Shown piece by piece: positions 1 to 64,000 of a DNA stretch of 64,000 bases (the first letter of the stretch is position 1; every line of letters begins with the position of its first letter). The notes below the pieces were generated by a model, which worked only from the letters and a program-made list of their open reading frames with translations, searched no databases and was not told the DNA's origin. The DNA comes from Oceanobacillus luteolus (GTDB lineage Bacteria > Bacillota > Bacilli > Bacillales > Amphibacillaceae): positions 62,001 to 126,000 of the forward strand of contig NZ_JAMBON010000002.1 of assembly GCF_023715655.1 (NCBI RefSeq), written 5' to 3'. A program made the translations under genes and the position numbers.

Positions 1-196
1 AAGGACTACACAAAGCGCGGCTGGGTCACAAGCAAGCGAAACTGGTGTGGTTGCTACCCTATTGCAAGAGCTAATCCAAGCAGTAAGAGAAGGGAAAAAC
101 ATTATAATGAATGATCGAGAAGTAGGCCGAATCGTTGAACCACATGTTACCGAAAGACAAAACAGAAAAAAACAAACTAGAGATGCATTTGCATAG
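1..196 (+). CDS. Phage tail tape-measure protein, C-terminal end (partial)
   Basis: The reading frame is open from the left edge (first full codon at base 2) to a TAG at 194-196, giving about 64 residues. The tail contains EVGRIVEPHVTERQ followed by a basic stretch and ends DAFA. This resembles the extreme C-terminus of long tape-measure proteins of Gram-positive siphophages, where a short 'GREVGR.V.P.V' element is common. The position immediately upstream of a distal tail protein is the standard order in tail modules (tape measure, Dit, Tal). Only the end is visible, so length and domains cannot be judged. The identification rests on the motif and on gene order. Confidence 0.75.
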   Translation, partial: RTTQSAAGSQASETGVVATLLQELIQAVREGKNIIMNDREVGRIVEPHVTERQNRKKQTRDAFA

Positions 197-210
197 AAAG
201 GAGGAGTGCT

Positions 211-1704
211 ATGAAATCATTAACATTTAACGGAATTAAAAAAGATTGGCTTTTTCTGTTAAAAGGCAGAAGCAAGCCTCCTTTCGCTTCTGTTAGAAGA
301 AATTTATTAACGACATCAGGCATGGATGGTGCGTATTTACAATCTACTAATGTACAACCTTTGCTGATTAATCAGCCGGTGGGTTTCATCGTGTATGACG
401 ATGAGCACGCTTTGCGGTTGAAGGACGAATTAGCAACATGGCTATTCACAGACAGACCCGCAGAACTGGAATTCGATGATGAGCCAGGGAGAACTTACTT
501 TGCTGTAGTACAAAACACGCTCGAAGACTTTGATAAGTTTGCAGAATTTAGACAAGGAACCATTCAATTTTTGGTTTTGGATGGGTATGGGTACGGTCCC
601 GAACGCACCCGCATGCCAATCACTGACACAGCAACCATCAAAAACGAAGGAACAGCCGAAACCGAACCAATTATTGAACTTGAAGTAAACGAATCAATCA
701 CCTATGCTATGGTCCAAAATCAAGACGACCTTATTCAATTAGGCGAAGAAACCTATCCGAAATTTATGATGGTGGGACGGCCGCATGATGTCGAACAAAC
801 ACCATTTGAAAAGTACCAACGAGTTTACTATACGAACGCGAATGACTTGGTAGGATGGACTACTGCAGCTAATAGTGACATCGATGGCGGAGTCGTTGCG
901 GGTAATATTGTTTCTCGGAATAACAGATTCGTGGCAGATTCTTACGGCGAAGGCTCTAACTGGCACGGACCGGCAATTAAGACAAGCGTTCCAAGACCTA
1001 TCCGTGATTTCCGTTTATCCGCATTTGTCGGATTTTTAAACGAATCCCAGGGCAATATGGTCGGTCGGTTGGAAATATACCTATTGGACATAAACGGCAA
1101 CGCAGTCGCTAAGATGGCGTTAAAAGACACGTCTGCAAATCGTGCTGCAGTTTTTGCGGAGATGCGGGCAGGCGACCGAAATAGTAATGATATGATCCTC
1201 TCCGGTTTTCCGAATCGAGAGACTGGCTGGAATAACTTTAGTGGTCAACTAAGAATCTCCCGAGAATGGGACGAACGCATGAAGGAGAATGCTTGGAGTG
1301 CCTATGTCGCTTTGGTCGATACTTCCACAGGAAGACACCATGGAAGAAGGATGGTCAGTGAATGGAGAGACGGCGGTAAATACAGCCGTACAGTTGCTCA
1401 AATCGTTGTTCATATCGGTACAGTCGGCAATCATACGCCGGTGCACGCTAATTCAGGAGTATCTAGTATAATTCTCCAAGAAATTGTAAAAGAACCCGAG
1501 GGAGTGCCGTATATTGCCCACGCAGGGGATATTATTACGTTTGATTCCAAAACAGAAGATGTGTTCATCAATGGTGAGCCTAGAAATGATCTATTAGACT
1601 TTGGAACTGATTTTATAAATCTAGTAAAAGGGGATAATCGATTGATTTTTCATCCGAGCAGTTTTAGTAGGCGGGTTGTTAAGTATCGGGAGAAATTTAG
1701 ATAA
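211..1704 (+). CDS. Phage distal tail protein (Dit / Sipho_tail family)
   Basis: 497 residues starting at ATG after AAGGAGGAG. The N-terminal about 130 residues (MKSLTFNGIKKDWLFLLKGR..., then RPAELEFDDEPGRTYFAVV and GTIQFLVLDGYGYG) match the N-terminal galectin/ring domain pattern of Dit proteins of the SPP1 type, which form the hexameric hub joining tail tube and tip. The remaining roughly 350 residues are an extension with a beta-rich look, as in the long Dit proteins of Bacillus prophages, where the extra domain often binds carbohydrate. It sits between the tape-measure end and the tail-spike gene. The family call is firm; the role of the C-terminal extension is inference. Confidence 0.88.
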   Translation: MKSLTFNGIKKDWLFLLKGRSKPPFASVRRNLLTTSGMDGAYLQSTNVQPLLINQPVGFIVYDDEHALRLKDELATWLFTDRPAELEFDDEPGRTYFAVVQNTLEDFDKFAEFRQGTIQFLVLDGYGYGPERTRMPITDTATIKNEGTAETEPIIELEVNESITYAMVQNQDDLIQLGEETYPKFMMVGRPHDVEQTPFEKYQRVYYTNANDLVGWTTAANSDIDGGVVAGNIVSRNNRFVADSYGEGSNWHGPAIKTSVPRPIRDFRLSAFVGFLNESQGNMVGRLEIYLLDINGNAVAKMALKDTSANRAAVFAEMRAGDRNSNDMILSGFPNRETGWNNFSGQLRISREWDERMKENAWSAYVALVDTSTGRHHGRRMVSEWRDGGKYSRTVAQIVVHIGTVGNHTPVHANSGVSSIILQEIVKEPEGVPYIAHAGDIITFDSKTEDVFINGEPRNDLLDFGTDFINLVKGDNRLIFHPSSFSRRVVKYREKFR

Positions 1705-1717
1705 GGAGAGGTTAATA

Positions 1718-1930
1718 ATGGATAATTTTACAGTAAAGGCTGTAGATATCAATGCTCCAGAAATGGAGCATGTCAAAGGTTTAATCATCATGCTATCTAA
1801 TAGAGTAGAGAGGTTAGAGAAAAAAATAGATGCACTCGATGAGGAAAAACGAGTAGCATCTAAAAAAGAATTTAACGAAGCTGTAAGTTTTTTCAGTGAA
1901 GAATTAGACAAACTGAATCAACTTATTTGA
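1718..1930 (+). CDS. Small coiled-coil protein in the tail module, unrecognised
   Basis: 70 residues from ATG 1718, preceded by AAGGAGAGG at good spacing. An upstream in-frame TTG at 1676 overlaps the Dit gene and has no ribosome binding site, so ATG 1718 is preferred. The middle (VERLEKKIDALDEEKRV) is a predicted amphipathic coiled coil, and the rest is acidic. I do not recognise a family. Small coiled-coil proteins between Dit and Tal occur in many Bacillus prophages and may be structural or chaperone-like, but nothing here proves that. Its 3' end overlaps by 8 bases the 3' end of an opposite-strand small gene. Confidence 0.7.
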   Translation: MDNFTVKAVDINAPEMEHVKGLIIMLSNRVERLEKKIDALDEEKRVASKKEFNEAVSFFSEELDKLNQLI

Positions 1931-2111
1931 AACTGTTTCTAATCTTTTTATCTCTTTCTATGCGTTCGTAGACATCTTTCCATATTTTCTTGGATAGATT
2001 TCTAGAATTAAGCGATTGGGAAATAATCTCGGCAATCGCCTTTTCTAATTCCGGGTGATTAACCCCGTGCTTTTCAAAAGCGCTTTTTACTAATTCATCA
2101 TAATTATTCAT
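1923..2111 (-). CDS. Small minus-strand orphan protein inside the tail module
   Basis: 62 residues on the strand opposite to all surrounding phage genes. The start ATG (2111) is preceded by a strong GGAGGTGAG at 2115-2123, better than any chance shadow ORF would have, and it occupies the only gap between two late genes (1930-2181). The protein is hydrophilic, with a helical MNNYDELVKSAFEKHG start and a basic C-terminus (ERIERDKKIRNSFK). No family recognised. A TGTCGAA element lies 32 bases upstream of the start, as in two other small prophage genes here. It could be a lysogenically expressed moron. Length and composition alone would leave doubt; the ribosome binding site tips it to real. Confidence 0.6.
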   Translation of the reverse strand: MNNYDELVKSAFEKHGVNHPELEKAIAEIISQSLNSRNLSKKIWKDVYERIERDKKIRNSFK

Positions 2112-2127
2112 ACACTCACCTCCCTCG

Positions 2128-2143
2128 TTGTCAATATTCGACA
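2128..2143 (-). promoter_or_regulatory. TGTCGAA (Spo0A-box-like) element upstream of the minus-strand small gene
   Basis: On the minus strand the sequence reads TGTCGAATATTGACAA, an imperfect palindrome starting with an exact TGTCGAA, the core of the Spo0A binding site (0A box). It ends a few bases before the GGAGGTGAG of the 62-residue gene. Similar elements precede the genes at 6498 and 6881. Binding by Spo0A is inference. Confidence 0.4.
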
Positions 2144-2180
2144 TTTGGGAGGTTTTATCCTTTAGAAAGGAGGAAATCCA

Positions 2181-5100
2181 TTGTCAAAAATAATCATTAC
2201 AGATGGACAAACAGACGAAATACTTGAACGCATCGGCAGAAAAGATGTTATCGAAAATGATCATGAACGGGATTTGTCTGCATATCTCGAAACCTTTACT
2301 TTCACGGCACTCGGAAACAAGCGATATGCCCAATACTTGACCGATAAAAATCGAATTATTATTCCTGGTGAAGATGGTGAATGGCGAGAGTTTGTTATTC
2401 GGTTTACAGACAAATATCGGGATGATGAAACAGTTTTGATTGACGTTATTGCGTATGGATCCTATCAAGAATTAGTAGGCTCCAAAATTATCCGTTCCGG
2501 CAGAACTGCATCACAATCGGCTGAAGCGCATGCCAGAGAAATCTTAGCAGGAACAGAGGTCCAAGTCGGAGAAGTAGCGCACACTGGATTACGTACAATC
2601 ACCCGAGAAAATCATACAGATCCATTCAGTGCATTAAAGTCACTGGCAAATGAATTCGACTTAGAGCTAGACTTCCGCGTTGAAATCGACGGTAATAATA
2701 TCACTCGTTATGCTGATTTGGTTAAACGTGTAGGAAATTGGAACGGCCGATATGTAACTTTTGGAAAAGACCTGCAAAGCATCCGCCGGAAAGAAGAAAC
2801 AGACCCGGTCACTGCCCTTTTGGTAATCGGTCCAGAAAGAGAAGATGGTACACGTATGGAAGTCTTTGTTGAGGATGAGGATGCCCGGAATCGCTGGGGG
2901 AGACGAGGGCAGCATATTGTCGCTGTTTACGAACCGCAGACCGAAAATGAGGATATCACAGAGGAAAGGTTACGTACTCTTGGCCGTACCGAGCTAGATA
3001 AACGCATCAATGCAGTTATCTCCTTCGAAGCCAACATTGTAGACCTAGAGCATGTCCCTGGAATGGAGAACAAGAAAATCCGGTTTGGCGATACCATCCG
3101 AACAAAGGACGAAACCTTCAACCCGCCGTTATTTGTGGATGCCCGTATCTACAAGCAAAACAGGGACATATTCAATCCATCTTCTAAACGTGTTGAACTC
3201 GGAGATTTCACCGAATACACCGTCGAACAAATCCGGGAAAACTGGGAATCTATCCGAGAAGAGCTGGAGAAGAAAATAAGGTGGTTGGATATAAAAGGCG
3301 GCATTGGTGATATTCGTTTCACTATTGTCTCCTATCGGGAGCCGTTAAAGGCGGAGAAGTCCGGTTATGATAGTGAATTCAATGCGCTTTATAACAATTC
3401 CGACTTAAACCCTACCGTCCGTGGGAATCTGAACGCAGCGAAATTAAATTATGATGCTTCGTATAATGCGATAATAAGTACGATAAATACTAAAGAAAGT
3501 GCAGAATCGTTATCCGAGATAGATTTGGAAGAAGTCCATAATTTATATCAGAATTACGAAATCGATCTATCTGCATTAAAGCAAAATATGGAACTTGCTA
3601 CAGATGATATCGCCCAAAAGAAAGCGAATGATGCAGAAGAGGGCGCGAATCGGTACACTGATAACAGTTTAGTGAACATCAATGAGGAACTAGAACGGGC
3701 GCAACAGGAAATTGACCGAGCTAACAGGGAAATAGATGATGCAAAAATCGAGATTGGTGATGCCAAAGATAGGTTAGAAACTGCAGAATTGGATTTACAA
3801 ACTGCAAGCGGGAAGATTGACAATGCACTAGTCCAACTCGAAGATTTAGATAGAGCGTTGAGAGATGTTAATAATAGTCTTGCTGATAAAGTAAACGTCG
3901 TTGACTATAACCAGAAAATCGGTGAAATTACGAACGATATTGCTTCTAAAGTTGATGGTGAGTGGGTGGATGGTAGGTTAAGGGCGAAGGCTGATGTGGA
4001 GAGTGTATATATAAAATCCGAGATAGATGGAATGTTTGATAACGTAGTATCTATTACTGCATATCAAACAGACCAACAAGGGATTGTAGAGCGTTTTGAA
4101 AGCGCAGAATCTCGAATCTATCAAAATGAGCAAGCTATAGGTGGAATGGTCAAGCAGATAGATTATAACGCCGACCAAGGGAGATTAGAAGAGCGTTTGA
4201 CAGAATGGGAACGCACTGCGGATGGATTTAATCAGTCCGTAAGTAGATTGCAGACTGATTTTGATAATTTGGAGATTGGGGGAAGGAACCTTTTAGTCAA
4301 TACCAGTGAAGTTTTAAAGACTTATACGAAAAGCAGTTGGGACTGGAACAATCAGAATCTAACACCTGCACAATTAGAGCAGTTCGGTATAGGAGTAGGT
4401 ACCGAATTAACATTAAGAGTTTACATTGATAAGCCTACAATGGATGCACGTGCCTTTATTCAGTTTACATCTACGGCGCCAGCTTACCGTCAAAACTATG
4501 GAAATACTATTAAGGCTGGGCAAAGCGGTTGGTCTACTTTAACTATTAAAGTTGTTCAGGCTGATTTGAATAATTTGAGTAGGATGAATGTGGCTGTAAG
4601 AGGTGTTACTAATGCTAGTGGAACGGCTGGAATAAGTCATAAGAAGTTAGAAAGGGGAAATAAAGCTACCGACTGGACCCCTGCACCAGAGGACCATCAA
4701 GAGTTCACTTATACGCAAATTCGACAGCTTGCAGATGAAATTGACTTAACCTATGCAAAAAATAACGAGCTTATTGCAGGGGTCCGAATCGGCGACCCGA
4801 ATCCAATTAACGGCGCCAACGTTGAAATTACCGGAGACACAGCTATTTACGGAAGAATCAGTGCCCCAAATGCTACTTTCCTAAGTCTAACAACCGAAGA
4901 TATGACAGCTATTAGAGCAACAATCCGAGACAGTACCGTAACCGGAAACCTTAACGCAAACAATGCCACTTTCCAAAGTGGCAGATTTAATTCAGCTACA
5001 ATCGTGGATGCCACTATTCAAAATGCGAATATTACAGGTACCTTAAATGGGGTTGGTGGTCGTTTCACCGGACAGCTTGATGGGGTCAACGGGACTTTCA

Positions 5101-5852
5101 CTGGAGATATGACAGCTGGGAGAATCCTGTCTAACACGTCTATAGATGTTACCACGGATCTAAAAGTTGGAGATAATATCTATCTCGGACAGAGTAGAAG
5201 CACAGCCGGTAAGCTCATTAGTTTTAACGGAATAGGGAGTACCGTCAATACAGGTATCCTATCGATATATTCGGGCGCTCGAATGAATATGCGATTATTC
5301 ACAGAAGGTTATGTCCAAATGCTCGCAGATGAATTGATTGTCGATGGAGATTTAACAGCGGATGTATTAAGGACGACAGGCGGAGCAAGTTACGGAGAAA
5401 CCGGACTATACACCTATCTCCGACCAGCAGGCAACAACGACCATTCTATTAGATTTACCAACGGTTCTGGTTATGTTGCGATTCTAGTAGATGGGAATGT
5501 AACTCACGCATTTCGTACCGACGGAACAAAAATCGGTGGTACCATTGACATTGATGGCGAAAGGCTGGGAATGTCCCCGATTGATAGCCCTCAAATATTG
5601 CTGTCTGTGTTATTGCCGAATGTGGATGTGAAGGCAGGAAAAACGACTGAAATACAATTGAATGAAAAATTCGCAAAGGCAATCGCGAATTTGGCAGTTT
5701 TTCCAAGTCAACCTGTAAAAATCAAGAAAGGCAGTGGAAGATTTACTGTCACGGCGGACAAGGATTTAACAGTAGATTTTATGATTTACGGCGAACGTAC
5801 CGGATATGAAGGTACATTCTGGCTAGATACCGAAGAGGAGGAAGTAGCATGA
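2181..5852 (+). CDS. Phage tail spike / tail-associated endopeptidase-type protein (Tal)
   Basis: 1223 residues from TTG 2181 after AAAGGAGGAAA. Residues about 1-380 have the look of the prophage endopeptidase tail family (Tal baseplate domain). About 460-600 is a long heptad-rich coiled coil (EELERAQQEIDRANREIDD...). Around 700-860 there is a carbohydrate-binding-like module opening with GGRNLLVNTSE and closing with KLERGNKATDWTPAPED, a signature repeated in many phage receptor-binding proteins. The rest is a repetitive beta-helical region (NATFQSGRFNSATIVDATIQ) and a compact C-terminal domain. It would form the tail tip that binds and locally digests the host wall. The stop overlaps the next start (ATGA). 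Whether the peptidase part is active cannot be seen. Confidence 0.88.
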   Translation: MSKIIITDGQTDEILERIGRKDVIENDHERDLSAYLETFTFTALGNKRYAQYLTDKNRIIIPGEDGEWREFVIRFTDKYRDDETVLIDVIAYGSYQELVGSKIIRSGRTASQSAEAHAREILAGTEVQVGEVAHTGLRTITRENHTDPFSALKSLANEFDLELDFRVEIDGNNITRYADLVKRVGNWNGRYVTFGKDLQSIRRKEETDPVTALLVIGPEREDGTRMEVFVEDEDARNRWGRRGQHIVAVYEPQTENEDITEERLRTLGRTELDKRINAVISFEANIVDLEHVPGMENKKIRFGDTIRTKDETFNPPLFVDARIYKQNRDIFNPSSKRVELGDFTEYTVEQIRENWESIREELEKKIRWLDIKGGIGDIRFTIVSYREPLKAEKSGYDSEFNALYNNSDLNPTVRGNLNAAKLNYDASYNAIISTINTKESAESLSEIDLEEVHNLYQNYEIDLSALKQNMELATDDIAQKKANDAEEGANRYTDNSLVNINEELERAQQEIDRANREIDDAKIEIGDAKDRLETAELDLQTASGKIDNALVQLEDLDRALRDVNNSLADKVNVVDYNQKIGEITNDIASKVDGEWVDGRLRAKADVESVYIKSEIDGMFDNVVSITAYQTDQQGIVERFESAESRIYQNEQAIGGMVKQIDYNADQGRLEERLTEWERTADGFNQSVSRLQTDFDNLEIGGRNLLVNTSEVLKTYTKSSWDWNNQNLTPAQLEQFGIGVGTELTLRVYIDKPTMDARAFIQFTSTAPAYRQNYGNTIKAGQSGWSTLTIKVVQADLNNLSRMNVAVRGVTNASGTAGISHKKLERGNKATDWTPAPEDHQEFTYTQIRQLADEIDLTYAKNNELIAGVRIGDPNPINGANVEITGDTAIYGRISAPNATFLSLTTEDMTAIRATIRDSTVTGNLNANNATFQSGRFNSATIVDATIQNANITGTLNGVGGRFTGQLDGVNGTFTGDMTAGRILSNTSIDVTTDLKVGDNIYLGQSRSTAGKLISFNGIGSTVNTGILSIYSGARMNMRLFTEGYVQMLADELIVDGDLTADVLRTTGGASYGETGLYTYLRPAGNNDHSIRFTNGSGYVAILVDGNVTHAFRTDGTKIGGTIDIDGERLGMSPIDSPQILLSVLLPNVDVKAGKTTEIQLNEKFAKAIANLAVFPSQPVKIKKGSGRFTVTADKDLTVDFMIYGERTGYEGTFWLDTEEEEVA

Positions 5853-6208
5853 AATTGACAATACAAGACGCATACGACATTACCCAAGGATTAAAAGGAC
5901 TGTTAGATAAAGAGCTGCCAACATCGGTGGCTTTTTCTATTCAGCGTAACTTTAAAAAGATTGGGGAGGAGGTCGGTAATGCCAACGAAGTCCGTAATAA
6001 ATTAGCGAAGAAATATAAGGAATTCACTGACGATGATGGATACTTTACGGATGATAAGAAGAAATCCGAATACAACAAGGAATTGAATGAGTTAATGCGG
6101 CAAGAAATTGAAGTGGAGTTAAATATTTTAAAACTCTCTGATCTAGGCGATTATATTAAACCGCGTACTTTAGGCTTGATTGAAAAGATTATTGAGGAGG
6201 ATGAATAA
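5849..6208 (+). CDS. Small phage protein (DUF1617-like), function unknown
   Basis: 119 residues; its ATG overlaps the tail-spike stop codon by four bases, implying translational coupling. The start MKLTIQDAYDITQGLKGLL and the helical, charged remainder resemble small phage proteins grouped as DUF1617 that follow tail-fibre genes in Bacillus and Listeria phages. That family link comes from memory of the pattern and order, not from a search. The protein has no membrane segment, no signal peptide and no cysteines. It is probably a late structural or assembly accessory protein. Confidence 0.65.
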   Translation: MKLTIQDAYDITQGLKGLLDKELPTSVAFSIQRNFKKIGEEVGNANEVRNKLAKKYKEFTDDDGYFTDDKKKSEYNKELNELMRQEIEVELNILKLSDLGDYIKPRTLGLIEKIIEEDE

Positions 6209-6432
6209 TGAGGGTAAATATCACAAACGTAAACATGCGCTACAATGCTGAGGGATTAGAAAACGTACAGGTTCATTTCAGTGGACATGACGATGTAAGG
6301 ACAATAAAAGTAAGCGGATATATCCCATTAACAGCAGAGGAATACGCAGGGAATGAAGCTGTGACAGCTTTGGAAGTTATCGTAAGGGAACGGGTATCAA
6401 CAAAAATAATGGAACCAGAAAACGCTGAATAA
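6208..6432 (+). CDS. Small phage protein, unrecognised
   Basis: 74 residues whose ATG shares one base with the preceding stop (TAATG), with GAGGAGG just upstream inside the previous gene. It is beta-rich (VQVHFSGHDDVRTIKVSGYIPL) with an acidic C-terminus. No family is recognised with confidence. The tight coupling to the tail-spike and following gene places it in the late operon. Length and codon use match the neighbouring phage genes, so I regard it as a true gene of unknown role. Confidence 0.65.
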   Translation: MRVNITNVNMRYNAEGLENVQVHFSGHDDVRTIKVSGYIPLTAEEYAGNEAVTALEVIVRERVSTKIMEPENAE

Positions 6433-6468
6433 GCATTTTTATATGTAAAGCAGGACTTTGTCCCCTCT

Positions 6469-6475
6469 TGTCGAA
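6469..6475 (+). promoter_or_regulatory. Spo0A-box-like TGTCGAA in leader of 6498 gene
   Basis: An exact TGTCGAA (in CTTGTCGAATAA) lies 29 bases before the ATG at 6498 and is followed by GGAGGGGATA. The same arrangement, with the same 29-base distance, precedes the gene at 6881. The core equals the 0A-box consensus; use by Spo0A is inference. Confidence 0.4.
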
Positions 6476-6497
6476 TAAGTAGATAGGAGGGGATAGT

Positions 6498-6812
6498 ATG
6501 AATCCAGAGAAGTCAATGGAATATGTATTTGCTTATGCGAAAAATGGAGACGAAAAAGTCTATGACTTTCTTTCAACAAAATCAAAGGAAGAACTGAGCG
6601 ACATCTCTGTACAAGATATCACTTCGTCACTTCAGAGGTTTTTTCAAGACAAAGTGCTATCTCAAGGAATTAAATCGGAAAATAGTGATGAAGTTTCATT
6701 TGATTTGGTTGATTTAAAGGCACCTTTAGACTTATATCGAGTAAGTCTAGTCAAAGAAGAACGGGAATATAAGTTTATATGGAGCAAAGATGCATACAAT
6801 CAGTATAAATAA
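6498..6812 (+). CDS. Small acidic/basic mixed protein, possible prophage moron
   Basis: 104 residues from ATG 6498 after a strong GGAGGGG. The sequence is soluble and helical at the N-terminus (MNPEKSMEYVFAYAKNGDEKVYDFL), with a beta-rich C-terminal half ending in FIWSKDAYNQYK. I do not recognise it. It has its own leader with a TGTCGAA box and about 65 bases of spacing from the preceding gene, unlike the tightly packed structural genes. It may therefore be separately transcribed, as is typical of lysogenic-conversion (moron) genes. No toxin, immunity or phage structural motif can be named. Confidence 0.6.
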   Translation: MNPEKSMEYVFAYAKNGDEKVYDFLSTKSKEELSDISVQDITSSLQRFFQDKVLSQGIKSENSDEVSFDLVDLKAPLDLYRVSLVKEEREYKFIWSKDAYNQYK

Positions 6813-6851
6813 TTAAAAGAATTAGGAAATAAACAGGAGTTCCTTCTTCTC

Positions 6852-6858
6852 TGTCGAA
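6852..6858 (+). promoter_or_regulatory. Spo0A-box-like TGTCGAA in leader of 6881 gene
   Basis: Exact TGTCGAA 29 bases before ATG 6881, then TTGGGAGGGGATA. The flanks align with the leader of the gene at 6498, so the two leaders look duplicated. Function is inferred only from the 0A-box core. Confidence 0.4.
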
Positions 6859-6880
6859 TAATGACTTGGGAGGGGATAAA

Positions 6881-7105
6881 ATGAATCTAAAATTTAAAGA
6901 CTCGCATTCAGAATATCATCCTGGTTGGGGTGCGGGCGAAGGTACCGTAGATCGCGAGGAGTATTTTTGTCCTTGTGGAAAAGGGACTGTCACTTACGAG
7001 AAAGATAATATACCAGGTTTTAGAAGTAAGGATATTTATTGCGATTGTCAGGAGTGTAATAGAAAATATAATTTTTCTAGAGGAGTCACCACAGAAATTA
7101 AATAG
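6881..7105 (+). CDS. Small cysteine-rich (zinc-ribbon-like) protein
   Basis: 74 residues from ATG 6881, chosen over an in-frame TTG at 6866 because AGGGAGGGG-type Shine-Dalgarno bases occupy 6868-6875. Cysteines are grouped as FCPCGKG in the middle and DCQEC later, a CxC...CxCxxC layout that could bind one zinc ion. The N-terminus is rich in histidine, glycine and tryptophan (HSEYHPGWGAGEG). Similar small CxCG-type proteins occur in Firmicute genomes without known role; I cannot name this one. It shares its leader architecture with the 6498 gene and is followed by an intrinsic terminator. Confidence 0.6.
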   Translation: MNLKFKDSHSEYHPGWGAGEGTVDREEYFCPCGKGTVTYEKDNIPGFRSKDIYCDCQECNRKYNFSRGVTTEIK

Positions 7106-7113
7106 TTAATTTT

Positions 7114-7142
7114 AAAGCATCCCAACAGCGGGGTGCTTTTTT
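7114..7142 (+). terminator. Intrinsic terminator after the zinc-ribbon gene
   Basis: AAGCATCCC pairs with GGGGTGCTT across a short loop and runs into six T. It separates the two small genes from the lysis cassette, supporting separate transcription. Confidence 0.8.
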
Positions 7143-7188
7143 CATGTCAAAAAAAGGGGGTCATTGAAATTTTAAAGGAGATGACAAG

Positions 7189-7617
7189 ATGGGAGCTGTT
7201 AATTTGGAACATTTAGAGGCGGCACGTTTATATTTATTTGGTGATGTTAAGTTTCTACACTTATTGTTATTACTAATGGCATTGGATATCGTTACAGGTG
7301 TATTTAAGGCTTGGAAAAACCAAAACTTATGGAGTCGAAAATCACTCTTTGGTTATGCAAGAAAAATACTTGTGTTGGTAGTAATAATTTTGGCGAATGT
7401 TATAGATCAGATTTTAGGATTACAAGGCGCTGTTACTTATGCAACAGTCCTTTTTTATATTGCCAATGAAGGTTTATCGATTTTGGAGAATCTAGCACAA
7501 GTAGGTGTATTAGTGCCGACAAGCTTGGCTGAACGATTGAAGACAATAGACAATAGCGGCCAAACGCTTCCAGAAGAAGTTGCAAAGGAATTTACTACGA
7601 AAGGCGGAGATGAATAA
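7189..7617 (+). CDS. Phage holin (phage_holin_4_1 / Cph1-type)
   Basis: 142 residues from ATG 7189 after AAAGGAGATGA. Three hydrophobic segments can be seen (about 24-41 FLHLLLLLMALDIVTGVF, 57-77 KILVLVVIILANVIDQIL, 82-100). The LMALDIVTGVFKAWKN element is characteristic of the toxin-secretion/lysis holin family of clostridial and bacillar phages. It would make the membrane lesion that releases the endolysin. It overlaps the start of the amidase gene (TAATG), the usual holin-endolysin cassette. The family's usual length is 120-150 residues, so it appears intact. Confidence 0.92.
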   Translation: MGAVNLEHLEAARLYLFGDVKFLHLLLLLMALDIVTGVFKAWKNQNLWSRKSLFGYARKILVLVVIILANVIDQILGLQGAVTYATVLFYIANEGLSILENLAQVGVLVPTSLAERLKTIDNSGQTLPEEVAKEFTTKGGDE

Positions 7618-8453
7618 TGGCAAAAATCTATCTAGACCCAGGACACGGTGGAACAGACCCGGGAGCACAAGGAAATGGACTACAGGAGAAAAATGTTAAC
7701 TTAGCAATTGCACTAAAAACACGCGATATTCTAAACCGTGATTATGAGGGCCATTCCATTCGAATGAGCCGAACTGGAGATCAAACGAGAAGCCTTACAC
7801 AACGTACGAATGATGCGAACAGCTGGGGCGCTGATTACTTTGTCTCTATTCATATTAATGCTGGTGGCGGAACTGGCTATGAGGACTTTATTTATAATGG
7901 TAGCGTATCAAGTCAAACTGTAACATACCGAGATCGAGTTCATGCAGAAATTACGAAGCAAGTGGACTTTAACAACCGCGGTAAAAAACGCGCTAACTTC
8001 CATGTGCTTCGTGAAACTCGTATGCCAGCAGTATTAACTGAAAATGGGTTTATTGATAACGCTAGTGATGCTGCTAAGCTTAAGTCTGATGCATATTTAA
8101 ACCGAATTGCACTTGGACATGCGAATGGTATCGCAAAAGCTCTAGGATTAAGACGTAAATCCAGTGGCGGTGGTAACACATACACCGTTAAAGCTGGAGA
8201 TACACTTTGGAGCATCGCTAAAGCTTACAACACAACTGTTTCTCAACTGAAGAGCCTGAACAATTTAACTGATGATACAATTTATCCAGGGCAAGTACTA
8301 ATCGTTTCTGGAGCTGTTTACCATACAGTTAAGTCTGGAGAAACACTGTGGGGAATTGCGCGGCAGTATAATACTACTGTAAATGTGATCAAGAACCTAA
8401 ATAGTTTGACTGGCGATATCATTCAGCCGGGGCAAAGACTTAGAGTAAGATAA
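7617..8453 (+). CDS. Endolysin: N-acetylmuramoyl-L-alanine amidase with two LysM domains
   Basis: 278 residues. Residues 1-178 form an Amidase_3 zinc hydrolase: IYLDPGHGGTDPGA (metal histidine), a glutamate in LQEKN, SIHINAGG (metal histidine) and LTENGFIDN (catalytic glutamate). It cleaves the lactyl-L-alanine bond of peptidoglycan. After a short glycine linker come two LysM repeats (about 187-230 and 234-278), each with GDTLW or GETLW and PGQ.L.V. There is no signal peptide, fitting holin-dependent release. A close homologue lies at 11111-11950, outside the presumed prophage end. Confidence 0.95.
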   Translation: MAKIYLDPGHGGTDPGAQGNGLQEKNVNLAIALKTRDILNRDYEGHSIRMSRTGDQTRSLTQRTNDANSWGADYFVSIHINAGGGTGYEDFIYNGSVSSQTVTYRDRVHAEITKQVDFNNRGKKRANFHVLRETRMPAVLTENGFIDNASDAAKLKSDAYLNRIALGHANGIAKALGLRRKSSGGGNTYTVKAGDTLWSIAKAYNTTVSQLKSLNNLTDDTIYPGQVLIVSGAVYHTVKSGETLWGIARQYNTTVNVIKNLNSLTGDIIQPGQRLRVR

Positions 8454-8893
8454 ATGTTATAATTAAAGTAACAATATGTAGGTAGTTGGTTATGTATGTA
8501 GTACCACGTTTTAGGCCAAGGTGTGGAAAGCTTTGGCCTACTTTGTGATATAATAGTAAGCAAATATACGTATGCCGACCGGGAAGTGTGGAGAAACTTC
8601 CTGGTCTTTTTTTATTTATTTTACTCCATTATTATCCCCTCACTGTCAGCTTAGGATTCAAATAATCACCTTGATATTTCCGTTCAAACCTCCAAAAAAG
8701 TTTAATTGATTTATTAATAATTAGTAACAATTATTAAATATTAATAGAAAAATGTTCTGTTTAGTGTTATTATTTGTATATACAAGGTAATACTTATTAT
8801 AAACACACTAAACTCCACCGGGACTGCATGTTTTATTTTTTAAACTATTGCTTCTTTGGTGGTTTTTATTAAACATTTTTTGGGGGTGAAATA
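8454..8893 (+). other. Intergenic region between lysis cassette and toxin-antitoxin pair
   Basis: No credible gene. It holds an inverted repeat at 8512-8540 (TAGGCCAAG against CTTTGGCCTA, no T-run), an intrinsic terminator at 8577-8616, an AT-rich stretch, and a perfect 12-base palindrome TTGTATATACAA at 8774-8785. The palindrome lies about 110 bases before the Panacea gene and could be an operator of that unit. Confidence 0.6.
8577..8616 (+). terminator. Intrinsic terminator downstream of the endolysin
   Basis: GACCGGGAAGT pairs with AACTTCCTGGTC and is followed by seven T. It probably ends the phage late transcript. Confidence 0.8.
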
Positions 8894-9370
8894 ATGCCAA
8901 GAAGTATTATTGAAATAGCAGGAGCAATAAATACCATGTATGAAAAAATTTATGCGTACGATCGAGAAGAAAATGATATGACCGAGATGAAAATGCATAA
9001 GTTGTTGTATTTTGCTCAAAAACAGCATTATCAAAACTTCGGTGAGTGGTTGTTTGAAAACGAATTCGAGGGATGGGTTCACGGTCCTGTAAACAAAGAA
9101 GTCAGAAGATTTTTCGAGTGTTTGCCAACCATACAAGCTGACGAATTAACTTTAGAAGAGGAATACACAATTCGAGAAGTGCTTCATAATTACGGTAAGT
9201 ATTCCGCATATCATTTACGTGAACTAAGTCATCAAGACGAAGCCTATAAGGCATCTCGACGAGGATTGTCCCCAAACGAAAGAGGGGAAGAAATAATAAC
9301 TAAAGAAAATATTGTATCAGATATCGCAGAAGAACAAGCAGTAGAACAAAATGAAATAATTTACCAGTGA
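8894..9370 (+). CDS. Panacea-domain (SocA/GepA-like, DUF4065) antitoxin candidate
   Basis: 158 residues from ATG 8894 behind GGGGGTGA. The motif order fits the Panacea domain: an N-terminal helix with IAGAINTMYE, MKMHKLLYFAQKQHYQ at 35-50, GWVHGPVNKEVRRFF at 64-78, and an AYHLRELSHQDEAYK-type region near 110. Panacea proteins are a known family of antitoxins that pair with many unrelated toxins. The gene is followed after 25 bases by one coding for a PemK/MazF-like protein, which makes a two-gene toxin-antitoxin operon likely. It lies between the endolysin and the presumed attR, the usual place for prophage cargo. The domain call is firm; the antitoxin role is inferred from context. Confidence 0.82.
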   Translation: MPRSIIEIAGAINTMYEKIYAYDREENDMTEMKMHKLLYFAQKQHYQNFGEWLFENEFEGWVHGPVNKEVRRFFECLPTIQADELTLEEEYTIREVLHNYGKYSAYHLRELSHQDEAYKASRRGLSPNERGEEIITKENIVSDIAEEQAVEQNEIIYQ

Positions 9371-9395
9371 ATGTTCGGGGAGGAGAGAGTTTGAG

Positions 9396-9863
9396 GTGTC
9401 AGATCCACAAAACAACATAGGGAAAATCTGTAAGTCCCTAGAAAAGTATTTCGATGCTGGGGCAGGGCGTGTACGAGTTAAATCTAGACCTGTCCTCATC
9501 ATCGGTTGTGAACAAAATTATACATCTCCGTCTGACGTAGATTACGAGATACTACCAATTTCTAAGATAGATAATTTTGAACCAGATGAAGATTTTGATG
9601 TTTTACTCGACGAAGAAGACATTCAAGAACTTAGTTTACATCAGGTGTCATACATAAGAACGCATAAGACCACATGGAATCATTGCAGACACATGAGAGT
9701 AGAAGATCCAATCGGTGACCTAAAGTCCACTTTTCCAGAGAAGTTTGATGAAATTATACTTAAAAACCATGAGTGGGTCCTAAGTAGAACAAATAGGGTT
9801 GTCTCAAAAAAGATAAAAGTTGAAATTAGTGAAGAAGAATACATAGATGATTTATCGTTTTAA
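9396..9863 (+). CDS. PemK/MazF-like toxin candidate partnered with Panacea
   Basis: 155 residues from GTG 9396, with GGGGAGGAGAG at 9377-9387 fixing the start. A short N-terminal helix leads to GRVRVKSRPVLIIGCEQ (residues about 26-42), matching the first strand and conserved arginine-proline of the PemK/MazF beta barrel. YIRTHKTTW near residues 87-95 could correspond to the second conserved RT element. The C-terminal third is charged and helical. MazF-fold toxins cut RNA. Total length is greater than the usual 110-120 residues, so extra N- and C-terminal helices are present. The toxin call is a family-level inference, not certain. Confidence 0.62.
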   Translation: MSDPQNNIGKICKSLEKYFDAGAGRVRVKSRPVLIIGCEQNYTSPSDVDYEILPISKIDNFEPDEDFDVLLDEEDIQELSLHQVSYIRTHKTTWNHCRHMRVEDPIGDLKSTFPEKFDEIILKNHEWVLSRTNRVVSKKIKVEISEEEYIDDLSF

Positions 9864-10022
9864 TTGAGCCTCGTTGTAGGCCTTTTTTATGCCTTGAAAT
9901 AGAACGAATATTCGTAACTATGTACGTTTGTAAGATAAAGAAATCCCTTTGGATAATATATTGGGTGCTCATATTCATCATAAGTGATATTATATAGGTA
10001 AAAAGTGGGGGAGGGTACTATA

Positions 10023-10334
10023 GTGAATAAAGTGGCGCTTGCGTTAAATGTTGTAGGGGCATTAGCTATACTTGGAGGAATAATTGTAGGTTTTTCTAGC
10101 TATCAAGAACCACTACCAGGATACACTTATATTACAGAAGAAAATTATAGTGTTTTGTTTACATGGATCGGGGTGGGTTTAATCAGTGGAATCATGATGT
10201 TTGGATTTGCTGAGATTATTAATTTATTGGATAAAATCAAAATGGGCATTTATAAAGACAGCAATAAAAGTGGAAATGAAAAGGAACCTGGAAAAGCTAC
10301 AAAGTATATTGAGGAAATTTTAAATAAGAAATGA
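10023..10334 (+). CDS. Small two-helix membrane protein, unrecognised
   Basis: 103 residues. GTG 10023 is preferred to GTG 10005 because GGGGGAGGG lies at 10007-10015. Two hydrophobic segments are visible, VALALNVVGALAILGGIIVGF (about 3-24) and YSVLFTWIGVGLISGIMMFGF (about 41-62), followed by a charged tail with many lysines. No family recognised. Membrane proteins of this plan occur near prophage ends and also widely in Bacillaceae. It is the last gene before the tRNA fragment and is closed by a strong terminator, so it may be prophage cargo such as a superinfection-exclusion protein; that is only a suggestion from position. Confidence 0.65.
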   Translation: MNKVALALNVVGALAILGGIIVGFSSYQEPLPGYTYITEENYSVLFTWIGVGLISGIMMFGFAEIINLLDKIKMGIYKDSNKSGNEKEPGKATKYIEEILNKK

Positions 10335-10336
10335 TT

Positions 10337-10366
10337 AAAGCAGGAGATTAAGGCTCCTGCTTTTTG
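10337..10366 (+). terminator. Intrinsic terminator
   Basis: AAGCAGGAG, loop ATTAAGG, CTCCTGCTT, then a T-run. It ends the small membrane-protein gene. Confidence 0.88.
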
Positions 10367-10517
10367 TTTATCCAATTCTAACTTATTCTCTAACGAACCA
10401 TCTAACACAGTTCAAACAATCTATCATATTTAATAGAAGAAACAGCTTCGAATAGATAGTTTAATAGGTTTTGAAAACCAGTGAAACAGGCTCCGTTGGT
10501 TTCCGGTACCAGGTTTG

Positions 10518-10545
10518 TCGGGGGTTCGAATCCCTCTGGGCGCGC
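10518..10545 (+). other. 3' fragment of a tRNA-Arg gene: candidate prophage attachment site (attR)
   Basis: GGGGG-TTCGAAT-CCCTC forms a perfect T-arm (10520-10536) with canonical TTCGAAT loop, followed by TGGGCGC (10537-10543) and G, the acceptor strand and discriminator expected for tRNA-Arg with a 5' GCGCCC acceptor. No matching D-arm, anticodon arm or 5' acceptor strand lies upstream, and the encoded CCA is replaced by CTT. Many integrases recombine within the 3' half of tRNA genes, leaving exactly such a remnant at the distal end of the prophage. The intact tRNA and the integrase would lie left of the window. Confidence 0.7.
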
Positions 10546-10561
10546 TTATAAAATTGATATT

Positions 10562-10601
10562 GACAAGGGCATGGAGCTAATTTCATCCCTTGTCTTTTTT
10601 C
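10562..10601 (+). terminator. Terminator downstream of the tRNA fragment
   Basis: GACAAGGG-(C)-ATG pairs with CAT-CCCTTGTC and is followed by six T. It sits where the native terminator of the tRNA gene would be, so it is probably the left-over host terminator. Confidence 0.75.
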
Positions 10602-11110
10602 TTTTAGCAACTAACCACGTAAGTAATATCTTCTATTCTTACAGTTCTATCCTTCTTCGTGCAAATCCTTCTTCTGCTTTAAAAAAATTTCCATATTGGA
10701 ACGTTCTTGCTGCATTATCATTCGATAAGTCTGGGGAACTATAATTCTTATGTAATTACGTTAGGCCACTGTTGTCATTCTCTAGATGTGTATACAATTG
10801 ATTGTAACTCTATAGATGGAACCGATGAGCTACATATTTTAGCTATAGGTAGTAAGAAAAGCATCTCATACGAGGTGCTATTTATTTTGGCATCAATGAT
10901 TCAATGACAAAAATCAGAAGTTTCTTTGATGATATAGAATACGTGTCTCCAAATTAGCACAGTACTTGGACATGGATAATAAATAACTATGTAACATGGT
11001 CGGTGAGCATTAAAGAGATGTTTTACCACGAAATCAACGGATTAAATAGGTGGCTAGTCCAAGCGGGCAAGCTACTTTTTAAATAAGAATATTAGTAGGA
11101 GGAGATTTTT
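10602..11110 (+). other. AT-rich region without a recognisable gene
   Basis: Short open frames here lack ribosome binding sites and read like noise; the one beginning at 10481 runs through the tRNA fragment and is not a gene. The only clear signal is AGGAGGAG just before the second amidase at 11111. It may contain decayed sequence from the integration region. Confidence 0.6.
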
Positions 11111-11950
11111 ATGGCAAAGATTTATCTAGACCCAGGACATGGTGGAACAGATTCAGGAGCTCAAGGTAATGGTCTACAAGAAAAAAATGTTACATTAGCA
11201 ATTGCCTTAAAAACGCGTGATTTCCTTTATAGAGACTATGAAGGGCATTCCGTTCGATTAAGTCGTACCGGTGATCAAACACGCTCTCTAAACTATCGGA
11301 CAAATGATGCAAACAGCTGGGGCGCAAATTACTTTGTTTCTATTCATATCAATGCTGGCGGTGGCGTTGGTTATGAGGATTATATTTATAATGGAAGTAT
11401 ATCCAGCCAAACAATCACCTACCGAGATCGTGTTCATGCCGAGATCATGAAGCAGGTGGACTTTAACAATAGGGGGAAAAAGCGGGCCAACTTCCATGTG
11501 CTTCGCGAAAGCAGAATGCCAGCGATATTAACCGAAAATGGATTCATTGATAATGCTGGGGATGCAGCTAAATTAAAATCTGATGATTACCTTAACAGAA
11601 TTGCGCTGGGGCATGCGAATGGTATTGCGTCAGCATTAGGTTTAAGACGTAAAACTGGTGGAGGCGGTGGAAACACGTACATCGTTAAAGAAGGAGATAC
11701 ATTATGGAGCATTGCTCAAGCCCATAATATTACTGTTTCTGAACTAAAGAGCTTGAACAATTTAACTAATGATATAATATATCCCGGGCAAGTACTAATT
11801 GTTACTGGTGCGGTTTACCATACCGTTCAATCCGGTGAAACACTATGGGGAATTGCCCAACTTTATGGTACAACTGTAGACGCAATTAAGAATTTCAACG
11901 GTTTAACAGGTGATACTATTCAACCGGGGCAACGACTAAGGGTAAAATAA
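11111..11950 (+). CDS. Second N-acetylmuramoyl-L-alanine amidase with two LysM domains
   Basis: 279 residues from ATG 11111 after AGGAGGAG. It repeats the prophage endolysin almost residue for residue: the same Amidase_3 core (IYLDPGHGGTDSGA, SIHINAGG, LTENGFIDN) and two C-terminal LysM repeats, with most differences being conservative and the linker one glycine longer. It has no signal peptide, so without a holin its export is unclear. It lies about 570 bases beyond the tRNA fragment, outside the presumed prophage. It could be a leftover from an earlier phage at the same site, a duplicate, or a host lysin from which the phage copy came. Its own terminator follows. Confidence 0.93.
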   Translation: MAKIYLDPGHGGTDSGAQGNGLQEKNVTLAIALKTRDFLYRDYEGHSVRLSRTGDQTRSLNYRTNDANSWGANYFVSIHINAGGGVGYEDYIYNGSISSQTITYRDRVHAEIMKQVDFNNRGKKRANFHVLRESRMPAILTENGFIDNAGDAAKLKSDDYLNRIALGHANGIASALGLRRKTGGGGGNTYIVKEGDTLWSIAQAHNITVSELKSLNNLTNDIIYPGQVLIVTGAVYHTVQSGETLWGIAQLYGTTVDAIKNFNGLTGDTIQPGQRLRVK

Positions 11951-11953
11951 CTA

Positions 11954-11990
11954 AAAGCTAGGGTGTAGAAAACCCTAGCTTAAGTTTTTT
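11954..11990 (+). terminator. Intrinsic terminator after second amidase
   Basis: AAGCTAGGGT, loop GTAGAA, ACCCTAGCTT, then AAG and six T. Confidence 0.88.
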
Positions 11991-12167
11991 ACTTATTGAT
12001 AGAAATGTAGAACCGAGAAAATGGAAAGAAAAGCAATGAAGTATAAACCCTAAACTGCAGTTGGTTCTTAAAGATGATGCAGCGATTGAAGTTAAATACT
12101 AAAATACTTTCACAAGCGAAATATGAATGTTAAGGAAATTAGTTTTTCTTGAATTATGTATATTACT

Positions 12168-12686
12168 TTATCTCAGTTTCAATTCATCATAAATTGCCTC
12201 AACGGCCTGGTCGACTCCGAGGTTATCAATTTGGACACGAATATGATGGTCTTGATAGATTGCTTGACGATCGTTAAATAATTTCTCGATATCATCTAAG
12301 CTTTTTTCCTGCAACAACGGCCGCGTAGGGCTGAGGATACTAATTCTCTCTTTCCAGAATTCCCATGTCATGTCTAGAAACACAACAATGCCATGCTCCA
12401 AACAGGCTTGGCGAATTTCTTCCTGCTTGAAAGCACCACCACCAAGAGAAATCACTTTACCTTCCATTTGACAAGTCTCCATCACAATCTCTCTTTCAGT
12501 TTTCCGGAAATCATTTTCTCCGTAGACGCTAAAGATATCCACTGTTTTCATATTATATCTTTCTTCAATTTCAGCATCGCTATCGATAAAACCGTATTGC
12601 AACTTGCGGGCCAGTTCTTGTCCGATAGTCGTTTTGCCAACCCCCATAAAGCCTATTAAAATTATACTTTTTCTCAATCTCTTCAC
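12168..12686 (-). CDS. aroK: Shikimate kinase
   Basis: 172 residues. The Walker A loop GFMGVGKTT (about 13-21), the shikimate-binding DSDAEIEERY element (DxD-like, 36-45), FRKTEREIV (arginine that contacts shikimate) and SLGGGAF mark shikimate kinase, which phosphorylates shikimate in the chorismate/aromatic amino-acid pathway with ATP. The length is standard. The start appears to be GTG at 12686, eight bases after the stop of the RNase H-like gene, whose 3' end supplies a weak AAGCAGG. The two genes probably share a transcript on the minus strand. Placement next to a prophage-free boundary suggests that host backbone starts here. Confidence 0.95.
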   Translation of the reverse strand: MKRLRKSIILIGFMGVGKTTIGQELARKLQYGFIDSDAEIEERYNMKTVDIFSVYGENDFRKTEREIVMETCQMEGKVISLGGGAFKQEEIRQACLEHGIVVFLDMTWEFWKERISILSPTRPLLQEKSLDDIEKLFNDRQAIYQDHHIRVQIDNLGVDQAVEAIYDELKLR

Positions 12687-12694
12687 CCTGCTTA

Positions 12695-13087
12695 TTAGTT
12701 TTCTTCACGAATGATCTCTCTTGCTAAGCGATCAGCTTGTTGGTTCTGCTTCTCTGGTATCCACTTAATGAAAAATAATGGGAAATGACTACTTAATTGC
12801 TGAATCTGCTCAAGCAATGGAAGATAGTCTTTGTTCTTCGTAAATTCTTTCTCAATTGTATCTACTACTACTTTTGAATCGGAACGAAATGAGAGTACCT
12901 CATTCGGATATTTTTCCTTGCATAACTCTAAAGCTTTAATGACGGCATGAAACTCTGCTTCATGATTGGAATAGATGCCGATTTGAAAGGAGTGTTCCTC
13001 GTAAATCGTGCTGGATTTGAATACAATCCCAATTCCGCTTTTTCCTGGATTTCCTTTGGAAGCACCGTCAGTATAGACTTCTATCAA
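12695..13087 (-). CDS. RNase H-like protein (RNase HI type, YpdQ/YpeP-like)
   Basis: 130 residues. MIEVYTDGASKGNPGKSGIG contains the first catalytic aspartate of RNase HI (D7) and the G-N-PG turn. SNHEAEFHAVIKAL supplies the catalytic glutamate near 44, LSFRSDSKVVV the second aspartate near 69, and NQQADRLARE the last aspartate near 119. All four acidic positions are present, so hydrolysis of the RNA strand of RNA-DNA hybrids is plausible. The protein lacks the basic handle of E. coli RNase HI, like the YpdQ/YpeP group of Bacillus. It is transcribed ahead of aroK. Confidence 0.9.
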   Translation of the reverse strand: MIEVYTDGASKGNPGKSGIGIVFKSSTIYEEHSFQIGIYSNHEAEFHAVIKALELCKEKYPNEVLSFRSDSKVVVDTIEKEFTKNKDYLPLLEQIQQLSSHFPLFFIKWIPEKQNQQADRLAREIIREEN

Positions 13088-13335
13088 TCAGTTCACTCTC
13101 CTTATGATTAGTAGTATAAGCTATTTTTCTATCGATGTAAAAATATTATTTTGTACATAATTCACAATAGAAAAATTATAGTTATTAACGGGTATTTAAC
13201 CGTCAATTGTATGATTTATCGTTGATTATTTCTTATATAATCTAAATAAATAATATTACCGTTCTTGCTATTTTAGATAATTTTCAGTATATTAATATAA
13301 AAGCGATGTCCCTATATAAAAATGGAGGGGGAAAA

Positions 13336-14346
13336 ATGGAAGATGTAATTTTGGAATTAAGCGGGCTTAGCACGCATTTTTTTACCGACCAAGGAGAAAT
13401 TCCTGCTGTTGATAAAGTTAGTTTTCGCGTACATAAAGGAGAAGTAGTCGGTGTAGTTGGAGAATCCGGCAGTGGAAAAAGTGTCACTTCCTTATCTATC
13501 TTACAACTTATCCCAAGCCCTCCCGGAAAAATTGTTAGCGGTTCCATACGCTATAAAGGAGAGGACTTGGCTAAAGCAACAGAAAAACGGATGAAGCGGA
13601 TCCGAGGCAATGAAATTTCGATGATATTCCAAGAGCCAATGACCTCGTTGAATCCGGTATTTACTATTGGTAATCAAATGCGGGAAGCTATCCGGATCCA
13701 TCAAAAAATAAGTAAAAAGGCGGCTACTGAAAAAGCAATCCAGATGTTAAAGCTTGTCGGCATTCCTCGGGCGGAAGATATTGTCAATGAATATCCGCAT
13801 CAATTATCTGGAGGTATGCGACAACGGGTAATGATTGCTATGGCCATGTCAAGTGATCCTAGTCTGCTGATTGCGGATGAGCCGACAACTGCACTTGATG
13901 TAACGATTCAGGCGCAAATACTTGACTTGATGAAAAAAATCAATAAAGAAGAGCATACGAGTATCCTGCTGATAACTCATGATTTAGGAGTAGTAGCGGA
14001 TATTTGTGACCGTGTCGTTGTCATGTACGCTGGTCAAGTAGTCGAAAAAGGGACGACGCGTGAAATATTAAAGGACCCACAACATCCATATACTCAGGGG
14101 CTGATTCGATCGTTGCCGAAGCTGCACGGAAGGGAAGAAAAACTCTATTCGATTCCGGGAACAGTTGCTAGACCGAAGAAAGATCGTGTTGGTTGCCGTT
14201 TTGCTCCTCGATGCGAGTTTGCGTTTGAACGTTGCTTTAAAGAAAATCCCGAATTGTACCAATTAGGGGATGGTAGGGAAAGTCGCTGCTTTTTACATAC
14301 AGAAAAGAAAGGGGAGCGATTAGAGGATGCAACAACCAATACTTGA
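13336..14346 (+). CDS. oppD: Oligopeptide/dipeptide ABC transporter ATP-binding protein (OppD type)
   Basis: 336 residues from ATG 13336 (GGAGGGGGAAAA upstream), in preference to a start at 13306 that lacks a binding site. Walker [10 protein letters not shown]-loop [11 protein letters not shown], signature LSGGMRQRV, Walker [13 protein letters not shown] and H-loop [12 protein letters not shown] are complete. The C-terminal oligo_HPY region with cysteines ([15 protein letters not shown]) is typical of OppD/DppD. It powers peptide import together with the next gene. It overlaps oppF by 20 bases and heads a DFABC operon. Upstream (13088-13335) is an AT-rich promoter region with a TATAAT at 13236-13241 but no convincing -35. 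Confidence 0.95.
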
Positions 14347-15304
14347 AGTAAACGGATTGAAGAAATACTTTCCTATCCATGGTGGAGTGCTTGGAAAAAA
14401 AGTTGGGGAAGTGAAGGCTGTTGATGATGTCTCCTTTCAAGTTCGTCCAGGAGAAATTCTCGGGATAGTTGGAGAATCAGGCTGTGGTAAATCAACAACT
14501 GGAAAATCTATTCTACGACTGATTGAACCTAGTGAAGGTGAAGTGAAATTTGAAGGACAAGATATCACAACATTTGGTTCGGAAGAAATGCGTAAACTTA
14601 GAAAGGATATGCAAATCATTTTCCAAGATCCGTACGCGTCATTGAACCCTAGACATACGGTAGAAAAAATTATAGGTGAACCTTTACTCGTACACGGAAT
14701 GAAATCGAAAAGCGAAAGGAAAAAACGGGTTCAGGAATTATTGGAGGTCGTTGGTTTAAGTGCTTATCATGCATCAAGATATCCCCATCAATTCAGTGGA
14801 GGACAAAGGCAGCGTATTGGAATTGCCAGGGCATTGGCGAATAATCCAAAATTAATTATTTGTGATGAACCAGTTTCTGCACTTGATGTCTCCGTGCAAT
14901 CACAAATTTTGAATTTGATGGAAGAGTTACGTGATGAGTTTAATTTGACGTACATATTCATTGCGCATGATTTAAGCGTTGTTAAACATATAAGTGACCG
15001 GGTTGGAGTCATGTATTTAGGGAGGATGGTGGAACTTACCGATAAAGAGAAATTGTATGAAGAGCCGAAACATCCGTATACCCAGGCATTATTGTCAGCG
15101 GTGCCTGAACCAGATCCAGACATCGTTAAAGAGAGGATCATTTTGGAAGGTGATGTGCCTAGTCCAGCGAATCCACCTGCTGGTTGTGCTTTTCATACGA
15201 GATGTCCATTTGCAATGGATATCTGCTCCCAAATAAGACCAGAATTTCAACCTGTCGATAATCAGCATTTTGTTGCATGTCATTTATATGATGGCAGGCA
15301 ATAA
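14327..15304 (+). CDS. oppF: Oligopeptide/dipeptide ABC transporter ATP-binding protein (OppF type)
   Basis: 325 residues. [20 protein letters not shown] is a classic OppF/DppF opening. Walker [11 protein letters not shown]-loop [12 protein letters not shown], signature [10 protein letters not shown], Walker [13 protein letters not shown] and H-loop [12 protein letters not shown] are all intact, and the C-terminal oligo_HPY segment carries cysteines ([15 protein letters not shown]). It forms a heterodimer with OppD. The start lies inside the oppD 3' end (GGGGAGCGATTAGAGG upstream), so translation is coupled. A 36-base gap leads to oppA. Confidence 0.95.
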
Positions 15305-15340
15305 AATATATATTTATAAAAAAACAAAAGGGGGATAACT

Positions 15341-17035
15341 ATGAGGTTACGATTATCTTTACTGGCTGCTTTATTCTTAGCCTTTGTGCTATTTCTCGCA
15401 GCATGTAGCGGGGATGGTGGCGCAAATCCGGATGAATCATCTGATGATGCAGCAGCCGAAACGGATGAAACAGCAGATGGAGAATCTGAAGGAGAAGCTG
15501 AAGAAGCAAGTGCATCAGGTGATGGAGTATTAGTATTTGCTAGAGGTGGAGATTCTGAAAGCCTTGATCCTGGAAGTACGACAGATGGGGAATCTTCACG
15601 GGTTACACAGCAAGTATTAGAGGGGTTATTAACGTTTGAAAAAGATTCCTTTGAATTGAAACCTGCGCTTGCCCATGATTGGGAGGTTTCAGAAGATGGT
15701 TTGAAATACACTTTCTATCTGGAAGAAGGGGTTACCTTCCATGATGGCACTCCGTTTAATGCTGAAGCCGTGAAAGTGAATTTTGAACGTTGGGCTGATC
15801 CAGAGCATGAGTATGCTTTTGCTGATGAAGGTTATGTTTATTCCATGTATGGCACCATGTTTGGTGGATATAAAGGAGAAGAGGGACATGTCATTGAAGA
15901 AATCAATGTTGTTAATGACTATGAGATTGAGTTTGTCCTGAACCAACCTTTAGGGTTCTTCCTTCAAAATCTTGGGATGAGCTATTTTGCAATCACATCT
16001 CCAGCAGCACTGGAAGAGTATGGGCCGGAAATCAATGAGAATCCGGTGGGTACTGGACCATTCAAATTTGTGAGCTGGACGAAAGATGACTCGATTATTC
16101 TTGATAAGTTCGAGGACTATCGAGTAGAAGGTCTACCGAAACTGGATCGGGTTATTTTTGAAGTGATTCCTGATAATGCTGCTCGACTCATTGCTCTTCG
16201 TTCTGGTGAAATTGATATTATGGATGGATTGAACCCGGATGATGCGGCAGGTGTTGAAGCAGAAGATGGTTTAGAGCTTCTGACAAGATCTGAAAATAAC
16301 TTTGGGTATGTAGGTTTTAACACTCAAAAGGAACCTCTGGATAAGGTGGAGGTCCGTCAAGCGATCAACTATGCGATTGATAAACAAGCTATTGCAGATG
16401 CATTGTATGCCGGATATGCCACAACGGCGAAAAATCCGTTGCCACCAGGATATCTTGGATACAACGATGATGTAGAAGCTTATGGATATGACCCAGATAA
16501 GGCGCGTGAACTGTTAGCAGAAGCAGGGTTTGAAGATGGTTTGGATATTGAATTATGGACCATGCCTGTAGCAAGACCGTATATGCCAGACCCTGAAACG
16601 GTATCCCAGATTGTGCAAAATAATCTAGCGGATGTTGGCATAAACGTTACAATCGTCCGTGAAGAGTGGGCACCATATTTAGAAAAGACGTTACAGGGTG
16701 AGCATCAGCTCTTCATTCTTGGTTGGTCTGGAACAAACGGTGACCCGGATTACTTCTTAAGCAGTCTGTTACATGGTTCAAACGTAGGAAGCAGTAACCG
16801 TACATTCTACGTAAACGAAGAGGTTGATGAGTTGTTGGACGGCGCTAAACGTGCTATCGATCAAGACGAGCGCGCTGAATTATATGCCAAAGCTCAAGAG
16901 TTGATCTCCCAAGACTCGCCAATGGTGACACTTGTGCACTCTACACCTGTAATGGCTACAACAAGCAAGGTGAAGAACTATGTGCCACACCCATCAACAA
17001 GTGAGTCCCTGGCAGAAGTAGAATTAGTCGAGTAA
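15341..17035 (+). CDS. oppA: Oligopeptide ABC transporter substrate-binding lipoprotein (OppA/DppE type)
   Basis: 564 residues. A signal peptide ends in the lipobox LAAC (cysteine about 22), so the mature protein is lipid-anchored. It is followed by a very acidic linker (about 24-60, rich in D, E, S and A). The SBP_bac_5 fold follows, with the family signatures TFYLEEGVTFHDGTPFNAEAVKVNF and later INYAIDKQAI. It would capture peptides and hand them to OppBC. The acidic linker suits a salt-adapted surface protein. A stable hairpin follows before oppB. Substrate cannot be told from sequence; dipeptides or longer peptides are both possible. Confidence 0.95.
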   Translation: MRLRLSLLAALFLAFVLFLAACSGDGGANPDESSDDAAAETDETADGESEGEAEEASASGDGVLVFARGGDSESLDPGSTTDGESSRVTQQVLEGLLTFEKDSFELKPALAHDWEVSEDGLKYTFYLEEGVTFHDGTPFNAEAVKVNFERWADPEHEYAFADEGYVYSMYGTMFGGYKGEEGHVIEEINVVNDYEIEFVLNQPLGFFLQNLGMSYFAITSPAALEEYGPEINENPVGTGPFKFVSWTKDDSIILDKFEDYRVEGLPKLDRVIFEVIPDNAARLIALRSGEIDIMDGLNPDDAAGVEAEDGLELLTRSENNFGYVGFNTQKEPLDKVEVRQAINYAIDKQAIADALYAGYATTAKNPLPPGYLGYNDDVEAYGYDPDKARELLAEAGFEDGLDIELWTMPVARPYMPDPETVSQIVQNNLADVGINVTIVREEWAPYLEKTLQGEHQLFILGWSGTNGDPDYFLSSLLHGSNVGSSNRTFYVNEEVDELLDGAKRAIDQDERAELYAKAQELISQDSPMVTLVHSTPVMATTSKVKNYVPHPSTSESLAEVELVE

Positions 17036-17052
17036 ATCTAATGTAAGGAATG

Positions 17053-17085
17053 ATAGGGATAGTAGTCTATTGCTGCTATCCCTAT
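17053..17085 (+). promoter_or_regulatory. Hairpin between oppA and oppB (stabiliser or partial terminator)
   Basis: ATAGGGATAG...CTATCCCTAT form a long stem with little T-run behind it. Such a structure could protect the 3' end of the oppDFA message and give oppA more transcript than the permeases, a common arrangement in opp operons. Confidence 0.55.
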
Positions 17086-17217
17086 ATTTATCAGGGGTTA
17101 AACAGCCCGTAAATCCCTAATGCTTATCTATTTACGCTCCAATAAGAGGAAAGAATTTTAACATACTACACATTTATAAATTAACCTGTAATGACTTAAT
17201 GTAGGGGAGGCTGAAAG

Positions 17218-18219
17218 ATGGTCACTTATATCATTCGCCGCTTACTGATGCTTATCCCTGTCTTGATTGGGATGACGCTCATCACATTTTCCATTGTCCA
17301 TCTCATACCTGGTAACCCAGCGCAGGTGATTTTGGGGGAAACAGCTACCGGCGAGGCGATTGCAAATTTAGAAGAAACGATGGGATTAAATGAACCATAT
17401 TTTGTTCAATACTGGAACTATCTTTTAGATTTATTGCAAGGTGATTTAGGAACTTCATTACGATCAAAAGCGGAAATTTCTAGTGAAATATTACCGTACA
17501 TAGCAGCAACTTTTGAGCTGACGTTTTTTGCAATGCTATTTGCCATTATTGTAGGAGTCAATGCTGGGATTATTAGTGCTTGGAAACAAAATTCCTGGTT
17601 TGACTTTTTGGCGATGCTTTTTGCATTAGTTGGTGTATCTATGCCTGTATTCTGGCTAGCATTAATGGAGCAGTGGATATTCGCTCAGGAGCTTGGTTGG
17701 CTACCGGCGTACGGCAGGCAAGATAGTAGAGATCCGATAGCCGCAATCACGCATCTTTATGTACTTGATTCATTGATTCATCTTGATTTTGCACGTGCAT
17801 TCACGATACTAAAGCATCTAATATTGCCGAGTATCGCTCTTGGTACCATTCCAATGGCGATCATAGCGCGGATGACCAGATCAAGCATGCTTGAAGTGAT
17901 GAAATCTGATTATATCCGTACAGTCCGTGCAAAAGGCTCTGGCCAATTTCTGGTGATTTACAAGCACGCACTTAAAAACGCGATGATACCAGTAGTCACT
18001 GTTATTGGTTTACAGACTGGTGTGCTGTTAGGGGGAGCGATTCTTACCGAAACGATTTTCAGCTGGCCGGGGGTCGGCAGGTATGTATATGAGGCGATCA
18101 ACTATCGTGATTATCCTGTCATACAGTCAGGAATCCTCGTCATCGCCTTCATCTTTGTGATGATTAATTTATTCGTTGATATTTTATACAAAAAATTAGA
18201 CCCAAGGATTAAATATTAG
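17218..18219 (+). CDS. oppB: Oligopeptide ABC transporter permease (OppB type)
   Basis: 333 residues from ATG 17218 after GGGGAGG. MVTYIIRRLLMLIPVLIGMTLITF is the usual OppB/DppB opening with its first membrane helix and RR, followed by the HLIPGNPA element. Five more hydrophobic segments are visible. The cytoplasmic EAA loop (MLEVMKSDYIRTVRAKG) that docks with the ATPases is present. It forms the channel with OppC. It is separated by 182 bases from oppA but only a dozen from oppC, so expression is probably by read-through of the hairpin. Confidence 0.95.
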   Translation: MVTYIIRRLLMLIPVLIGMTLITFSIVHLIPGNPAQVILGETATGEAIANLEETMGLNEPYFVQYWNYLLDLLQGDLGTSLRSKAEISSEILPYIAATFELTFFAMLFAIIVGVNAGIISAWKQNSWFDFLAMLFALVGVSMPVFWLALMEQWIFAQELGWLPAYGRQDSRDPIAAITHLYVLDSLIHLDFARAFTILKHLILPSIALGTIPMAIIARMTRSSMLEVMKSDYIRTVRAKGSGQFLVIYKHALKNAMIPVVTVIGLQTGVLLGGAILTETIFSWPGVGRYVYEAINYRDYPVIQSGILVIAFIFVMINLFVDILYKKLDPRIKY

Positions 18220-18231
18220 GAGGTGGGACAA

Positions 18232-19158
18232 GTGAAGCTGGATGAAAAAAATGCTCAGCAAATCGTTCCAAATCCTGTTGATCCGGGTCAAGCTATGGAA
18301 GCTGACGAAATCGAAGCGATTTCTCCGTGGAAGGATACATTCAGGCAATTAAGGAAAAATCGATTTGCAATTATTGGCTTTACGATCATTATTTTCTTTA
18401 TTTTGGTAGCAATCTTTGCTCCGTTATTTACGAGCTATACATATCACCAACAAGACCTGGTGAATCGATTGCAGCCACCATCAGCAGAATTCTGGCTCGG
18501 TACGGATCATTTAGGGAGAGATATTTTTACAAGGCTCGTTTATGGTGCGAGAGTTTCTTTGATGGTTGGGTTTATAGCCGTAACTGGAGCGTTGGTGTTT
18601 GGGACACTGCTAGGCGTAACCGCGGGTTATTTCGGCCGTTGGGTTGATATGATCATTTCTCGTATTTTTGATATACTGCTAGCTTTTCCGAGTATTCTAT
18701 TAGCGATTGCCATTGTCGCGATTTTGGGACCTTCTTTGGAAAATGCCCTTTTGGCGATTGCGATTATCAATATACCGATATTCGGTAGACTTGTCCGTTC
18801 CCGAGTCATCAGCTTACGGGAGGAAGAATATATCATGGCTGCCAAGGCACAAGGGATGAAGAATGGTAGAATTATCTTTCAGCATATTTTGCCGAACAGT
18901 ATTGCGCCAATCATCGTCCAGTCAACGCTAGGATTTGGAACTGCAATTTTAGAAGCAGCCGCTTTAGGTTTTTTAGGTCTGGGAGCGCAGCCACCAACAC
19001 CAGAATGGGGACAGATGTTGGCAGATTCCCGAGACTTCATTCAGTTGGCCCCTTGGACGGTTATTGTTCCTGGTGTGGCAATCATGCTTGTTGTGTTAGG
19101 ATTCAACCTGATTGGCGACGGATTGCGAGATGCGTTGGACCCGAAAATGAAGAATTGA
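18232..19158 (+). CDS. oppC: Oligopeptide ABC transporter permease (OppC type)
   Basis: 308 residues if begun at GTG 18232, eight bases after AGGAGG (18218-18223); an in-frame GTG at 18223 overlaps the Shine-Dalgarno and is less likely. An N-terminal cytoplasmic tail ends in SPWKDTFRQLRKNRFAIIG, the OppC_N signature. LGTDHLGRDIFTRLVYGARVSL is diagnostic of OppC/DppC. Six membrane segments and the EAA loop (REEEYIMAAKAQG) are present. It completes the peptide importer. A bidirectional terminator-like inverted repeat follows. Confidence 0.95.
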   Translation: MKLDEKNAQQIVPNPVDPGQAMEADEIEAISPWKDTFRQLRKNRFAIIGFTIIIFFILVAIFAPLFTSYTYHQQDLVNRLQPPSAEFWLGTDHLGRDIFTRLVYGARVSLMVGFIAVTGALVFGTLLGVTAGYFGRWVDMIISRIFDILLAFPSILLAIAIVAILGPSLENALLAIAIINIPIFGRLVRSRVISLREEEYIMAAKAQGMKNGRIIFQHILPNSIAPIIVQSTLGFGTAILEAAALGFLGLGAQPPTPEWGQMLADSRDFIQLAPWTVIVPGVAIMLVVLGFNLIGDGLRDALDPKMKN

Positions 19159-19162
19159 CAGT

Positions 19163-19202
19163 TGTAAAATACACTTTGCTTTTTTAGCAAGTGTATTTTA
19201 CT
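19163..19202 (+). terminator. AT-rich inverted repeat terminating the opp operon
   Basis: TGTAAAATACACTT(T)GC and GCAAGTGTATTTTAC flank a T-rich loop; the stem is 14 pairs with one bulge. Position after oppC fits termination. Confidence 0.65.
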
Positions 19203-19274
19203 TTGATAATAAGAAAGATTGTATATATAGTAGAATTAGAGATGAAGCAAAGTGCGGGAAGGAGCTGTAACAAA

Positions 19275-20549
19275 ATGAAACAACATTTAGTTCAACAGCA
19301 AACAATCCAGCGAAAACTAAATCAGTCCCTCATTCAATCGATACAATTACTACAGTTCACTTCCATAGAGCTGTATGAATATATCGAAGAAATTGTAAAG
19401 GAAAATCCTTTGATTGAAGAAGTCGTTTATGACTCGGATATGCAGTCCCACTCGTTCCGTTCCTCTGAAACCGTATCCATGGAAGGAATGAATGCTGCTG
19501 AAAAGACACTATATGACCGTTTAAAAGAACAACTATTTACGATACATATTCCCGAGGATTTGCTTCCTATCGTTGAATTTGGTATATATTCATTAAATGA
19601 AAATGGTTATTTAGAAATCACCTTAGAAGAATGGGCAGAAAACTGTTCAACTCCGCTGACGGTTGTTGAAGAAGCATTACAAGTAATCCAACAACTTGAA
19701 CCGAATGGGGTTGGTGCTCGTAACCTAGGTGAGTGTATCCATTTACAATTACGTCATATGGAAGACTACCAATCTTATATGGAAGACTTGCTTCATAACC
19801 ACTTGGATTGGATCGCCGATTTTAATTATGATGCAATCAAAAAAGAATATCATATTGAATCAGATGAGATTACAGAGCTGATGAAAATGATTCAAGCATG
19901 TAATCCAAAACCTGGAAAGTTACTGGATACATCAGAAGTGGAATACATCGTTCCTGAAGCAAAAATTTATAAAGAAGATGATACATGGAAAATTTCATTC
20001 TATAATTGGAGTGTTCCGAAGCTGGTCATTAATCCACTTTATGAAAACATCGAAGATAAGCAGGCTGCTGAATTCCTGAAAAGGAAACGTGAGCAATTGA
20101 ATTGGCTGGAGGGAGCCATAAAGTATCGGACAGCTACCATAGAGCTAGTCATCCGCAAAGTAGTCGAAAAGCAGTTGCAATTTTTTGAACAAGGTTTATT
20201 GCATCTTGAGCCGATGACCTTGAAAGACGTGGCCGATGAATTGGATTTACATCCATCGACAATCAGTCGTACAATCAGCAATAAATATGTGGAGACGCCT
20301 CATGGTGTTTTTGCTATTAAGTTCTTTTTTCAGACGGGCATTAAACAAAATGGAGAGAAGATAGCAGCTATTGTAATAAAACATATGATAAAGAATGTGA
20401 TAGATGGTGAAGATAAAAATCATCCATTATCGGATGAGAAAATCAAAGAAATATTGAGCGAGCAGTATTCTTTGGAAATCGCACGGCGAACCGTGATGAA
20501 ATATCGCCAGGAATTGAATATCCCAGCTTCATATAAAAGAAAGGAGTAG
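19275..20549 (+). CDS. rpoN: RNA polymerase sigma-54 factor
   Basis: 424 residues from ATG 19275, preceded by GGAAGGAG; earlier in-frame starts lack one. Region I is the glutamine-rich QQQTIQRKLNQSLIQSIQLLQ that contacts enhancer-binding activators. The core-binding region II follows (LEPNGVGARNLGECIHLQL), with the HTH region (LKDVADELDLHPSTISRTISNKYVETPHG) and the C-terminal RpoN box ARRTVMKYRQELNIPASYKRK. It directs polymerase to -24/-12 promoters. In Bacillus the orthologue is sigL, also lying close to cggR. The length matches SigL. Confidence 0.96.
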   Translation: MKQHLVQQQTIQRKLNQSLIQSIQLLQFTSIELYEYIEEIVKENPLIEEVVYDSDMQSHSFRSSETVSMEGMNAAEKTLYDRLKEQLFTIHIPEDLLPIVEFGIYSLNENGYLEITLEEWAENCSTPLTVVEEALQVIQQLEPNGVGARNLGECIHLQLRHMEDYQSYMEDLLHNHLDWIADFNYDAIKKEYHIESDEITELMKMIQACNPKPGKLLDTSEVEYIVPEAKIYKEDDTWKISFYNWSVPKLVINPLYENIEDKQAAEFLKRKREQLNWLEGAIKYRTATIELVIRKVVEKQLQFFEQGLLHLEPMTLKDVADELDLHPSTISRTISNKYVETPHGVFAIKFFFQTGIKQNGEKIAAIVIKHMIKNVIDGEDKNHPLSDEKIKEILSEQYSLEIARRTVMKYRQELNIPASYKRKE

Positions 20550-20557
20550 GACGGGAC

Positions 20558-20806
20558 TTGCATATTATTTTTTACACCAAAGAAGTATGTTCTTTATGTG
20601 ATGATGCAGAAGGTTTGCTTTCCGCATTGGAATCAGAATATCCACATACGATTGAAAAGAGGGATATTTATACAAAAGACGAATGGTTGGAAGAATACCA
20701 GCTTTTGATTCCAGTAGTAGAGGTAAATGGTGAACAACTAAATTGTGAGCAGATCAATTATGATTCGTTAAAAGCCTTGTTACATAAGCACCAGAAGAGA
20801 GATTGA
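20558..20806 (+). CDS. Glutaredoxin-like thiol-redox protein
   Basis: 82 residues from TTG 20558, eight bases after the rpoN stop, with AAGGAG inside the rpoN 3' end. The start IIFYTKEVCSLCDDAEGLL carries a CxxC (C11, C14 approximately) in the thioredoxin-fold position, and IPVVEVNGEQL supplies the cis-proline. It belongs to the small DUF836/glutaredoxin family. It probably reduces disulfides with thiol cofactors, but no partner is indicated. It is co-transcribed with rpoN and closed by an intrinsic terminator. Confidence 0.85.
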   Translation: MHIIFYTKEVCSLCDDAEGLLSALESEYPHTIEKRDIYTKDEWLEEYQLLIPVVEVNGEQLNCEQINYDSLKALLHKHQKRD

Positions 20807-20826
20807 AAAATCAATCTCTTTTTTTA
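20798..20826 (+). terminator. Intrinsic terminator upstream of cggR promoter
   Basis: AGAGATTGA, AAAA, TCAATCTCT then a run of seven T; it overlaps the last codons of the glutaredoxin-like gene. Confidence 0.88.
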
Positions 20827-20838
20827 TGTTCATTTTCT

Positions 20839-20866
20839 TTGTAAAAAAAAATGACTATGTTATAAT
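20839..20866 (+). promoter_or_regulatory. Sigma-A promoter of the cggR-gapA operon
   Basis: TTGTAA at 20839-20844, 16-base spacer, consensus TATAAT at 20861-20866. Transcription would start near 20873, just ahead of the CggR operator. Confidence 0.7.
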
Positions 20867-20878
20867 GAAATCATGAAG

Positions 20879-20915
20879 AGGGACACAAAACGTCTATCCT
20901 TGGACAATAGTTGTC
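20879..20915 (+). promoter_or_regulatory. Candidate CggR operator
   Basis: Two direct repeats are visible: GGGAC-N6-CGTC (20880-20894) and GGAC-N6-TGTC (20902-20915), with a 21-base period. The B. subtilis CggR operator is described as CGGGAC-N6-TGTC repeated with N4 between. The second repeat also forms TGGACAA-TAG-TTGTCCA. Placement just downstream of the promoter fits a roadblock repressor released by fructose-1,6-bisphosphate. Confidence 0.7.
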
Positions 20916-20934
20916 CAGAAGGAGGGGTATGAAC

Positions 20935-21954
20935 ATGAAAGGAATCGTCAACCTTCAAAAGCAGCTCGTCCCAGATTTGTTGCAAGTCATGATTGAACGG
21001 TTTACGATTTTACAGTCTGTTCGATTATACCAGCCAATCGGGAGGCGGGCCCTCAGCGAGAATGTGGATCTGACAGAGCGACAAGTCCGCAGTGAGGTTG
21101 ATTTCTTGCAAGCACAGGGTCTTCTGGACATCACAAGTAAAGGGATGTTTGTTACAAAAGAAGGCGCCCTCCTGTTAGAAAACCTCGCAGATTACATGAG
21201 TGAATTAAGAGGTCTTCATGTTTTAGAAAATCGAATTAAGGAAAAGCTATCTATAGCCAATGTGATTATTGTACCTGGTGATAGTGATGAACAGGAATGG
21301 GTCAAACAAGAGATGGGGAAAGCATGTGTCACGTATTTGAAATCCATCATCTCAACGAATAATACAATAGCAGTCACCGGTGGAAGTTCGATAGCAGCAG
21401 TAGCCAATGTGATGACCCCTTTAAATAAGGAAGAAGATTATCTTTTCGTTCCTGCTAGAGGAGCACTTGGTGAAAAAGTGGAAAACCAGTCCACAAGAAT
21501 AGCTGAAGAAATGGCGAAAAAATCCCGTGGGAATTACAGTTTGCTTTATGTGCCAGATCCTTTAAGTGAAGCAGCCTATCAAAGTTTGATGGAAGAGCCT
21601 TCCATCCAAGATATTGTAGGTAAAATAAAGCAGGCGGATATTGTTCTGCACGGAGTCGGAGATGCTCTGAAAATGGCATATCGACGGAAAACTTCAGCTG
21701 AAATTATTGGCAGGTTAAAAGAGAAGCAAGCTGTGAGTGAAGCATTTGGTTATTATTTCGACCAGTCGGGAAATATTGTCCATAGAGTTCGTACAGTCGG
21801 ATTGCACTTGGAAGACTTGAAGACAATCCCCCATGTCATCACCATTGCTGGTGGGAAATCTAAAGGAAAAGCACTTGCATCCTATTTCAAAACGGGTAAA
21901 AGTGAGCTTCTTATCACGGATGAAGCTTGTGCAGAAGAGATTTTAAAAGGGTAA
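20935..21954 (+). CDS. cggR: Central glycolytic genes regulator (SorC/DeoR family)
   Basis: 340 residues from ATG 20935; ATG 20929 is too close to GGAGGGG (20921-20927). The length equals that of B. subtilis CggR. The N-terminal winged helix includes YQPIGRRALSENVDLTERQVRSEVDFLQ. The sugar-binding domain follows, with VTGGSSIAAVA and VPARGALGE, which in the family bind fructose-1,6-bisphosphate. It represses its own operon, and the candidate operator sits directly upstream. It is the first gene of the glycolytic operon and is followed 58 bases later by gapA. Confidence 0.96.
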   Translation: MKGIVNLQKQLVPDLLQVMIERFTILQSVRLYQPIGRRALSENVDLTERQVRSEVDFLQAQGLLDITSKGMFVTKEGALLLENLADYMSELRGLHVLENRIKEKLSIANVIIVPGDSDEQEWVKQEMGKACVTYLKSIISTNNTIAVTGGSSIAAVANVMTPLNKEEDYLFVPARGALGEKVENQSTRIAEEMAKKSRGNYSLLYVPDPLSEAAYQSLMEEPSIQDIVGKIKQADIVLHGVGDALKMAYRRKTSAEIIGRLKEKQAVSEAFGYYFDQSGNIVHRVRTVGLHLEDLKTIPHVITIAGGKSKGKALASYFKTGKSELLITDEACAEEILKG

Positions 21955-22000
21955 AAGCCTTTTAAATAAATATATCAATTACTATATTTTTATAAATTAG

Positions 22001-23020
<1,020 letters not shown>

Positions 23021-23050
23021 TCTAACCCGACGAATTGTATAGATTCTGGA

Positions 23051-23085
23051 AGCGGAGGAGGAAGAAACATCCTCCTCCGCTTTTT
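23051..23085 (+). terminator. Strong GC-rich terminator after gapA
   Basis: AGCGGAGGAGGA, loop AGAAACA, TCCTCCTCCGCT, then T-run. It would make gapA the most abundant product and uncouple cggR-gapA from pgk. Confidence 0.92.
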
Positions 23086-23150
23086 CATTTATCTATTACA
23101 ATACATAAATAAAAAACTAATAATCATTCCATGTATTCCCTCTTAATAAC

Positions 23151-23179
23151 AAGCGTTTCATGTGGACCTGTTATATAAT
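23151..23179 (+). promoter_or_regulatory. Possible internal promoter for pgk-tpiA-gpmI-eno
   Basis: Consensus TATAAT at 23174-23179 about 75 bases before pgk; the -35 region is poor (AAGCGT at optimal spacing). In B. subtilis a separate constitutive promoter lies at this place, which supports the call. Confidence 0.45.
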
Positions 23180-23253
23180 GATTAATGGTTAGTATGCTAG
23201 GGAAACCTAAACACTAGTAGATTTTTTCTATTACCATTTGGGAGGTTAGTAAG

Positions 23254-24435
23254 ATGCAGAAGAAAACGATGAAAGACTTTGATGTAAAAGGGAAAAGAGT
23301 GTTCTGCCGAGTAGATTTCAACGTACCAATGAAAGATGGGCAAGTCACTGATGATACTCGAATCAAAGCGGCAATCCCAACAATTGAATATTTAACAGAA
23401 AATGGTGCGAAAGTAATTTTAGCAAGTCACTTAGGCCGACCAAAAGGTAAAGTGGTAGAGGAATTAAGATTGGATCCTGTCGCAGAACGATTGAGCAATT
23501 TAACCGGTAAAGAAGTGACAAAAACAGATACAGTGTACGGTGAAGAAGTGAGTGAAGCTGTGTCTAACTTAAATGACGGTGACATTCTATTGATTGAAAA
23601 TGTCCGCTTTGAAGCGGGTGAAGAAGCGAACGATCCGGCACTTGCAGAGGAATTCGCGAAGATTGCTGATTTGTACGTTAATGATGCTTTTGGAGCTGCT
23701 CACCGTGCTCATGCTTCAACCGTTGGTGTTGCTGAGAAGTTACCGGCAGCGGCAGGCTTTTTAATGGAAAAGGAAATTGAAGCTCTCGGTAATGCTTTAT
23801 CAGATCCGAAGCGCCCGTTTACAGCAATTATAGGCGGAGCAAAAGTAAAAGATAAAATAAACGTGATTGATAATCTTCTTGATAAAGTGGATAACTTGAT
23901 AATCGGTGGAGGGCTGGCTTATACATTTATTAAAGCGCAAGGCCATGAGATTGGAAAGTCACTTCTTGAAGAAGACAAGTTAGATTTAGCGAATGAATTC
24001 ATCGCAAAAGCAAAAGAAAAGAATGTAAACTTCTTGATGCCGATTGATACTGTAGTTGCAAGTGATTTTTCAGATAGTGCAGATACGAAAATTGTACCTG
24101 TAGATGAGATTCCGGCTGATTGGGAAGGACTGGATATCGGTCCTGATACAAGAGAGCTTTATCGTAAAACAATTCTTGAATCTGCTTTAATTTTATGGAA
24201 CGGACCGATGGGTGTGTTTGAAATGAACTCATTCGCCGGAGGTACCCGAGAAGTTGCCCAAGCACTAGCAGATACAGAAGGATTCTCCATCATCGGTGGA
24301 GGGGATTCGGCTGCTGCGGTTGAGAAGTTTGGCTTGGCGGAACAAATGGATCACGTATCAACTGGTGGCGGTGCTTCCCTTGAATTCATGGAAGGAAAAG
24401 TATTGCCAGGTTTAGCTGCTTTAAATGATAAATAA
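23254..24435 (+). CDS. pgk: Phosphoglycerate kinase
   Basis: 393 residues from ATG 23254 after [25 protein letters not shown] is the substrate-binding start. SHLGRPKG and [11 protein letters not shown] are conserved, and the nucleotide-binding C-terminal lobe has [11 protein letters not shown] and [13 protein letters not shown]. The enzyme transfers phosphate from 1,3-bisphosphoglycerate to ADP. The length is standard. It heads the second segment of the operon, with 18 bases before tpiA. Confidence 0.98.
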
Positions 24436-24453
24436 TAAGGGGAGGATGAAATC

Positions 24454-25212
24454 ATGCGTAAGAGAGTAATTGCAGGAAATTGGAAAATGAATAAAACAGC
24501 GAATGAAGTAAAAGAATTTGTTGAATCTATTCGAGAAAAAGTTCCAGCTTCTGAAAAAGTGGAAGCTATTGTCTGTGCGCCATTCCCATATTTAGCAAAA
24601 CTAGTTGAGGATACTGCGAACACAAACATTAAAGTTGCGGCACAGAATATGCATTTTGAAGATAGTGGAGCTTTCACAGGTGAGGTAAGCCCGGTTATGT
24701 TGAAAGATATCGGTGTTACCCACGTCATTATTGGTCATTCCGAAAGAAGAGAGTTTTTTGCGGAAACAGACAATACTGTAAATCAAAAAACAAAAGCTGC
24801 TCATCATCACGGTTTAGTCCCAATCGTTTGTGTTGGTGAAAGCTTAGAACAACGGGAAGCGGATGAAACTGTACAGCATGTCCGCAACCAAGTGACAGAA
24901 GCATTAAAAGGCTTATCAGAAGAGGAAGTATCTCAAACCATCATTGCATATGAACCGATTTGGGCAATTGGAACAGGAAAGACAGCATCAAGTGAAGATG
25001 CAAATGAAGTATGCCGTGAAATTCGTCAAGTCGTAAAAGAATTGACTTCTGAAGATGCAGCAGAAAAGGTAATTATCCAATATGGCGGCAGCGTAAAGCC
25101 TGCAACAATCGATGAGCTATTGAGTCAGTCTGATGTAGACGGAGCTTTAGTTGGTGGAGCAAGTCTCGAGGCGGATTCCTTCCTATCCCTTGTGGAGGCA
25201 GGTACAAAATGA
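24454..25212 (+). CDS. tpiA: Triosephosphate isomerase
   Basis: 252 residues from ATG 24454 after [17 protein letters not shown] holds the catalytic asparagine and lysine, IIGHSERRE the catalytic histidine, [13 protein letters not shown] the catalytic glutamate and flexible loop 6, and YGGSVKP and GALVGGASL the phosphate-binding elements. It interconverts dihydroxyacetone phosphate and glyceraldehyde-3-phosphate. Its stop overlaps the gpmI start (ATGA), indicating translational coupling. Confidence 0.98.
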
Positions 25213-26753
25213 GTCAGGATAAGTTAGCAGCACTAATCATCTTAGATGGATTTGCATTACGGGACGAAACGAAGGGAAATGCTGTTAAACTAGCGCATAC
25301 GCCTAACTTTGATCGCTATTGGAACAACTATCCACACAACCGATTAACGGCAAGTGGAGAAGCGGTTGGATTACCAGATGGACAAATGGGAAACTCTGAA
25401 GTGGGGCATCTGAATATCGGCGCTGGCCGAATCGTTTATCAGAGCCTGACTCGAGTGAATTTGGCAATTCGTGAAGGTGATTTTTTCCAAATCGATGCCT
25501 TCCTTCAAACTATCCATAAGGCAAAAACAAGTGAAAAAGCGCTCCATCTATTTGGATTATTATCAGATGGCGGTGTCCATAGTCATATTAATCATTTGTT
25601 TGCATTGCTTGAACTTGCTAAAGCGAATGATTTGGAAAAAGTATATGTCCATGCATTTCTAGACGGCCGTGACGTTGGTCCGAAGACAGCGGGAGATTAT
25701 ATCCGTCAAACGGAAGAAAAAATGGCTGAGCTTGGAGTTGGACAGTTTGCGACGATTTCTGGACGCTACTATTCCATGGACCGCGACCGTCGCTGGGATC
25801 GTGTGAAAAAAGCCTATGAAGCCATGGTACATGGAAAAGGACCAAAATATCATAAGCCAATTGATGTAGTTTATGATTCCTATGAGCAAGGTGTTGTCGA
25901 TGAATTTATCCTTCCATCTGTCATTGTAGATGATAACGGTGAACCTATCGGAAAGATTGAAGATAATGATTCCATCATTTTCTATAACTTCCGTCCAGAT
26001 CGCGCGATTCAAATCTCAAGGACCTTTACTGATGCAGACTTCCGCGATTTTGAACGTGGGGATAATGTTCCGCAAGATATCGATTTTGTAACTTTTACAA
26101 ATTATAGTGATGATATCAATAGTTCAGTAGCTTTTGGACCGACTAATCTACGTAAAACTGTAGGAGAAGTGATCTCGGATAACGGATTGAATCAGCTCCG
26201 CATTGCTGAAACGGAAAAGTATCCGCATGTCACTTACTTTATGAGTGGTGGTCGTCATGAAGAATTTCCAGGAGAAAAACGTATTTTAATTGATTCACCA
26301 AAAGTTGCGACGTATGATCTAAAACCGGAAATGAGTGCCTATGAAGTGACGGATGCCTTGATGAAGGAATTGGAAGAAGGGAATCAGAATGCAATTATCC
26401 TTAACTTCGCCAACCCAGATATGGTTGGACATTCTGGAAAGTTAGAACCGACAATTAAGGCAATTGAAGCAGTGGATGAATGTTTAGGCAAGATTGTCGA
26501 TAAAATTATCGAACTTGGTGGTACTGCGATTATTACGGCAGACCACGGTAACTCAGATGAAGTTACTACATTAGATGGTAATCCAATGACGGCTCATACG
26601 ACTAATCCGGTACCGGTCATTGTAACAAAACAAGGTGTTGCCTTAAGAGATGGTGGTATCTTGGCTGACTTGGCACCTACTTTACTTGATGTGCTGGGGA
26701 TAGAGAAACCAGATGAGATGACAGGTAATTCCTTGCTAATTGATAAAAATTAA
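25209..26753 (+). CDS. gpmI: 2,3-bisphosphoglycerate-independent phosphoglycerate mutase
   Basis: 514 residues. [18 protein letters not shown] carries the first metal aspartate. [15 protein letters not shown] has the catalytic serine of this alkaline-phosphatase-fold enzyme. [37 protein letters not shown] and TADHGNSDE supply the other manganese ligands. It converts 3- to 2-phosphoglycerate and in Bacillus is manganese- and pH-sensitive. It overlaps tpiA by four bases and precedes eno by 39. Confidence 0.98.
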
Positions 26754-28079
<1,326 letters not shown>

Positions 28080-28090
28080 ATCTATAGAAA

Positions 28091-28124
28091 ATACCCTAGG
28101 CTGAATTTAGTCTAGGGTATTTTT
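28091..28124 (+). terminator. Terminator of the glycolytic operon
   Basis: ATACCCTAG pairs with CTAGGGTAT (28112-28120), followed by TTTTT-rich sequence. Confidence 0.85.
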
Positions 28125-28169
28125 ATGCTTAACTTTCTAGGTTGTCATGTTCTAAAATTGCTAGAACAA

Positions 28170-29060
28170 CGGAAGTTCTCCTTATGCGTCCTTAGATGCT
28201 TTCTAAGGACGCGAATGGAGAGGGGAATGCCCTGTTACTTGTAGTTATAACCCTTGTAAGTACATGAATAGGCATGGGGATGGCTTGATTCGTGTTCTTA
28301 TAGCCTTTATAAGGACACGAATGGACATAAGAATGCATTGATACTTGTTCTTATATGCTTTGTAAGTGCATGAATAGGCATGGGGATGGACTTATTCGTG
28401 ATCTTATAGTCTTTATAAGGACACGAATGGACATGAGAATGCAGCGATACTTGTTCCTATATGCTTTGTAAGTGCATGAATAGGCATGGGGATGGACTCA
28501 TTCGTGTCCTTATACCCTTTATAAGGACACGAATGGACATGAGAATGCATTAATACTTGTTCTTATATGCTTTGTAAGCGCATGGATAGGCATTGGGATG
28601 GACTTATTCGTGTTCTTATAGTCTTTATAAGGACACGAATGGACATAAGAATGTATTGATACTTGTTCTTATATGCTTTGTAAGTGCATGAATAGGGATG
28701 GGGATGGACTTATTCGTGTTCTTATAGCCTTTATAAGGACACGAATGGACATGAGAATGCAGCGATACTTGTTCTTATATGCTTTGTAAGTGCATGAATA
28801 GGCATGGGGATGGACTTATTCGTGTTCTTATAGTCTTTATAAGGACAAGAATGGACATGAGAATGCAGGATTACTTGTACTTAGACCTCTTGTAAGTACA
28901 TGAATAGGAACGACGATGAGTTAATTCCTGTTCTTATAGCTTTACAAGGACATGAATGGACAGGAGAATACATGGTTACTTGTACTTATAACCCTCGTAA
29001 AGACTGGAATACCTCAAATGTCCACTTCCTGTCCTTACAGCAAAGAATACCCTCCTACTC
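28170..29060 (+). repeat. Tandem array of 106-bp units built from two alternating 53-bp hairpin elements
   Basis: The word GAATGG recurs at 28213, 28319, 28425, 28531, 28637, 28743, 28849 and (105 on) 28954. The companion word GAATAGG or close variants recurs at 28266, 28372, 28478, 28584, 28690, 28796 and 28902. Both series have a 106-base period and are offset by 53. The two half units, here called B and A, align with each other over most of their length. B contains a hairpin TTCGTGTTCTTATA, loop of five, TATAAGGACACGAA; A has a weaker version. In the first copy the arms are GCGTCCTTAG and CTAAGGACGC, changed on both sides yet still paired. The last copies are degenerate. No ORF, and no unique spacers as in CRISPR. 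The region fills the whole gap between eno and the nitroreductase. Confidence 0.95.
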
Positions 29061-29120
29061 ATTGTTCTTATTGTAGTGAGGTTACAGTATCGTTATAATC
29101 AATTTGAATGGGGGATGTAC

Positions 29121-29696
29121 ATGGATATATTACGAACGATAAAAGAAAGGCGTTCCACGCTTGCATTTAAAAATGAAGAGATCGATATTGCGACCTTAAA
29201 GGAGATATTTACATATGGTTCCTATGCACCAACCCACTATATGTCAGAAGCATGGCGAATTAAGCTTTATCAAGGAAAAGGAAAACAAATACTAGTCCAA
29301 GCCATTTTAAACAGTTATCAGCGTGTTGGGATGCTCCCCAAAGGTGATTCACCAAAAGCAGTTCGTTCCAGGGAGTCTATCGGTAATTTTCTCTTGACGA
29401 TTCCACATCATGCACTGATTTATTATGAAAAACCGCAAGACCGAATCCGTAATGAAGAAGAGTACTCATCGATTGCTGCATTTATCCAAAATTGTCAGCT
29501 TGCAGCTTGGGAATATGATATTGGAATGCTTTGGACGATAACGCCTTATATGCATGATGAACAGTTCATCAAAGAAATTGGGCTGGACCCAGATAAACAT
29601 AAAATTTCAGCTGTCTTGCAAATTGGTTATCCAGAAAAAGTGACGAGGGATAAGGGGAGAAAACCTGTTAAGGAGTTTCTTGAGGTAATCGAATAA
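29121..29696 (+). CDS. Nitroreductase family protein
   Basis: 191 residues from ATG 29121, seven bases after GGGGG; earlier in-frame starts (29076, 29115) lie in or before the Shine-Dalgarno. MDILRTIKERRSTLAFKNEEID gives the FMN-binding arginines, and the AAWEYDIGMLWTITPYMHD and LDPDKHKISAVLQIGYPEK region carries the second flavin-binding part. Family members reduce nitro or quinone compounds, or act in dehalogenation, using NAD(P)H; the substrate is unknown here. It stands alone between the repeat array and a strong bidirectional terminator. Confidence 0.9.
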   Translation: MDILRTIKERRSTLAFKNEEIDIATLKEIFTYGSYAPTHYMSEAWRIKLYQGKGKQILVQAILNSYQRVGMLPKGDSPKAVRSRESIGNFLLTIPHHALIYYEKPQDRIRNEEEYSSIAAFIQNCQLAAWEYDIGMLWTITPYMHDEQFIKEIGLDPDKHKISAVLQIGYPEKVTRDKGRKPVKEFLEVIE

Positions 29697-29756
29697 AGAG
29701 TAAATATGGATATTTACGGTAAAAGCAAAACAATCATATTATTCTTCTTAATAAAA

Positions 29757-29790
29757 ATGGGTCAATCAAGGATTATCTTGATTGACCCAT
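29757..29790. terminator. Bidirectional terminator between nitroreductase and ptsI
   Basis: ATGGGTCAATCAAG, loop GATTAT, CTTGATTGACCCAT: 14 perfect pairs, with a T-run on the minus-strand side (TTTTTATT) serving ptsI. Confidence 0.92.
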
Positions 29791-29794
29791 AATA

Positions 29795-31510
29795 TTACAT
29801 ATTTGTTTTTTCTTTAATAAACTCGACCACTTCTTCGTCTGTACCCATATTCAGCAATTGCTCTTTATAGGATGCCATCTCTTCTTTAGAAAGATTTTTG
29901 ATTTGTGTTCTTGCTGGTAGAATGGATGTGGCACTCATACTAAATTCATCTAGTCCAAGACCAAGCAATATTGGAATGGCGATTGGATCGCCTGCCATTT
30001 CACCACACATGCCAACCCACTTACCTTCGCTATGAGCAGCTTCAATAACGTTATTGACTAAATTAAGAATTGCAGGATGGTACGGCTGGTATAAGTAGGA
30101 AACTTGCTCGTTCATCCGATCTGCTGCCATCGTGTATTGAATTAAATCGTTCGTACCAATACTGAAGAAATCAACTTCTTTGGCAAACTGGCGTGCAAGC
30201 ACAGCCGTGGAAGGGATTTCCACCATGATACCAACTTCAATATCATCTGATACAGCTATTCCTTCATTTTTAAGTGACTCTTTTTCCTCCAAGAGCAACG
30301 CCTTAGCTGCTCGGAACTCTTCAAGCGTAGCTATCATTGGGAACATGATTTTCAAGTTTCCATGAACGCTTGCTCTTAAAAGAGCTCGAAGCTGAGGACG
30401 GAACACATCTTCATTTTCTAAACAGAAACGAATGGCACGGAAACCGAGAAACGGGTTCATTTCTTTAGGCAAATCGAGATAACTTAGTTCTTTATCTCCT
30501 CCGATATCAAGCGTTCGAACGACAACTGCTTTTCCGTCCATTTGTTCTAGAACGGATTTATATGCTTCGTATTGTTCCTCTTCACTAGGCAGGGAAGACT
30601 TGCCCATATATAAGAATTCTGTCCGATATAAGCCTACTGCTTCTCCACCATTGTTAAGTACACCTTCGATATCATCCGGCGTACCAATATTGGCAGCGAG
30701 TTCAACTTGTACTCCATCAGCAGAATAAGTTTTTTCATTTTTTAACTTTGCCCATTCCTGTTTTTGTTGTTCGTATTTTGCTTGTTTTTCACGATACTCT
30801 GATAATGTCGCTTCATCTGGGTTTATGATGACATTACCCTCTAGGCCGTCGACGATGACGATATCACCAGCTTGTACTGTTTCGGTGATCACACTTGTCC
30901 CAACAACTGCTGGGATCTCCAGAGAACGGGCCATGATAGCTGAGTGTGAAGTTCTACCTCCGATATCCGTTGCGAATCCCTTTACAAATTCCCGATTTAG
31001 TTGTGCAGTATCAGAAGGGGTCAGGTCATTAGCAATAACGATAACCTCTTCGTCGATTAGTGCTGGATCTGGGAATTGCACCTCAAGCAGGTGAGCAAGT
31101 ACACGTTGGGTTACATCACGGATATCTGCAGCCCGTTCACGCATATATTCATTATCCATATTTTCGAATAGATTAATAAAGCTTGTTGAAACTTCTTCTA
31201 AGGCCGCTTCAGCTATAAAGCTTTCTTCTTTTATTTTCTCTTTCATCGGATCGATCAGTTCCGGGTCATTCAGTATAAGTAAATGTGCGGAGAAAATCTC
31301 AGCATGATCTTCGCCAATTGTATTTCTCGTATGTTCTTTAATTTTTTCCAATTCTTCGATGGATGCATGTAACGCATTGTCCAGACGATTTATTTCGTGT
31401 TCAGGATCTGTTGCTTTCGTTTTTTCATAAGATAAATCTGGAGTCTCCAATTCGTAAACTTTTGAAATTGCAATACCTGCTGCTGCAGCTACACCATTAA
31501 TTTTCTTCAA
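29795..31510 (-). CDS. ptsI: Phosphoenolpyruvate-protein phosphotransferase (PTS enzyme I)
   Basis: About 571 residues. TTG 31510 is the preferred start, eight bases after GGAG, giving [17 protein letters not shown], which aligns with other PtsI N-termini; GTG 31519 overlaps the binding site. The active histidine lies in [13 protein letters not shown] (near 190), and the PEP-binding domain has [20 protein letters not shown] and the catalytic cysteine in GMCGEMAGD. It takes phosphate from PEP and passes it to HPr. In Bacillus ptsI normally follows ptsH; here it instead follows a lipase-like gene with which it overlaps, so HPr must be made elsewhere. Confidence 0.96.
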
Positions 31511-31515
31511 GTCAA

Positions 31516-32436
31516 TCACTCCTTATGAAGTTGCTTACTTATCCATTGGTTGATAAATCGAAATACTTCTTGCTTATTCAATTCGTTATGCAATTCATGC
31601 CGGGCTTCTGGGTAGACGGCAACAAGAATATTTTCTATATCGGCTTTTGCATAACTTTCCGCTGCCTTAAATACCCCTTTGCTATAATTTCCTACAGGGT
31701 CTGCATCACCACTAATAAAAAGTATCGGTAAATCTTTTCTGATTCCTTTATTTTTCTCTTCATCCTGCATCGTTAAGATACCTGTCAATAAATCGACGAA
31801 AAAACCTGCAGAAGGGACGTATCCTGAAAGAGGGTCAGTAACATACTCCTCTACGACTTTGCTGTCTCTAGTCAACCAGTCGAAACTGGTCAAACGCTCT
31901 ACTATCTTATTATTATAATTACCGAATACGAGATTGTTCATCAAGGTCGATTCTTTTCTCGGTTCCTGAAGTGTGGCTATTTCTAGACCTAATCTACTGC
32001 TCTTTTCAGGGAAGAATCCAGAGCCTGATAGTATTACTCCCGCCACTTCATGAGAATATTTTTGAATATAATTCCTTGCAATAAAAGAGCCCATGCTGTG
32101 GCCATAAATGAAAATAGGCAAGCTGGGATGTTCTTTTTTAATATACTGAATTAGATCATGAGTATCCTCTACCATCCGATCAAAACCATTGCTTTCAGCA
32201 ATGAAACCAAGTTGGCCTTGTTTTTCACCGGTTTTACCGTGGCCTCGGTGGTCGTCACCATAGACGATGAAACCTTGTTTATTGAAGTGGGATGCAAGAT
32301 GATCATAGCGGCCGATATGCTCGGTCATGCCGTGGGAGATGAGAATTACAGCTTTTGCTTCTGCAAGCCCTATTTCCCATTTTTGAATATATAATTCACA
32401 ATCGTCGCTTGCAGTAAACCAAAAACTTTCATTCAT
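31516..32436 (-). CDS. Alpha/beta hydrolase, monoacylglycerol-lipase/lysophospholipase type
   Basis: 306 residues from ATG 32436 after a GGAGGATGAGGG stretch. [16 protein letters not shown] holds the oxyanion HG element, [12 protein letters not shown] the strand-4 turn, [14 protein letters not shown] the nucleophilic serine (near 116), [10 protein letters not shown] the aspartate and EARHELHNE the histidine. The pattern is that of the Hydrolase_4 (serine aminopeptidase S33/monoglyceride lipase) family. It has no signal peptide. The gene's stop overlaps the ptsI region, so the two are probably one transcript. Substrate is likely monoacylglycerol or lysophospholipid, by family only. Confidence 0.88.
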
Positions 32437-32692
32437 GTACCCTCATCCTCCTATACTATCTATTATAACGTGCTTTAATAGAAAATGGAAAAGTTTGAAC
32501 GTCCATCAATGAAAATGTAATAATAGTCTTGCTATGTAAAATATACTTGTGATAAAGTATATAATAGTTAATACACATTGAACTGGGTAAATCTCCGAAT
32601 CTGTTCAGCTAATTGCTGTAGAGAAAGGGAATGGAATTCCTCAGATCTTAGTGAAGTTTCACTTATAGTCGCACGGGAGGTGTCATTATAAC

Positions 32693-32923
32693 ATGGTGAT
32701 GGCAGTTAATATTCTACTTGTAATCGATGCAATTATTCTTATCGTATTTGTACTATTACAATCTGGGAAAAGTGCAGGACTTTCTGGAGCGATTTCCGGT
32801 GGTGCTGAACAATTATTTGGTAAGCAAAAAGCAAGAGGAATTGACTTGATTTTACATCGTGGTACGATTGTTACAGGAGTTATCTTTTTCCTCTTAGCAT
32901 TTTTAAGTGCATATGTTTTATAG
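32693..32923 (+). CDS. secG: Preprotein translocase subunit SecG
   Basis: 76 residues with two membrane segments (about 4-22 and 53-74) joined by [24 protein letters not shown], the conserved SecG cytoplasmic loop. It assists SecYE-SecA protein export. GGAGGTG lies about ten bases before ATG 32693. It heads the order secG-carboxylesterase-rnr-smpB-ssrA, conserved in Bacillus. A terminator follows it directly. Confidence 0.95.
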
Positions 32924-32931
32924 TAAAGTCT

Positions 32932-32961
32932 ACCCTTATCACGCATGTGGTAAGGGTTTTT
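32932..32961 (+). terminator. Terminator after secG
   Basis: ACCCTTATCAC, GCAT, GTGGTAAGGGT, then TTTT. It partly uncouples secG from the esterase. Confidence 0.85.
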
Positions 32962-32997
32962 AAAATTTTGAAATAGCTGGTAAAGGAGCAGATTAGG

Positions 32998-33744
32998 ATG
33001 AAAATTAAGCAGCCAATGCCATTTACTTTTGAAGCTGGACCTCGGGCTGTACTGTTATTGCACGGATTTACAGGACATACAGCAGATGTAAGAATGCTCG
33101 GGAGATATTTGGAGAAAGAAGGGTACACTTCGCATGCACCAATATACCGAGGCCATGGACTTCCGCCAGAGGAATTGGTCAAAACAAATGCTGATGAATG
33201 GTGGGCAGATGTTCAGCAAGCTTTCCAGCATTTAAAAGAACTAGGATACGAAGAAATTGCTGTTGCCGGTCTTTCGTTGGGTGGGGTGTTTGGATTGAAA
33301 CTTGCCTACACAACAGAAATCAAAGGAATCATCTCCATGTGCGCACCAATGTTTTTTGATAATGAAAAGCAGTTGACCCAAGGATTTGAGTGGTTTTCTA
33401 AAGAGTATAAACAGCTTGAAGGAAAGGAAAAAGGAACGATAGAAAAAGAAGTCCAGGAATTAATGACTTCTGCACCGAAGCTGTTTCCAATGATTAAAGA
33501 AAAGATTGATGAGGTTAGGGAAAATATCGATACGATCTATACACCAACATTTGTAGTACAAGCCCGCCAAGATAAAATGATTAACACAGAAAGTGCCAAT
33601 TACATTTATGAAAATGTAGAGGCAGACTTAAAAGACATCAAATGGTACGAAGAATCAGGGCATGTCATCACGATAGATAAACAAAAAGATGAACTACATA
33701 ATGACATCCTCGACTTCTTGAATAAGCTCGATTGGAAAGAATGA
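32998..33744 (+). CDS. Carboxylesterase (Est30/YvaK type)
   Basis: 248 residues from ATG 32998 after AAAGGAG. LLLHGFTGHTADVRML gives the oxyanion site, VAGLSLGGVFGL the nucleophilic serine (near 94), ARQDKMIN the aspartate and SGHVITID the histidine. The match in pattern and length is to the thermostable Est30 esterase of Geobacillus and YvaK of B. subtilis, which sits at the same place between secG and rnr. It hydrolyses short-chain esters; the natural substrate is unknown. Confidence 0.93.
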   Translation: MKIKQPMPFTFEAGPRAVLLLHGFTGHTADVRMLGRYLEKEGYTSHAPIYRGHGLPPEELVKTNADEWWADVQQAFQHLKELGYEEIAVAGLSLGGVFGLKLAYTTEIKGIISMCAPMFFDNEKQLTQGFEWFSKEYKQLEGKEKGTIEKEVQELMTSAPKLFPMIKEKIDEVRENIDTIYTPTFVVQARQDKMINTESANYIYENVEADLKDIKWYEESGHVITIDKQKDELHNDILDFLNKLDWKE

Positions 33745-33775
33745 TTAAAAAAAGCTGTGAAAGGTAATAAATATA

Positions 33776-36022
33776 ATGAAAGTAGGTGAGATGATGAAAG
33801 ATAGAATTCTTACATTTTTTAATGAAAGAGATTCGAGACCATTAAGTGTGGATGAAATAGAAGAAAGTATGGAGATTACGGATGCAGAAGAATTTAAAGA
33901 ATTAATCAAAACACTTAATCACTTGGAGGAAACTGGTGAGCTCGTCCGTACTAGAAAAAATCGTTATGGTCTACCGGAAAAAATGAACCTTGTATTGGGA
34001 AAAATCCAAATGCATAAAAAAGGATTCGCTTTTCTGCTGCCGGAAGAGGAGGGGCAGGAGGATATATATATTAATCCATCGGACTTAGCCTCTGCGATGA
34101 ACGGAGATAAGGTCTTAGTCCGACGGGATAAGCCTTCTAATGCTGGCGAACGGGCAGAAGGAGTTGTTCTCCGTATACTGGAACGTGCAGTTACAGAAGT
34201 CGTGGGAACGTATGATGATAACCAGAATTTTGGATTTGTCATACCAGATGATAAGCGGATTCCTAATGATATCTTTATACCGAAGAGTAAAGCGAACGGT
34301 GCGGTAGACGGTCACAAAGTCATTGCCCGGATTACGAAATACCCTGAAGCGTGGAGTAGTGCAGAAGCGGAGATTACTCAGATTCTTGGGCATAAAAATG
34401 ACCCGGGAATTGATATCATTTCCATCATCTATAAACATGGCATATCCATCGATTTCCCTGACGAAGTGTTAAAGCAGGCGGCTGAAACTCCTGAGGTAAT
34501 AGCCCCGGAAGAGTTGGAAGGACGTAAGGACCGACGCGATGAAGTGATTGTCACGATCGATGGAGCGGATGCGAAAGACTTGGATGATGCTGTTTCAGTA
34601 AAAAAGTTGGATAATGGCAATTACTTGCTTGGTGTTTATATTGCAGATGTGACACACTATGTGGAAAAGGACTCTCCAATTGACAAAGAAGCATTTGAGA
34701 GAGGGACGAGTGTATATTTGGTCGATAGAGTTATCCCGATGATTCCTCATCGATTATCCAATGGTATTTGTTCACTCAACCCCCAAGTAGACCGTCTGAC
34801 AATTGGCTGTGAAATGGAATTCAATTCCAGTGGGGAAGTAGTGAAACATGAAATTTTCCCAAGTGTGATCAATACGACGGAACGTATGACTTATTCAGAT
34901 GTAAATAAAATTCTGGTCGATCTTGATGAGGAGCTACGGGAAAAGTACGCCGATTTGGTACCAATGTTTGAACATATGGAAAAGCTTGCGGAAATTTTAC
35001 GTGGAAAGCGGAAAGGCCGTGGAGCGATTGATTTTGATTTCAAAGAGGCAAAAGTTCTCGTGGATGATGATGGTAAAGCTACGGACGTAGTTTTACGTGA
35101 GCGTTCTGTTGGAGAACGTTTAATCGAAGAATTCATGCTTGCTGCCAATGAAACGATTGCAGAGCATTTTCACTGGCTAGATGTACCATTTATCCATCGG
35201 ATACATGAAGAACCAGACTCAGGAAAATTAGAAAGCTTTTTCGAATTTCTAGCAAGTTTAGGTGTTCCGGTGAAGGGGAAGGCGAATGATGTTCATCCTC
35301 AAGCTTTGCAAAAAGTGTTGGAAAAATTAAAAGATGAGCCAGAGGAAATGATTGTTTCCCGATTGATGCTGCGTTCTATGAAACAAGCGAAATATGCACC
35401 TGAGAGCGTCGGTCACTTTGGACTCGCAACAGAGTTTTATACCCATTTCACTTCTCCAATCCGTAGGTACCCGGACTTGATTGTCCATCGATTGATCCGT
35501 ACGTATCTTTTTGATAAAGAAATGGATAGAAAAACACTTGCCACCTGGAGAGAATCACTTCCGGAAATTGCTAGACATACGTCTGAGATGGAACGGCGTG
35601 CAGTTGATGCAGAACGAGAAACGGATGATTTGAAGAAAGCCGAATTTATGCTTGATAAAGTCGGTGAAGAATATGAGGGTGTCATTAGTTCTGTAACAAA
35701 CTTCGGGCTTTTTGTGGAGCTGGAGAACACGGTGGAAGGGCTTGTCCACGTCAGTTATTTAGTGGATGATTATTATCATTACAATGATCGGGCTCATGCT
35801 CTTATCGGTGAGCATACGGCAAAAATGTATCGAGTCGGTGATGCTGTGAAGGTAAGGGTGGTTCAAGTCAATCTTGAAGAACGAGTGGTTGATTTTGAAC
35901 TTGTGGAAGCCAAGCCAAAAAAACGTCGTAAACCAGTGAAACAAGAAGTCGGTGCAAAACGACAGAGTAATTCCAAAGGAAAAGCGAATGGAATGAAGAA
36001 GAAACGGAAAAGAAGAAAGTAG
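33776..36022 (+). CDS. rnr: Ribonuclease R
   Basis: 748 residues if begun at ATG 33776; ATG 33794 (MKDRILTFF) is an alternative behind AGGTGAG. An N-terminal helix-turn-helix domain (about 1-70) is followed by two cold-shock domains ([18 protein letters not shown]). The RNB catalytic domain has [15 protein letters not shown], with its metal-binding aspartates. An S1 domain ([18 protein letters not shown]) and a lysine/arginine-rich tail complete it. It is the 3'-5' exonuclease that degrades structured RNA and works with SmpB and tmRNA on stalled messages, both encoded nearby. Confidence 0.97.
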
Positions 36023-36026
36023 AAAT

Positions 36027-36058
36027 AAACAGCGGGAGAGAGGTCTCGCTGTTTTTAT
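36027..36058 (+). terminator. Terminator after rnr
   Basis: AAACAGCG(G)GAGA and TCTCGCTGTTT form a stem with one bulge and a following T-rich tract. Confidence 0.8.
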
Positions 36059-36188
36059 TTACTCTCAATTATAATAAAAGTTGCGCATGGTAAAAATATT
36101 TGTTGACAGCTAAGTTGGGTTTCACATATACTTATTCTAGAAGTAAATTTATATCATTTTGATTCGCTGTAATGGCGGGGGTGAAAAA

Positions 36189-36995
36189 TTGGAACATGTA
36201 GGTCTAGCATTACTTTTTACGCTTTTTGCTGGTCTTGCTACCGGCGTTGGAAGTTTACTCGCGTTCTTTACAAAAACTACGAATACGAAATTCCTTTCAT
36301 TTGCACTTGGTCTTTCTGCAGGTGTAATGATTTACGTATCAATGATTGAGATATTTTTCAAAGCAAAAGATGCACTAGTTTCTTCCTTTGGAGATACAGA
36401 AGGGTATTGGATAACTGTCGTTGCATTTTTCGGTGGAATGTTAGTTATTGGGATTATTGATCGATTCATTCCCACGTACTCTAATCCCCATGAAGTTAAA
36501 AAAGTTGAGGATATGAAGAAACCAGGAAATGCAATTAACGATCCGGAATTGATGAAAATGGGAATGTTCACTGCGTTGGCTATTGCTATCCACAACTTTC
36601 CGGAGGGGATTGCCACTTTCGTCTCGACATTGCAAGATCCCTCGATTGGGTTTGCCATCGCGGTCGCAGTAGCGATTCATAATATTCCTGAAGGGATTGC
36701 AGTATCTGTGCCGATTTACTATGCTACAGGGAACAAGAAGAAAGCTTTTAAGTATTCTTTTCTGTCGGGCTTAGCTGAACCGATAGGAGCCGTCATTGCA
36801 TTCCTTGTTTTGATGCCTTTCTTAAGTGAGGCATTGTTTGGGATAATTTTTGCCATGGTTGCTGGAATAATGGTGTTCATCTCGTTGGATGAACTTTTAC
36901 CGGCAGCAAAGCGTTACGACCAAACACATTTATCGATCTACGGTGTGATAGCAGGTATGGCAATTATGGCAATCAGCCTCATTTATTTACAATAG
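36189..36995 (+). CDS. zupT: ZIP-family divalent metal transporter (ZupT)
   Basis: 268 residues from TTG 36189 behind GGGGGTGA; an in-frame start at 36159 has no binding site. Eight hydrophobic stretches are visible. The metal-binding helices carry the twin signatures AIHNFPEGIATF and AIHNIPEGIAVS, which define ZupT. It imports zinc and other divalent ions with broad specificity. It interrupts the usual rnr-smpB adjacency of Bacillus and has its own region upstream (36060-36188), so it is likely independently expressed. No zinc-regulator box could be asserted. Confidence 0.93.
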   Translation: MEHVGLALLFTLFAGLATGVGSLLAFFTKTTNTKFLSFALGLSAGVMIYVSMIEIFFKAKDALVSSFGDTEGYWITVVAFFGGMLVIGIIDRFIPTYSNPHEVKKVEDMKKPGNAINDPELMKMGMFTALAIAIHNFPEGIATFVSTLQDPSIGFAIAVAVAIHNIPEGIAVSVPIYYATGNKKKAFKYSFLSGLAEPIGAVIAFLVLMPFLSEALFGIIFAMVAGIMVFISLDELLPAAKRYDQTHLSIYGVIAGMAIMAISLIYLQ

Positions 36996-37070
36996 GCCTT
37001 GATTGTTGGCATATTCGCTGGAATTTGATAGAATTATATTCTATGCAAGGTTTTCGTGGGAGGTGTAATC

Positions 37071-37535
37071 ATGCCTAAAGGATTAGGAAAATCAATCGCA
37101 GAAAACAGAAAAGCACGACATGATTATTTTATTGAAGATACGTATGAAGCAGGGATAGTCCTTCAAGGAACAGAAATTAAATCCCTAAGGCTCGGTCGGG
37201 TGAATATCAAAGATGCTCACGCTCGGATTGTAAACGGAGAGGTATATCTGGTTAATCTTCATATTGCTGAGTATGAACAAGGCAACCGATACAATCATGA
37301 CCCGACCCGCTCCAGGAAACTGTTGCTGCACCGGAAGCAAATTGATAAATTGATCGGTTTGACGAAACAAGAAGGATATACGCTTGTACCACTGAAAATT
37401 TATATTAAAAATGGTTATGCAAAAGTGCTGTTCGGCTTAGGTAAAGGTAAAAAGAAATTTGATAAGCGTGAAGATATGAAACGGAAACAAATGAAACGGG
37501 ATGCGGACCGGGCGATGAAGGAGCACAACCAATAA
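37071..37535 (+). CDS. smpB: SsrA-binding protein SmpB
   Basis: 154 residues from ATG 37071 after GGGAGGTG (a GTG at 37056 is in frame but not needed). [20 protein letters not shown] and [21 protein letters not shown] form the OB-fold that binds the tmRNA tRNA-like domain. The basic C-terminal tail ([15 protein letters not shown]...) reaches the ribosomal decoding site. It delivers tmRNA to stalled ribosomes. The ssrA gene follows within 100 bases, as is common. Confidence 0.97.
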
Positions 37536-37556
37536 GAGGCAACTGCCCGCTCCCCC

Positions 37557-37585
37557 TTTTCATTTTGTTCACTTTATGCTATAAT
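37557..37585 (+). promoter_or_regulatory. Promoter for ssrA
   Basis: TTTTCA (37557-37562), 17-base spacer, TATAAT (37580-37585), about 42 bases ahead of mature tmRNA. Confidence 0.6.
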
Positions 37586-37627
37586 GAACACAGAGCTTGA
37601 AAACAGCCCTAGCAGTTCTCATTTTAT

Positions 37628-37988
37628 GGGGACGTTACGGATTCGACAGGGGTAGGTTGAGCTCAGGTTGCGCGTCGAGGTTACGGCTCGTAAAACGTAA
37701 ACGCCTATAACTGGCAAAAACGAAAACTACTCTTTAGCAGCTGCATAAGCACTGACTAAAGGATCCTTCCTGCAATTGCCTGTGTTGCAGATTGAAGGGT
37801 CTCAAACTCTAGCAGGCTGGACTGACTTCCACCGTCTGAGGATCGTCAGTCGAGATTAACCAGACTAGCTTTCACAAAGCCTGTTGGTAGGCTGAGTGGA
37901 TAGCGAAATACTAATATACCAACTACACGTGTAGAAGCCTGAGTGGCAATATCTCTGGACGTGGGTTCGATTCCCACCGTCTCCACCA
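37628..37988 (+). ncRNA. ssrA: Transfer-messenger RNA (tmRNA)
   Basis: It starts with GGGGACGTTACGGATTCGAC and ends with GTGGGTTCGATTCCCACCGT plus CTCCACCA, the two halves of the alanine-tRNA-like domain with encoded CCA (37986-37988). About 361 bases, the usual size. The tag reading frame follows ATAACT: GGC at 37713 to TAA at 37746, encoding GKNENYSLAAA after the charged alanine. The hydrophobic AAA-like end is recognised by ClpXP-type proteases. It rescues stalled ribosomes with SmpB and RNase R, whose genes lie just upstream. Confidence 0.98.
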
Positions 37989-38012
37989 ATACATAATGTT
38001 GGTGGTTTTTTT
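37983..38012 (+). terminator. Terminator overlapping the tmRNA 3' end
   Basis: CCACCAA pairs with TTGGTGG and is followed by seven T; the 5' arm includes the encoded CCA. Confidence 0.85.
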
Positions 38013-38712
38013 ATTTCTAGCTAATCTATCACGGCCATAAAAATGAAGATTCCAACTATCTCCTTTATGAAGTATGTCACCCGGATGTGCTTTGTTTCTG
38101 GATTTCCTCTGTAAGAAATTAAAGCTCGTTTGCATCAACTGCATATAATAATATCCAATCAGCACTAACTGTATTAGGTTTATTCTTAAGTACATCCAAC
38201 GTTTATACTAATTTTTTTCCGCTGTGTTAACCTCTTACATTGCTTTTCGATTAACGTTAATATTTTTGCTCCTATTGACCTTTCTGAGAAGTCAAGTACG
38301 CTCACTTTAGCTGGAAATTTAGAAGTTATCCCCCGTATCTTTGTCTCACTTCTTCCGGCCAATAAAAGGTTTTATTGCTTTCTAATTATTCACCTTTTCC
38401 ACTTGTAGCTGATGTTGCAAAATATCAAAACTTATATAATTAATACTCATGCATTATGAGTTCCAATTTGGTCGACAGTTGATAAGGTCATTACGTGAGG
38501 TACTATAACATTTTCTTCAATAACACTTTTAAACCAACCAAGAACAGACTGTGGAAATTCAGGTGAATTTGCTGTATTAAAATCGAGAAAAAGGATACCT
38601 TTATGTTCCCCAGTAAATCTTATGTATTCAAATCTCCTTTTAATAGTCATTGTATTTTACAGTTATTTAATATTTTCTTTAAGAGTTATAAATCCAATAA
38701 GCACTGATTATT
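38013..38712 (+). other. Gap downstream of ssrA, probably decayed sequence
   Basis: No gene I can support firmly. A minus-strand frame at 38447-38650 (67 codons, MTIKRRFEYIRFTGEHKG...) has protein-like composition but no Shine-Dalgarno sequence and no recognised family. It might be the remnant of a gene. The 3' end of ssrA is a frequent integration site for islands, but no integrase or repeated ssrA end is present. Confidence 0.5.
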
Positions 38713-38765
38713 TTGAAAATATAGTATAAAATGATATATTAATAATACATACTAACATAGTATGT
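38713..38765 (+). promoter_or_regulatory. Promoter with overlapping perfect inverted repeat (operator) before DUF4177 gene
   Basis: TTGAAA (38713-38718), 16 bases, TATATT (38735-38740). Directly downstream, ACATACTA-ACA-TAGTATGT (38747-38765) is a perfect 8+3+8 inverted repeat covering the expected transcription start, as for a dimeric repressor of the PadR, MarR or TetR kind. The regulator is not encoded next to it. Confidence 0.65.
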
Positions 38766-38799
38766 TACATGTATTGTAGGGGATAGGGGGGGGATTTGG

Positions 38800-39006
38800 G
38801 TGTATGAACATAAAGTTGTAGAGGTCAAGTTGTCAGCTTTCAAACTTTCGCCAGAAGAAGACTACCAATCCGTCGTTGATTCTCATGAAAAAGAAGGCTG
38901 GGAGTTAATGCGAATTGATTCAGGTATAAGTGGATATGGGATTCCCGCTTTATTTAGGGTAATATTTAAAAGAAAAAAAGAAAAAATGGAGAAAGATATT
39001 GGTTAA
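38800..39006 (+). CDS. DUF4177 family small protein
   Basis: 68 residues from GTG 38800 after a G-rich Shine-Dalgarno (38785-38793). YEHKVVEVKLSAFKLSPEEDY then HEKEGWELMRI and PALFRVIFKRKK are the DUF4177 pattern: a small beta-alpha fold with no known function, common in Firmicutes. It is preceded by a promoter with an operator-like palindrome and closed by a terminator, so it is a free-standing regulated gene. The function is not known, and the tail (EKMEKDIG) is charged. Confidence 0.8.
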   Translation: MYEHKVVEVKLSAFKLSPEEDYQSVVDSHEKEGWELMRIDSGISGYGIPALFRVIFKRKKEKMEKDIG

Positions 39007-39011
39007 AGCTT

Positions 39012-39047
39012 TAAAAATCCCTGGCATATATAATGTTTAGGGATTTT
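39012..39047 (+). terminator. Terminator after DUF4177 gene
   Basis: AAAATCCCT and AGGGATTTTT flank an AT-rich loop. Confidence 0.65.
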
Positions 39048-39266
39048 TCTATTTCATATATCATAGTACAACGTTCGTGTTTAAAATTAGGGCGGAGGCA
39101 TAAGTTAGGATAACATCTTAGATTCCCGTCAATCCGTCGAGAAAATTTTAGATTAAAAAAGTAATGATATTGGCAATAAAAATGGGACAAGAGGAAGGGC
39201 AAACCGACCTAATGTCCCATTTCATAACGAATTTGGTGTAAATAATTTAAAGATGGGATTTACCTT

Positions 39267-39572
39267 TTAATGATGTACATGTCCACCTTTAGATGGGTTC
39301 GTAATCATAAATCCAGGATTGTCCCCGACATAGAAATATTGGATCCAGATTCCGTCCAGAAAATCTTCGCGGCTATCCAGTAAAATTTCGATATCTTTGT
39401 CCGTCTGTACAATTTCGTCATGTTCTTGTGGAGTATCCAGACTTAAGCCGTAATGTGCATGGTCCCCGTGGATATGATCGATATAAACTCGAATCATTTT
39501 GCCTTCCGCTTCATCGGTTTCCAGCATTTTCTTTAATTCCTTTGCAGCATTACGATTGATTTTACATTTCAT
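39267..39572 (-). CDS. HesB/IscA-like fold protein without the cluster-binding cysteines
   Basis: 101 residues. IRVYIDHIHGDHAHYGLSLDTPQEHDEIVQTDKDIEILLD follows the HesB/IscA beta-fold, and the end NPGFMITNPSKGGHVHH occupies the place where true IscA proteins have CGC. Here the only cysteine is residue 3, so the classical iron-sulfur ligands are missing and histidines (HHIHGDHAH, HVHH) stand out instead. This is the HesB-like subgroup found in Bacilli (YneR-like). Cluster assembly activity is doubtful. The gene is alone on the minus strand. Confidence 0.85.
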   Translation of the reverse strand: MKCKINRNAAKELKKMLETDEAEGKMIRVYIDHIHGDHAHYGLSLDTPQEHDEIVQTDKDIEILLDSREDFLDGIWIQYFYVGDNPGFMITNPSKGGHVHH

Positions 39573-39720
39573 GTTAAAGTCTCCAATCTATAAGGTTCTA
39601 TTTTTATTATCTCATGAAATAATCCGATTAGTCATTTTTAAAGATTCTACTTTTCATTGTGTAAAAACGATATTACTGGTCATTTCTCTTTTGTGTACAT
39701 ATTTTTGAAGAAAAGTAATA

Positions 39721-39757
39721 AAAAAATCGAACCACAGTTGGTTGGTTCGATTTTTTG
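39721..39757. terminator. Bidirectional terminator beside the HAD phosphatase gene
   Basis: AAAATCGAACCA and TTGGTTCGATTTTTT flank a short loop; T-runs occur on both strands. On the minus strand it ends the HAD gene. Confidence 0.85.
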
Positions 39758-39779
39758 TATGAAGTTTGATTGCCAAACT

Positions 39780-40601
39780 TTACACTTTCATTTGATCTAA
39801 TATGAATTTTTGGATGGCATGAGCTACTCCACCTTCATTGTTCGTAAGGGTTTCGTAGTCAGCGACCGCTTTAACTTCTGGAATCGCGTTCTTCATCGCT
39901 ACTCCACAACCTGCAAATTGAATCATGGAGATATCATTTCCATTATCCCCGATGGCCATTATTTCATGTTGTTTAATTCCAAGCTTCGTTGCCAGTAACT
40001 TGACCGCATTACCTTTCGTTGCGTCCGGATGAGTAAATTCAAGGAAATGTGGGGCACTTTTTACAATAGCGTATTCTTCACTTAATCCCTCAGGTAGTTT
40101 TTCCATTATTTTAGATATCTTACTCGGCTCATTGATATACATGATATTCGGGATAGTGCGCTCTTTCGGAAATTCATTGACCGGACAGAAGTTTAAAGGG
40201 ATATCGTTCAAGTAGGATTCTAATATCGTATATTTACTGATCTTTTGATTGGGAGTATATAGTTGTTCTACATCAAAGAAATGCATCGGTGTATTCAACT
40301 CAAGGCTCAGCTCATACAATTGAAGTAAATGCTTATTTTCCATAGAGAACTCATTCACTACTTCACCGGTGTTTGAATTCTCGATATAGGCACCATTAAA
40401 GGCGATAGCATAGTCTTCTGCTTCATTCAAATTCAATTCTTTTACATATTCCCGCATGCCGACAATTGGCCGCCCCGAACAAAGCACAATCTTGATTCCA
40501 AGTTTTTTTGCTTCGACTAACGTATCTTTTACCTCTTGAGGAACTTCATGATAATCATTTAATAATGTTCCATCCATATCAATCGCAATTAACTTAAACA
40601 T
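39780..40601 (-). CDS. Cof-type HAD-superfamily sugar-phosphate phosphatase
   Basis: 273 residues from the ATG at 40601, seven bases after AAGGAG on the minus strand; the longer frame to 40661 lacks a binding site. Motif I MFKLIAIDMDGTLLND has the nucleophile aspartate, motif II is LCSGRP, motif III is [11 protein letters not shown], and motif IV is AIGDNGNDISM. The inserted C2B cap domain is typical of the Cof/YkrA/YwpJ group, which dephosphorylate sugar phosphates, FMN or related small molecules. Substrate is not predictable. Confidence 0.93.
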   Translation of the reverse strand: MFKLIAIDMDGTLLNDYHEVPQEVKDTLVEAKKLGIKIVLCSGRPIVGMREYVKELNLNEAEDYAIAFNGAYIENSNTGEVVNEFSMENKHLLQLYELSLELNTPMHFFDVEQLYTPNQKISKYTILESYLNDIPLNFCPVNEFPKERTIPNIMYINEPSKISKIMEKLPEGLSEEYAIVKSAPHFLEFTHPDATKGNAVKLLATKLGIKQHEIMAIGDNGNDISMIQFAGCGVAMKNAIPEVKAVADYETLTNNEGGVAHAIQKFILDQMKV

Positions 40602-40893
40602 GAATACGCTCCTTATAATTTCTGATAGGTCCATTATACGATATTTCCTCATTTTATTCATTGATTTGTTTGACTTCCATACTATTTTCGAGAAGGCTCT
40701 GATTTTCTGAAATAAAAATGGAATATATGGGAAATCTATGAATAGTAAGCTTCTGCCACTGGAGAAAGATAGGATATGAAGTTTCGTACCATTAATTTTA
40801 CATAATCTTTATAATTTTCGGTTTGAATGTAGCTTATAATTGAACGATGAAAAGGTGTCCATCATATCTTAATCATAAGAGGAGGTCATGTTC

Positions 40894-41430
40894 TTGGCTA
40901 GATTCCACTTATACAACTACACGTTCGAAAACTTAAGCGAAAAAAACATGTCTTTTCAACAGGTGTTTCAGAACATAAAAAGGTTTATGGAAAAGGATCC
41001 GTACGGCAGTTATAAATTGATGTTCGGAACAGATTCTCAAGTTCATTCCACGTATACTCGTTTTATTACCGGAATCGTTATTCAATGTGAAACAAAAGGA
41101 GCCTGGGCATGTATTCGTAAAGTTATCGTACCAAGGAAAATGAACCAGCTGCATGAACGAATTTCTTTTGAAACGAGTTTGACAGAAGAAGTTGTCAGTA
41201 TGTTTACAGAAGAAAGAAAAGAAGAGTTGATTGAGATTGTTTTACCTAATATATATCGCGGTGGTTCCTTTACAATAGAAGGTCATATTGACATCGGTTC
41301 TGGCGATAAAAATAAAACTAGAATATTTGTAAATGAAATGCTTGCAAGAATGGAAGCGTTGGGTATAGAGCCGAAAATCAAACCAGAAGCTTTTGTAGCC
41401 AGTTCCTATGCAAATCGATATACAAAGTAA
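40894..41430 (+). CDS. YkuK family RNase H-like protein (DUF458)
   Basis: 178 residues from TTG 40894, eight bases after AGGAGG; ATG 40888 is too close to it. The recognisable element is KLMFGTDSQVHSTYTRFITGIV, where an aspartate occupies the first strand of an RNase H-like fold, with an acidic end near GHIDIG and KPEAFVASSYANRYTK at the C-terminus. These features define the YkuK (DUF458) family of Bacilli and clostridia. No activity has been firmly assigned. It is followed by a perfect 11-bp inverted repeat. Confidence 0.88.
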   Translation: MARFHLYNYTFENLSEKNMSFQQVFQNIKRFMEKDPYGSYKLMFGTDSQVHSTYTRFITGIVIQCETKGAWACIRKVIVPRKMNQLHERISFETSLTEEVVSMFTEERKEELIEIVLPNIYRGGSFTIEGHIDIGSGDKNKTRIFVNEMLARMEALGIEPKIKPEAFVASSYANRYTK

Positions 41431-41466
41431 TCCTCCATATATTTAATAAAAAACGGGTATAGTACT

Positions 41467-41500
41467 AATTAAACATGTGGGTTTGTCTGCATGTTTAATT
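41467..41500 (+). terminator. AT-rich hairpin after ykuK-like gene
   Basis: AATTAAACATG and CATGTTTAATT are perfectly complementary across a 12-base loop. The T-run is short, so it may be a weak terminator or an operator for the next gene. Confidence 0.45.
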
Positions 41501-41555
41501 TTGATGGAGATTTATATAATAAAATGAAAATGACACAGCTGGAGAGATGATCATC

Positions 41556-42374
41556 ATGAAGTCGCTAACAAAAGAAATCATTCGCTTGTCAAACATGAAT
41601 ATTTATTGTGAACATTTACTTCAAGATAAACCCCCGATCATTTTTATCCATGGATTTGTATCCTCTGTTTCTACGTTTCGACGGGTTATTCCAAAGTTGT
41701 CTGATAGCCATTCGATAATTGCTATTGATTTGCCGGGATTCGGAAAAAGTGAGAAGAGCACTACTTTCACGTATACATATGAGAATTATGGAAGGCTGAT
41801 TACTGCTTGCATGGATTATTTCAATTTGGACAAGGCCTCAATTGTAGGACATTCCATGGGTGGTCAAGTTGCTCTCCATTCGACAATCCTGGTGCCGGAA
41901 AGGATTGATAAACTTGTATTGATCGCGAGCTCTGGCTATTTGGATAAAGCAAGGGCTTGGCAAAGATACGCTTCCTATCTTCCATTTAGTGCACAAGTGG
42001 CCAAGCGGTTCGTGCATAAGAAGACTGTCCAACAATATTTGGAGAATGTGTTATATGATACAACCTTTGTATCGAGAGACTTGATTGAAGCATATAGTCA
42101 GCCTTTACAAGAAAAGAACTTCTATAAAACTTTAATACGTCTTTTGCGTTTCCGTGAAGGTGATCTAAGCAGTGAACAGTTAAAGGAGATACATCAACCA
42201 GTATTGTTGATTTGGGGATTGGAGGATCGAGTTGTACCAGTACAGATTGGTGTTCGTTTATCAGAAGACCTTCCAAATAGTCATTTATTTACCTACGAGA
42301 AAGCTGGACATTTAATTACCGAGGAGAAATCGCAGGAAGTTTCTCGAAATATTTTATCCTTTTTGGACGGTTGA
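41556..42374 (+). CDS. Alpha/beta hydrolase
   Basis: 272 residues from ATG 41556, nine bases after GGAGAG; ATG 41547 abuts that site. IIFIHGFVSSVSTFRRV is the oxyanion element, IDLPGFGKSEKS the conserved turn, SIVGHSMGGQVALH the nucleophilic serine (near 96), WGLEDRVVP the aspartate and EKAGHLITEEK the histidine. The triad is complete. The cap region is helical. Related proteins act as esterases, C-C hydrolases or haloperoxidase-like enzymes, so no substrate can be named. It is transcribed alone. Confidence 0.9.
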   Translation: MKSLTKEIIRLSNMNIYCEHLLQDKPPIIFIHGFVSSVSTFRRVIPKLSDSHSIIAIDLPGFGKSEKSTTFTYTYENYGRLITACMDYFNLDKASIVGHSMGGQVALHSTILVPERIDKLVLIASSGYLDKARAWQRYASYLPFSAQVAKRFVHKKTVQQYLENVLYDTTFVSRDLIEAYSQPLQEKNFYKTLIRLLRFREGDLSSEQLKEIHQPVLLIWGLEDRVVPVQIGVRLSEDLPNSHLFTYEKAGHLITEEKSQEVSRNILSFLDG

Positions 42375-42473
42375 ATCACCAGGTAAACCTTCGTATATCA
42401 GCACTTTTCAAATAACGAAATTTACAAGAATAATTATTCTTCTATTTTTTCAGAAAAAGGGGTTGCAATATAA

Positions 42474-42534
42474 TTTGATTTCGAATAGACTGTATTATAA
42501 CAAGATAACAATTAATTAGATTGTTATATAAAAG
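42474..42534 (+). promoter_or_regulatory. Promoter and repeated ATAACAAT/ATTGTTAT operator ahead of the glyoxylate operon
   Basis: TTTGAT (42474), 16 bases and TATAAC (42496-42501) form a plausible promoter. The half-site ATAACAA occurs at 42497-42503 and ATAACAAT at 42505-42512, and the inverse ATTGTTAT at 42520-42527; ATAACAAT-N7-ATTGTTAT is a perfect inverted repeat lying over the start region. The same motif returns as a fused palindrome at 42668-42683. The binding protein is unknown. Confidence 0.6.
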
Positions 42535-42546
42535 GAGGAAAACAAC

Positions 42547-42654
42547 ATGATAAAGTATGGTCACGTGTCGTGTCCTGAGTGCGGTCAAGAAGTGGATGCT
42601 AAAAGCTATACGATGGAGTGTGATTATTGTTTATCGAAAAAAGAGGGTGATTAA
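42547..42654 (+). CDS. 35-residue zinc-ribbon protein upstream of aceB
   Basis: A very short gene: ATG 42547 behind AAAGGAGGAAA, stop TAA at 42652-42654. The product is MIKYGHVSCPECGQEVDAKS followed by a second half containing CDYC, so two CxxC pairs (SCPECG and CDYCL) are about 16 residues apart, a minimal zinc ribbon. The strong ribosome binding site and the operator-bearing promoter ahead argue for a true gene. It resembles the many tiny YhfH-like zinc-ribbon proteins of Bacillaceae only in general plan. It may modulate expression or an enzyme of the glyoxylate shunt; that is speculation from position. Confidence 0.75.
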   Translation: MIKYGHVSCPECGQEVDAKSYTMECDYCLSKKEGD

Positions 42655-42667
42655 TTTTTTTGATTTT

Positions 42668-42683
42668 ATTGTTATATAACAAT
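42668..42683 (+). promoter_or_regulatory. 16-bp perfect palindrome ATTGTTATATAACAAT before aceB
   Basis: Symmetric site 46 bases before the aceB ATG, using the same half-site as the promoter-proximal repeats at 42497-42527. It probably binds the same regulator. Confidence 0.6.
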
Positions 42684-42728
42684 GAGGGGTTATTGTTTCT
42701 ATAGTACAACAAGGGGTGATGAATCAAG

Positions 42729-44330
42729 ATGCTTACCAATCAATCTGCCGTGGAAATCGAGCACAGGGAAACCTTTCCGGAAATTCTGACGCCTCAAGCG
42801 TTGGAGTTTCTGGAAAAGCTTCACACGAACTTCGATGAACGACGAAGAAATTTATTAGAGATTAGGCAACAGATCCAAAAAAAGCTTAATGAAGGAAAAC
42901 ACTTAAAATTTCTGGAAGAGACGAAGCATATTCGCGAAAGTGAATGGACCGTTGGACAAATACCAAAAGACCTGCGAGATCGCAGGGTAGAAATTACTGG
43001 ACCCGTAGAGAGGAAGATGATTATAAATGCTTTGAACTCCGGTGCAAAAGCATTTATGGCAGACTTTGAAGACGCTACCTCTCCAACTTGGGAAAATATG
43101 ATGAATGGTCAAATCAATTTAAAAGATGCTGTGAGAAGAACAATTGATTTTACAGGACCAAATGGTAAAAAATATGTGCTGAACGAAAATCCGGCTGTAC
43201 TAATCGTCCGTCCAAGAGGATGGCATTTGGAAGAAAATCATTTAATGGTGAATGGAAAACCAATGTCTGGAAGTTTAGTAGATTTCGGGCTTTACCTGTA
43301 CCATAACGCTTCAGAATTATTGGCTCAAGGTAGCGGTCCATATTTTTATTTGCCAAAAATAGAAAACCATTTAGAAGCAAGACTTTGGAATGATATCTTT
43401 GTTTTTTCACAAAATGAGCTCGGTATTCCGCAAGGCACTATTAAGGCAACGGTATTAATTGAAACAATCACCGCAGCGTTTGAAATGGATGAAATACTGT
43501 TTGAACTTCGTGAGCATGCTGCTGGTTTGAATTGTGGACGCTGGGATTATATTTTCAGTTATATTAAGAAGTTCCACAAAGATCCAGAGAGGATATTGCC
43601 TGATCGTGCAGCCGTTACGATGGAAGTCCCTTTCATGCGTGCTTATTCCTTACTTGCCATTAAGACTTGTCATAAACGAAATGCATTTGCCATGGGCGGG
43701 ATGGCAGCACATATACCAGTGAAAAATGATGATGAAAAAAATAAAATCGCATTTGAAAAAGTAAGAAAGGATAAAGAACGAGAAGCGAATGACGGGCATG
43801 ATGGCACATGGGTAGCCCACCCGGGGATGGTTGAGCTTGTTACAGATGTATTTAATCAAGCAATGCCGACACCGAATCAAGTACACAGAAAACGAGAAGA
43901 TGTGGAGGTGACGGAAGATAATCTCATCCAGTTGCCAGAAGGCGATATTACAGAAGAAGGACTAAGGACAAATGTGAGTGTCGGTATTCAATATACAGCA
44001 GCTTGGTTATCAGGTAGAGGTGCTGTACCAATAAATAATTTGATGGAAGATGCAGCAACTGCAGAAATTTCACGTGCACAAGTTTGGCAATGGGTAAGGT
44101 ATCCAAAGGGTGTGCTGTCGGATGGAAGAAAGGTGACGCTTACGCTTGTGGAAACGATCACTCAGGAGGAATTATTGAAGATAAAAGATCGGATTGGGGC
44201 AGAGGCTTTTAAACAAGGAAACTATGAAAAAGCGGCTGAGATTTTTCTGGAATTAATCAAAAAGGATTCATTTGCTGAGTTTCTGACGTTACCGGCTTAT
44301 GAACAACTAACCAAAGGGGGAAATAATTAA
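42729..44330 (+). CDS. aceB: Malate synthase A
   Basis: 533 residues from ATG 42729 after [26 protein letters not shown] holds the magnesium-binding acidic residues, [12 protein letters not shown] the catalytic arginine area, [19 protein letters not shown] and [15 protein letters not shown] the acetyl-CoA/glyoxylate site, and [13 protein letters not shown]-like [16 protein letters not shown] the C-terminal domain. It condenses glyoxylate with acetyl-CoA to malate. The standard length for isoform A is about 530. Its stop overlaps the aceA start (TAATG), so the two shunt enzymes are coupled. Confidence 0.97.
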
Positions 44331-45607
44331 TGTATCAAGAAAGAGCAGAGCAATTGCAGAAAGAATGGGAGAACGATCAACGTTGGGAAGGTATTGTACG
44401 AGATTATTCCGCGGAAGATGTGATTCGCTTAAGGGGTTCACTGGATATTGAGCACACGTTGGCAAAACGAGGGTCAGAAAAGCTATGGAAGCTTATTAAT
44501 GAAGAAGATTTTATCAATGCATTAGGTGCACTTACTGGAAATCAGGCGGTTCAGCAAGTGAAGGCAGGATTAAAAGCAATTTACTTGAGTGGGTGGCAAG
44601 TTGCTGCGGATGCGAATCTATCAGGTCATATGTATCCGGATCAAAGTTTATATCCTGCTAATAGTGTTCCTCATGTCGTAAAACGCATCAATCAGGCGTT
44701 ACAGCGGGCAGATCAGATTCATTATTCAGAAGGGGAAAATGATATCGATTGGTTTGCACCTATTGTTGCGGATGCAGAAGCGGGTTTCGGCGGACAGTTG
44801 AACGTATTCGAACTGATGAAAGGGATGATTGAATCGGGTGCGGCTGGGGTCCACTTCGAAGATCAATTATCTTCTGAGAAGAAGTGCGGCCATCTAGGCG
44901 GGAAAGTACTTCTGCCGACACAAACAGCTGTGAAAAACTTGATTGCCGCTCGTTTTGCAGCAGATGTGATGGGTACTCCAACGGTAATTATCGCGCGGAC
45001 GGATGCGAATGCTGCAGATATGATCACAAGTGATGTTGATCCGTATGACTCACCGTTCATCACTGGTGAGAGGACTTCCGAAGGATTCTTCCGAACAAAA
45101 GCGGGCCTTGATCAGGCGATTGCCCGAGGTTTAGCTTATGCACCATATGCAGACTTGATCTGGTGTGAAACATCAGAACCGGATCTGGAGGAGGCACGTC
45201 GCTTTGCCGAGGCAATCCATGAAAAATATCCAGATAAATTGTTGGCATACAATTGTTCACCATCCTTTAATTGGAAACGGAAATTGTCGGACGCTGAGAT
45301 TGCTAATTTTCAACGTGAGCTAGGAAAAATGGGATATAAATTCCAGTTCGTTACATTGGCTGGCTTCCATGCATTGAACCATAGCATGTTTGAACTTGCA
45401 AGAAAATATAAAGATGAAGGTATGGCAGCTTATTCTGAGTTGCAGCAGGCTGAATTTGCGAGTGAGCAGCATGGATACACAGCTACAAGACATCAACGTG
45501 AAGTTGGTACAGGTTACTTCGATGAAGTGGCACAAGTTATTTCTGGAGGAGAATCTTCTACTACCGCATTAACTGGATCAACAGAAGAAGAGCAGTTCAC
45601 AAGTTAA
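44330..45607 (+). CDS. aceA: Isocitrate lyase
   Basis: 425 residues. The active-site loop [13 protein letters not shown] carries the catalytic cysteine. [23 protein letters not shown] (metal aspartate), [16 protein letters not shown] and [12 protein letters not shown] complete the signature. It cleaves isocitrate to glyoxylate and succinate, letting the cell grow on acetate or fatty acids without losing carbon. The presence of aceBA sets this organism apart from B. subtilis 168, which lacks the shunt. A terminator follows. Confidence 0.97.
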
Positions 45608-45613
45608 CGTATC

Positions 45614-45653
45614 AGAGCGAGTAACCCGATTCGGGAAGCTCGCTCTTATTTTT
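45614..45653 (+). terminator. Terminator of the aceBA operon
   Basis: AGAGCGAG and CTCGCTCT flank an inner CCCGATTCGGG; TATTTTT follows. Confidence 0.85.
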
Positions 45654-45752
45654 GGTACAGAGTAAAATATTAGGTCCTTCAATTATCATCTCATTATGAT
45701 TCCTTGATTTGAAGCAAACTCAGAATTAGTAGGGTTTCTTAACTCATCCGAC

Positions 45753-45781
45753 TTGACGAAACTGCTTATTTGCGTTATGAT
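45753..45781 (+). promoter_or_regulatory. Sigma-A promoter of spx
   Basis: TTGACG (45753-45758), 17 bases, TATGAT (45776-45781), about 65 bases ahead of the spx start. Confidence 0.75.
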
Positions 45782-45844
45782 ATATGTAATTAAATATATT
45801 TGAATTTAACTTTTTTATTTTCAATAATATATGGGGGTAGATGA

Positions 45845-46240
45845 ATGGTTACGCTTTATGTTACACCTAGTTGTACTTCCTGCAGAAAGGCTCGGAAGTG
45901 GTTTCAAGAACATGATATTGCTTACAGAGAAAGAAATATCATGTCAGAACCTCTACAAAGAGACGAAATCAAAGAAATACTCCGTCTGACTGATAACGGA
46001 ACGGAGGAAATAATTTCTACTCGTTCTAAAGCATTTCAACAGTTAAAACCTGATTTAGAAAAGTTATCCCTACAGGAATTACTTTCATTAATCGAAGAAA
46101 ATCCTGGAATTTTAAAACGTCCCATCATGTTGGACGACAAGCGTCTGCAAGTTGGATATAATGCAGACGAAATCCGCAGTTTCTTGCCTCGCTCTGTTCG
46201 CGAGTTCAATTTACAGGAAATGCAAAAGGCTATCAACTAA
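45845..46240 (+). CDS. spx: Transcriptional regulator Spx (ArsC-like fold)
   Basis: 131 residues, exactly the length of B. subtilis Spx, from ATG 45845 after [26 protein letters not shown] carries the redox CxxC (C10 and C13). [10 protein letters not shown] and [25 protein letters not shown] match the core and the arginine (near 92) required for activity. Spx binds the RNA polymerase alpha C-terminal domain and redirects transcription during disulfide stress, and is degraded by ClpXP. A single-gene unit with its own promoter and terminator. A paralogue such as MgsR is less likely given the closeness to Spx. Confidence 0.95.
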
Positions 46241-46266
46241 TCATGTAATGGTTTCAATATATATTT

Positions 46267-46307
46267 TAACGTGCTATTTTTCGGCTAAACGAAGAATAGC
46301 ACGTTTT
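46267..46307 (+). terminator. Terminator after spx
   Basis: AACGTGCTATT and AATAGCACGTT, with an inner TTCG/CGAA extension, then TTTTT. Confidence 0.92.
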
Positions 46308-46346
46308 TTGTTGTACAATTAAATCTGATAATATTTTTTGAAAACA

Positions 46347-46373
46347 TGCAACTTTATATAGTTTGCCAGCATC
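46347..46373 (+). promoter_or_regulatory. Candidate ECF-type promoter for the sigma factor operon
   Basis: TGCAACTTT at 46347-46355 resembles the AAC-containing -35 of ECF promoters; CATC at 46370-46373 stands where CGTC would be. It suggests autoregulation but differs from the B. subtilis consensus by one base and in spacing. Confidence 0.35.
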
Positions 46374-46401
46374 TTAAGTGTAGGGGGGGAGGGAGCAAGT
46401 G

Positions 46402-46980
46402 GTGAACCTAGTCGATAGGTTAAGAAAAAAAGAAGAGGAAGCATTGGTTGAAGTGATGAATCTTTATGGGAACTATTTGCTCTGAATGGCTTATCTGTTG
46501 GTAAAAGACCATCAACGGGCAGAAGAAGCCGTACAAGATGCTTTTATTACAGCTTTCAAAAAAATAAACCAACTGGAGAAAGACGCACTTATCAAGAGCT
46601 GGTTGACTACCATTACGATCAATCACTGCCGTCAGCAGTTGAGGACGTGGAACTATAAACATATCATACCCAACTTAGAAGCAGTAGAACGCTTGAGGGA
46701 CAAGGATGCTGCGACAAGTCCAGAAGCAGAACTGCTGGAGTTGGAATGGAATCATCATCTGACAGCTGCTATTCACGCACTAGATTATAAGTATCGAGAG
46801 GTAATTACTTTATTTTACTTTAATGAATTGAAAATTGCTGAAATCTCAGCTCTGACAAATACGAAGGAAAATACCGTGAAATCACGCTTGAAACGAGCAA
46901 AGGAGATGCTGAAAGCAAGTTTAATAGAAAAGGAGGACGGTACGGATGGAAGAAAAAACGCAAATCAAGAAACATCTTGA
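46402..46980 (+). pseudogene. ECF sigma factor interrupted by an in-frame TGA at codon 28
   Basis: From GTG 46402 (Shine-Dalgarno GGAGGGAG at 46388-46395) the frame reads MNLVDRLRKKEEEALVEVMN then LYGNYLL, meets TGA at 46483-46485, and continues as MAYLLVKDHQRAEEAVQDAF. The two parts together make a complete ECF sigma factor of about 192 residues: region 2 (YGNYLL-x-MAYLLVKD..AEEAVQDAFITAFKK) and region 4 (YREVITLFYFNELKIAEISALTNTKENTVKSRLKRAKEML). The stop sits where relatives usually have arginine, so CGA to TGA would explain it. ATG directly after the stop could allow reinitiation, giving a product lacking most of region 2.1. A sequencing error is also possible. The downstream genes are intact. 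Confidence 0.85.
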
Positions 46981-47263
46981 CCAGGAGTTGAAAGACTTAC
47001 ACTTCACCAAACACGTTGACGTTCTGAATAAGATAAAACAACCAACCAGGAAAGAAAAACTGAGTCAGCTTTGGAATAAGGAAGTCACGATACCAATCCT
47101 CCCTGTAAGTTCAGTTCTTGTCATTCTCCTTTTCAGTTATGGGATTTTCGTCATTCAAGATATAAACGTGGAATATGAACAGAATGAGTTGATTAACATA
47201 GGAGGCAACAGATATTGGCAAGAAGATATCGAGGGGAGGATGAAGAATGAAGAGCAGCGTTAA
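46946..47263 (+). CDS. Membrane-anchored anti-sigma-factor-like protein
   Basis: 105 residues, overlapping the sigma gene by 35 bases, with AAAGGAGG upstream. A soluble N-terminal half (KKHLDQELKDLHFTKHVDVLNKI) is followed by one membrane segment (about 50-70, ILPVSSVLVILLFSYGIFVI) and a short outer tail. The organisation is that of the one-helix anti-sigma factors that follow ECF sigma genes in Bacillus. It lacks the HxxxCxxC zinc motif of the ZAS class. Function is inferred from overlap and topology. Its end overlaps the next gene by 17 bases. Confidence 0.72.
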   Translation: MEEKTQIKKHLDQELKDLHFTKHVDVLNKIKQPTRKEKLSQLWNKEVTIPILPVSSVLVILLFSYGIFVIQDINVEYEQNELINIGGNRYWQEDIEGRMKNEEQR

Positions 47264-49481
47264 GCTGAAAGTTAAACATTTAGTAATGATAGCCTTCACT
47301 GTATTCTTGATCTTTCCTTTGGCTATGATATTCCTGATTCCCCAAATAGAACTGGGTTTGGTGAAATACAAACACTCAACCGGAATCACAGTAGCAAGGG
47401 AACAAGTAATTGAACTCTTGGAAAGTAATATCTTTCCTTCTCAAAAGTACAGCTTAATTCAAAACCATTTGTTAGGTGGGGAATGGCTGGGAGATTACGA
47501 TATTTACGTCGGACCGACCATGTCGACAAGTATCATCGAGGAGGAATCCCAGTTATTCAGTTGGGAAGAGAAGAAGCCATATCTCAATGATTACTTAGAG
47601 AATGGGCCCGTCGATTATCCTTTAATAAATGCTGCGGTGCAACTAGCTGCTGAAGCTGTAAGGAACGGTGATGAAGCAAGGGCCGAGGGAATATATAAAC
47701 TTGCTAAAGAACGATTGAACCATCCTGATTATTCATATTTAATATCTGAATTGGAACTTTCTTTTGTCAAACTTTATATTCAATCGGGCAATCCAGACAA
47801 GGCGGAGAACTTTCTTGAAACAATTGATATCCATAGAGGAGATTTCTATTATCAGGCTGAAAAAGTAAAATACGAGGCGTTGATTCTGTTACACAAAGGT
47901 GAGAATCACGCAGCTCTCACTAAAGTAAAAGAAGGAATGACAGATTTTGAAAAGGCTTGGGACGCGGAAGGAAATGAAGACTCAATTGAATATAGCAAAG
48001 TATATGAAGATTTGGAGCGTTTAAACTACACAATAGATAGCTCCACCGGAGAGTTAACCACCGTGTCAGGAAACATCAGCCGGAAAGATGGAACACCGAT
48101 TGCTCAAGCGGGTGTATTTTTACGTGAGTCATCCATGGTTAATCGTTCAGTGGGCCCAGATGAATTTTATCAAGTGACGACGGATGACTCGGGCAACTTT
48201 GAATTTCAAAATGTTGTAGCTGGGAGCTATCAAATATTCGTAGGATTCCATTACGACCAAATTGATGGATATACTTGGCCAGTTGATTTAAATGATTGGA
48301 TCTATGCAGATGGTGGAGAAATCGCTTATGATATTACGCTTGCCCCACTGATGGAAGTTTATGAACCAGTAAATGGAACTGTACTAAAGGATGATGAAAT
48401 TGAGTTCAGTTGGGAACCTGTGTCTGGAGCTGCATATTATACCCTCCAGTTTAGCATTATTGATGACGGTCTTACTTACAGTTTAGGACTTGACATGGAA
48501 GCGAGAGAAAGCACCATCACTATTCCTGTAGAAAGCATTTATAATCTCGCGTCAAGTTCTATTATGGGTGTAGATGATACAGAATGGGAATATTTTAATC
48601 CAGCCTACTATTTAGGGTTCGAAAACTCTCATGGAGTATATTCATGGAGCGTTCAAGCTTTTGATGAAAAAGGCAATCTAATTACTCGCAGTGATGGTTA
48701 CCGCCTAGCTGGAGACAGTATCGGCAACCTCCCAATATTGTATTTGCAGCAGAGAGAATTAACAAAGGCTGATGAATGGCTTATTGAAGGCAAACTGGAA
48801 GAAGCACTTCGACAATACAAAGAAGATATTGAAGTGAATCCAAAAGATACACACAGCTTGCGGATGATTACGAGAATCATTGGCATACAAGCAGATGGTG
48901 ATTATAGTAAATTATTGGAACTTCAGCTTCCGTACTATAAACAATTGATAGAACTAACAGGTGATCCTAACTATATATTCTGGGTGTTGGATCACTATTA
49001 CACAGAAAGAGATTGGAGAAACTATCAAATCTGGTTTGAAAAGTATAAAGCAGCGTCTGAAGGGGATATTGATCCTTTTGTCAAAAGCTATCATGCAAAT
49101 GCTTTAATGTTTCAAGGTGAATATAAAAAAGCAGCGGAACTCCACAAAGAAGCAATTGAAGCTGGTGGTGACCATCGGTATATAGGTAACTTGTTAGCTT
49201 TAGAGATTTATCTTGGAGCTGATTTTGAAAAGGTAATCGAGCTGGCAAATGTCTATCCTTACCATGAGCACATTGCTGGTTCGGAAGGTTTCGTACACTG
49301 GGCAAGCCTCCTTCAATCTGTGAAGAAAGACGTGGAAGCGGATGAGGAGGCACTGAAAATGCTGAAGCAAGGGCTGAAACTCTACTTTACGGATGAGCAA
49401 GCTGAGCTGGAAAATTGGAAACAAAAAACTTCGAAGAACAATTTCGTGAAGTTAATAAATTTATTAGAAGTTATGAATTAA
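47247..49481 (+). CDS. Large membrane-anchored TPR / carboxypeptidase-regulatory-like domain protein
   Basis: 744 residues. One N-terminal membrane anchor (about 11-33, HLVMIAFTVFLIFPLAMIFLIP) leaves the rest outside. Then come TPR-like helices (about 125-260), a carboxypeptidase regulatory-like beta domain (about 270-360: VSGNISRKDGTPIAQAGVFL, DDSGNFEFQNVVAGSYQIFVG) and a fibronectin-III-like domain (about 365-480: VYEPVNGTVLKDDEIEFSWEPV). C-terminal TPRs follow (about 505-740: WLIEGKLEEALRQYKEDIEV, ANALMFQGEYKKAAELHKEA). It is translationally coupled to the anti-sigma gene and may be the sensor or principal target of that system. No enzymatic motif was seen. Confidence 0.8.
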   Translation: MKSSVKLKVKHLVMIAFTVFLIFPLAMIFLIPQIELGLVKYKHSTGITVAREQVIELLESNIFPSQKYSLIQNHLLGGEWLGDYDIYVGPTMSTSIIEEESQLFSWEEKKPYLNDYLENGPVDYPLINAAVQLAAEAVRNGDEARAEGIYKLAKERLNHPDYSYLISELELSFVKLYIQSGNPDKAENFLETIDIHRGDFYYQAEKVKYEALILLHKGENHAALTKVKEGMTDFEKAWDAEGNEDSIEYSKVYEDLERLNYTIDSSTGELTTVSGNISRKDGTPIAQAGVFLRESSMVNRSVGPDEFYQVTTDDSGNFEFQNVVAGSYQIFVGFHYDQIDGYTWPVDLNDWIYADGGEIAYDITLAPLMEVYEPVNGTVLKDDEIEFSWEPVSGAAYYTLQFSIIDDGLTYSLGLDMEARESTITIPVESIYNLASSSIMGVDDTEWEYFNPAYYLGFENSHGVYSWSVQAFDEKGNLITRSDGYRLAGDSIGNLPILYLQQRELTKADEWLIEGKLEEALRQYKEDIEVNPKDTHSLRMITRIIGIQADGDYSKLLELQLPYYKQLIELTGDPNYIFWVLDHYYTERDWRNYQIWFEKYKAASEGDIDPFVKSYHANALMFQGEYKKAAELHKEAIEAGGDHRYIGNLLALEIYLGADFEKVIELANVYPYHEHIAGSEGFVHWASLLQSVKKDVEADEEALKMLKQGLKLYFTDEQAELENWKQKTSKNNFVKLINLLEVMN

Positions 49482-49485
49482 TAAC

Positions 49486-49522
49486 AAAGCAGCGTGAAGC
49501 AAATGAATCCACACGCTGCTTT
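49486..49522. terminator. Bidirectional terminator between TPR protein and hemolysin III
   Basis: AAAGCAGCGTG and CACGCTGCTTT are perfectly complementary over 11 bases. Confidence 0.85.
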
Positions 49523-49543
49523 ACTATATGAAAATGAGCGATA

Positions 49544-50191
49544 CTACAAGACATACCAGTACACACAAATGAAATGAAAAAAACTGCCGAAAAGAATAAA
49601 GATATGAAAAATCTCATGGAAACCCCAATTTTTTATTTGGAGGAATTTCGGTTTAAATCCATAAATGATTCCACCAACCGTGTAGGCAATCCCACCGAGG
49701 ATAAGGTAAGCCATCCCGCCCGTACCAAGGGAAGGTGCCAATTCACCGGTGAAAAAGATAACGAGCCAGCCCATCACCAGGTAGATGGATGTGGACAACC
49801 ATCTAGGAGATGAAAACCAAGTTAATTTGAATATGACACCAAGTAATGCAAGACCATTAATTACACAGAATAATATCCAACCTAAAGTGTTATTTAACGT
49901 AATTAAACAAAAAGGGGTGTATGTCCCAGCGATTAATACAAATATCATGGAATGGTCAATTCTTCGTAACCAAGAAATCACTTTATCCTTTGCAATCACC
50001 ATATGATAAGTTGCTGAAGCAGAGTAAAGCAATATCATACTGACTCCAAAAATAATCACTGCCAAAAGTCCCAACATGGAATGCCCCTCAGATACTGCCT
50101 TAACAATCAGCGCAATAAGTCCGATTAGAGCAAAAATGGCTCCGGCTAAGTGGGTAAAGCTATTAATCGGTTCCCTTACATATTGATTCAT
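49544..50191 (-). CDS. Hemolysin III family (PAQR-like) membrane protein
   Basis: 215 residues with seven hydrophobic segments. REPINSFTHLAGAIFAL opens the protein with the family's SxxxH element. SATYHMV, the RRIDHSMIFVLIAGTYTPF block and HEIFHIFILFGSFFHFI near the end carry the metal-type histidines and serine of the HlyIII/PAQR superfamily. The family is ubiquitous in Bacilli (YplQ). Some members were reported to lyse red cells when overproduced, but the native role is unknown. Single minus-strand gene. Confidence 0.93.
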   Translation of the reverse strand: MNQYVREPINSFTHLAGAIFALIGLIALIVKAVSEGHSMLGLLAVIIFGVSMILLYSASATYHMVIAKDKVISWLRRIDHSMIFVLIAGTYTPFCLITLNNTLGWILFCVINGLALLGVIFKLTWFSSPRWLSTSIYLVMGWLVIFFTGELAPSLGTGGMAYLILGGIAYTVGGIIYGFKPKFLQIKNWGFHEIFHIFILFGSFFHFICVYWYVL

Positions 50192-50332
50192 TAATATACC
50201 CCTTCCTCTACATAATGTAGTTTTAAAAACTATATCATCGTGTTATAATGATTTATATCATAGTTCGCGATAAGTCGTCAACTATAAAATTGATAGCATA
50301 ATACTTGGCTATTTGTAAAGAGGAGAAGAATA

Positions 50333-50917
50333 ATGGAAGATAATATAAAAGAAATGATGGAGAATTTGCATTTGGATTCAAAGTTAACGATGGATGATAT
50401 ACCCAATCTTGATTTATACATGGACCAAGTCATTCAACTATTCGAGAACAAGTACGCAGCAGCAAAGCGAAATGAGGAAGAAAAAATATTAACAAAAACG
50501 ATGATCAACAATTACTCGAAAGGAAAATTATTCTTCCCGATAAAAAATAAAAAATATTCACCAGAGCATGTCATGCTCATTAATATGATCTATGAAATGA
50601 AAACAAGTCTATCTATTCGTGATATCAAGCAAACATTGGACCCACTCAATAACCGTATGATGAAGGAAGAATTTGAGTTGAATCCAATTTACGAGTTCTT
50701 CTTAGAACTAACTGAAAAAAATTTGGAACGCTTTTCCAATGACAGTAATGAGATAATCAATGAAGTAAAAAAATCTAGTGATGCGTTACAAGAAGACGAT
50801 GATTACTGGAATAAATTTTTCCTTATTCTCTCATTTGTAAACATGAGTAATTATTATTGCCGAGTTGCAGAGGCTCTCGTTGATGAAATGGAAAGTAAGG
50901 AATTGAAAAAAGACTAA
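50333..50917 (+). CDS. DUF1836 domain protein
   Basis: 194 residues from ATG 50333 after GAGGAGAAG. LTMDDIPNLDLYMDQVIQLFE then LTKTMINNYSKGKLFFPIKNKKYSPEHVMLINMIYEMK are the DUF1836 pattern; the second stretch resembles a MerR-like winged-helix in which KG.L.p..KN..Ys..h is the wing-helix junction. It may therefore bind DNA, but that is inference. The C-terminal half is helical, with no membrane segment. No partner gene is coupled to it. Confidence 0.85.
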   Translation: MEDNIKEMMENLHLDSKLTMDDIPNLDLYMDQVIQLFENKYAAAKRNEEEKILTKTMINNYSKGKLFFPIKNKKYSPEHVMLINMIYEMKTSLSIRDIKQTLDPLNNRMMKEEFELNPIYEFFLELTEKNLERFSNDSNEIINEVKKSSDALQEDDDYWNKFFLILSFVNMSNYYCRVAEALVDEMESKELKKD

Positions 50918-50970
50918 CATGTGTTTCATATGATAAACTAAAGGAAAAAAATTAGAGAGGGAGAATGACA

Positions 50971-52026
50971 TTGACGGCATACCCTAAAATAAACGAAACA
51001 CTAAATATGATTAAAGAACTGGTTTCCATCCCTAGTCCATCGGGTAATACGACAAAAGTAATTTCTTTTATTGAAACGGAATTAAATAAACTAGGTATAA
51101 GCAATAGAAGAAACCGCAAAGGCGGACTGATTGCAACAATTCCAGGCGAGAATGATAAAGATCACCGCATGCTCACTGCACATGTTGATACATTAGGGGC
51201 GATGGTGAAAGAGATTAAGAGTAATGGCCGTTTACGTTTAGATTTAATTGGCGGTTTCACATATAACTCCATCGAAGGTGAATACTGTGAGATTGAAACC
51301 TCCACAGGCCAGATTGTTACTGGGACAATTTTACTTCATCAGACCTCTGTCCATGTATATAAAGATGCAGGCAGTGCAAAGCGCAGTCAGGAGAATATGG
51401 AAGTGAGAATTGACGCACGGGTAGAAAATGCGGAAGACGTGCGAAAGCTCGGTATAGAGGTTGGTGATTTTGTTTCATTCGATCCTCGAGTGGAAATTAC
51501 CGATAATGGTTTTATTAAATCCCGTCATTTGGATGATAAGGCAAGTGTTGCGATGTTGATCCAGCTGATAAAAAGAATAAAAGCAGAAAATATCAAGCTT
51601 CCTTATACCACTCATTTTTTAATTTCAAATAATGAGGAGATAGGTTATGGGGGGAATTCGAATATCACTCCAGAAACTGTAGAGTATTTAGCTGTCGATA
51701 TGGGGGCAATGGGTGATGGCCAGTCTACAGATGAATATACAGTTTCCATTTGTGTCAAGGATGCGAGCGGCCCGTATCACTATGGACTAAGGAAAAAATT
51801 GGTGGAGTTAGCTCAGAAACATGAAATCGGCTATAAGCTAGATATCTATCCATATTACGGCTCTGATGCATCAGCAGCAATCCGGAGTGGACATGATATT
51901 GTCCATGGTCTGATAGGACCAGGAATCGATTCATCCCATGCTTACGAACGGACCCACGAAGATGCATTGCGAAACACGGAAGAATTACTATATCACTATA
52001 TCCAATCAAGCCTAGTGGAATTATGA
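50971..52026 (+). CDS. M42 family metallopeptidase (glutamyl aminopeptidase / YsdC type)
   Basis: 351 residues from TTG 50971, eight bases after the GAGAGGGAG stretch; ATG 50965 is nearly on top of it. VSIPSPSGNTTKVI, TAHVDTLGAMV (metal histidine and aspartate), SRHLDDKASVAML (bridging aspartate), NNEEIGYGG (catalytic glutamate pair), DMGAMGDGQ and GIDSSHAYERTHEDA (last metal histidine) define the M42 co-catalytic dizinc peptidases. They form tetrahedral dodecamers that trim peptides in the cytosol. It could help process peptides brought in by Opp. Confidence 0.93.
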   Translation: MTAYPKINETLNMIKELVSIPSPSGNTTKVISFIETELNKLGISNRRNRKGGLIATIPGENDKDHRMLTAHVDTLGAMVKEIKSNGRLRLDLIGGFTYNSIEGEYCEIETSTGQIVTGTILLHQTSVHVYKDAGSAKRSQENMEVRIDARVENAEDVRKLGIEVGDFVSFDPRVEITDNGFIKSRHLDDKASVAMLIQLIKRIKAENIKLPYTTHFLISNNEEIGYGGNSNITPETVEYLAVDMGAMGDGQSTDEYTVSICVKDASGPYHYGLRKKLVELAQKHEIGYKLDIYPYYGSDASAAIRSGHDIVHGLIGPGIDSSHAYERTHEDALRNTEELLYHYIQSSLVEL

Positions 52027-52091
52027 AAAAATACTTGTACAGATAGCTTGATTGGAATTAGCAATGTTCCAAAAGGAAAGCAGGTTTCTAC

Positions 52092-53087
52092 ATGAAATTA
52101 AGTATTTTGGATCAAGTCCCCATTCCGAATGGTAAATCAGCGCAAGATGCACTAGAAGCCACGATTGAGTTAGCCGAACTTGCAGATAAGCTGGGCTACC
52201 ATCGCTATTGGATTGCTGAACATCATGACTTCGATGGTTTAGCGAGCCCAGCTCCCGATATTCTGCTTGGAATTATTGGACATAAAACAAAACGGATTCG
52301 AATCGGCTCAGGTGCAGTTTTACTGCCAAACTATAAACCATATAATATTGCAGAGCGTTATCATTTATTGGCAACATTATATCCTGGAAGGGTTGATCTT
52401 GGCTTGGGCCGAGCACCTGGTGGTTCAGCTGAAGCTTCTATAGCATTGGTCGATAATTTTCTTGAGCAAGTGAAAATGTATGAGCAGAAATTGGAGGAGT
52501 TGCTGCATTTTCTAAATGGAGATTTTCCTGAAGACAACATCTTCCATAAAGTAAAGGCACAACCTGTTCCAAAGGAGAAACCAGTTCCGTGGTTGCTTGG
52601 TACAAGTATGAAGAGCGCGGTTTTAGCATCAGAAAAAAGGTTGCCTTATGTGTTCGGAGATTTTATGAGTGGAGAAGATGGACCATCCATTGTGAAGGAA
52701 TATCGTGATCGTTTCCGAAATGCAGAGCCAAAGGTAATGGTAACTGTTAATGTGATTTGTGCTGAGACTACGGAAGAGGCTATGGAGTTGGCAAAGAGTA
52801 ATCAAGTATGGAAGTTGATGCAGTCAAAAGGAGAAGGAAACGGTAAGGTGCCCACCGTTAAAGAAGTATTGGAATATAATTTTAGTGATGAAGATCTTGA
52901 TTCCCTTCGAACGTCCAATCACCGGCAAATAATCGGTAACCCGAGAGAAGTACGCGAGTCACTAGAGGAATTACGAGAATTATATGGTACTGATGAGTTT
53001 ATGGTCCTAACAATCACTCATGATACTGATGCAAGAAAGGCTTCTTATGAACTGATTGCCCGTGAATTTAATTTAAGAAAGTCGTAA
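52092..53087 (+). CDS. Luciferase-like (LLM class) flavin-dependent oxidoreductase
   Basis: 331 residues from ATG 52092. LSILDQVPIPNGKSAQDALEATIELAELADKLGYHRYWIAEHH is the typical opening of the MsnO8/YwcH group of bacterial luciferase-like monooxygenases, followed by RIGSGAVLLPNYKPYNIAERYHLLATLYPGRVDLGLGRAPGG, the flavin-binding region. They use FMNH2 supplied by a separate reductase. The substrate is unknown. AAAGGAAAGCAGG stands before the start. It may be co-transcribed with the M42 peptidase gene 66 bases upstream. Confidence 0.92.
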   Translation: MKLSILDQVPIPNGKSAQDALEATIELAELADKLGYHRYWIAEHHDFDGLASPAPDILLGIIGHKTKRIRIGSGAVLLPNYKPYNIAERYHLLATLYPGRVDLGLGRAPGGSAEASIALVDNFLEQVKMYEQKLEELLHFLNGDFPEDNIFHKVKAQPVPKEKPVPWLLGTSMKSAVLASEKRLPYVFGDFMSGEDGPSIVKEYRDRFRNAEPKVMVTVNVICAETTEEAMELAKSNQVWKLMQSKGEGNGKVPTVKEVLEYNFSDEDLDSLRTSNHRQIIGNPREVRESLEELRELYGTDEFMVLTITHDTDARKASYELIAREFNLRKS

Positions 53088-53192
53088 TTTACATTCACAA
53101 ATACATAATTCATCAGTAATGAACTATATTTAATAGAGGACAGGCTTTATCATTAATAAAGCATTTTACTCTGGATGATCAGGGAGGTTATT

Positions 53193-53804
53193 ATGCAAAC
53201 TTGGGTTACGGATGTGATGGAACAGTTCGGCTATCTTGGGATTTTTCTCATGATGACATTGGAGAACCTATTTCCACCTATACCATCTGAAATTGTCCTT
53301 CCATTTGGGGGATTTCTCACTACGTATACAAATCTCACAGTAGTTGGCGTCATTACGGCAGCGACCTTGGGTTCAGTTATTGGAGCAATGATTTTATACA
53401 GTATTGGCCTCCTGGTTGATGTGGAACGATTGGAGAAAATAGTCGATCGTTATGGACATATTCTTCGATTGAAAAGAGAAGATATTCATAAAGCGGATGC
53501 ATGGTTTGATAAATACGGTTATTGGACGGTGTTTTTCTGCCGGATGGTGCCGCTTATCCGCAGTCTCATCTCGATTCCAGCCGGAATGTCGAACATGAAA
53601 TTCACGGTATTTATACTGCTGACAACGATAGGGACGTTAATCTGGAACGTTATCCTGGTATCCATCGGAGTTGTACTAGGGGAGAATTGGCAGGATATAT
53701 TAAGTTTTATGGATGTATATTCAACCATCGTTTATGTCTTGTTGTTTGTTGGGTTGGTACTATTCATTTACTGGTATATAAAAAAACGAAGAAAACAAAA
53801 ATAG
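53193..53804 (+). CDS. DedA family membrane protein
   Basis: 203 residues from ATG 53193 behind GGGAGG. MMTLENLFPPIPSEIVLPFGGF is the first DedA motif (re-entrant segment with conserved glutamate and prolines). The second, FFCRMVPLIRSLISIPAGMSNMKF, holds the essential arginines. Four or five membrane segments are visible and the C-terminus is basic (KKRRKQK). DedA/SNARE-associated proteins help recycle undecaprenyl phosphate or other polar lipids across the membrane. Its neighbourhood beside the envelope-stress lia operon fits a cell-envelope role. Confidence 0.94.
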   Translation: MQTWVTDVMEQFGYLGIFLMMTLENLFPPIPSEIVLPFGGFLTTYTNLTVVGVITAATLGSVIGAMILYSIGLLVDVERLEKIVDRYGHILRLKREDIHKADAWFDKYGYWTVFFCRMVPLIRSLISIPAGMSNMKFTVFILLTTIGTLIWNVILVSIGVVLGENWQDILSFMDVYSTIVYVLLFVGLVLFIYWYIKKRRKQK

Positions 53805-53830
53805 AATGGCAGAAGTGCCATTCTATTTTT
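53801..53830 (+). terminator. Terminator after dedA-like gene
   Basis: ATAGAATGGCA, GAAG, TGCCATTCTAT, then TTTTT; it overlaps the stop codon. Confidence 0.9.
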
Positions 53831-53856
53831 GTTGCTCTTACAATATCAAACAGTCT

Positions 53857-53881
53857 TAGTTCAAATACGCCTCTAGGCCTA
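53857..53881 (+). promoter_or_regulatory. Candidate LiaR-binding region upstream of liaI
   Basis: The stretch TAGTTCAAATACGCCTCTAG followed by GCCTA resembles, as I remember it, the LiaR site of the B. subtilis liaI promoter (GATACGACTCCGGTC core). It lies about 85 bases before liaI. The match is from memory and needs alignment. Confidence 0.4.
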
Positions 53882-53963
53882 CTGCAAAATATATCTGTGG
53901 CTCATTATCTTGAATGTAAAATCACGATAAGATGAAGTCAAGATCAAGAAAGGAGGCAATGCA

Positions 53964-54308
53964 ATGAAGAAATTTCTACTTTTTGTTGGAGGATTAATCG
54001 CATTTTTCGTGTTACTTGCGAATTTAGGACCAATGGTGATATTTGGTTTAAGTATTTGGCTCCTCTATATTGTGTTTAAAAAGTTTATGCAGGCCGATTC
54101 GACTGGCGCAAAAATAGGATGGATCATCCTTGGGTTGTTTATTTTAAGCATCAGTCTGGCCAATATCTATGCATTGATAGGTGTTGTGGCGATTTACACA
54201 CTGTATTTAATTTGGAAGAGCTGGAAAGAAGAGCCGGAGATTTACACGAATAAGGATTACGACCCATTTACCAATTTCGAGAATGAGTGGGCTGAATTAA
54301 ATCGATAA
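53964..54308 (+). CDS. liaI: LiaI-like membrane protein of the envelope-stress operon
   Basis: 114 residues from ATG 53964 after AAAGGAGGC. Three hydrophobic stretches (about 4-20, 22-41, 54-83) and a short charged tail (EEPEIYTNKDYDPFTNFENEWAELN) are visible. Sequence alone gives only a small membrane protein. The identity comes from place: first gene of an operon with PspA-like liaH, then liaF-liaS-liaR. In B. subtilis LiaI anchors LiaH complexes to the membrane under cell-wall stress. The gene is 16 bases from liaH. Confidence 0.8.
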   Translation: MKKFLLFVGGLIAFFVLLANLGPMVIFGLSIWLLYIVFKKFMQADSTGAKIGWIILGLFILSISLANIYALIGVVAIYTLYLIWKSWKEEPEIYTNKDYDPFTNFENEWAELNR

Positions 54309-54324
54309 AAGGAGAGAATAAAAT

Positions 54325-54963
54325 ATGACAACAAATATTTTCACGAGAATGATGGACAGTATTTCTTCAGATTTACATCATCTAATGGATAAAAAGGAAG
54401 AGAAAAACCCGATTGCAGCATTAAATCACTATTTGCGTCAGAGCGAGCAGGAGAAGGAAAAGGTAAGAAAACTAATTGAACGTCAATATAAACTGAAAGA
54501 TGAGTTTTCAAGTGAATATCTAAAAGCGCAAGATTTGGCGGATAAACGCTTAAAACAAGCGGAAATAGCTGAAAAAGCAGGGGAAACTTCAATGCACGAG
54601 TTTGCGATGAAAGAACATGAGGAGTACCAAAGTCGTGCAAACCGCTTAAAAGTCAGTCGTGAAGAAGCAATTGAGCAACTGATTTCATTGGAGCAAAAGT
54701 ATGAAGAAATGAAGCATCGATTAAAGGATATGCATATGCGTCGTATGGAATTAATGGGCCGGGAAAATATCGCACGGGCTAATCAACGGATCAATCAAGT
54801 GATTGAAGATGTATCAGACAAACCTTTTGCAAAATTTGCTGAACTGGAACAATATATTGAGAACCTTGAATATCAAGTGAACAGTGCATACTATAAAAGC
54901 ACATTCGACAGTAAAATTGCTAAGCTTGAAAAGGAATTGCTAGAAAAAGAAAACACCAAATAA
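54325..54963 (+). CDS. liaH: PspA/IM30 family phage-shock protein (LiaH)
   Basis: 212 residues from ATG 54325 after AAAGGAGAG. Almost entirely heptad-rich helix, as expected of PspA/Vipp1/ESCRT-III-like proteins: NIFTRMMDSISSDLHHLMDK, then NPIAALNHYLRQSEQEKEKVRKLI with the conserved helical hairpin. LiaH forms large rings that protect the membrane during antibiotic attack. It follows liaI and is separated from liaF by a hairpin, so it can be induced far above the signalling genes. Confidence 0.93.
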   Translation: MTTNIFTRMMDSISSDLHHLMDKKEEKNPIAALNHYLRQSEQEKEKVRKLIERQYKLKDEFSSEYLKAQDLADKRLKQAEIAEKAGETSMHEFAMKEHEEYQSRANRLKVSREEAIEQLISLEQKYEEMKHRLKDMHMRRMELMGRENIARANQRINQVIEDVSDKPFAKFAELEQYIENLEYQVNSAYYKSTFDSKIAKLEKELLEKENTK

Positions 54964-54978
54964 ACGTGATATACTAAT

Positions 54979-55003
54979 AAGGCGTAGATTCCATCTGCGC
55001 CTT
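54979..55003 (+). terminator. Hairpin attenuator between liaH and liaF
   Basis: AAGGCGTAGA, TTCCA, TCTGCGCCTT; the following T content is low. In B. subtilis a leaky terminator after liaH limits read-through into the signalling genes, which supports the same role here. Confidence 0.6.
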
Positions 55004-55032
55004 GAATTATTAAGAAAAGAAGGAGGCCAGCA

Positions 55033-55758
55033 ATGTTTAAACATTTTACTACAAAAAATTATAACTGGATATTAATCATTGGTGTCATCCTTCTTTTGAT
55101 TGAGTTTGTGTTTTCTTTTGGAGGAGCAATCATCCCTACGATTATATCTGGATTTTTCGTCTACGTCGGTTGGAAAAGCTTTAACCAACTCTGGGGGAAG
55201 ATAGTTTTCTGGATTTCTTTAATTAGTATGATCTTTTCCATTTTGAGTCTTATGGCTGTCAGATTTATCATCTTTGCAGCAATCGTCATTTTTGTAATGA
55301 AGTTTTACGAGTCGACGAAGAAAGCAGTAAAAATTGCCCCGGTGCTCCCTGGTACTTCTAACCATGAACCACTCAGTAGAATGGAGCCTTTATTCGACCA
55401 TACTTTCTTTGATGATCAGTTTACAGAGGAAACACCTTACCAGTGGCGCGATGTGAATATCCATGGGCTGATGGGGGATCGGATGATTGATTTAAGCAAT
55501 ACGGTGATCCCTAATGATACAGCAGTCATTTCCATTCGCCATGGACTTGGCAATATTGAAATCCTAGTACCGTATGAAGTGGAGATTAGCTTCCATCATA
55601 GTACGGTGTTTGGAAATGTGAGAGTTTTTCATGAAAACCATGAGAAAATATTCAATAAATCTATATTTTATCAAACAGCACAATATGATACAGCAGCAAC
55701 AAGGGTTAAAATCATCACCTCTTTATTTTCTGGGGATATTGAGGTGAAACGTATATGA
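55033..55758 (+). CDS. liaF: LiaF-like inhibitor of the LiaRS two-component system
   Basis: 241 residues from ATG 55033 after AAGGAGG. Four hydrophobic segments fill the first about 95 residues. The C-terminal domain (about 125-241; YQWRDVNIHGLMGDRMIDLSNTVIPNDTAVISIRHGLGNIEILVP) is the cell-wall-active antibiotics response (DUF2154) domain. LiaF keeps LiaS in phosphatase mode in the absence of stress. The stop overlaps the liaS start by four bases. The gene liaG, present in B. subtilis, is missing here. Confidence 0.92.
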   Translation: MFKHFTTKNYNWILIIGVILLLIEFVFSFGGAIIPTIISGFFVYVGWKSFNQLWGKIVFWISLISMIFSILSLMAVRFIIFAAIVIFVMKFYESTKKAVKIAPVLPGTSNHEPLSRMEPLFDHTFFDDQFTEETPYQWRDVNIHGLMGDRMIDLSNTVIPNDTAVISIRHGLGNIEILVPYEVEISFHHSTVFGNVRVFHENHEKIFNKSIFYQTAQYDTAATRVKIITSLFSGDIEVKRI

Positions 55759-56804
55759 GTACGGTGATTCGTCATATTTTATCTGGAATATTGTTTAGTT
55801 TTTTGCTTACTATAGCTATATTGACTCTTGTATTTCATCTATTTCCTCCTGAATCATATGCTGTTTTATGGGAGAAGGAAATTGGCAATGTAGCATTTAT
55901 TATCTGGTTATTAGGATTTGTGTTGGCTGGTGGGACGATATTTGGAATCTCCACAGGCTGGTATTGGAAGCAAAGACTTTATCGAATCGAACGCAAACTT
56001 GATAAGCTTAGTAAAGGTCAAAGGATTGATGATGAAAAGGAACCATATCATGAATTGAAAAGTATTGAAAAACGCCTAGAACTAATACAAACACGTATCG
56101 ATCAACAAACAGAATTCGCACAAAAGATTGCAACAGAACGGGCAGAAGAAAGGGAAAAAAGTCTCCAGGAAATTGTTGTGCAAGAAAGGAATCGATTGGC
56201 TCGTGAGCTTCATGATTCCGTCAGCCAGCAACTTTTTGCGGCATCCATGATGATGGCTGCAATAAATCTGCATGATTTACCTGGAGACCATGAGATAAAG
56301 AAAAAAATGCAGCTTGTTGAAAAAATGCTTCAACAGTCCCAACTGGAGATGAGGGCTTTATTATTACATCTGCGTCCTGTTGCATTAAAAGGTAAATCAC
56401 TTGTTGAAGGAATAGAAGAACTTCTTCGTGAAATGAAACAAAAAGTCTCCATGGATATTACTTGGACCGTAGAAGAATTATCAGTAGATAAAGGGATTGA
56501 GGATCAACTATTCCGTATCATGCAAGAAGCAATGTCAAATACACTACGTCATGCCATGGCAACAAGCTTTCATGTATTACTGATCAAAAGAGAAGACACG
56601 GTGATATTGCGCATTTCAGATGATGGTATTGGTTTTGATATGGAAAGAATGAAGACAGGATCCTACGGAATGCAGAATATGCGTGAACGTGCTTATGAGA
56701 TAGGTGGTACATTCAAAGTTGTCAGTCTGCCGAATCAAGGTACAAAACTTGAAGTAAAAGTCCCGATACCAACTGAAACGAAAGGTAGGAAAGTAAATGA
56801 TTAG
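55755..56804 (+). CDS. liaS: Sensor histidine kinase LiaS
   Basis: 349 residues. Two membrane segments (about 7-29 and 44-66) with a short outside loop make an intramembrane-sensing kinase. A HAMP-like coiled coil (about 70-135) leads to the HisKA_3 dimerisation region [18 protein letters not shown] with its phospho-accepting histidine. The HATPase lobe has [11 protein letters not shown] (N box) and ISDDGIGFD (G1 box). It responds to lipid-II-cycle antibiotics in relatives. It overlaps liaR by eight bases. Confidence 0.94.
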
Positions 56805-57426
56805 AGTTCTATTTGCTGATGATCATGAAATGGTTCGTATTGGTGTTGCTTCTTATTTATCAGCACAACCGGATATTGAAGTCATCGCAGAAGCTGATGA
56901 TGGGGAACCAGCAGTCAAATTGGCGCTCGAACTTAAGCCTAATATTATATTAATGGATTTGGTTATGAAGAAAATGGACGGTATTGAAGCGACTAAGCGT
57001 ATTCTGAAAGAGTGGCCAGAGGCTAAAATCATCATTGTTACGAGCTTTCTTGATGATGAGAAGGTATACCCGGCGTTGGAAGCAGGTGCAACAAGCTATT
57101 TATTGAAAACATCCAAGGCAGATGAAATTGCAGAAGCCATTCGTGCGACTTATGACGGGCAAACGGTTTTAGAACCGGAAGTGACAGGTAAGTTGATGAA
57201 TCGCATGAGAAAACCAAAGGAAGAAAAGCTTCATGAACAATTGACCGAGAGGGAAAAAGAAGTACTTCTTCTGCTTGCTGCTGGAAAAACGAATCAAGAG
57301 ATAGCAGATGAATTGTTCATTGCGTTAAAAACAGTGAAAGTACACGTTAGTAACATTCTCGCTAAGTTGGAAGTCCAAGATCGGACCCAAGCTGTTATCT
57401 ATGCATTTCAACACGATTTAGTTTAA
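56797..57426 (+). CDS. liaR: Response regulator LiaR (NarL/FixJ family)
   Basis: 209 residues. The receiver domain has acidic residues in [12 protein letters not shown], the phosphorylated aspartate in [14 protein letters not shown] (near 54) and lysine in YLLKTSKA. The C-terminal LuxR-type helix-turn-helix is [20 protein letters not shown] and onward to [12 protein letters not shown]. It activates liaIH. Last gene of the operon. No obvious terminator follows; an AT-rich region leads to the cwlO-like gene. Confidence 0.95.
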
Positions 57427-57739
57427 CTTTTACTGTATCAAAAGAACTAAAAATATTCAAAACTTAAATTGATTTCACTTACAGTTGAAAATGTAACGTC
57501 TAAACATGTAGTATTTCCAAGGAAAACTTCATGTTTTTTCGTTTATAAAGAAACATTTTGTCATTAATTGAAATATAATTGTAATATAACGATAACACGG
57601 CTGAAATTTAACGGTGCTATACTACCTTTGAACTAACAATATCATACATAAAATATTATCCACGAACTTGCATGTAACAACCTGGCAATCATACATAGAG
57701 AAAAAGCATTAGTAGTGTAGGAAATGGGGAGCAATTAAG
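57427..57739 (+). other. Intergenic region upstream of the CwlO-like endopeptidase, with candidate WalR site
   Basis: AT-rich with no gene. TGTAAT-N5-GATAAC at 57580-57596 partly matches the WalR box (two TGTWAH halves five bases apart), and a TATACT -10-like hexamer follows at 57618-57623. WalR controls cwlO in B. subtilis, so the site is plausible, though its second half has two mismatches. Confidence 0.4.
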
Positions 57740-59005
57740 TTGAAAAAATCATTTGTAACTCTCGCTACAGTTACCGTTGTAGGTTTTGGCAGTGTGTTTT
57801 TCACTATGCCGGCAGCAGCTGAAACTTTAGATGAATTGAAAAGTAAACAAACTCAAATCAAAGAAGAAAGACAAGATATCAAAGCGAATTTATCCGATGC
57901 TGAAGCTGAAATAGCTGATTTGTTGATTGATTTGGAAAAATTAAATGACGAAATTGATAAAGTAAACAAAGCGCTTGCTGAAAATAAAGAAACAATGGAG
58001 AAAAATGAAAAATCCATAACAAAAACTGAGAATAAAATAGAAAAGCTCGAAAAAGAAATCAAAGAACTTGAGGAAATGATTGAGAAACGTTTTGAAATAT
58101 TGAAAGAACGTGCTGTTTCTTACCAAAAAAATGGTGGTAACGTTTCATACATAGAAGTACTTTTCGGATCCCAAAGCTTTATGGACTTCATTAGCCGCGT
58201 CAGTGCAATCAATAAGATTACTGAATCTGATGCTAATTTGATGGAGGAAATCGAAAAAGATAAAATAAAAGTTGAAGAGAAACAAGATGAAGTTCTTGTT
58301 AAGCTCGATGAATTGAAAGAATTAAGAGTTGAACTTGAAGGAATGCAACAGCTTATTAAAGATCAGCAAAAGCAAAATGAAGAAAAGAAAGCTGAATTGA
58401 AACAAAAAGAGGAAACTCTTGTTGCAAAAGTAAGTGACTTAGAGATGAAAGACAGTGAACTTGCTTCATTAGAAAGAGAAGTAAGACAAAATATCGACGT
58501 ATTGACTCAGCCGGCAGCTGATGTGAAAGTTGCAAGCTCAAGTACAGATGCTTCAAATAAAGGCGATAAATTGACTACTGTTGCAAAAACAGAGTCTAAA
58601 TCTAAATCTTCCGATTCATCTTCTAGACCAGCAGCAACTGGTGGTGTACAAACTGCAATAAATGCTGGTTTCGACCACTTAGGAACTCCTTACGTGTGGG
58701 GAGGTAAATCACCAGGCGGATTTGATTGTTCTGGTTTTGTATCTTGGGCATTTGCACAAGGCGGAATTTCAATTCCATCAAGTACCTCAGCTTTAGCATC
58801 AACTGGTACGAAAGTATCTGCTAGTGATATGCAACCGGGAGATATTGTGTTCTTCAACACTTATAAAACGAACGGTCATGTAGGTATTTATCTTGGTGGC
58901 GGTAAGTTTATCGGTGCACAAAACTCAACTGGTTTAGCAGTTGCAGACATGTCATCTGGATACTGGGCTGATAAATTTGCTGGTCACGTACGTAGTGTAA
59001 GATAA
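57740..59005 (+). CDS. CwlO-like peptidoglycan DL-endopeptidase (NlpC/P60)
   Basis: 421 residues from TTG 57740 after GGGGAGC. A signal peptide (MKKSFVTLATVTVVGFGSVF, cleavage near AAAET) is followed by a long coiled coil (about 30-245) like that of CwlO/PcsB, a serine-rich linker (about 275-300), and an NlpC/P60 domain: PYVWGGKSPGGFDCSGFVSW with the catalytic cysteine, NGHVGIYLGGG with the histidine. It cuts the D-Glu to diaminopimelate bond of side peptides during elongation; in Bacillus FtsEX controls it through the coiled coil. A terminator follows. Confidence 0.93.
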   Translation: MKKSFVTLATVTVVGFGSVFFTMPAAAETLDELKSKQTQIKEERQDIKANLSDAEAEIADLLIDLEKLNDEIDKVNKALAENKETMEKNEKSITKTENKIEKLEKEIKELEEMIEKRFEILKERAVSYQKNGGNVSYIEVLFGSQSFMDFISRVSAINKITESDANLMEEIEKDKIKVEEKQDEVLVKLDELKELRVELEGMQQLIKDQQKQNEEKKAELKQKEETLVAKVSDLEMKDSELASLEREVRQNIDVLTQPAADVKVASSSTDASNKGDKLTTVAKTESKSKSSDSSSRPAATGGVQTAINAGFDHLGTPYVWGGKSPGGFDCSGFVSWAFAQGGISIPSSTSALASTGTKVSASDMQPGDIVFFNTYKTNGHVGIYLGGGKFIGAQNSTGLAVADMSSGYWADKFAGHVRSVR

Positions 59006-59024
59006 TTATCCTTTATAAAACGAC

Positions 59025-59056
59025 AAAATCCATCCTTGATTGGATGGATTTTTTTG
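59025..59056 (+). terminator. Terminator after the endopeptidase gene
   Basis: AAATCCATCC, TTGATT, GGATGGATTT then T-run. Confidence 0.9.
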
Positions 59057-59293
59057 TTTTTATAAATGATGTTTTTGGTTAACGATCTAATCTAATATTT
59101 TATAAAATAGTAGTTCTTCAATATAGACTCAATTCCACTGATATATTATAATAATTACAAGATAAGTGGGTGATTTTAATGGGAAGGTAAAACTTAAAAT
59201 TGTAATGAATTTATTGTTCAATCAAGATGGTTTTACCGTCAGTGATTGGACATCAACAAATGTACGGAATATATATTTGAATAGCTTAAAATT
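59057..59293 (+). other. Long leader/intergenic region ahead of the CorC-like gene
   Basis: AT-rich, no gene. A few start-like codons (for example ATG 59179 in GGGTGATTTTAATG) open only into three-codon frames. No known riboswitch could be recognised. The stretch ends in the strong AGGAGGTGA described separately. Confidence 0.5.
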
Positions 59294-59336
59294 AGGAGGT
59301 GAAGTTCCTATTGCCCCGCAATAGGAACATTAATTG
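59294..59336 (+). promoter_or_regulatory. Shine-Dalgarno and TTG start separated by a perfect 11-bp hairpin
   Basis: AGGAGGTGA lies at 59294-59302 but the family-consistent start codon TTG is at 59334, 34 bases after AGGAGG. Between them GTTCCTATTGC (59304-59314), loop CCC, GCAATAGGAAC (59318-59328) form a perfect stem. If the stem is folded the effective distance from AGGAGG to TTG is nine bases, an ideal spacing. A competing 22-codon frame begins at TTG 59311 inside the stem. Confidence 0.75.
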
Positions 59337-60626
59337 GACGTATTGCCCATATTTAACTTACTTGCGGTTGCAGCACTGATTGGACTGACAGCATTTTTCG
59401 TAGCAGCGGAATTTGCTATAGTTAAAATCAGGAGCACGCAACTTGAACCACATATCGAAGAGGGTAAAAGATCAGCAGTTGCTGGAAAAAAAGTAGTTAC
59501 TCACTTAGATGAATATTTATCAGCATGTCAGCTAGGAATCACACTTACTGCATTAGGAATCGGACGTCTGGCAGAACCAACATTCGAGAAAATGTTACAT
59601 CCAGTGCTCGCCTATTTTAATATTGGTGATGCAATGGTTACGACACTCTCCATCGTAATCTCTTTTCTTTTTGCAACCTTCTTGCACGTTGTCATCGGGG
59701 AATTAGCACCGAAAACAATTGCGATTCAAAAAGCAGAAGAAGTTACACTATTAGTTTCCAGACCACTTATTTGGTTTTACCGACTGCTCTATCCGTTCAT
59801 TTGGTTATTGAATGGTACTGCACGTTTAATTGTAAAAGCATTAGGGTTTAAACCGATGAGCAGCCACGAAGAAACACATACCGAAGAGGAACTTCGCTTA
59901 ATATTAGCTGACAGCTATAAAAGTGGTGAGATTAATCAAGCAGAAATGATGTATGTCAACAACATTTTTGATTTTGATGAGCGAGTAGCAAGGGAAATCA
60001 TGATACCACGAACAGAAATGGTATATTTCTTAAAAAATGATACTTTTGAAGATAATCTTAATGTAATCTTGGACGGTCAATTTACAAGATACCCTGTAGC
60101 TGATGAAGATAAGGATAATATTATTGGTTTAGTTAACTTAAAAGAAATCTTTACAGGCCATCTTCAGGACAAAAATGTTTCCATTGAACAGTTTATCCGG
60201 CCAATTCTTCACGTATCGGAAGCGACGCCGATTAAACAAGTTCTTCTTAAAATGCAAAAAGAACGTATTCATATGGCGATTGTAAATGATGAATATGGTG
60301 GTACAGCAGGATTAATCACTGTAGAAGATATACTGGAAGAAATTGTTGGAGATATCCGAGATGAGTTTGATGAGGATGAAATACCTGATGTACAGGAAGT
60401 AAATGATAAGATATTGATTGTTTCTGGTAAGCTTCATCTGGAAGATTTGAATCAAATTCTGGGAATTGAATTGGATGATGATGAAGTAGATACAATAGGT
60501 GGTTGGATGTTTACATCGAACCTTGATGCTCAGGAAGGTGTCGTCATTGATTATGAAGAACACCGCTTCGTCATTGAAGAAATGGATGGGTATCAAATTA
60601 AGAAAGTGAAAATAATAAAACCATAA
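59334..60626 (+). CDS. CNNM/CorC (HlyC/CorC) family membrane protein with CBS domains
   Basis: 430 residues. The N-terminus MDVLPIFNLLAVAALIGLTA then FFVAAEFAIVK aligns with relatives such as B. subtilis YhdP, supporting TTG 59334 as start. Residues about 1-190 are the DUF21/CNNM membrane domain (EYLSACQLGITLTALGIGRLAEP, VVGELAPKTIAIQKAE-like VIGELAPKTIAIQKAEE). Two CBS domains (about 205-330, MIPRTEMVYF, DEYGGTAGLITVEDILEEIVG) and a C-terminal CorC/HlyC domain follow. The family exports magnesium or other divalent ions. The leader has an unusual hairpin between ribosome binding site and start. Confidence 0.93.
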   Translation: MDVLPIFNLLAVAALIGLTAFFVAAEFAIVKIRSTQLEPHIEEGKRSAVAGKKVVTHLDEYLSACQLGITLTALGIGRLAEPTFEKMLHPVLAYFNIGDAMVTTLSIVISFLFATFLHVVIGELAPKTIAIQKAEEVTLLVSRPLIWFYRLLYPFIWLLNGTARLIVKALGFKPMSSHEETHTEEELRLILADSYKSGEINQAEMMYVNNIFDFDERVAREIMIPRTEMVYFLKNDTFEDNLNVILDGQFTRYPVADEDKDNIIGLVNLKEIFTGHLQDKNVSIEQFIRPILHVSEATPIKQVLLKMQKERIHMAIVNDEYGGTAGLITVEDILEEIVGDIRDEFDEDEIPDVQEVNDKILIVSGKLHLEDLNQILGIELDDDEVDTIGGWMFTSNLDAQEGVVIDYEEHRFVIEEMDGYQIKKVKIIKP

Positions 60627-60638
60627 TAATATATACTG

Positions 60639-60665
60639 GACGAGCAGATTGCTCGTCCTTTTAAT
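60639..60665 (+). terminator. Terminator after CorC-like gene
   Basis: GGACGAGCA, GAT, TGCTCGTCC, then TTTTAAT. Confidence 0.9.
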
Positions 60666-60797
60666 AGGAAAACCACCTGAACGCAACGGGCAATTCATAT
60701 GGGTTAAGAGACCTTGGTGATGGAGTGGAAGTCATTGGTAGATAAAATGACGATGTTAAGTTCTTTCTGTCTTAATGATCAGTCTCTTGACTATCCA

Positions 60798-60826
60798 TTG
60801 AAAATTGTAAGTACGTTCTATATAAT
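60798..60826 (+). promoter_or_regulatory. Sigma-A promoter of the guanidine riboswitch operon
   Basis: TTGAAA (60798-60803), exactly 17 bases, TATAAT (60821-60826). The -10 is embedded in GTTCTAT-ATA-ATAGAAC, a perfect inverted repeat that could also bind a protein. Confidence 0.85.
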
Positions 60827-60850
60827 AGAACTTAATTGCATAGTAAAAGG

Positions 60851-60940
60851 TTTTCTAGGGTTCCGCAATTTTACGTTGGCCTGGTCCAAGGGAAAACCCA
60901 CAGCATTGCTGTGACACGGACGGATAAAAGCCTAGGAGAT
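60851..60940 (+). ncRNA. Guanidine-I (ykkC) riboswitch
   Basis: The conserved blocks of the ykkC class occur in order: CTAGGGTTCCGC (60855 on), GGCCTGGTCCAAGGGAAAAC then CCACA, GACACGGACGGATAAAAGCC and TAGGAGA. A variable hairpin (CAGCATTGCTG) separates them. In this class bound guanidinium stabilises the aptamer and prevents the downstream terminator, turning on guanidine exporters. The aptamer's 3' end (AGCCTAGGAGA) is the 5' arm of the terminator at 60929-60971, giving a clear switch. The two SMR genes follow directly. Confidence 0.93.
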
Positions 60941-60971
60941 ACTGTTTTTACAGTTTCTCCTAGGCTTTTTT
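60929..60971 (+). terminator. Riboswitch expression-platform terminator
   Basis: AGCCTAGGAGA-T-ACTG, TTTTTA, CAGT-T-TCTCCTAGGCT, then TTTTTT. The 5' arm is shared with the riboswitch aptamer. Confidence 0.93.
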
Positions 60972-61004
60972 ATGTCGGGATTATAGAAAATTGGAGGTGC
61001 TTCA

Positions 61005-61346
61005 ATGACTAAAGATTGGATGAAAGTTTTTATTGCAGCTTTTTTTGAGGTGTTTTGGGTGATTGGTTTAAAATACGCATCTGATTTTTGGACATGGGCT
61101 GGTACAGCTGTTGCTATTTTCATCAGCTTTTATCTAATGATAATGGCTGGGCGAAAATTGCCGGTCGGAACGGTGTATGCCATTTTTGTAGGGTTGGGTA
61201 CAGCGGGTACGGTATTTTCGGAGATTGTATTTTTTAATGAGCCATTTGAAGTCGTGAAGATTATTTTGATTATTATTTTGTTGTCGGGTGTTATCGGTTT
61301 GAAATTGGTCACACCAAACGATATTGAGGAAGGGGATGAGTCATAA
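61005..61346 (+). CDS. ykkC: SMR family guanidinium exporter subunit (YkkC-like)
   Basis: 113 residues from ATG 61005 after GGAGG. Four membrane helices. The first contains the conserved glutamate in [20 protein letters not shown] that binds the cation in SMR proteins, and [20 protein letters not shown] is the Gdx-type signature helix. With the following gene it should form a heteromeric guanidinium/proton antiporter. The tail ([10 protein letters not shown]) is acidic. Control by the guanidine-I riboswitch upstream makes the substrate assignment stronger than sequence alone would. Its stop overlaps the next start (TAATG). Confidence 0.94.
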
Positions 61347-61660
61347 TGGCTTGGTTAGCTTTAGTTTGTGCTGGTTTGTTTGAAATGTTGGGAGTATTAA
61401 TGATAAACAAACTGCATAAAGACCGTACGTGGCAATCTTTCTTTTACTTGATTACTTCATTTAGTATAAGTTTTATATTGCTTGGCTACTCCATGGAAAC
61501 TCTTCCAATGGGTACCGCTTATGCCATCTGGACGGGAATTGGTGCAACTGGGGGAGCGATTTTAGGCATGATTTTTTATGGTGAGTCAAAAGATTGGAGA
61601 AGAATGGTCTTTATAGGCATGATATTATGTGCTACCATCGGTCTGAAACTCGTTTCCTAG
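61346..61660 (+). CDS. ykkD: SMR family guanidinium exporter subunit (YkkD-like)
   Basis: 104 residues, translationally coupled to the preceding gene. Four helices, with the membrane glutamate in LVCAGLFEMLGVLMINKL and the signature LPMGTAYAIWTGIGATGGAI. Paired SMR subunits such as YkkC-YkkD of B. subtilis insert in opposite orientation; the charge pattern of the loops fits that idea, though I did not compute it. Broad drug export was earlier reported for this pair, but the riboswitch indicates guanidine as native substrate. Confidence 0.94.
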   Translation: MAWLALVCAGLFEMLGVLMINKLHKDRTWQSFFYLITSFSISFILLGYSMETLPMGTAYAIWTGIGATGGAILGMIFYGESKDWRRMVFIGMILCATIGLKLVS

Positions 61661-61806
61661 TCTGCAAAGGCAGATAGATTCTTGTCTAGCTTGAAAATTA
61701 GCTTTCTCTAGGACTAAATTAACTAATTACATCATATGTTTAATCACACCATATTAAGGGTAAATACTAGGAGAACCAAATTACCTTTTCAATAGGAGGC
61801 GGTTGA

Positions 61807-62610
61807 ATGAGTTTCACCATTTCGGAAACGATTGCCTGGCTTCGAAATGTGCACAAAGACGGGGCCGACAAGGTGTTTACAATGTATCTCAATACAGATC
61901 GTTCCGATAAGGAGCAGCAGGGTGGAGAGTGGAAAATTCATTTCAAAAATGGTATGCGTAATTTCGAAAAATACTTAAAGCAGGATAGCAATAAAGAGGA
62001 ACTGGCTAACTTTCAAAAAGTTAAAAAGAAGGTTACGAATTTCATTAAAGAACATGAACAAAGTTTCCAAAAAGGTGTCATTGTTTTCGCTAGTGCAGAT
62101 GATGACGTTTGGTTTGCTAAGTGCGTACAAATGCGTTTGAAAGATGAATTTTATTGGCAAGAGACTCCGGAAATCCATCAGCTTGTTGAGTTAAGGGAAA
62201 GGTATCCGAAGATTGGTGTTATACTTGTTCAGCAAAATCAGGTTAAGGTGATAGATTCGGAAACAAACAGAATTAAAGATACAAAAGTATTTGAATTGGA
62301 TGTGGATACTGAAGATTGGAAGGTACAAGGTACGCGACGTGTTCATACAACTGGTGCGGGTGGACCTAATATGCAGAAGGATAACTTTGCATCCCGTTTC
62401 GCAGCAAACCAACAGCGTTGGTATAAGAAAATAGCTCCTAGGTTGGATAAGCTGGCGAAGGATTATCAGTGGGAGCGAATCTATTTGATAGGTGAGGCGG
62501 ACAGCACAAAAGAATTGGAGAAATCAATGAACAAGCAGATTGATGCTGTATTGCAGAAGAATATGTTAGATCATGAGGAAACAAAAGTGCTTGAAGAAGT
62601 GCTTGCTTAA
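61807..62610 (+). CDS. Bacterial aeRF1-type release-factor-like protein (VLRF1/baeRF)
   Basis: 267 residues from ATG 61807 after AGGAGGCGG. The protein follows the plan of bacterial homologues of archaeal/eukaryal release factor 1: an alpha-beta N-terminal domain (TISETIAWLRNVHK...DKVFTMYLNTDRSD) and a central loop RRVHTTGAGGPNMQKDNFAS then RFAANQQRWYKKIA, where GAGGPN stands near the position of the GGQ peptidyl-hydrolysis loop. Such proteins are thought to rescue stalled or damaged ribosomes or to cleave peptidyl-tRNA on split subunits. The family call is from memory of the motif; catalytic competence is uncertain because the glutamine is absent. Confidence 0.75.
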   Translation: MSFTISETIAWLRNVHKDGADKVFTMYLNTDRSDKEQQGGEWKIHFKNGMRNFEKYLKQDSNKEELANFQKVKKKVTNFIKEHEQSFQKGVIVFASADDDVWFAKCVQMRLKDEFYWQETPEIHQLVELRERYPKIGVILVQQNQVKVIDSETNRIKDTKVFELDVDTEDWKVQGTRRVHTTGAGGPNMQKDNFASRFAANQQRWYKKIAPRLDKLAKDYQWERIYLIGEADSTKELEKSMNKQIDAVLQKNMLDHEETKVLEEVLA

Positions 62611-62616
62611 TAATAA

Positions 62617-62643
62617 GAAGGAAGGTCGATTCGACCTTCCTTC
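62617..62643. terminator. Bidirectional terminator between release-factor-like and SH3 genes
   Basis: GAAGGAAGGTCG, ATT, CGACCTTCCTTC: 12 perfect pairs. It overlaps the stop codon of the minus-strand SH3 gene. Confidence 0.85.
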
Positions 62644-63088
62644 ATTCTTCTGATAAATACTCTTCATTTACATAACCTTCAAATTCGTCCGTAATCACTT
62701 TTACCCACTTATCACCGTTATCTTCTACTTGAACTTCTTGTCCCTGGACTAGGAGGCCGGCAATTTCATAATCAATTCCAGGACCGGTTCTAGCATTCAG
62801 CGTTTCTGCGACCACAGTCCTCGTGGAAAGGGTGATCTCAGCATCTGTTGAATCTTCTTCAGCTTCCTCCGTATCGTCATTTTCATTAAGTACAGAACCT
62901 GCTGCTCCGGCCACTGAGTCGGTTTCCTCGTCGTTATCTCCGTCATTATCACTTGCGTTCGTTTCTGCTGTTGGTATATCAGTGAACTCGGGGTTGTTGA
63001 AATTTTGTTGCATAATCACTACGAAAGCTATAAATGCGAGAGAAAGAATAGTAAGTAAAATTGCAAAAAAGGTTTGACGTTTTTTCAT
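62642..63088 (-). CDS. Membrane-anchored SH3 (SH3b) domain protein
   Basis: 148 residues. One N-terminal membrane segment (about 7-27, FFAILLTILSLAFIAFVVIM) is followed by a highly acidic, disordered linker (about 38-85, rich in D, E, S, N). An SH3b domain at about 90-148 (VVAETLNARTGPGIDYEIAGLLVQGQEVQVEDNGDKWVKVITDEFEGYVNEEYL) closes it. SH3b domains bind peptidoglycan or peptides, so it likely acts at the outer face of the membrane. The acidic linker again fits a salt-tolerant host. Its promoter region contains a TGTCGAA palindrome. It lies downstream of zur but beyond zur's terminator. Confidence 0.85.
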   Translation of the reverse strand: MKKRQTFFAILLTILSLAFIAFVVIMQQNFNNPEFTDIPTAETNASDNDGDNDEETDSVAGAAGSVLNENDDTEEAEEDSTDAEITLSTRTVVAETLNARTGPGIDYEIAGLLVQGQEVQVEDNGDKWVKVITDEFEGYVNEEYLSEE

Positions 63089-63152
63089 TTTAAAGCTCCT
63101 AAACTATGATATCTAGTAGTAGTATACATGAATTCGCAGTAAATGTCTTTCA

Positions 63153-63170
63153 TTGTCGAATACGCGACAA
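63153..63170 (-). promoter_or_regulatory. Inverted TGTCGAA / TTGTCGCG element before the SH3 gene
   Basis: TTGTCGAATACGCGACAA contains a perfect 0A-box core (TGTCGAA) and an inverted TTGTCG/CGACAA pair. It lies 65 bases before the SH3 gene start on the minus strand, in promoter position. Spo0A control is a suggestion only. Confidence 0.4.
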
Positions 63171-63205
63171 AAAAATGAGGTACTGACTTTCTAGTCGGTA
63201 CCTCT
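63170..63205 (-). terminator. Terminator after zur (minus strand)
   Basis: Read on the minus strand: GAGGTACCGACT, AGAA, AGTCAGTACCTC, then ATTTTTTT. Confidence 0.9.
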
Positions 63206-63231
63206 AAACGTCTTCTTTATATTTGAACTGA

Positions 63232-63636
63232 TTAACAACTTGGACAGAGCCCATAGATTTCAAATTTATGATCTTCAATTCGATAATCGGGAAGTTTATT
63301 CTCCACTTCTTCCATAGGACATACATTTATCTCTTTTGTTTTGCCACAGGAACTGCATATAAAATGATGATGATGGTGGGTTGTGCATTTCATCCGAAAA
63401 TGTTTTTCTCCATTTAACTCCGTGTTTTCCAGAATTTTCATTTCTGCATATAAATGTAGGTTACGATAAACCGTATCGGGACTAATGCCTTCATATTTTT
63501 CTTCCATAAATTGCAAAAGGTCTTTTGCTGTGCGGTAACCATCCGCTTGTTCAAAAAATGCTAAAATGTCTTTTCTGCGTCCTGTTGTCTTGTATCCTTT
63601 TTTGGTTAGTATTTCTATAGCTTGCTTAACATCCAT
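63232..63636 (-). CDS. zur: Fur family zinc-uptake regulator (Zur-like)
   Basis: 134 residues. The N-terminal winged helix reads GYKTTGRRKDILAFFEQADGYRTAKDLL, with ISPDTVYRNLHLYAEMKIL as recognition region. The metal-binding half has CTTHHHHHFICSSCGKTKEI and a C-terminal CPSC; the two CxxC pairs make the structural zinc site. Location directly after znuB (its ATG shares one base with the znuB stop) marks it as Zur rather than Fur or PerR. With zinc bound it represses uptake genes. It is the last gene of the znu operon. Confidence 0.92.
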   Translation of the reverse strand: MDVKQAIEILTKKGYKTTGRRKDILAFFEQADGYRTAKDLLQFMEEKYEGISPDTVYRNLHLYAEMKILENTELNGEKHFRMKCTTHHHHHFICSSCGKTKEINVCPMEEVENKLPDYRIEDHKFEIYGLCPSC

Positions 63637-64000
63637 TAGGCTTCCCTCATTTCATTTGTTGACTTACGACTCCGTTTATAACCAATGGACAATAATAAAA
63701 TCGTAACGGCAATCATGACAATTGTTCCACCAGGTGGAATGCTCAAATAATATCCTGATACAATACCAATGATAACAGAAATTTCACCGAATAGGATAGA
63801 GAGTAGCATCATTTGCTTAAACCCTTTTGAAATTCGCATAGCAGCAGCCACTGGTAAGGTCATCAAAGCCGACACAAGCAGTACTCCGACGATCCGAATG
63901 GAAGCTGCAATTACAAGCGATGTGAGTACAATAAATAATAGATGTATCCGTTTCGTATGAATACCGGAAATTGTTGCATGCTCTTCATCAAAGGAAAGGG
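63636..64000 (-). CDS. znuB: Zinc ABC transporter permease ZnuB (partial, N-terminus beyond the window)
   Basis: The minus-strand frame is open from the right edge to TAA at 63636-63638. From the edge it reads LSFDEEHATISGIHTKRIHL, followed by membrane helices (IVLTSLVIAASIRIVGVLLV, MMLLSILFGEISVIIGIVSG, TIVMIAVTILLL). The DEEHATISGIHTKR loop and the VGVLLVSALMTLPVAAA helix are signatures of ABC-3 permeases for zinc or manganese. Coupling to a Zur-type regulator points to zinc. At least 121 residues are present of an expected about 280. The ATP-binding gene znuC should lie just beyond the edge. Confidence 0.93.
   Translation of the reverse strand, partial: LSFDEEHATISGIHTKRIHLLFIVLTSLVIAASIRIVGVLLVSALMTLPVAAAMRISKGFKQMMLLSILFGEISVIIGIVSGYYLSIPPGGTIVMIAVTILLLSIGYKRSRKSTNEMREA

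Follow-up and report, generated by a model that had tools for sequence, protein, structure and literature searches.

The tandem array downstream of the glycolytic operon in the 64,000-nucleotide stretch of the Oceanobacillus luteolus genome analyzed here (hereafter, the window) belongs to a class of dispersed intergenic arrays that occurs in some Bacillales. The class has a narrow pitch, a palindromic unit in many arrays, and conserved palindrome arms, and its members avoid divergent gene pairs and are targeted by insertion elements. What is new is a single pitch of about five helical turns across unlike sequences of one genome, together with the recurrence of that pitch and of a half-site in other families of the order. 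We tentatively favor, with confidence a little below an even call, the interpretation that the arrays are phased, BIME-like DNA sites for a protein or topoisomerase rather than an RNA sponge.

The window array comprises sixteen 53-bp units (positions 28183-29009, with no strand assigned) that alternate between two forms, A and B, to give a higher-order repeat of 106 bp. Tandem Repeats Finder places it at 28199-28990 with a period of 106, 7.5 copies, and a score of 1142. Unit starts, taken as anchor positions, advance in steps of 53 from 28183 and 28236 through 28872 (14 units), and the last two units start at 28924 (+52) and 28977 (+53). Each unit consists of an imperfect palindrome of 33 bp, with two 12-bp arms around a 9-bp loop, and a 20-bp spacer, and the A form reads TTCGTGYYCTTA-N9-TAAGRRCACGAA. 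The first A unit (28183-28215) has arms that are altered yet complementary (GCGTCCTTAG/CTAAGGACGC), a later A unit (28501-28533) is a perfect palindrome (TTCGTGTCCTTA-N9-TAAGGACACGAA), and a representative B unit (28342-28374; TACTTGTTCTTA-N9-TAAGTGCATGAA) makes a poor hairpin. A decayed first unit, with weak similarity to both arms, was read by eye at 28143-28175 (+ strand).

Pfam domains of GAPDH, PGK, TIM, iPGM, and enolase characterize the operon upstream, which ends with the enolase gene (26793-28079, + strand; an ORF matching Enolase_N and Enolase_C). Between this gene and the array, a hairpin search identified a 10-bp perfect inverted repeat followed by a T-run (28089-28122, + strand), which is the probable terminator of the operon; a consensus terminator scan did not flag these positions. 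The right neighbor is a nitroreductase-family gene (29076-29696, + strand; an ORF with a Pfam Nitroreductase match and with homologs) that probably starts at ~29115. The window also contains a Guanidine-I riboswitch at 60844-60940 (Rfam match). A first-pass annotation of this DNA had described the array, its position after a glycolytic operon, the complementary arms of the first copy, and a fully paired form TTCGTGTCCTTATA elsewhere, and had considered the array non-coding. The array is confirmed by its period of 106 and its sixteen units, its position by the five operon genes, and the arm sequences by direct inspection, the fully paired form being that at 28501; in addition, the array holds no ORF of at least 80 aa.

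A whole-genome DNA search revealed matches to the window unit at further places, and a pattern search that allowed at most three mismatches identified 114 window-type palindromes, compared with none in a reversed control. Among the matches listed by a covariance model and a second pattern, window-type units fall into about 14 arrays, a count for which halves split by insertion elements were paired by eye. These units are spaced for the most part 52 or 53 bp apart; inner arm, loop, and spacer take a version particular to each array, and array edges look decayed by eye. Because about 14 listed arrays share this unit type, one isolated recent amplification was rejected; of the earlier suggestion of recent amplification plus constraint, only the constraint is retained, for the reasons given below. 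An origin from a phage or plasmid was likewise rejected, as phage and plasmid collections returned no match; one viral contig had a single match and no array.

The flanks of an insertion element led to arrays of unlike sequence that have the same period. We surveyed 40 stretches of 20 kb each from this genome, amounting to 792 kb once three overlaps are removed, with Tandem Repeats Finder, accepting arrays with a score of at least 100 and a period of at least 18. In these stretches, which came from contigs already known and mostly away from fetched arrays and are not a random sample, 16 of the 18 tandem arrays judged non-coding have a period of 52, two of these (L174 and L183) having been known beforehand from insertion-element flanks, and the other two arrays have periods of 41 and 151. 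Non-coding here denotes little cover by ORFs of at least 90 aa, with one array (L188, 82% covered) added by hand, and an array shared by L078 and L180 was counted once. Three further arrays lie inside open frames (periods of 60, 21/42, and 21), and their inclusion gives 16 of 21. Periods of 21 and 42 are multiples of three, for which an open frame may arise by chance, and the proportion is more fairly given as between 16 of 18 and 16 of 21. A rough extrapolation from the survey plus the roughly 14 listed arrays suggests about 80-100 arrays in the whole genome, with a wide error.

The pitch is narrow within arrays as well. Among own-genome entries, many of which were picked for their period, the best lag within 38-67 is 52 or 53 in 37 of 38. 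Of 228 unit intervals in 36 of these entries (two short ones were left out), 190 measure 52, 26 measure 53, 11 measure 51, and one measures 54, such that a pitch of 52 or 53 accounts for 216 intervals, and adjacent units differ at 27% of positions. Array halves split by insertion elements were treated as separate entries in these counts and in the reflection counts described below. A pitch of ~52 bp corresponds to about five turns of the double helix, and higher-order periods of 104, 106, 156, and 208 occur. The same reading of stretches from ten other genomes yielded few 52-bp arrays and also other periods, such as 21, 40, 42, and 149. In relatives (loci L135, L139, L140, L147, L156, L158, and L167), we observed arrays with periods of 20, 21, 40, 41, and 42, several of which carry GCGCGATTT-like motifs and several of which lie inside open frames; the 42-bp period is near four helical turns.

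Dyad symmetry was evaluated with a reflection score. With a clear dyad defined as a score that no more than 10 of 200 column shuffles reached, 14 of the 16 window-type entries have one and 2 do not, and among 20 entries belonging to other families of the genome the dyad is clear in 9 and unclear in 11. For entries with a clear dyad, we read ~33 bp of imperfect palindrome and ~19 bp of spacer. This outline is a matter of reading: the footprints of the best 8-bp arm pairs vary between 19 and 47 bp, and several of the pair scores lie within the shuffle range. Examples include TTCGGGCA-N17-CGACCGAA, TTCGTGAC-N17-GTCATGAA, TAATCAGA-N17-TTCGATTA, and, as read by eye, TTCGGGAA-N17-TTCCCGAA.

Conservation along the unit is not uniform, whereas uniformity would be expected of a neutral minisatellite. 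Across 17 window-type sets (the window array counted as two, two sets from Lentibacillus, and some decayed end units dropped), mean pairwise identity falls from 0.91 (outer arm) through 0.87 (inner arm) and 0.82 (loop) to 0.71 (spacer); the original detection of the arrays through their arms favors high arm values. The outer arm exceeds the spacer in 15 of the 17 sets (p = 1e-4) and the inner arm does so in 16. Since the arms exceed the spacers in identity, the palindrome appears to be under constraint, subject to this caveat of selection.

A second unit type, the TTCGGKC family, comprises 51-52-bp arrays that recur in other genera and families of the order. Its units were gathered with the pattern TTCGGKCNNTCA-N9-TGANYGACCGAA; excluding rows with six mismatches reduced the collection from 92 to 86, and removing identical rows left 79. 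Nine columns are at least 90% conserved and columns 8, 9, 25, and 26 fall below 70%, a division that is partly given by the pattern itself, and columns 6 and 28 are unpaired in 72 of the 79 rows, mostly as G versus A. In two other genera found with an earlier pattern that left columns 9-25 open, the inner letters are likewise TCA/TGA. A kept mismatch and conserved letters separated by free positions would fit a protein site better than a stem, with the reservation that the collecting pattern favored those letters.

Genes around the arrays show a modest bias in orientation. Among 25 arrays with a called gene on each side (the gene calls are crude), 16 lie between co-directional, eight between convergent, and one between divergent genes. 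Background gaps of at least 60 bp in the stretches comprise 233 co-directional, 58 convergent, and 76 divergent pairs (n = 367), and gaps of at least 250 bp comprise 89, 20, and 21, respectively (n = 130). Arrays avoid divergent gene pairs (1/25 versus 76/367), a tendency that is modest and weaker relative to the longer gaps (21/130). One array (L034:3740-4100) lies between rpoA-like and EcfA-like transporter genes, apparently in a ribosomal-protein cluster, as named by translation.

An insertion element with ends that we take to resemble IS256 inserts into these arrays. Its 11 left ends in the assembly (L052-L060, L012:7366, and L040:3694; contig ends of G000) include eight with a 52-bp array within the adjoining 260 bp (self-similarity of 0.48-0.89), compared with 0.9% of 6000 random windows that reach a self-similarity of 0.40 at a lag of 51-53. 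A ninth left end, which may be the other side of one of the eight, adjoins a single unit, and the remaining two adjoin no array. In five of the eight array insertions, which involve differing palindrome families, the palindrome edge is no more than one or two bases away from the presumed 8-bp target, as read by eye. A right-end piece of the same element also adjoins an array at L075:15119. Furthermore, a second element seems to split another array (starts of L033 and L039; contigs C109 and C162), where its presumed target duplication spans the same palindrome edge by eye.

Three genes of the NERD-domain family have a 3' end that adjoins a 52-53-bp array within about 110 bp: L073:13193-14113 (- strand; Pfam NERD), L037:2615-3479 (+ strand; matches in two frames), and L185:19362-20000 continued in L186:1-234 (- strand). 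These are all the family members in 0.99 Mb of own-genome loci (some of which overlap), and one of the three was fetched for its array; at E 1e-4, none was detected in 1.91 Mb of other fetched sequence, mostly from other genomes. The adjacency could be due to chance or could be a clue to a partner protein.

The taxonomic distribution of the window unit type is narrow. Among 27 sister species, a search with at most two mismatches gave one isolated weak match. At the same stringency, which would miss more diverged arrays, isolated matches were found in 6 of 158 other genomes of the family, including G087, which holds arrays in stretches that were chosen because of those arrays. In an exact-pattern scan of 84,980 species, each represented by one genome, the unit type was identified only in Lentibacillus sediminis, which has period-52 arrays with altered arms. 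The TTCGGKC type is more widespread. At fetched places with matches to it in other genomes, Tandem Repeats Finder identified 52-bp arrays at four of six in G009, one of two in G071, and three of three in G085. Matches to the TTCGGKC type were found in 10 of 397 genomes of the order, this genome included; 51-52-bp tandem arrays occur at the match in four of the nine others (G450, G457, G354 with 3 copies, and G434 with 2.7 copies and a variant arm) and not in the remaining five. Within the bacterial family, 84 of 159 genomes matched this type, most at the level of the reversed control, with G017 and G018 above it.

Comparison with G009 bears on the site itself. In G009 the enolase gene directly adjoins the same nitroreductase-family gene as in the window, and the gap after enolase is 189 bp long and contains no array, compared with 1038 bp in this genome. 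The array is therefore dispensable at the site after enolase. None of three syntenic sites in G009 (after enolase, cydB-cydC, and s_L077) holds a 52-bp array, and an array near its cyd genes lies at a different place. In three relatives, a gene that by translation is nucleoside hydrolase-like follows enolase; in one of these relatives the gene is broken. G009 carries its own palindrome families (L190 and L194), of TGGGACAAT and TGGGAAAG types, one of which forms a 52-bp array of 12 copies. It also has a repeated hairpin element of ~150 bp with a core like CAGTGGGG / CCCCCACTGAATGTTAGTTGAACAGA (L191:17623-17926, L191:8204-8566, and L196:18905-19130), and this element or a relative, by eye, occupies two sites that hold arrays in this genome.

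The BIME-2 of Escherichia coli are described as tandemly repeated units with strong DNA gyrase binding (PMC2817692). The arrays reported here are also tandem palindromes between genes that are targeted by insertion elements; they comprise short extragenic palindromes in high copy (the window type plus other families), and one insertion element has 8 of its 11 left ends in 52-bp arrays. REP-targeting IS elements are reported to span five families that include IS256 (PMC1525189). The arrays differ in that units run head to tail at ~52 bp, with many sequence families in one genome, whereas REPs in BIMEs are described as alternating in orientation, and in that the RAYT-like gene of this genome lacks a tandem array, whereas the E. 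coli RAYT gene is described as flanked by BIME-2 (PMC2817692). The REP tag, given as GTAG or CGTC at the foot of the palindrome (PMC3733652), occurs at most 8 bases outside or 4 inside the edge on either strand in 5 (GTAG) and 9 (CGTC) of 115 window-type palindromes, and within the same limits in 3 and 7, respectively, of 92 TTCGGKC-type palindromes. Because both the foot tag and a flanking RAYT fail in the tested families, we do not class the arrays as REP, though by analogy they may work like BIMEs. A further trait of REP and BIME elements is the binding of gyrase, IHF, or DNA polymerase I. Two arrays, at L073:7036-7450 and L188:4323-4968, have GTAG or CGTC in many units; counted anywhere in the unit, GTAG is found in 5 of 7 units of s_L073a, 4 of 9 of s_L078b, and 10 of 13 of s_L188, and CGTC in 11 of 13 of s_L188.

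Intergenic stem-loop repeats have been described in bacteria that include Bacillus, as the families Bhal-1, Bant-1, Bcr1, and others (Cozzuto et al., 2008; PMC2267715). The arrays resemble these as intergenic stem-loop repeats and are set apart from them by description, in that the main text of that study does not use the word 'tandem' and the sizes given for B. anthracis and B. halodurans are 72-167 bp. CRISPR likewise have regularly spaced partial palindromes, but the spacers in the arrays described here are also repeated (mean identity of 0.71 within sets). Since spacers recur within an array, it is the whole unit that repeats, unlike in CRISPR. A literature search yielded no description of such arrays; matches to the motif letters were listed, none of which was on the subject by title.

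CsrB-type multi-hairpin regulatory RNAs comprise a series of hairpins in an intergenic region, and the arrays are similar to them in this regard. If the arrays were transcribed, each unit could be an RNA hairpin that acts in a sponge, terminator, or stabilizer, and several folding results are in line with this. Compared with 20 shuffles, the window array as a whole folds much better on both strands (z of -9.6 and -8.4). Five window 33-mers were folded on the + strand, and the three A units among these form strong hairpins (z of -6.1 for the first unit, -7.1, and -8.9 for the perfect palindrome). The two B units, however, fold weakly on that strand (-6.4 kcal/mol and z of -1.96 each, including the representative at 28342), and the one B unit folded on the opposite strand does no better than shuffles (z of -0.36). 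The claim that each 53-bp half folds into a hairpin holds well for the A units folded and poorly for the B units. Compensating change, which the first-pass annotation had read as selection on structure, does not extend through the family: within-unit pairing in 52 distinct window-type units is 86.5%, compared with 86.4% when 3' letters are shuffled among units, and 222 of 500 shuffles are as high. In the cross-species TTCGGKC family, paired cells amount to 74.7% versus 71.4% when shuffled and both-sided changes to 46 cells versus 24.7, each above all 500 shuffles, while counts of changed pairs and of pair types are unexceptional (88 and 209 of 500 shuffles, respectively); structure or shared descent could be the source of the both-sided changes. 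Among other families of the genome, 17 of 20 consensus units have z above -2 relative to letter shuffles, as folded on the contig + strand. Among 16 co-directional arrays, a hand count showed the strand that folds better to be that of the flanking genes in 9 and the opposite one in 7. The arrays differ from CsrB-type RNAs in their many loci, in the poor folding of B units, and in showing neither a strand preference nor, in the window family, covariation. Moreover, the probable terminator precedes the window array, promoter-like sites are at the shuffle level (5 found, 5.5 expected), and Rfam gave no match to the array at the gathering threshold, its matches in the window being a tmRNA and the guanidine riboswitch elsewhere. 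An RNA sponge was not kept as the leading idea because the window family lacks covariation and 17 of 20 other-family units do not fold clearly better than letter shuffles; we regard a multi-hairpin RNA of any of these kinds as quite unlikely.

A selfish origin is the more plausible of the other alternatives, though on balance still rather unlikely. The units would then be REP-like mobile palindromes, dispersed and tandemly amplified by a transposase or nuclease without profit to the cell, with a pitch that is inherited or set by the enzyme. The patchy distribution described above (one weak match among sister species; the exact pattern in L. sediminis alone) and the empty site after enolase in G009 point in this direction, as does the presence of a single RAYT-like Y1 transposase gene beside six IS200-type copies that score alike (seven matches to PF01797). 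Yet the 3.3-kb locus of the RAYT-like gene has no tandem array (solo palindromes were checked by eye), and Tandem Repeats Finder detected none at five of the six other copies and only an array with a 151-bp period at the sixth, on which grounds a RAYT-borne REP was rejected. The RAYT-like gene (L215:1500-1830) adjoins a gene that is comM-like by translation. A mobile element with shared ends was rejected as well: a comparison of 76 array flanks of 250 bp each returned only insertion-element ends, a 60-bp piece of a NERD gene, and short matches (28 bp between the C109 and C162 flanks; 22 bp between the insertion element and the s_L188 flank). Passive parasites would also have no need for arms that are kept relative to spacers. 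That same conservation argues against a neutral minisatellite generated by replication slippage on hairpins, which we consider very improbable. Slippage or unequal exchange is evident in the higher-order periods and in array-specific homogenization, and the decayed-looking edges would suit such an origin. But one period is shared by unlike sequences of this genome and by other bacterial families, neighboring genomes read in the same way have periods such as 21, 40, 42, and 149, and the pitch is kept while adjacent units diverge, so that the arrays are not reduced to the neutral minisatellite that the first-pass annotation had named as the remainder should signs of selection be absent.

We return to the interpretation of the arrays as phased DNA sites, for which we propose protein binding, helical phasing, and a role in supercoiling. 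Each unit would then represent a DNA site of ~33 bp with dyad symmetry, and because successive sites follow one another head to tail at a pitch of ~52 bp, or about five helical turns, those of one array would all lie on one face of the helix. Such phased sites beside genes may be occupied by a protein that binds DNA as a dimer, by a topoisomerase, or by a nucleoid complex, on the model reported for DNA gyrase on the BIME-2 clusters of E. coli, and the occupied array could then build a regular nucleoprotein structure or absorb supercoils derived from transcription. Since arm sequences vary greatly between families, one protein could not read all arrays by sequence. The pitch of 52 could also be inherited from one ancestral array rather than selected, which would count against this interpretation. 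Among the alternatives raised in the first-pass annotation was a chromosome-structuring or protein-site array; the constraint that this entails is borne out by the arms and the pitch, and the structuring role itself is a candidate.

A bolder possibility, which we think unlikely, is that some Bacillales have a sequence-tolerant machine that makes or keeps palindrome arrays at five helical turns, in which pitch and dyad rather than letters are conserved and for which the NERD protein is a candidate partner. Such a machine, if it exists, would be a bacterial counterpart of a fixed, nucleosome-like repeat length. If the interpretation of phased sites is correct, some 80-100 regular palindrome arrays (the rough extrapolation given above) that share one metric would constitute a large and so far unexplained feature of this chromosome. 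The arrays would offer a clean case in which to separate conservation of palindromes by protein binding from that by RNA folding, and with them one could directly test if supercoiling in Gram-positive bacteria is organized by helically phased sites next to genes.
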